Virus record (IMG/VR): IMGVR_UViG_3300020205_003662
Location: 1-20,087 of that record
DNA: 20,087 bases
Reading direction: 5' to 3' (one strand)
DNA from: a virus
Part shown: one piece after another, positions 1 to 20,087 of the stretch
Position numbering within the stretch: position 1 is the stretch's first letter
Layout: the number at the start of each line of letters is the position of its first letter
Notes under the pieces: model-generated
What the model was told of the DNA's origin: nothing
What the model saw: only the letters and a program-made list of their open reading frames with translations
Databases searched by the model: none
Made by a program: the position numbers and the translations under genes

Positions 1-3000
1 TATAAGTAAATCCACTTAATTGCATTACTTTGCTTAATGCATTTTCGAGAGGTTGAATATTTTCTTTGAGTCTTTCATCAGATGCAAAGGCAATAATATC
101 TCCAGTAGCAGAGATTTCTCCAGTAATAGAAATACCAGTATTTGTAGTAGAAAGTTTCGCAGAATTATTAAAATAGAGACTAACTGCACCATCTGCGTTA
201 GCATCAATCATACTTTCGCCGGTATATTTTTGAATATAAACTCCAGCATTACCACGAACATATAAGGATCCAGTTCCCTTATCATCAATATAACTATTTG
301 AACCATCGTGATACAGATCTAAATCATCACTAGTTCCAAGATACAGATGATCATTATCACGGAATCTTAAATTACCATTAAGTGAAATACTATTATTGAA
401 TGTGGCCGCGCCAGTTACAGTTAAACTACCTGAAATTCCAGCATTTCCACCAACATTCAGGTTCTTTTCAATACCCACACCACCTTCAACTATAAAAGAA
501 CCCGTGTCCTTTGTAGTTGATTCTGTGGTATCTAATATTCTAGAAGCACCGGTTACATTTAATGTTCCACCAACATTTAAATTACTACCAATACCAACAC
601 CACCATCAACAACTAATGCTCCTGTATTGGTACTAGTTGATTGAGTTGTATCCGTAACATCTACAAGATTATTAACCTTTAAGATTCCATTTACAGTAAC
701 ATTATCATTCAGTTTAAGTTCCTTATTGAAGGTGACAGGACCATCAAATTGTGAAAGAACAGTTCCAGAATTTCCTCCTTCTACAAGAAGTCTTTCTTTA
801 ACAATAACTTCATCAAATACAACACTCAATCTCGAAGGATCTTCTCCGGTTACTGTAGGTACTGGAATATCAAATGTAGTTTGTTCTCCACTTGATGCAG
901 AATACTTTGTATTTCCGATGAAGAAATCTCCATCGTTATTCATACCAGTATATACAACACTACCACAAGAACTTTCTTGTGATTGAACAAGAAAATCTTC
1001 TCTTTCGGTGAGAGTTCTTACTTGAACTTGAGGTAATCCTGTGGAATAGTTACCAGGTCCATAACCAAGATATTCGAAAGTATGTCCAGAAGCACGAACA
1101 ATTGATGGTCTGCGGAATTCAATTGAAAGTGGTTTAATCTTTCGAATGAGAGATCCTGTTGCGTGATTTTCTTTAAGTGTTCCAAAAGCACCACGAATAA
1201 CAGAGATTTCATTATTACCAGAACCAGACAGAGTACTGCTGGTAATTCTCATAATCTCATTATCAATTTGAATATAAGAACCTAGAGGGAATCTCTTTGT
1301 AATCGCAGCGGCAGAGTTAATTGATTGAACAGGAATACTTACTTCGTTGGTAATTCCAGAAACTAATGTAAGAACTTCATTATCATAAAGTGATATACTA
1401 CGAGATCCTAGATTTTCTCCTGATTTATCTGCTGTTGCATCATTAGAAGATAATGAATGCTTAAGAATATACCCATTCGTTACTGAAAGTGATTTTCCTG
1501 TAATTGCGGTAAATTGAGTAACCGAAATTCTTTCATCAACAATAAAATCACCAACATTATTATTTGAAGAATCGAGAACTCTAAATTTATTACCCGATAA
1601 TATTCCGTGAGCACTTGCACAAGTAAAGGTACTTATTCCTGAACTTGTATCATATACTGTGGAAGAAATAAGTGCAGAAGGTCCAACATTTACAATATAC
1701 TGCCCAACTGCTGGAAGTGGATCTTTTCCAGTATAGGCAACAGAAACTTGATTTTTTGCTGGAATTGAATTGATTCTAAAGTATCCATCAGCAGTTGTTC
1801 CAATACCAGTTGCCTGAATTGCATTTCCGATTGCTGTGGAAATACCAGTTGTTGAGATTGTGATCGAAGAACTTGGCGTACCACCAATATAAGTGCTATC
1901 GAAGTAAAGAGTTTCTCCAGTATTGTATCCAGATCCACCAGCGATAATATCCGCAGATGTTACTGAACCACCAGCAGAAACGATTACTTTTGCAGTCGCA
2001 CCATCCCAAGTGGTAAGTGTATTTTCATTATAAAGTTTAACATTATAATAAGTACCATTTAGGTGACCACTTCCACCATTCAGAGAACTATAAGTTACAA
2101 TACCAGCAAGACCGTGCTCTTGACCAAAGGTCATAGTGATGAGACTACTTGTGGTAGAAACACCGGAAATTTCTGGAGTTAGATTTACATAATTGAAAAG
2201 TTTATCAACTGTTTCGCGAGTAATGCTCTTCTTCAGATCATTAGTTACAACATCTCCAATTGGATTTCTCTTTGCAAATGTTATTGATGATGAAGGATTA
2301 TCATTTATATTATCCTTATCCAATTGAGGATAAAGATTAACTACATTTTGGTTAAAGTTAAGATCAGTAAATTCATTAACAATAGAATTCGATGCGTTTA
2401 GTACATATGCATAATAAACACCATCCTGAATATTTTCAATATATGGAGTAATAACTTCGGAACGATAGATGAAGAAATTACCCTTCAGATCATTTCTCTC
2501 GAATCTAGGAAGAGAGACTGTTCTTAAGTTTGTATTGTTAGTAAAAGTTCCTGGTATATGAAGAATATCTTTTGTATCCGTAGCAGAATATGTAAAGATT
2601 TTATCATTTACAACGGAATCAACTTCAAATGTACCATTATATCCTTTATCAATTGCACCAGAAGTATTGCTTGTGCTGGTAACATTTTTGATGATAATTT
2701 GATCACCAACTTTTAGATTGTGTGGTAGATCTGCAGTAACTGTAATAATACTTGAAACACCATTAAATGAGCAGGTGCTGATAAATCTAGGATTACGATT
2801 ATAAAGATAATCATTCGCAGTAATACTTCCTAAATTAAAATCAGCATTACTTCTTGCTCCAGTTGTGCTTGACTCCTGAATAATGAAACCTTCGGCAGGA
2901 TCTCTCGCATTAATTATTTCTTTAGGAATAACAATACGAACCTTATAGAGTTTCTCATCTAAACTTCGAGAATCATCAAATCTTTTTACGAAAGCAACAT

Positions 3001-5332
3001 TTGTTCTTTCAGTTAATCCGGCAACACCCAGAGAAACAATTGTAGTGTAAATTTGACTTGTTGCATTCGTGTGAATATACCATCCAGAATTAGTATAGTC
3101 CCACTGAATAGGAGATCCAATTTCTCCTGCTGCCTTATCAGATACTCTACTTTCAACTTTTAATTTTGTTCCGCCATAAATTGTAATCGGAATTGGAGTT
3201 GCTGCCTGAGCATTTGTGAGTGAAGAAGCAACTTTAATTTCAGTGCTTGAATGACGAATTGTATAATAAACAGTATTTTCTACAATATTTTCAGGAACAT
3301 CACCATCTTCACTAATAATACGAATCTTTTCTCCAGTTCGAAGATTGTGTGATCCGAGCAATAGAATATTATTTACTTGAGTTGTTGCATTATAGATTTT
3401 TTCAGAACTTTCATTTCCCAAAGCAATAATATTTCCAGATCCTGAAGAAACATCATTATCAAGCATTAAAACACTTGCTTCTTTTGTTCCTACAGAAGTT
3501 TCTACAAAGAGAGTTTCTCCTCTTCTTGCACCTATACGATAACCTTGAGTGATAATTGGTGGGGAAACATCAGCATTATTAAATCCAAATAAGTAAAGAT
3601 GACTTGAAACACCAACATTAATAGTTTTAGAGACATCCAGTGCCGTCCAATCAACATTATCTTCAGTAGTAACAATTGCTCTTGGAGTTACAATTGAAGT
3701 AATGAACGCTTTATTATCCTTATCAAATGCTTCCTTCTTAAATCCATCAGCAGACAGTGAGAATTGTCCAAAGTTAGAGTTAGAGTTTGTAATAGATCCA
3801 TCACCACCAGATCTTACATCAAAGTGCTTATTGAAACCAATTGCAAAAACTGAAACGATTTGAATAAATGAATCGTTTGTTACTTTAATATGACTCGACT
3901 GCCATCCAGTGCGATAGATTGCATTTGAATCTAGGTGATAAACTGTCGCAGCATTTGTGGATGATGATCCTGAAGTTAAAGATGCTCCAGTTTGAGTTGT
4001 AATATTAATTCCTTCATAAACTCTGTTTGTAGGATTATATTTTACAAACGCTCTATCGTCTTTTTGTAGAGAAACTGCGGTGAATTGTGCAACAACCATC
4101 GAACGGAAACCTGCTGCCTTTGCCCCGTCAGCAAGCATTCCATTCATACCCCACACAGAACGCAGAGATATGTTAAAGATGTATGGAGAGGCACCAGAGA
4201 CCGTATCAGTCTCAATTGTGACTGTAGCAGAAGATCCACTCAATCCTGCGGCAGATCCTGCAGGCAGATTTGATCTTACAAAAGGTAAAAGGTATGTAAA
4301 TGTGGTCTCGCTAGGAACATTCTGAACTTTTGTTGAGACATTATAATCATCAACATTTACTCCACGAATCTTAATTGGAGTGTTTGAAGTTAAATTATGA
4401 GCAATAGCAGTAGTGACTGTTACTACTGCTCCTGGAGTTGAACCATCTCCAGAAATAATTGAAGTAATATTAACTGGATCCGAAGCAAATGCACCAACAA
4501 TTTCCCACTCTGGACGTTGCTTTGCAAATCCACCTGCTTCTAATGGATATTTTTGATCAATATTTCTACCAGTTGCTTCATTAAAAGCATTTGATAGTTT
4601 GCTATAATACATATCAAGGTCAGTGATGTCATATCCTTCAGGAATTGTGACGCCATCTGCATACTCAAAACAAGTTAGTTTGTGATGAGAAAATGTTGGA
4701 GTTGATTGGTTATTCGCAGAAAAATCACTAGGATCAGTATAAACCAATCCACTTTCATTCGCATCAAAAATAGAGAACTGCCAAAAGTAACAGGCACCAG
4801 TAATTCTAAAAATCGCTGATGAATTTACATTTGGATCAGTAGGATTAGGAACATATTTTGCACGGATCTTTGTTTTTCTTAAGTCTAAACCAACAATTGA
4901 AGTACCACGAGGAACTACAACACCACCATAGATACTGTTAAACTTATAAAGAATATTGTTATTCTGAATAAGATCAAAATTTGTTGTAAGAGAAAGACTT
5001 AATGTGTCTTGAGCAGCAGTTTCTGTTCCTGCTGGTGAAACTGTTCTTGCAATTCCAGCAACTTCTTTAATTGCAAATCCTGGACGGTTATCAACTACGT
5101 GTTCTCCTGGAAAGAGTAGAATTGTAGTTTTTTCTGTAATATCGTTATTACTTCCACGCAAATAGGAGAATCTTGCAGACTCTATTAATGCTCTCTGTAT
5201 AGTCTTGAAAGGTTTTGTAAGACTATTTCCTTGATTATCGATACTATCCGTAGCATCAAGATCATTAGGATTTACATAAAGTATACGACCTTCAGTATTC
5301 TTAATGAAATTTTCCAGTTTATTGAGTGGCAA
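1..5332 (-). CDS. Giant fibre-like virion structural protein with C-terminal S74 chaperone (3' end outside window)
   Basis: At least 1777 residues, open at the left edge. I checked the frame for stops at about 2.04-3.18 kb and 4.02-4.39 kb and at both ends and found none. The start is TTG at 5332, following an in-frame TAA and an AAAGG ribosome site about 9 nt upstream; the N-terminus reads LPLNKLENFIKNTEGRILYV. It resembles the very large structural protein of T4-like cyanophages that I recall being annotated 'VrlC-like'. The last part carries 40-residue repeats containing GGVGI..NLNVGG, then a YHDGSNSYI motif, and finally ASDERLKENIQPLENAL (Ser about residue 1751). SDxRLKEN is the hallmark of the Peptidase_S74 intramolecular chaperone, which trimerises fibres and can cleave itself off at this Ser. 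An external trimeric fibre or baseplate appendage is inferred. It is the last leftward gene in the window, with a late-promoter-like octamer just upstream. Confidence 0.85.
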   Translation of the reverse strand, partial: MPLNKLENFIKNTEGRILYVNPNDLDATDSIDNQGNSLTKPFKTIQRALIESARFSYLRGSNNDITEKTTILLFPGEHVVDNRPGFAIKEVAGIARTVSPAGTETAAQDTLSLSLTTNFDLIQNNNILYKFNSIYGGVVVPRGTSIVGLDLRKTKIRAKYVPNPTDPNVNSSAIFRITGACYFWQFSIFDANESGLVYTDPSDFSANNQSTPTFSHHKLTCFEYADGVTIPEGYDITDLDMYYSKLSNAFNEATGRNIDQKYPLEAGGFAKQRPEWEIVGAFASDPVNITSIISGDGSTPGAVVTVTTAIAHNLTSNTPIKIRGVNVDDYNVSTKVQNVPSETTFTYLLPFVRSNLPAGSAAGLSGSSATVTIETDTVSGASPYIFNISLRSVWGMNGMLADGAKAAGFRSMVVAQFTAVSLQKDDRAFVKYNPTNRVYEGINITTQTGASLTSGSSSTNAATVYHLDSNAIYRTGWQSSHIKVTNDSFIQIVSVFAIGFNKHFDVRSGGDGSITNSNSNFGQFSLSADGFKKEAFDKDNKAFITSIVTPRAIVTTEDNVDWTALDVSKTINVGVSSHLYLFGFNNADVSPPIITQGYRIGARRGETLFVETSVGTKEASVLMLDNDVSSGSGNIIALGNESSEKIYNATTQVNNILLLGSHNLRTGEKIRIISEDGDVPENIVENTVYYTIRHSSTEIKVASSLTNAQAATPIPITIYGGTKLKVESRVSDKAAGEIGSPIQWDYTNSGWYIHTNATSQIYTTIVSLGVAGLTERTNVAFVKRFDDSRSLDEKLYKVRIVIPKEIINARDPAEGFIIQESSTTGARSNADFNLGSITANDYLYNRNPRFISTCSFNGVSSIITVTADLPHNLKVGDQIIIKNVTSTSNTSGAIDKGYNGTFEVDSVVNDKIFTYSATDTKDILHIPGTFTNNTNLRTVSLPRFERNDLKGNFFIYRSEVITPYIENIQDGVYYAYVLNASNSIVNEFTDLNFNQNVVNLYPQLDKDNINDNPSSSITFAKRNPIGDVVTNDLKKSITRETVDKLFNYVNLTPEISGVSTTSSLITMTFGQEHGLAGIVTYSSLNGGSGHLNGTYYNVKLYNENTLTTWDGATAKVIVSAGGSVTSADIIAGGSGYNTGETLYFDSTYIGGTPSSSITISTTGISTAIGNAIQATGIGTTADGYFRINSIPAKNQVSVAYTGKDPLPAVGQYIVNVGPSALISSTVYDTSSGISTFTCASAHGILSGNKFRVLDSSNNNVGDFIVDERISVTQFTAITGKSLSVTNGYILKHSLSSNDATADKSGENLGSRSISLYDNEVLTLVSGITNEVSIPVQSINSAAAITKRFPLGSYIQIDNEIMRITSSTLSGSGNNEISVIRGAFGTLKENHATGSLIRKIKPLSIEFRRPSIVRASGHTFEYLGYGPGNYSTGLPQVQVRTLTEREDFLVQSQESSCGSVVYTGMNNDGDFFIGNTKYSASSGEQTTFDIPVPTVTGEDPSRLSVVFDEVIVKERLLVEGGNSGTVLSQFDGPVTFNKELKLNDNVTVNGILKVNNLVDVTDTTQSTSTNTGALVVDGGVGIGSNLNVGGTLNVTGASRILDTTESTTKDTGSFIVEGGVGIEKNLNVGGNAGISGSLTVTGAATFNNSISLNGNLRFRDNDHLYLGTSDDLDLYHDGSNSYIDDKGTGSLYVRGNAGVYIQKYTGESMIDANADGAVSLYFNNSAKLSTTNTGISITGEISATGDIIAFASDERLKENIQPLENALSKVMQLSGFTY
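386..625 (-). repeat. Two 40-residue repeats in the fibre-like protein
   Basis: Two consecutive 120-nt units (506-625, then 386-505 in reading order) encode diverged copies. The first contains TGALVVDGGVGIGSNLNVGG and the second TGSFIVEGGVGIEKNLNVGG. Repeats of this kind are common in marine phage fibre shafts and suggest a repeating beta-structured stalk just before the chaperone. The copies differ at several DNA positions, so the duplication is old. Confidence 0.8.
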
Positions 5333-5362
5333 TTTTCTACACCTTTACTCTCTTCTATGGTT

Positions 5363-5370
5363 TATTTATT
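5363..5370 (-). promoter_or_regulatory. T4-type late promoter-like octamer AATAAATA
   Basis: The minus strand reads AATAAATA, one mismatch from the T4 late consensus TATAAATA. It lies 31-38 nt upstream of the TTG start of the giant protein and overlaps the stop codon of the preceding 100-aa gene. The same octamer recurs upstream of that 100-aa gene. In an AT-rich genome this is suggestive rather than proof. Confidence 0.45.
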
Positions 5371-5671
5371 AACTCAAATCTTCTTCTCGAAACTCATAAT
5401 AATCATCTTGAGGCATATCTTCTGGGTTTTCTATATCCATTTCGAATAAACAGGGGTGTGCTTCTTCTTCTATAAGATAAAAAGAGTTTTTGAATAAATC
5501 TTCTGGTTCGTATGTTTGATATTTATCTGCAGTTCTGCAAAGATCCTGATCGTATAAATGCCCTTCTGGTAATTCGTCGAAAGTAAAAGCGATTTGATTA
5601 ATAAAATACATCTTCACAATCATACTACCGTCATTATACCAGCAATATGCCTGTGTAATCTTATAAGACAT
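5369..5671 (-). CDS. Unknown acidic protein, 100 aa
   Basis: I do not recognise this protein. It starts MSYKITQAYCWYNDGSMIVK. The N-terminal half looks beta-rich (alternating hydrophobics around MIVKMYFINQIAFTF), and the C-terminal third is strongly acidic (EEEAHPCLF, DIENPEDMPQDDYYEFREED). There is no signal peptide or membrane segment, and the two Cys in the first half (CWYN, DLCR) form no obvious zinc motif. It lies between the HNH gene and the giant fibre-like gene, same strand, with an AATAAATA late-type octamer 22-29 nt upstream of its ATG. The acidic character could suit a small binding or anti-host protein, but nothing shows this. Its location between a late fibre gene and the early-type island leaves the expression class uncertain. 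Confidence 0.75.
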   Translation of the reverse strand: MSYKITQAYCWYNDGSMIVKMYFINQIAFTFDELPEGHLYDQDLCRTADKYQTYEPEDLFKNSFYLIEEEAHPCLFEMDIENPEDMPQDDYYEFREEDLS

Positions 5672-5692
5672 TTGAATATTGTCGATATATTA

Positions 5693-5700
5693 TATTTATT
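5693..5700 (-). promoter_or_regulatory. T4-type late promoter-like octamer AATAAATA
   Basis: The minus strand reads AATAAATATAATATATCG across the stop codon of the HNH gene; AATAAATA occupies this site, 22-29 nt upstream of the ATG of the 100-aa gene. Its position matches the octamers before the HNH gene and before the 150-aa gene, which supports a real late promoter. Confidence 0.45.
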
Positions 5701-6136
5701 TTTTGTTTTTACCCCTATAAGTATCAGTCTGTGCATGACAGTTCGGGCACAGGATACGAAGGTTTTCTAAACGATTGTCGTGGTGATTGCCGTTTATGTG
5801 GTCAAGTTCAATCGGTGCTGGTTGTCCATTCCATTCGGTTATACCACAACATTCACACTTATGTTGTTTGAGACCTTCTGCGATTAATCTTTTTTTCAAT
5901 CCGTGTGATGAATATGATATTTTTCTTTCATTTGTTAAAAGTTCTTCAATTGGTGTAGGATTATATCCGGAAATTTTAAAATGATTAAAATCCAAATTTA
6001 ACTCTATTGCTCTTTTTTTAAGTAAGGAATTTGTAGATTTGGACTTATTTAAGTAAGAAGCAACCTCTGTAAAACTTTTGCATTTTGGTATAGCATCAAT
6101 TAATTGTTCGTCTTTCCAAGTGGGTTTTTGTCCCAT
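5696..6136 (-). CDS. HNH endonuclease (homing-type), 146 aa
   Basis: Probable free-standing HNH nuclease. Residues 1-50 (TWKDEQLIDAIPKCKSFTEV, then a helical stretch) look like a helix-turn-helix DNA-binding segment. Residues 94-134 form the HNH module: C94xxC97 and C130xxC133 are two zinc-binding pairs framing LDHINGNHHDNRLENL (D112-H113, N121, N125) and the final H134. All expected catalytic and metal ligands are present and the frame is intact, so the enzyme is probably active. HNH genes of this size in T-even and cyanophage genomes are usually homing endonucleases that cut a related, intron- or gene-free allele. It sits directly downstream of two tRNA genes, a common insertion border. It has its own late-type octamer 24-31 nt upstream, so it is likely expressed apart from the tRNAs. 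The target site cannot be read from this window. Confidence 0.85.
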   Translation of the reverse strand: MGQKPTWKDEQLIDAIPKCKSFTEVASYLNKSKSTNSLLKKRAIELNLDFNHFKISGYNPTPIEELLTNERKISYSSHGLKKRLIAEGLKQHKCECCGITEWNGQPAPIELDHINGNHHDNRLENLRILCPNCHAQTDTYRGKNKK

Positions 6137-6150
6137 ATTTACCGTATAAT

Positions 6151-6175
6151 AGTTATTATTATTTATATAATAACT
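6151..6175. repeat. Perfect 9-bp inverted repeat enclosing a late-promoter octamer
   Basis: AGTTATTAT (6151-6159) is exactly complementary to ATAATAACT (6167-6175), separated by the 7-nt TATTTAT. The loop plus the first base of the right arm is the late octamer of the HNH gene. All arm pairs but one are A-T, so a hairpin would be weak. It is as likely to be a symmetric protein site or chance in an AT-rich spacer. Confidence 0.6.
6160..6167 (-). promoter_or_regulatory. Exact T4 late promoter octamer TATAAATA
   Basis: The minus strand reads TATAAATA, identical to the T4 late consensus recognised by gp55 with the gp33/gp45 co-activators. It lies 24-31 nt upstream of the HNH ATG, leaving room for a leader of about 17 nt. 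It is the best of the late-type octamers noted in this window. Confidence 0.6.
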
Positions 6176-6213
6176 GGTTAGAAATAATAAAATATTTGTT
6201 TTCTACCATTTTA

Positions 6214-6286
6214 TAGGCGTGGTCGGATTTGAACCGACCCTGTAGGCGTTTTAAGCGCCCTGTCTCTGCCGCTGGACTACACGCCC
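6214..6286 (-). tRNA. tRNA with anticodon UAA (Leu by codon), short variable loop
   Basis: A full cloverleaf reads on the minus strand. The acceptor stem is GGGCGTG with CACGCCT (one G-U pair), followed by TA, a D-arm of GTC/GAC with an AGCGGCAG-like loop, anticodon stem GGGCG/CGCCT with loop CTTAAAA, a 5-nt variable region ACAGG, and T-arm GTCGG-TTCAAAT-CCGAC. The discriminator is A and CCA is not encoded. Length is 73 nt. The anticodon UAA reads UUA/UUG leucine codons, fitting an AT-rich phage. Bacterial tRNA-Leu normally has a long class II variable arm, and here it is only 5 nt, so the amino acid is not certain. A sigma70-like promoter lies immediately upstream. Confidence 0.88.
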
Positions 6287-6298
6287 GTGTATGGGACC

Positions 6299-6327
6299 AT
6301 TATAACTCAAAGAGTCTTAATAGTCAA
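6299..6327 (-). promoter_or_regulatory. Sigma70-type promoter TTGACT-17-TATAAT upstream of tRNA(UAA)
   Basis: On the minus strand the -35 hexamer TTGACT (6322-6327) is followed by exactly 17 nt and a perfect -10 TATAAT (6299-6304). It occupies the whole 41-bp spacer between the two tRNA genes, directly abutting the 3' end of the upstream one. Transcription would start near 6292, about 6 nt before the tRNA 5' end. A host-type promoter implies early expression by the host RNA polymerase. Confidence 0.75.
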
Positions 6328-6398
6328 TAGGCGGACCGGGAATTGAACCCAGATTGAGCCCTTATAAGGAGCCTCTTTTACCATTAAAGTACCCGCCC
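6328..6398 (-). tRNA. tRNA with anticodon UAU (Ile, AUA codon)
   Basis: Minus-strand cloverleaf of 71 nt. The acceptor stem is GGGCGGG/TCCGCCT (with G-U pairs at both ends), then TA, D-arm CTTT-AATGGTA-AAAG, anticodon stem GGCTC/GGGCT with loop CTTATAA, a 4-nt variable region CAAT, and T-arm CTGGG-TTCAATT-CCCGG. The discriminator is A and CCA is not encoded. Anticodon positions 34-36 are UAU, which reads the rare isoleucine codon AUA directly, without the lysidine-modified CAU used by many bacteria. The D-arm and T-arm resemble a tRNA-Gly body, so the assignment is by anticodon only. It lies 17 nt after the antitoxin-like gene and is probably co-transcribed from the promoter at 6820-6848. Confidence 0.87.
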
Positions 6399-6415
6399 AT
6401 AAAAGTTGCCTCGAA

Positions 6416-6598
6416 TCAACAACCTTCTTCGTGATCTGTATGTATTCGGATCATCTCATCAACTTCTGTATAATCACCATAAGGAACTAACATAATATTA
6501 CCTTTGTTGCTCTTGACGAGAAAGGACTCTCCATTCTCAACACGATTCATTATAGCATCAAAGTTTTTCTGTAGTTCTTCAAGTGTAATACTAGTCAT
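6416..6598 (-). CDS. Phd/YefM-type antitoxin-like protein, 60 aa (no toxin beside it)
   Basis: The protein begins MTSITLEELQKNFDAIMNRV and continues with an NGESFLVKSNKGNIMLVPYG segment. A short strand, a helix (LQKNFDAIMNRVENGE) and strands ending near YGDYTEVDE are the classic N-terminal DNA-binding and dimerisation fold of Phd/YefM antitoxins. It is shorter than the usual 80-90 residues and lacks most of the disordered C-terminal toxin-binding tail; only EMIRIHTDHEEGC remains. I chose ATG 6598 over the upstream ATG at 6631 because the family pattern begins there and TGAGAA sits just before it. It follows the 63-aa gene by 5 nt, so the two share a transcript. No Doc, YoeB or RelE-like toxin is adjacent. 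A regulator, or a neutraliser of host toxin-antitoxin systems, is inferred. Confidence 0.75.
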   Translation of the reverse strand: MTSITLEELQKNFDAIMNRVENGESFLVKSNKGNIMLVPYGDYTEVDEMIRIHTDHEEGC

Positions 6599-6603
6599 AA
6601 TTC

Positions 6604-6795
6604 TCAAAAAGGATTGGAATAGGCAAGGCAATCTTCACTCACAACCGCACGAACTACTTCAAGAACATTCATAAACTGTTCTACGGTTTCACAATCAACA
6701 ATACGCTCGTCACCTTCACTAGAATAGATATAAAACTTACGAGCAAGAGTATCGACAACACAACGAGTCAGGAACTCTTCGGTTTCGGTAGGCAT
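6604..6795 (-). CDS. Unknown small protein, 63 aa, first gene of an early-type transcript
   Basis: Not recognised. It begins MPTETEEFLTRCVVDTLARK and ends with AVVSEDCLAYSNPF. The body reads as an N-terminal helix, a beta hairpin (KFYIYSSEGDERIVDC) and a C-terminal helix (VEQFMNVLEVVRAVV), a compact alpha-beta arrangement without zinc motif or membrane segment. It is the first gene behind a consensus sigma70 promoter. The predicted leader is only about 18 nt and has no clear Shine-Dalgarno site. It precedes the antitoxin-like gene by 5 nt, but its sequence does not resemble known toxins of the Phd/YefM systems. Early expression is inferred from the promoter, so a host-takeover role is possible but unsupported. 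Confidence 0.75.
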   Translation of the reverse strand: MPTETEEFLTRCVVDTLARKFYIYSSEGDERIVDCETVEQFMNVLEVVRAVVSEDCLAYSNPF

Positions 6796-6819
6796 TGGGT
6801 TTCTTTTGATTACCCTCTT

Positions 6820-6848
6820 ATTATAGGGGATCTGGGCACCGTTGTCAA
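6820..6848 (-). promoter_or_regulatory. Consensus sigma70 promoter TTGACA-17-TATAAT
   Basis: The minus strand carries a perfect -35 TTGACA (6843-6848), exactly 17 nt, then a perfect -10 TATAAT (6820-6825). Predicted transcription starts near 6813, 18 nt before the ATG of the 63-aa gene. The unit would include the 63-aa gene, the antitoxin-like gene and the UAU tRNA. Full agreement with consensus is rare and implies a strong, host-polymerase-driven early promoter. Confidence 0.85.
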
Positions 6849-6868
6849 GTGTGCCGGTTTTTTAACTG

Positions 6869-7030
6869 TCACCACTTACTTACTGGACATTTTTGACCAG
6901 GTATTCTCACTTTAAGAGGCATAAAACATCCACATTTTTTACACTGGCGAGTTGGTTTAAAAAAATGCTCACACTGTAGGCAAAGTTTCATACGATCAAT
7001 TGCCTGACGATTTTCATTACTGTCCTGCAT
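6869..7030 (-). CDS. Cys-rich zinc-ribbon-like small protein, 53 aa
   Basis: This short gene starts at ATG 7030, inside the end of the upstream 150-aa gene (14-nt overlap), and stops at TGA 6869. It begins MQDSNENRQAIDRMKLCLQC. Six cysteines (17, 20, 30, 33, 35, 48) form CxxC, then CxxCxC, then a single C, followed by the ending CPVSKW. The arrangement with CGCFMPLKVRIP resembles short CxxC proteins that I recall from T4-like cyanophages and the DUF6171 family, probably binding one or two zinc ions. The target is unknown; small phage zinc ribbons often bind nucleic acid or a host protein. The intact motif spacing and a terminal Trp typical of the family argue that this is a real gene despite its size. 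It stops about 20 nt before the -35 box of the early-type promoter. Confidence 0.75.
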   Translation of the reverse strand: MQDSNENRQAIDRMKLCLQCEHFFKPTRQCKKCGCFMPLKVRIPGQKCPVSKW

Positions 7031-7469
7031 TTAATTCTGCCTCTGCTTGTGCAAATATTTCATCTGGATTATAAGATAACTCAGAAATTAATTCATCTAA
7101 AGAAAAAGTAGATTGAGATACATAATCTTCTACTTTACTTGTAAGAATATCTGCGAGTCTAGTATCTCCTCTTGAAGCATAATACTCTGCAATTGATTTA
7201 ACATCTACTGGATTTGAAGGTGCAGGGGTAGGTTCGAAATTAATATTTTCCACAACTTCTTTTTTTGTAGAAGTTCTTTCATCACCAACAGAAATATTTG
7301 TATTAATTAAAGTTTCTGGTTTTGGAAGAAAATCCTTATCATAATTTGCTGCGGCATTATCAATATCTTCTACAGTATCATTTGGTCGAATTGGAACAAT
7401 TGCCCAAGAATTATCTTCATACTCAACTCTTATTTGAGCAGGCATAATTTCGAGAATAGTATATTTCAT
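7017..7469 (-). CDS. Unknown protein of the virion-module border, 150 aa
   Basis: Not recognised beyond its likely conservation in cyanophages. It begins MKYTILEIMPAQIRVEYEDN. Residues 1-35 look like a small beta sheet (MPAQIRVEYEDNSWAIVPI). A low-complexity linker follows (about residues 60-90, ending FEPTPAPSNPVD), and the C-terminal 60 residues look helical, including SIAEYYASRGDTRLADILTS and a very acidic end. The pattern of beta head, Pro-rich linker and helical tail is common in phage assembly accessory or fibre-chaperone proteins, but I see no specific motif. It lies directly downstream of the glycine-rich adhesin-like gene, separated by a late-type octamer, so it may serve that protein. 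The 53-aa gene overlaps its last 14 nt. Confidence 0.8.
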   Translation of the reverse strand: MKYTILEIMPAQIRVEYEDNSWAIVPIRPNDTVEDIDNAAANYDKDFLPKPETLINTNISVGDERTSTKKEVVENINFEPTPAPSNPVDVKSIAEYYASRGDTRLADILTSKVEDYVSQSTFSLDELISELSYNPDEIFAQAEAELNAGQ

Positions 7470-7492
7470 TAAGAATCAAATTAACTGCAAAA

Positions 7493-7500
7493 TATTTATC
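7493..7500 (-). promoter_or_regulatory. T4-type late promoter-like octamer GATAAATA
   Basis: The minus strand reads GGATAAATATTTTG over the stop codon of the glycine-rich gene. GATAAATA has one mismatch from TATAAATA and lies 24-31 nt upstream of the ATG of the 150-aa gene, the same distance as the exact octamer before the HNH gene. Confidence 0.45.
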
Positions 7501-8548
7501 CTACTCTACCAGCACGAGTTCCTGTGGTAATCCAGGTAACATTACCATTATTGACGACATAAAATCCAGAAAGTCCTCCACCAGTACCACCAGCACCAGC
7601 AGAACCTGCTGTATAGTTTCCACTTGCACCAGTTCCTCCAGTATTTCCAGTTCCTCCAGATGTTCCATATGCACCACCAGTTCCTCCAGTTCCTCCAGTA
7701 CCACCTACACCAGCATTTGTTCCACCAGCTGCACCACCAGCACCACCAAGACCAGATGCTGCAGCACCATCATAACCTTGCCCTCTTCCACCATTACCCC
7801 CAGCACCACCAGCACCACCAGAACTATATCCAGTACCGGACTGTACGCACATACCACAGGAAACAAGCAGGCATCCAGGTAAAAAACTAGTTCCGCAAAA
7901 TCCTGGTTTGCAAGTTATATTCACGTTGAAACCGAAGCGATTGTAACAAGGTTGATTACAATTAGCTGGATTAACACATCCAGTATATCCCTCACCTATA
8001 TCAGTAACAGTAGTAAAAGATCCTTGCCCACCAGTACCACCAACACCACCAATACCACCACCTCCTCCTCCAGAATAAATGGTTCCTTGATTATCAATAG
8101 AAATTGCTGCTCCAGCAAAAATTGCATTACCTCCAGTTCCACTATTAGCAGCACCACCAGCACCCAAAATAGTTCCATTATTCACTAATCTAAATGTTCC
8201 ACTAAATCCAGAAGGAATATTTAAAGCATAATTTGATGTATTTGTTGCACCAACAGTAACTCCAGAATTAATTATTAATCGTTTTGGTGCTGACGATGCC
8301 CATTCTCCAGCAGTAAAATAACTTGATGCATTTACATTTGTAGATGTTGTGGTAATATACTTTATAATTTCGTTGATCGCACCATAAAAATCAGCAAGAC
8401 TTATAGTTCCACTTGTGGGAACATTAGTATTATTTGAAGGAACCAATCCACCATTTCTATAATATTCATTAATTCCAATTGGATTTACACCACCAAATTC
8501 AGTTTGAATACTTCCCAAATCAATAGGTCCAGAAGATGGTAACGCCAT
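7496..8548 (-). CDS. Glycine-rich adhesin-like tail protein with Cys-rich insert, 350 aa
   Basis: Probable receptor-binding or fibre-tip protein. Residues 1-58 (MALPSSGPIDLGSIQTEFGG, then GTISLADFYGA) are a module I recognise at the N-terminus of many marine phage fibre-like proteins, probably for attachment to the particle. Residues 60-128 are Thr/Ser/Asn-rich beta sequence (NSGVTVGATNTSNYALNIPS). Residues 129-177 and 238-326 are extremely glycine-rich (GGGGGGIGGVGG, VGGTGGTGGTGG). T-even gp38 adhesins likewise present glycine-rich loops to the receptor, although the sequences are not evidently homologous. Between the two Gly blocks is a Cys-rich insert, residues 191-234, with eight Cys (191, 197, 201, 213, 218, 226, 231, 234). 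It is last in the baseplate operon and overlaps the S74 fibre gene by 1 nt. A role in host range is inferred. Confidence 0.8.
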   Translation of the reverse strand: MALPSSGPIDLGSIQTEFGGVNPIGINEYYRNGGLVPSNNTNVPTSGTISLADFYGAINEIIKYITTTSTNVNASSYFTAGEWASSAPKRLIINSGVTVGATNTSNYALNIPSGFSGTFRLVNNGTILGAGGAANSGTGGNAIFAGAAISIDNQGTIYSGGGGGGIGGVGGTGGQGSFTTVTDIGEGYTGCVNPANCNQPCYNRFGFNVNITCKPGFCGTSFLPGCLLVSCGMCVQSGTGYSSGGAGGAGGNGGRGQGYDGAAASGLGGAGGAAGGTNAGVGGTGGTGGTGGAYGTSGGTGNTGGTGASGNYTAGSAGAGGTGGGLSGFYVVNNGNVTWITTGTRAGRVG

Positions 8549-9771
8549 TACTTACTTTCCAAATATCCTATTCTTTTTTCTAATTTTTCTATAGTTTTTT
8601 GTTGTTCTTTAATTCCTTCAATCAAAAGTGGAATTAATTTTTCATATTGAACTGTTTTATAATTTTCTCCACTAATTGAATATTCACTTCCATTTTCATC
8701 TTGCCCAATATCAAAAGGAGCAGGAACAACAATTTGAGGAAGAACTGCCTCTACTTCTTGTGCAATAACTCCAACTTGTTCTTTTTTATCGTAATAACCA
8801 TATCCTTCAGCAAGTTTATTACTATTAAATGTAACTCCATTTAATTTTAAAATTTTAGAAAGAGCACTTGAAATAACTTTAATATTTTCTTTAAGTCTTC
8901 TATCCGAATAATATGCAGTAATATTATTTGTTGCACGAATTTCTCCAGCGGTTCCTGATGGTGCCGTACCTACACCAAAAGAACTTACTTGAATATTAGT
9001 CGCAGTTAAAGTATTCGTGCTTGGATTATAAGTTAAATCAGAATCAACTTTAACAAGATTATTACCAGAAGTAGATTCAACAAATGTTACATATCTTGAA
9101 GCATTTGTAGAATCTAAATTTATCCCAATAGAAGTTGCTGATCCAACATTTGCAGAACTAGCATTAATCCATAATGTTGAAGATCCATTTGAAGACAGAA
9201 TTTGACCAGAGGATCCAAGTGAATTTGACCCATCATACAAACCATTAGTAATCTTTAGTGATGAAGCAGTTAAAATTCCAGTTTGAATATTTCCAAATGT
9301 ATTTGTATTTGGATTATAAGTTAAATCAGAATCAACACGAATAATATTGTTTCCCGATGTGGTTTCAACAAAAGTCAAATATCTAGATACATTTGTAGAA
9401 TCTAAATTAGTTCCTACAGAAGTAGCGGATCCTACAGATGCAGAACTAGCATTAATCCATAATGTTGCAGATCCATTTGAAGACAGAATTTGACCAGAAG
9501 CACCTAGAGAAGAAGAGGAATCATATAGTGGTCCAGATATTTTTAAATTTGAGAAAGTGGAAATTCCTGTTGAGTAAGCATTTCCGTTTATATTTCCAGT
9601 TATATTACCATTTACATCACCATTAAGATTACCAGTTACATTACCACTTACATTACCTACTATATTTCCGGTTAAATTACCTATTATACTTCCATTAATT
9701 GTAATATCTCTATTAAATGTTGAACTTTCATTAAATATTACTGATTGTCCAAATATGTTGGGGTTCGTCAT
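8548..9771 (-). CDS. Fibre protein with GN-repeat shaft and C-terminal S74 chaperone, 407 aa
   Basis: Tail or baseplate fibre-like protein. After a short N-terminus (MTNPNIFGQSVIFNESSTFN), residues 27-64 are nine or so tetrapeptide steps of the form GN-hydrophobic-T/S/N (GNLTGNIVGNVSGNVTGN), expected to form a beta-helical trimer shaft. Residues 76-255 hold two copies of a 96-residue module. Residues about 288-407 are the Peptidase_S74 chaperone: YYSDRRLKENI carries the conserved Ser289-Asp290 cleavage site, VGVIAQEVEAVLPQIV is the second signature, and the end is a coiled coil (EGIKEQQKTIEKLEKRIGYLE). The family directs trimer folding and is often released by self-cleavage after the shaft has formed. 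It has a 1-nt gap to the spike-like gene and a 1-nt overlap with the adhesin-like gene, so expression is coupled. Confidence 0.88.
   Translation of the reverse strand: MTNPNIFGQSVIFNESSTFNRDITINGSIIGNLTGNIVGNVSGNVTGNLNGDVNGNITGNINGNAYSTGISTFSNLKISGPLYDSSSSLGASGQILSSNGSATLWINASSASVGSATSVGTNLDSTNVSRYLTFVETTSGNNIIRVDSDLTYNPNTNTFGNIQTGILTASSLKITNGLYDGSNSLGSSGQILSSNGSSTLWINASSANVGSATSIGINLDSTNASRYVTFVESTSGNNLVKVDSDLTYNPSTNTLTATNIQVSSFGVGTAPSGTAGEIRATNNITAYYSDRRLKENIKVISSALSKILKLNGVTFNSNKLAEGYGYYDKKEQVGVIAQEVEAVLPQIVVPAPFDIGQDENGSEYSISGENYKTVQYEKLIPLLIEGIKEQQKTIEKLEKRIGYLESK
9007..9546 (-). repeat. Duplicated 96-residue fibre module (period 288 bp)
   Basis: Copy 1 (9295-9546) and copy 2 (9007-9258) encode nearly identical segments: SLGASGQILSSNGSATLWIN versus SLGSSGQILSSNGSSTLWIN, then SRYLTFVETTSGNN versus SRYVTFVESTSGNN, then VDSDLTYNPNTNT versus VDSDLTYNPSTNT. 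The high identity points to a fairly recent internal duplication that lengthened the fibre, and it may recombine. Confidence 0.9.
9580..9693 (-). repeat. GN-x-T/S/N tetrapeptide repeat (12-bp period)
   Basis: About nine 12-nt steps encode GS-II, GN-LT, GN-IV, GN-VS, GN-VT, GN-LN, GD-VN, GN-IT and GN-IN. The DNA varies in third positions but keeps the frame, as expected for a selected structural repeat. Confidence 0.85.
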
Positions 9772-9772
9772 T

Positions 9773-10324
9773 TTAGAAAAGTCCTATAACTCCACCAGAA
9801 AATTTACTTAATATATCAGCACCAACATAAGTTCCTTCAAATACTTGTTCTATAAATGAAGACCCACTTGGAGTAAGATTTCCCGTTAAGGAATCACAAT
9901 CTGCCTGATTTGCTTGCACTACAAATCTAGATGATTTTATTGTTACTGTCTTACCTGCTGTAATATCTAAATTTTCGTCAGCATCAATGGTAATATTTGC
10001 ACCACGAATGCGAACCTTACCATTCTTTTCTGCCTGAATCCAAATATCACCACTTTTACCAGCAATAAGAATATCAACTCCATTTGCTGATGCTGTTTGA
10101 CCACCAACAATTTCGATTGATTGGTCATTATAGATCTTATAAAGACCTCCTTCAGTTAATCCTGTTACTGAAACATCACCGTTGTTTGTTACACCATAAA
10201 AACTATAGACATCAGTTCCATTTAACCCCATTTGAGGGTTATTCATATCCAATCTAAACTTTGGTCCAAAACATACGAAACTTCTTCCTTGCCAGTTCTG
10301 AACTTCTAGAGGTCTTTCCGCCAT
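9773..10324 (-). CDS. Beta-helix spike-like baseplate protein, 183 aa
   Basis: It begins MAERPLEVQNWQGRSFVCFG. Residues about 80-135 alternate strictly between polar and hydrophobic residues (VDILIAGKSGDIWIQAEKNG, VRIRGANITIDADENLDITA). This is the pattern of the triple-stranded beta-helix needle at the C-terminus of T4 gp5 and of VgrG proteins. The gene lies 1 nt downstream of the OB-fold gp5-like gene, whose product does not end in such a needle. The simplest reading is that the hub spike is built from two polypeptides, with this one as the shaft or a partner. The C-terminal 40 residues (TPSGSSFIEQVFEGTYVGAD) look like a different cap. No PAAR-type metal-binding tip was recognised. Family by structure pattern only. 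Confidence 0.75.
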   Translation of the reverse strand: MAERPLEVQNWQGRSFVCFGPKFRLDMNNPQMGLNGTDVYSFYGVTNNGDVSVTGLTEGGLYKIYNDQSIEIVGGQTASANGVDILIAGKSGDIWIQAEKNGKVRIRGANITIDADENLDITAGKTVTIKSSRFVVQANQADCDSLTGNLTPSGSSFIEQVFEGTYVGADILSKFSGGVIGLF

Positions 10325-10325
10325 T

Positions 10326-12350
10326 TTATGTAATACAATCGATAACTTGTTTGACTTCTCCTTGAAATTCTGGTCTTACAGCAAGAAGTGGTTTGAGAAT
10401 AGCACCAGAACCAGTATTAGAAATTGCAGTAAGAACTGGAAGATCTTTGATACTTGTAGTATTTATCGGTTCAACTTTAATGATACTACCGTCAAAAACT
10501 TGAATATTATAAGTATTTCCCAGATTATCAACTACTTTATCATTTGGTGAATAGTTTTGACCAGGACTTAAAATTTCAATATTTGATACAACATAATCTT
10601 CAATTTCTCCTACAGGATAATTTTCTCCTTCAGAGACAATATAAATTGCAGTAACTACGCCATCTTGAATAACCGATCTTGCAATTGCACCATATCCCTT
10701 ATTACAATTATCAGTAATTTCAATAAATGGAGGAAAATTGTATCCAGATCCACCACTTGTAATAATTGCTCCAATAATACTTGCCGTTCTATTCACACCT
10801 TCTCCAACAACTGATCCAAGAATTGGAATTGCAGAAGCACCAGACCCTTCACTTCCAAAAATACTGATGCTTGGAGCACCACAATTAGTTGGAGGTCCTA
10901 CATAACAACCGCCAAGTGGAGATGAAAATCCAGGAATTGCTGCCGCAGCATTAAAGATATCAAATCCACCAACAATTCCAGCGATACCTTCTAATGGATT
11001 TCCAGATGATAATGCTGCCGAAGCAATTGAAGATGCTACATTCGCAACATCCATAATTTTTTTTAAATTTGGACCTGGAGAATTTGTAGGACCTTTTCCA
11101 ATTGTCCAGACATTTACTGGTGCTTGATTGTTTGTTGCCTTTGAATTACAATTTACTAATTCTGAAAGACCACCAATAATATCTGGACTATTTCGAATCG
11201 TATCACTTACACTAAATCCAGAGAAGAATTTGAGTATATTTGATATTCCCGAAATTGCAGTTGAAAGACCACTCTCAACTGCACCAATAATATTATTTAC
11301 TAAAGAACCAGTAACCTGATCCGATACACAAGATACAAAATTTGCAACATTATCAACCATCGAAGTTAGAATATTTTTAATAATATCTCCAAGTCCGTTT
11401 ATAATACTATTTGTTACGCAAGGTATTGCATCTTGTAATTTCTTAACTGGATCTATCATTGCAGTTTGTGCTGCAACTCCTGCTAAATGTGCAGTAACAG
11501 GATTACCAGTTGCTGCTAGAACGGTATTATAAACTGATTCGTATAAAAGTTTAAGTCCCTTGTTCAGAATTGGAGTTAATGCTTTAAATAAACCTCCAAC
11601 CATTCCTCCAACTAAACCGCTTGTTATCTTTTTGATTTTTTCAGTAACAAGATCAATTTTTTCGGCAATAAGATTTTTAATAAAATCAATTCCATCCGCA
11701 ATAAAAGTTTTTGCATCTTGAATAAACTTAAGAAGATTATTGATTTCTGTTGATATTTTTTGAATTGTAGATCCAGGTCCTGTAATTGCGTTTATTTGAT
11801 CACCAATACCCCTAAAGTATGAAATCTCGTTCGAACCAATTTGCGGTGCCTGTGCTGGAGCAACATATCTTGGAGATTTTTGAGCATCTACATTCTGTTC
11901 AGACGACTCACCTTTTGGTAATGTTCCATTTGGAGGTTTAATTTTATCAGTATATCCAGTAAAAGGACTAAATGGTCCAGTATAATCTTTAGAAGGAACT
12001 TGACTGGTTCTTCCAAATGTTGCTAAAATAACTGGTATTTGCCCATTATCTCCATCTAAAAAGAAACCAAATACAATATCAGAAGGAGAAAGTTTTACAT
12101 CTGTTGCTTGGTTTGCTGCACCTGACCCTGAAGTTGTGGGAATCAGAACTTGTGCCCAAGGAAGATCTTCATCAGCAAGTTCTACTGTATTGTAAGGATG
12201 ATACCCCATAATACGAACTTTATATCTATTTCCCCAACCACCACCATTTATTTGAGCACCATGAGCACTTTCTGGTGGAATTTGCCCAATCCACCATCTA
12301 AACCCATCTCGTCCTAAAAAGTTACTTTTGAGTAATGATTCGTCTATCAT
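10326..12350 (-). CDS. 5: Baseplate central spike/hub OB-fold protein, gp5-like, 674 aa
   Basis: The N-terminus MIDESLLKSNFLGRDGFRWW, then YKVRIMGYHPYNTVELADEDLPWAQV and GFFLDGDNGQIPVILATFG (residues about 1-115), is the gp5-type OB-fold that sits on the gp27 trimer in T4. What follows differs from T4: I see no lysozyme domain. Residues about 190-480 instead form a long run of amphipathic and hydrophobic helices rich in Gly/Ala/Ile (SGLVGGMVGGLFKALTPILN). Residues about 515-640 are beta-rich with ITSGGSGYNFPPFIEI and similar turns, and at least seven Cys are scattered through the middle. The ATGA overlap with the gp27-like gene puts it directly downstream of its expected structural partner, as hub genes should be. 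I am confident of the OB-fold and less sure that the C-terminal part is hub rather than tape-measure-like. Confidence 0.82.
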   Translation of the reverse strand: MIDESLLKSNFLGRDGFRWWIGQIPPESAHGAQINGGGWGNRYKVRIMGYHPYNTVELADEDLPWAQVLIPTTSGSGAANQATDVKLSPSDIVFGFFLDGDNGQIPVILATFGRTSQVPSKDYTGPFSPFTGYTDKIKPPNGTLPKGESSEQNVDAQKSPRYVAPAQAPQIGSNEISYFRGIGDQINAITGPGSTIQKISTEINNLLKFIQDAKTFIADGIDFIKNLIAEKIDLVTEKIKKITSGLVGGMVGGLFKALTPILNKGLKLLYESVYNTVLAATGNPVTAHLAGVAAQTAMIDPVKKLQDAIPCVTNSIINGLGDIIKNILTSMVDNVANFVSCVSDQVTGSLVNNIIGAVESGLSTAISGISNILKFFSGFSVSDTIRNSPDIIGGLSELVNCNSKATNNQAPVNVWTIGKGPTNSPGPNLKKIMDVANVASSIASAALSSGNPLEGIAGIVGGFDIFNAAAAIPGFSSPLGGCYVGPPTNCGAPSISIFGSEGSGASAIPILGSVVGEGVNRTASIIGAIITSGGSGYNFPPFIEITDNCNKGYGAIARSVIQDGVVTAIYIVSEGENYPVGEIEDYVVSNIEILSPGQNYSPNDKVVDNLGNTYNIQVFDGSIIKVEPINTTSIKDLPVLTAISNTGSGAILKPLLAVRPEFQGEVKQVIDCIT

Positions 12351-13705
12351 TTAGTATTAGTTCCGTAACGACCGAATGTGTCTCTAATGAGTTTCATCGA
12401 AGTATATGATCCTCCAGTATCAAAATGATGACAAAGTTCCTTAATCATATATAGACCACTTTGCTCACTATCAAATTCTTTTCCTTTACTTCCACTAATC
12501 TTTGGAAACTGACATTCAATAATATCACCTGCTCTTAAGTTAGTATTTGATGGAACAGTCATACTTAAGGTTTGAGTGAACATAATATTATATCTCATAA
12601 TTGCTTGAGATTGATAAAATGCAGGATTTGCATTTGAATCATAAGATACATCCTTATCTAAAGTTCCGATATCAAGAATTTGAGTTAAAATTCTTGAGGG
12701 AATATCTCCAAGATCTTGATTTGCACCATTTGCAATTTTCGGAAGAACTAAATCCTGCCCCAAATTTTTTGTTTTGGAAACATAATCACTCAATTTAAAA
12801 ATACCTTGCTGCTCTGGAGTGAAGTTCCAATCTAATGGATTAAAAAACATTCTAAAACTAGAGTATGTTCCTAATCTTAATTTTTCAAGAAGATTTTGAT
12901 TTCTGCTTGTAGAATATTGTAGAATATTAAAATCATTATCTCTTTCAGCTCCAGATTGATTAACATCAGTAAAAGTATAAGAAAACTTTTGATCATTAAA
13001 AGATTTTCTTGGTTCTTGAGTAATCAGTCCGTCAATAGATCTAAAATTAAATCCATCTTGAGTTTGATAAAAGAAATATCCAGCAGTAGCATCTGTTGAA
13101 CTTTTAGGAACTCCTTTTGATGCTAACCACACAAGAATTGTGAACGGTTTTCTTCGATTACCAATAAAACCATAACTATTTTGAGTTTGATCTATTTGAT
13201 TTATTTTATCAGTTTTTAAGTATTCAGTAATGATGTCTCTTACTGAAGTATCAATTGTTGAACTGGTTGGATATTTTTTTGGAACTCTTACAGTTTCATT
13301 CGTAATTGTTTCTCTTGAAACTAGATTAAGAGTAAAACTTTCTCTTAAAGTATCACTAATAACATTTGTAATACTTGAAACATAAAGATAGTCCTTTGGA
13401 TCTGTTGCAAAATCTAATCCAGGATTTGTTGAAGAGTTTCCTGCAATTTTTATCGAAACTCTTTCTCCACCACGAAGAGGAAGACCATTATAAACAGACT
13501 GAAAGTTTCCATCTGGATTACCTTCGTTGTCTGGAGACTGAACAGTATCTCCAGTATTTGCAATAACTATTTTTGCAGTAATTGTAGGAGAGAATATGTC
13601 TTCATAATAATCAATTGATGCTGCACCAAGTTTCAGATCAACCGTTCTTTTTTGATCATTTGATTCTATTGTAAGTTGTTCGTATATTGATTTTTTAGTA
13701 GACAT
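12347..13705 (-). CDS. 27: Baseplate hub protein, gp27-like, 452 aa
   Basis: It begins MSTKKSIYEQLTIESNDQKR. Residues 20-110 form an early beta-rich tube-like domain (DYYEDIFSPTITAKIVIANT, GGERVSIKIAGNSS). A second beta domain (FTLNLVSRETITNETVRVPK) and an alpha-beta section (KPFTILVWLASKGVP...GYFFYQTQDGFNFRSIDG) follow, with a third beta region near the end (SMTVPSNTNLRAGDIIECQF). This order, including the 'FxNRxxxI' turn and the late 'LRAGDIIECQFP', matches how I know gp27/gpD-type tail hubs, which form the trimeric ring between tube and spike. Length is close to T4 gp27 (about 390). It overlaps the gp5-like gene by 4 nt and the hydrolase gene by 1 nt. Assignment is by fold pattern and synteny, not by strong sequence identity. 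Confidence 0.7.
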   Translation of the reverse strand: MSTKKSIYEQLTIESNDQKRTVDLKLGAASIDYYEDIFSPTITAKIVIANTGDTVQSPDNEGNPDGNFQSVYNGLPLRGGERVSIKIAGNSSTNPGLDFATDPKDYLYVSSITNVISDTLRESFTLNLVSRETITNETVRVPKKYPTSSTIDTSVRDIITEYLKTDKINQIDQTQNSYGFIGNRRKPFTILVWLASKGVPKSSTDATAGYFFYQTQDGFNFRSIDGLITQEPRKSFNDQKFSYTFTDVNQSGAERDNDFNILQYSTSRNQNLLEKLRLGTYSSFRMFFNPLDWNFTPEQQGIFKLSDYVSKTKNLGQDLVLPKIANGANQDLGDIPSRILTQILDIGTLDKDVSYDSNANPAFYQSQAIMRYNIMFTQTLSMTVPSNTNLRAGDIIECQFPKISGSKGKEFDSEQSGLYMIKELCHHFDTGGSYTSMKLIRDTFGRYGTNTK

Positions 13706-15579
13706 TAGGTATATGCTAAATCAAGTAAAAGTTTTTTAGTGATATAACTATTTAATGAGTTTGTTTGTATCGGTATAAATCCCATCGAACCTCCTCCAGA
13801 AGGTGGTGCTGAAGGTATCTGAGGAGGTTGCATATTATCAATAATTACAACTTTTTGTCCAACTCTTTGTGGTGTGACTTGACTTGAAAGTTGTTGGCGT
13901 CTTTGTGATGGTTGTGCGGCGATTTGTGCTGGTGTTGGTGCAGCAATTTGTGCGGGTTGTCCAGCAACTCCAGTAAGTTGTCTTCCAATTGAAAGTAAAT
14001 TTAAATATGGGCGAGGATTAATTGGTGTTGCATAAGGACCTCCAGGACGAACTTCGTAATGTAAGTGAATATCAGGAGAACTTCCAGTATTTCCAATTTC
14101 ACCAATTGTTTGACCATTATATGATTCTCCATTTCTTACCATCATTTTGGCTAAGTGGGCAAATCTGTAGCAAGTTCCATCTGATGTAATAATATCTACA
14201 GTATTACCATACCCACCAGCAACTGCTGCAAAAACAACTTTTCCACTTTTTTTAAAAGAAACATAATAACCTCTTGCACCAGAAGTTCCAATATCAATTC
14301 CTTCGTGTTTTCTACCTGTTCGTGGTGCTCCAAACTCACCTTTACCCCCACTCAATCCTACTGTTTGTGTTCCCCCAGATGGACCAGAAACATTAATTTC
14401 ATCCCGAACAGTTGTGCTTATACCTTTTCCTGGTATTGGTGTTATTTGTGCTGGTGCTGCTGGAGTTGCAGCACCAAGAGGAGTATCTTTCGCTTTATAC
14501 ATTATATCTATTTCTTTTTTTGAATATTTGGAATAAGGAGTCCAGGCACCGGGACCTTGAGTCTTTAACAATCCAATAGCCAATAAGTCTTGATTATTTT
14601 TATCAAATCTATCCGTATCTTTCAATCCAGCAGATGCTTTTGCGGTTGGAAGAGATCTTGGTACAAATTGATATCTACCTGCTGCGTGTAATTTTCCTTG
14701 ACTCTGTAATGATATAACTTCACCGATAGTCATATCTGTAAGATTTTTTCCAATCCATTTTTTGGACCCACCAAGACTATCAGCAGCTGTACCTCTGTTC
14801 ATCGCATTATAATCACCACCACTTTCTGGTTTAGAAATAATATCTAATGCTTGTTTATGAATTGGTTGTAATTTCCCTGCAGTACCAGGAGTACCAGAAG
14901 TATCAGTTACTTCAGGTTGTGTAGTATAATCAGTTCCAGTTGGAGCAGCATTTTCTCCACTTACTAATCCTTCACCAAGTGGTGTTGTAAATAATTTTAT
15001 TCCATCATCAATTTGAATACTCATATCATCAAAGACACTATTCAAATCATCCATCGCAGTTTGAACTCTTTTATTTGAATCCAAGAAATCAAAATTTATT
15101 ATATTTTGACCAACTGCACCTAAAACTTTACCAAAAGATTGTAGAGATTTTCCAATATTAGTAACAAATCCTCCCAAAATATTCACCAATCTTCCTATCC
15201 TAGCCATTAACTCTTGAGCCATACTGATTATTGTAGGCAAATTATTCAATAACCAACCAACCAAAAGAGTTCCCAAGAAGTCCATAATTCTTCCCAAAAA
15301 TCCTCTTGTGCTATTCGCAAGAGCCAATCCACGATTTTTAATGAATCCACCTATACTAGAGGACTCAATTATATCTTCTTGTCTTCTTCTTCTTACTCTC
15401 TCTCTTCTACGATCAAATGATAAACGATCACCAAAAACTAACTTTCTTTTAATTTTGTTTCTATTGACGAGAATACCTGCACTTCGGTTTGCACTTACTT
15501 GAGCACGAGTTACAGCAACACCAAGACTTCTTACTCCTGTTGTTATTTGCTGCAGATTAAGAGGAGATGCAATCGCCAT
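13705..15579 (-). CDS. Virion peptidoglycan hydrolase: lysozyme-like plus M23 peptidase, 624 aa
   Basis: Likely tail-associated cell-wall enzyme. Residues 1-75 are basic, with an Arg cluster (SFDRRRERVRRRRQED). Residues 97-145 are hydrophobic helices beginning RIMDFLGTLLVGWLLN, shared with the neighbouring 492-aa protein. Residues 240-365 read as a lysozyme/transglycosylase-like domain: SKPESGGDYNAMN with candidate catalytic Glu252, then AAGRYQFVPRSLPTA. Residues 412-525 are an M23 (LytM-type) endopeptidase with every expected ligand: H425xxxD429 (KHEGIDI), H475 (FAHLAK) and H505xH507 (HLHYEV). The tail (530-600) is Ala/Gln/Pro-rich. Glycan and peptide cleavage in one polypeptide would open the wall during DNA injection, the task gp5 lysozyme has in T4. 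Adjacent to the gp27- and gp5-like genes, it is probably a hub or tube-lumen component. Confidence 0.85.
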   Translation of the reverse strand: MAIASPLNLQQITTGVRSLGVAVTRAQVSANRSAGILVNRNKIKRKLVFGDRLSFDRRRERVRRRRQEDIIESSSIGGFIKNRGLALANSTRGFLGRIMDFLGTLLVGWLLNNLPTIISMAQELMARIGRLVNILGGFVTNIGKSLQSFGKVLGAVGQNIINFDFLDSNKRVQTAMDDLNSVFDDMSIQIDDGIKLFTTPLGEGLVSGENAAPTGTDYTTQPEVTDTSGTPGTAGKLQPIHKQALDIISKPESGGDYNAMNRGTAADSLGGSKKWIGKNLTDMTIGEVISLQSQGKLHAAGRYQFVPRSLPTAKASAGLKDTDRFDKNNQDLLAIGLLKTQGPGAWTPYSKYSKKEIDIMYKAKDTPLGAATPAAPAQITPIPGKGISTTVRDEINVSGPSGGTQTVGLSGGKGEFGAPRTGRKHEGIDIGTSGARGYYVSFKKSGKVVFAAVAGGYGNTVDIITSDGTCYRFAHLAKMMVRNGESYNGQTIGEIGNTGSSPDIHLHYEVRPGGPYATPINPRPYLNLLSIGRQLTGVAGQPAQIAAPTPAQIAAQPSQRRQQLSSQVTPQRVGQKVVIIDNMQPPQIPSAPPSGGGSMGFIPIQTNSLNSYITKKLLLDLAYT

Positions 15580-15580
15580 T

Positions 15581-17059
15581 TTATGTTACCACATTATAAT
15601 GAACTTGAGAATATAATGTATAAAAGTTTTCTGAGTTTGATGATGAGATTGCAGGAACATCATTTGCAGGACCACCAGTTGTGGGAATAGGAGCATTCTG
15701 CTGTTGTGAGGATGTTCTAGTCATTATAATATTTGGTGCTGGTTCAGGAAGAGGTGCGGCAAGTTGTTGAGATCTCTGCGTTTGAACCATTGATGTAGAA
15801 GAAATCTGTGCTTGTGGTGTGGCGATCTGATCTACTGGAATATTTACTTCACCATAAGCAGGTGGTTGTGAGAAGTCTTGACCTTCATCTTTAAAAGCAC
15901 TATCTAATTTTCCAGAAGTATCGACACTAAACTGAAAATCACTCACAGAAGGAGTCATAGATACTCCTGGTTTTGCTGCTACTCCTGGTTTTGCTGCTAC
16001 TCCTGGTTTTGCTGCTACTCCTGGTTTTGCTGCTGCTGGTCTATTTTTTTGCGTTCTTCCAAAAGGAGTGTTATCAAATGCACCAAAATCACGAGCAACA
16101 TCTAATGCAACAGCGCCCCAACCAAGAATAGGAACTGCAGAAGCTACTGAAAGTGCTGCACCAGGAATATCTCCTTGACTAGCTCTATATCCAGCAATTC
16201 CTAAATTCACAAAAGTTGAAATTCCAGGTATTAACCTCCCAAGAAGTCCAGTGCCCTTTCCCGCTGCACCTTTTGCTGCAGCTGTGAGAGGAGCAGCGGC
16301 AGCACTAGCAGATGCAGCAGCTGCTTTTGCTCCTCCACTTAAAAGATTTTTACCTGCATTAAATATACCTTTTGCAAGATTTCCAAGTCCCTTAAAAATA
16401 CCACCAATAACACCACTAACTAAAAACTTACCTAATTTTGCAACAATATTAGTAATGGTTCTTGCAACACTCAAAAATCCATTACGAATTAACGCAAATA
16501 TCTTAAGTGCAGTCCCAAGAGTGTTGATAACATTATCTTTTATTTCTTCAAGTTTATTCTTCGATCCTTCTGCATTTGCCTGGATTGCTTCTATTCCTTG
16601 ATTCAGCAACCAACCCAAAAGTAATGATGTAAAAAACTTCATCAATCTGGATAAAACGCCTTCAGTTTTTTGTGCGATTGCCTGAACAGGTGCTGCGATT
16701 GTGCTTTGTATTCTTCTTTCAATTACACCTTCTTGTTCATCTCTTACAGACTCTTCAGATAATCTTCTTTCTTGTAATTGTTTTTGGTTTTCTCTTTGTT
16801 GCTCTAAACCACTATCCGTAGCAATATAATACGCAATTCTTTCTAATGCAGAACCAATATCTTGCATTTGTTTGGTAAATCCAATCAATTGATTAGAAAC
16901 CAAAGATAAAGTGACCTGATTAGATGGAGTTAATTGTTGTTGAGTTGTTGCGGGAGTAACTAAAGGAGTTCTCCCTACACCAAAAACACTACCAGAAAAG
17001 GTATTTCTTGCAATATTAGTAGTTCTAGCAACAGGAGAAGATCCTATAAGATTAACCAT
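15581..17059 (-). CDS. Hub/tape-measure-like structural protein with tandem AAKPGV repeats, 492 aa
   Basis: Exact role unknown. Residues 50-115 are helical and charged, with a likely coiled coil (LEQQRENQKQLQERRLSEES). Residues 138-153 (RLMKFFTSLLLGWLLN) match the 97-112 module of the hydrolase downstream. Residues 180-320 alternate amphipathic and hydrophobic helices (GVIGGIFKGLGNLAKGIFNA, IPILGWGAVALD) with an Ala-rich stretch at 244-268, a composition typical of tape-measure and injected proteins. Residues 341-366 contain four AAKPGV repeats, and the C-terminal 120 residues are Gln/Pro/Ser-rich and probably disordered. It starts 8 nt inside the gp51-like gene and ends 1 nt before the hydrolase gene. 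T4 places its tape measure/hub gp29 in this neighbourhood, so gp29-like is the leading guess. Confidence 0.75.
   Translation of the reverse strand: MVNLIGSSPVARTTNIARNTFSGSVFGVGRTPLVTPATTQQQLTPSNQVTLSLVSNQLIGFTKQMQDIGSALERIAYYIATDSGLEQQRENQKQLQERRLSEESVRDEQEGVIERRIQSTIAAPVQAIAQKTEGVLSRLMKFFTSLLLGWLLNQGIEAIQANAEGSKNKLEEIKDNVINTLGTALKIFALIRNGFLSVARTITNIVAKLGKFLVSGVIGGIFKGLGNLAKGIFNAGKNLLSGGAKAAAASASAAAAPLTAAAKGAAGKGTGLLGRLIPGISTFVNLGIAGYRASQGDIPGAALSVASAVPILGWGAVALDVARDFGAFDNTPFGRTQKNRPAAAKPGVAAKPGVAAKPGVAAKPGVSMTPSVSDFQFSVDTSGKLDSAFKDEGQDFSQPPAYGEVNIPVDQIATPQAQISSTSMVQTQRSQQLAAPLPEPAPNIIMTRTSSQQQNAPIPTTGGPANDVPAISSSNSENFYTLYSQVHYNVVT
15963..16034. repeat. Four perfect 18-bp tandem repeats (AAKPGV)
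   Basis: ACTCCTGGTTTTGCTGCT is repeated four times without any change at 15963, 15981, 15999 and 16017. On the coding (minus) strand each unit adds AAKPGV. Identical third codon positions mean very recent expansion or slippage, so copy number may vary between relatives. Confidence 0.97.
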
Positions 17060-17210
17060 TTATTTTTTGTTTTAAATTTTCTTCTTCAATATATTGCTGA
17101 AGTAACGACAGGTAGATTTCCCTTTCCCACGGAATCATATTTTCGAGTTCTGTCAAACTATATTTATGATGTTGAATTAACGAAAAATTCACCTTATAAT
17201 AAGTTTCCAA
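17052..17210 (-). CDS. 51: Baseplate hub assembly protein, gp51-like, 52 aa, TTG start
   Basis: A short frame between gp26 and the 492-aa gene encodes LETYYKVNFSLIQHHKYSLT and continues ELENMIPWEREIYLSLLQQY to a charged end. The YYK..F.LIQHHKYS..E.E.MIPWER pattern is one I recognise from the small protein annotated gp51 beside gp26 in T4-like cyanophages; T4 gp51 acts in hub assembly. No ATG exists in the frame upstream. I take TTG 17210 because the conserved YYK must be included; GTG 17192 is an alternative that would remove it. The stop overlaps the next gene's start (ATGGTTAA), implying coupling, and 17 nt separate it from gp26. Whether it is catalytic, chaperone or structural cannot be read from the sequence. 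Confidence 0.72.
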   Translation of the reverse strand: METYYKVNFSLIQHHKYSLTELENMIPWEREIYLSLLQQYIEEENLKQKING

Positions 17211-17227
17211 ATTCTCGTGAGATAGGG

Positions 17228-17947
17228 CTACGCGAAAAAAGATGATAATCCTTCAAGAACAACATCACTTTCAATACCAGTATTTGGATTTTTAACTTTA
17301 ATAATATGAGAGAGTTTGGGCATAGTATCGAAGAACTTTTCAATCTCCTTAAATTGATTTGATGTAAGTTGATCCAAAAATTCAACTAATTCTTTTTTGG
17401 AGCAATCTGATGCGGACCAACTTTCTTCTTCACTATAAACTTGCTCAATACAAGAAACAATCAAATCAAAAGTATCTTCGACTGTCATCATATTACCGGT
17501 AGAAAAATTATTCTTAATAAATTCAGTCAAAGAAGGATACTTCATTCTTAAGATTAAAGTATCATCTAATTTAATATCTCTGGAATGTTTTTCATTTGTC
17601 TGAACTTCAATCTCATCCAAATTTATTGCAGCAGGAACTTGTGTTTTATTATCATCAGGGCAAGTAATCAAAACTTCGACAGACTCACCAACCGATTTTC
17701 CGCGAATGTTAAGAAACAAATATTCAATATCAAATGTTGCTAGATCATCAATCTTAATTCCTTTGGAAAGAATACAATTAGCAATTACATTCTTAACAGC
17801 ATTCGCAATTTGTTTGTTGTCCTCACTTTCCATCGCAATAATAAGAATTTTTTCTTCTTTTACTAGAAAAGGTCTATATCTAATTTTCTTTTTTAATGAA
17901 GGAATTTCCAACTCATAAGTTGGCGTAGAAATTTTTGGTAAAGCCAT
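17228..17947 (-). CDS. 26: Baseplate hub subunit/assembly protein gp26 (T4_baseplate family), 239 aa
   Basis: It begins MALPKISTPTYELEIPSLKK. The sequence then reads KIRYRPFLVKEEKILIIAME, with VKNVIANCILSKGIKIDDLA and FDIEYLFLNIRGKSVGE over residues 20-90. The combination P.....L.IPS..K.I.YRPFLVKEEKILL, then a D-I-E-YLFL-IR motif, is the signature of the T4 baseplate hub protein family (gp26 and relatives in cyanophages, about 210-250 residues), so length and order agree. The middle contains CPDD (NKTQ), a weak remnant of the Cys-containing loop seen in relatives, and the C-terminal half is helical (ELVEFLDQLTSNQFKEIEKF). It acts in building the hub before wedge attachment, in the cytoplasm. 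It starts 28 nt after the tube-fold gene and ends 17 nt before the gp51-like gene. Confidence 0.85.
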   Translation of the reverse strand: MALPKISTPTYELEIPSLKKKIRYRPFLVKEEKILIIAMESEDNKQIANAVKNVIANCILSKGIKIDDLATFDIEYLFLNIRGKSVGESVEVLITCPDDNKTQVPAAINLDEIEVQTNEKHSRDIKLDDTLILRMKYPSLTEFIKNNFSTGNMMTVEDTFDLIVSCIEQVYSEEESWSASDCSKKELVEFLDQLTSNQFKEIEKFFDTMPKLSHIIKVKNPNTGIESDVVLEGLSSFFA

Positions 17948-17975
17948 AATAACCTATACAGATCAGTATTTTTAT

Positions 17976-18785
17976 TTAGGGTACGATTCGAGTTCCTTCA
18001 TATGCAATAGGTCCTCCAGTTCCCACTGGTCGAGGATCATCAAGTCTCCCTGTCCCTTGATTTAGATTTCGATTAATTAACTCATCTCTACCAGTTGCTA
18101 AACGAATATTATTAAGTGGATTTGCTAAAGGATCTATAAAAGTAGATCTCAAAAGTTCCAAATTATTATTCGCTCCCTGATAAAGAGAGAGACTTGATAC
18201 TTTTCCGGACACATATCTTTCATACTTAAAAGTTGCACTCGCTTTTAATATACTAGAGTTTTCATAACTAACAGCAATATTACTCATAGAATATGGATAT
18301 AATCCAAAGAAATTATATTCTATTTCAGCACTATAATCACGATCAAACTTTAAAATTTTAGTTTGATTTGATTTATAAGTGTTTGGATATTGCATTCGGA
18401 AAAAATATCCAGAATTATTTTGATTCGCATATGATCCACTTCCAATAAATTCCATCCAGTGTTCTAAAAATTTAACCGTCTTATAATCACGATCAACATA
18501 AAACTCTAAATCAATTGGAGTAAATTGGCGAGTATGAGCAAAGTTCTCAACAACACCAGTAAAATTTCCTACAACTTGATTATCTGCATAAGAACTTCCT
18601 GGTAAGGATGCAGAATAACATAAAAGTCCAGCGGTTTCTCCAATAAATCTCGAATCAACTCCACGAGAAAGTAAATAGTTTCTCAATTCTCCAGACATTC
18701 CATTAAAAATAACCTGGAAATGAGAAGTCTGCGCTAAATTTGTTAATACGGGTTTGAAATCTGATATTCGGCGTAAGGTTGCCAA
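17976..18785 (-). CDS. Tail-tube-fold baseplate protein, gp54/gp19-like, 269 aa, TTG start
   Basis: Begins (M)ATLRRISDFKPVLTNLAQ from a TTG codon. The core reads HFQVIFNGM, LLCYSASLPGSSYADNQVV, then TRQFTPIDLEFYVDRDYKTV, a helix FLEHWMEFIGSG, and IEYNFFGLYPYSMSNIAVSY with SATFKYERYV. This order of strands, helix and strands is the tail-tube fold of T4 gp19 and the tube initiator gp54, whose own sequence has the same 'DPLVISFRMD..NYRAMQDWV' arrangement. At 269 residues it is closer to gp54 (320) than to gp19 (163), and its place next to gp26 and near the gp48-like gene favours a tube-initiating role. The C-terminal 60 residues are Asn/Gly-rich and flexible. It is the first gene of the leftward operon. 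No better start than TTG lies upstream without entering gp4; AATAGG is a possible ribosome site. Confidence 0.75.
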   Translation of the reverse strand: MATLRRISDFKPVLTNLAQTSHFQVIFNGMSGELRNYLLSRGVDSRFIGETAGLLCYSASLPGSSYADNQVVGNFTGVVENFAHTRQFTPIDLEFYVDRDYKTVKFLEHWMEFIGSGSYANQNNSGYFFRMQYPNTYKSNQTKILKFDRDYSAEIEYNFFGLYPYSMSNIAVSYENSSILKASATFKYERYVSGKVSSLSLYQGANNNLELLRSTFIDPLANPLNNIRLATGRDELINRNLNQGTGRLDDPRPVGTGGPIAYEGTRIVP

Positions 18786-18813
18786 CTCTAAATACCTATT
18801 ATGATTCTTGTAG

Positions 18814-18827
18814 TATAAGTATTTAGA
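18814..18827. promoter_or_regulatory. Overlapping divergent late-promoter-like octamers
   Basis: Only 41 nt separate the two divergent starts. The plus strand has TATAAGTA (18814-18821) and the minus strand TCTAAATA (18820-18827), each one mismatch from TATAAATA, sharing two base pairs. The minus element lies 35-42 nt before its TTG start, a plausible distance. The plus element ends 5 nt before the gp4 ATG, so gp4 would have almost no leader. Identification is by resemblance only. Confidence 0.4.
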
Positions 18828-19264
18828 TGTCTTATAAAGGAAAATTTAAACCTTCTTTTCCAGAGAAATATGATGGAGATCCAACTAATATAGTGTATAG
18901 ATCTTTGTGGGAACTGAAGTTTCTTCGTTATTGTGATTTGAATGAGAATATTTTAGAATATTCGAGTGAGGAAATTGTTATTCCTTATATGGATCGTTCT
19001 ACAAATAGAGTAAGAAGATATTTTCCAGATGCTTATATAAAAGTTAAACAACCAGATGGAAATATTAAAAAATATTTAATCGAAATCAAACCTTCTAAAC
19101 AAACAATTCCACCCCCCAAACCAAAAAGACAAACACGAAGATATATTGCAGAAGCGATGGAGTTTGTTAAAAATCAATCTAAGTGGGAAGCAGCAAGAGA
19201 ATATTGTAAGGACAGAATGATGGAGTTTAAGATTCTCACAGAACACGATCTTGGAATCAAATAA
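18827..19264 (+). CDS. 4: Head completion protein gp4, 145 aa
   Basis: Close in layout to T4 gp4 (150 aa). T4 has MAYSGKW at the start and this protein has MSYKGKF; T4 has YRGDPKKITYRSNWE and this one has YDGDPTNIVYRSLWELKFL. The run continues with SSEEIVIPYMDRSTNRVRRY, FPDAYIKVKQPDG, then YLIEIKPSKQTIPPP and SKWEAAREYCKDRMMEFKIL. E-(x)-IPY..D...RRYFPD and EIKP are the nuclease-like (PD-(D/E)xK-type) core positions of the family. gp4 finishes the DNA-filled head so that the neck can attach. It is the first rightward gene, and its stop overlaps the next start by 1 nt (TAATG). The ATG chosen matches the T4 N-terminus; the ribosome site is poor. Confidence 0.92.
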   Translation: MSYKGKFKPSFPEKYDGDPTNIVYRSLWELKFLRYCDLNENILEYSSEEIVIPYMDRSTNRVRRYFPDAYIKVKQPDGNIKKYLIEIKPSKQTIPPPKPKRQTRRYIAEAMEFVKNQSKWEAAREYCKDRMMEFKILTEHDLGIK

Positions 19265-19656
19265 TGCCCAGAAAACCATTAAAATCTACTAGATCCAGAG
19301 ATACTAAAATTAATAGAGTTCGTGCAATCACAAACTCTTTAGTTGGAAATGAAACTTCAGATGATTTAATGGAGAAAATACTAGAGTCATTAACTATTAC
19401 AGAAAAATTTCCAACTGTAGGCAAGTTTTATACCTTTGTATATTTTCCAAAAACTTCTGGTATTGAATATGATACTCATCCACTTGTCGGAGTAACAAAT
19501 ATATTTAATTGGGGATTTAAAGGTATTAACTTTCACTGGGGAGAACAAAGGCAATATACTTGGGACGAAGTTGTTGGAGATTTACATTTAGTATATTCTC
19601 AAGAACTCAAAGACTTACAGGCAATTCCTTTTAAAAGAATACGAATAAATAGTTAG
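19264..19656 (+). CDS. Conserved virion-module protein of unknown function, 130 aa
   Basis: It begins MPRKPLKSTRSRDTKINRVR, a strongly basic 25-residue head, then a helix (SDDLMEKILESLTI) and a beta-rich core: GKFYTFVYFPKTSGIEYDTH, PLVGVTNIFNWGFKGINFHW and GEQRQYTWDEVVGDL. The core pattern YD..PL....NIF..GF.G.N.HW recurs in proteins of marine T4-like phages as I remember them, with various names. T4 has baseplate wedge gp53 after gp4, but I cannot match the T4 gp53 sequence (LYWVLLMCNDN region) to this one, so I do not use that name. Other positional candidates are neck or DNA-end proteins such as gp2; the basic N-terminus would suit DNA contact. It is coupled to gp4 by a 1-nt overlap and followed 9 nt later by the gp48-like gene. 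Confidence 0.8.
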   Translation: MPRKPLKSTRSRDTKINRVRAITNSLVGNETSDDLMEKILESLTITEKFPTVGKFYTFVYFPKTSGIEYDTHPLVGVTNIFNWGFKGINFHWGEQRQYTWDEVVGDLHLVYSQELKDLQAIPFKRIRINS

Positions 19657-19665
19657 AAAAAATAG

Positions 19666-20087
19666 ATGTCCGATTTTTCGACTGCATTTACAAATCCACA
19701 GATGCAAAGTGCAGCATCTTCATATTTACAAAATGCATCTTTAGCAAATGCATCTTCATCGTTGAGTGGTGCGGGAGCACTTGGAACAAAACCTTCCACA
19801 CCAAATCCAAAAGCAAATAAAGCAAAAATCTTAAAGTATCCACAAGCAAAGTTGGAACAAGCAGATGATTATATGATGATAAAGGTTATAAGATACACAA
19901 GAAAAGGGATTGAGACAGGAGCAAATAACTTTAAAGTTAGAACGGCAACAGAAACTATTCGAAATCAAGACTTTAGAACAATATTACAGACTATTATATT
20001 GCCGATGCCTAAAAATCTACCTGCAGATACAAATCAGGTAAATTGGGGAGATGGATCATTAAATTCATTAGAAGCTTATGGTGCAGA
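19666..20087 (+). CDS. 48: Baseplate tail-tube cap protein, gp48-like (5' part only)
   Basis: 140 complete codons from ATG 19666 to the right edge, no stop, so the C-terminus is missing. After a Ser/Ala-rich flexible head (MSDFSTAFTNPQMQSAASSY) comes ILKYPQAKLEQADDYMMIKV, then TIILPMPKNLPADTNQVNWG and DGSLNSLEAYGA. The elements YP....(D/E)..DY..IK and ILPMP.N..D...V.W...SLN are those of the gp48 family in marine T4-like phages. Gp48 sits on the hub and primes tube polymerisation together with gp54. Its neighbour across the divergent promoter is the gp54/gp19-like gene, which supports the call. The ribosome-binding site is weak (TTAGAAAAAATAG). Confidence 0.72.
   Translation, partial: MSDFSTAFTNPQMQSAASSYLQNASLANASSSLSGAGALGTKPSTPNPKANKAKILKYPQAKLEQADDYMMIKVIRYTRKGIETGANNFKVRTATETIRNQDFRTILQTIILPMPKNLPADTNQVNWGDGSLNSLEAYGA

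What the first reader, a model, noticed from the sequence alone, without database searches (positions are those of the whole stretch)
13705..15579. Two wall-degrading activities in one baseplate-operon protein
In T4 the puncture enzyme is a lysozyme inside gp5. Here the gp5-like protein shows no lysozyme domain, while a neighbour carries a lysozyme-like segment (ESGG, candidate Glu252; GRYQF) and a complete M23 site (H425, D429, H475, H505, H507). The wall-opening function seems to have moved to a bifunctional glycosidase/endopeptidase suited to cyanobacterial peptidoglycan.
Basis: partly seen in the sequence, partly recalled or inferred. Interest (0 to 1): 0.6.

Follow-up and report, generated by a model that had tools for sequence, protein, structure and literature searches.

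The report
Cyanophage tail lysin with swappable cassette
A virus related to phages of photosynthetic bacteria encodes a tail protein that joins two different cell-wall cutters; the pairing is a known kind of design, but one of the two cutters is replaced wholesale by unrelated enzymes between almost identical viruses, which hints at an arms race at the moment of entry.

Summary
ORF B (window 13705-15579, minus strand, 624 aa) carries two wall-cleaving domains. Residues 239-367 are homologous to phage-lambda lysozyme (profile against PDB 1am7/3d3d, E about 1e-12; model pLDDT 90); Glu252 is one of five invariant residues in 33 relatives. Residues 416-529 are a complete M23 peptidase (Pfam 3e-16; structural Z 16.4 to LytM/lysostaphin). 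The gp5-like neighbour has no detectable lysozyme, nor do 21 other gp5s of this group. B's positional orthologs are in purified virions of S-CREM2 and S-SCSM1 (published mass spectrometry).

"Moved out of gp5" is only partly supported: phage phiM12 keeps the same lysozyme type inside gp5, but direction is unknown. Fit to cyanobacterial murein is untested. Dual virion lysins are known (phi29 gp13, HydH5, A-1(L) hub).

New: B is a conserved scaffold with two slots, glycan-cleaver then peptide-cleaver, and the first slot is exchanged extremely often. The window's nearest relative (95.9% DNA identity over 5.2 kb) diverges at window ~14915 into a different lysozyme class. Among scaffolds at least 97% identical, 11 of 24 pairs differ in slot-1 superfamily, 0 of 26 in slot 2. 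Slot-1 class follows the scaffold tree no better than shuffled labels.

The parts
13705..15579 (-). ORF B, 624 aa, two-slot tail lysin
14965..15579 (-). Conserved N-terminal scaffold, residues 1-205 (predicted helices 9-72, 94-161, 171-198); paralogous to the N-terminal part of ORF A
14914..14916 (-). Point where the DNA stops matching the nearest relative L012 (95.9% identical before it); start of the exchanged cassette, about residue 222
14479..14865 (-). Slot 1: lambda-lysozyme-type domain, residues 239-367
14824..14826 (-). Codon of E252, candidate catalytic glutamate
13993..14334 (-). Slot 2: M23 endopeptidase domain, residues 416-529 (H425, D429, H507 zinc ligands; H475, H505 catalytic)
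13708..13755 (-). Conserved C-terminal helix LNSYITKKLLLDLAYT, residues 609-624
15581..17059 (-). ORF A, 492 aa, paralog of B in its N-terminal region, no recognised enzyme domain
12347..13705 (-). gp27-like hub protein (phrog_350); overlaps the end of B by 1 base
10326..12350 (-). gp5-like protein, OB domain only, no lysozyme found
17228..17947 (-). gp26 baseplate hub (T4_baseplate, 4e-75)
17052..17231 (-). probable small gp51-like ORF; start codon uncertain
   Evidence: by position and size (gp51 slot)

Best explanation
B is a virion-associated lysin of the tail hub of a T4-like phage of the cyanophage (Kyanoviridae) type. Shown: a scaffold (conserved helical N-terminus and C-terminal helix) carries a lambda-type lysozyme and an M23 peptidase with intact active-site residues, in the hub operon, while gp5 lacks a lysozyme. 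Inferred: the scaffold docks B in the gp27/gp5 hub or in the tube just above it; on contraction or ejection B reaches the periplasm, the lysozyme (by homology to lambda R, a lytic transglycosylase) cuts glycan strands and the M23 domain cuts peptide cross-links, so that a local hole opens for the tube and DNA. Shown by comparison: the lysozyme slot is a cassette swapped frequently by recombination among at least five enzyme classes, while the peptidase slot is mostly M23. Why it is swapped is inferred only: pressure from lysozyme inhibitors (such as the T4 Spackle type) or from varying host glycans.
For: Domain homology and intact catalytic residues. Operon gp26-gp51-A-B-gp27-gp5 conserved. 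No lysozyme in 22 gp5s. Positional ortholog in virions: S-CREM2 gp209, 71 unique peptides (PMC10665884; it also bears the lambda-type domain); S-SCSM1 ORF213/214 (PMC9602691). Slot order glycan-cleaver then peptide-cleaver in 44 of 44 non-redundant B proteins with one of each. Cassette replacement: window vs L012, L123 vs L124, L007/L057/L064; 11 of 24 vs 0 of 26 pairs; 18 slot-1 changes vs 18.4 in shuffles.
Against: No activity has been measured. The virion data are from distant orthologs, not this virus. The authors of the S-CREM2 and S-SCSM1 papers did not place these proteins in the tail ('encapsulated within the capsid'; [quoted passage not shown] 19 of 79 B proteins, mostly of the P-SSM2 type, show no recognised enzyme, so B's constant role may be structural and those phages must open the wall in another way. 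The five classes rest on my own HMMs, seeded from Pfam matches except for the lambda-type ones.
Confidence: 0.78

Rival explanations
1. A and B are the tape-measure proteins of these phages, and the enzymes are passengers on a tape measure, as in many Gram-positive phages.
For: In HTVC008M and phiM12 the large gene after gp51 is tape-measure-like; B has long N-terminal helices and a conserved C-terminal helix; A and B are very long (1565 and 1456 aa) in S-CREM2 with its 418 nm tail and 943/735 aa in S-H34 with 129 nm.
Against: Profile comparison of the B N-terminus with the HTVC008M and phiM12 proteins finds no homology. The helix-prone part of A and B is short. The tail-length data are too few, and the enzyme domains add length.
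Confidence: 0.3
2. B is the lysis endolysin, made late and merely co-purified with virions.
For: PHROGs and GenBank call relatives 'endolysin'.
Against: It lies in the hub operon between hub genes in nearly all relatives, has a large helical scaffold shared with a mostly non-enzymatic paralog, and the S-CREM2 and S-SCSM1 proteins were found in purified virions.
Confidence: 0.08
3. The function moved once from gp5 into B.
For: T4 and phiM12 gp5 carry a lysozyme, cyanophage gp5s do not.
Against: T4 gp5's T4L-like lysozyme differs from the lambda type; slot 1 has been replaced many times, so its present enzyme need not descend from gp5.
Confidence: 0.15
4. One or both domains are catalytically dead and act only as wall binders.
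For: Degenerate M23/LytM domains exist (EnvC is among the fold matches).
Against: All catalytic residues are intact in both domains and kept across relatives.
Confidence: 0.07

Closest known systems
Cyanophage A-1(L) hub gp15 (PDB 8kea, PMC10966104)
   Same: Baseplate hub of a cyanomyophage with lysozyme, endoglucanase and peptidase domains, dual hydrolytic activity shown; its lysozyme region is homologous to slot 1 (E 3e-8).
   Different: There the enzymes are fused to the hub barrel itself; here they are on a separate protein with its own helical scaffold, and slot 2 is M23.
phi29 gp13 (PDB 3csq; PMC9662197)
   Same: Tail-tip protein with a lysozyme and an M23 peptidase; M23 fold match Z 10.1.
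   Different: Podophage knob protein; H(x)7D instead of H(x)3D; no such scaffold known to me.
Phage T4 gp5 tail lysozyme (PMC3004832, PMC7650644)
   Same: Same presumed job: local wall digestion at entry by a hub component.
   Different: T4L-like lysozyme inside gp5; no peptidase.
Sinorhizobium phage phiM12 gp5
   Same: T4-like phage with the same lambda-type lysozyme in the hub region.
   Different: The domain is fused to gp5; a separate following gene is annotated as M15 peptidase.
HydH5 of phage phiIPLA88 (PMC3150257)
   Same: Virion-associated hydrolase with CHAP and lysozyme-type domains.
   Different: Peptidase/amidase first, Gram-positive host, siphophage.
Synechococcus phage ACG-2014f B protein (YP_009778738)
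   Same: Same operon slot and scaffold; lysozyme then M23.
   Different: The lysozyme is of the Pfam Phage_lysozyme (GH24) type instead of lambda-type.

Membership tests
M23 (M23B) peptidase | Hx3D and HxH motifs with the extra catalytic His | tested here: met
   H425/D429, H505/H507, H475
M23 (M23B) peptidase | LytM-type fold | tested here: met
   AF2 model, Z 16.4, rmsd 2.1 over 122 residues to 2b13 and 123 to 4qpb
M23 (M23B) peptidase | Zinc-dependent endopeptidase activity on murein | not testable with these tools
   needs purified protein
Lambda-type lysozyme | Significant profile homology to lambda lysozyme | tested here: met
   1am7/3d3d about 1e-12 over nearly the whole domain
Lambda-type lysozyme | Catalytic Glu and GRYQ / QD motifs | tested here: met
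   E252, A299, G301, Q304, Q330 invariant in 33 sequences
Lambda-type lysozyme | Same three-dimensional fold | tested here: inconclusive
Lambda-type lysozyme | Lytic transglycosylase product (1,6-anhydro-muropeptides) | not testable with these tools
   needs biochemistry
Virion-associated lysin | Protein is part of the virion | tested here: inconclusive
   true for positional orthologs in S-CREM2 and S-SCSM1, not tested for this virus
T4 gp5 tail lysozyme | Lysozyme domain within the OB-fold spike protein | tested here: not met
   window gp5-like has no lysozyme match
Tape measure protein | Homology to known T4-like tape measures | tested here: inconclusive
   no profile match to the HTVC008M and phiM12 proteins, same gene slot; such proteins diverge fast

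The most novel reading that the evidence does not exclude
The tail lysin is an arms-race locus. The glycan-cutting cassette is exchanged by recombination among unrelated lysozyme classes fast enough to lose all phylogenetic signal, while the M23 partner stays. The exchange is driven by inhibitors of entry lysozymes (Spackle-like proteins of competing phages or host lysozyme inhibitors) and made tolerable by the second enzyme.
Probability: 0.25. Interest if true: 0.75.

Novelty: new variant of a known kind. Interest (0 to 1): 0.5.

Why it matters
How T4-like cyanophages open the wall is obscured by annotation: their gp5 is labelled 'tail lysozyme' without having a detectable lysozyme, and the proteins that bear the enzymes are labelled endolysin, hypothetical or capsid cargo. 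Placing the function in B corrects that. The swappable first slot next to a stable second slot gives a natural experiment on what selects entry enzymes: closely related viruses that differ mainly in this cassette can be compared directly.

Tried and rejected
Tape measure identity of A/B by homology: hhalign of the B N-terminal profile against the HTVC008M and phiM12 proteins gave nothing; tblastn with the HTVC008M protein found itself and mainly Gram-positive phage tape measures, no cyanophage. S-CREM2 gp124 (2668 aa) as a tape measure: not helix-prone. A conserved-pattern scan with the broad N-terminal alignment failed for lack of conserved stretches and was replaced by a closer set. Tail lengths for a wider correlation could not be gathered (paper not held). 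Literature searches turned up no description of the cassette exchange in cyanophages; the library is partial.

Full report
The reading frame is on the minus strand, 13705-15579, 624 aa. The window is a 20,087-base IMG/VR virus fragment with T4-like tail genes: gp26, two large proteins A and B, a gp27-like and a gp5-like protein, then fibre genes. Its gp27-like protein is 62.5% identical to that of Synechococcus phage S-SRM01, so a cyanobacterial host is likely but not shown.

Slot 2 (416-529) is an M23 peptidase: Pfam 3.4e-16, solved-structure sequence match 3e-14, AlphaFold model with Z 16.4 to LytM and lysostaphin, catalytic residues kept in 42 of 43 relatives. Slot 1 (239-367) has no Pfam hit but matches PHROG families that include endolysins. 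A profile of 33 relatives finds lambda lysozyme at about 1e-12 and the hub of cyanophage A-1(L) at 3e-8. Folded alone it gives pLDDT 89.6. E252 is invariant; the profile alignment puts this region on the conserved Glu region of lambda lysozyme.

The gp5-like protein keeps only the OB domain. Of 22 gp5 proteins of this group plus phiM12's, none matches a Pfam lysozyme; my lambda-type profile finds the domain only in phiM12 gp5. 'Tail lysozyme' in the cyanophage annotations is therefore probably a transferred name. T4 gp5 carries a T4L-like lysozyme (PMC3004832), so the location does differ between T4-like phages, but nothing here polarises the change.

B's place is fixed: gp26-gp51-A-B-gp27-gp5 in nearly all isolates and contigs examined; S-CRM01 has one protein for A and B. 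A and B share an N-terminal module. In S-CREM2 both were found in the virion proteome with 73 and 71 unique peptides, called endolysins and thought to be capsid cargo (PMC10665884). In S-SCSM1 both were found and judged not likely structural (PMC9602691). Their gene position and shared scaffold make a tail location the better reading; this is inference.

In 79 non-redundant B proteins, 44 have one glycan-cleaving and one peptide-cleaving domain and all 44 have them in that order; one has two glycosidases, 15 have a single recognised domain and 19 have none. One split gene (L104) has the reverse order in its second ORF. Slot 1 may hold lambda-type, PF18013 phage tail lysozyme, SleB-type, GH24 or GH73 domains; slot 2 M23, M15/VanY or CHAP-type. 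The A proteins of S-CREM2 and S-SCSM1 carry GH19 and GH73 domains.

Slot 1 is exchanged between close relatives. The window and its nearest relative L012 are 95.9% identical in DNA over 5.2 kb; the match stops at window ~14915 (residue 222), and L012 continues into a PF18013-type domain (HMM 3.7e-26). L123 and L124 are 94% identical upstream and 91% downstream of about 0.5 kb that does not align and holds two different lambda-type lysozymes. L007, L057 and L064 share 95-100% of each 40-residue block of their first 200 residues and carry three different classes. Among pairs with scaffold identity of at least 97%, 11 of 24 differ in slot-1 superfamily and 0 of 26 in slot-2 class; at 90-97% it is 17 of 37 and 0 of 44. 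Pairs are not independent. On the scaffold tree slot 1 needs at least 18 changes against a mean of 18.4 in label shuffles, so slot-1 class carries no detectable signal of the scaffold tree; deep branches of that tree are weak. For slot 2 the shuffle test has no power because nearly all are M23.

Bifunctional virion lysins and modular lytic proteins are known. The variant here is a dedicated two-slot protein in the hub operon of T4-like cyanophages with a hypervariable first slot. T4 Spackle inhibits the gp5 lysozyme and is thought thereby to exclude superinfecting phages (PMC7650644); class-specific inhibitors of that sort would explain the turnover, but no evidence for them was sought or found here.

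No activity, virion or host data exist for this virus itself.

Noticed in passing
L104:5338-7331: B is split: a 182-aa scaffold-only ORF followed by an ORF with M23 first and lambda-type lysozyme second, the reverse of the usual order.
   Followed up: no
L033:6484-15555 (S-CREM2): A and B are 1565 and 1456 aa with low-complexity repeats in the phage with a 418 nm tail; by eye A also has CHAP-like and amidase-like stretches besides GH19, and B has lambda-type plus GH24 lysozymes.
   Followed up: partly
L035:8974-10524 and L126-L139: P-SSM2-type B proteins (about 500 aa) keep the scaffold but show no recognised enzyme; how these phages open the wall is open.
   Followed up: partly
L046:7927-11105 (phiM12): Lambda-type lysozyme fused to gp5, followed by a gene annotated as M15 peptidase: a similar pair of activities in another arrangement.
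   Followed up: partly
window 8548-9771 and 2-5332: Two fibre-like proteins each carry (or reach, at the window edge) a Peptidase_S74 chaperone domain.
   Followed up: no
window 7496-8548: 350-aa protein with a long glycine-rich repeat and a cysteine-rich stretch.
   Followed up: no
window 5696-6136: 146-aa HNH-endonuclease-like ORF (by eye, CECCG...ELDHINGN) between fibre genes.
   Followed up: no
L047:8727-11693 (S-SKS1): The region of B and gp27 is broken into several ORFs, possibly sequencing frameshifts or real decay.
   Followed up: no
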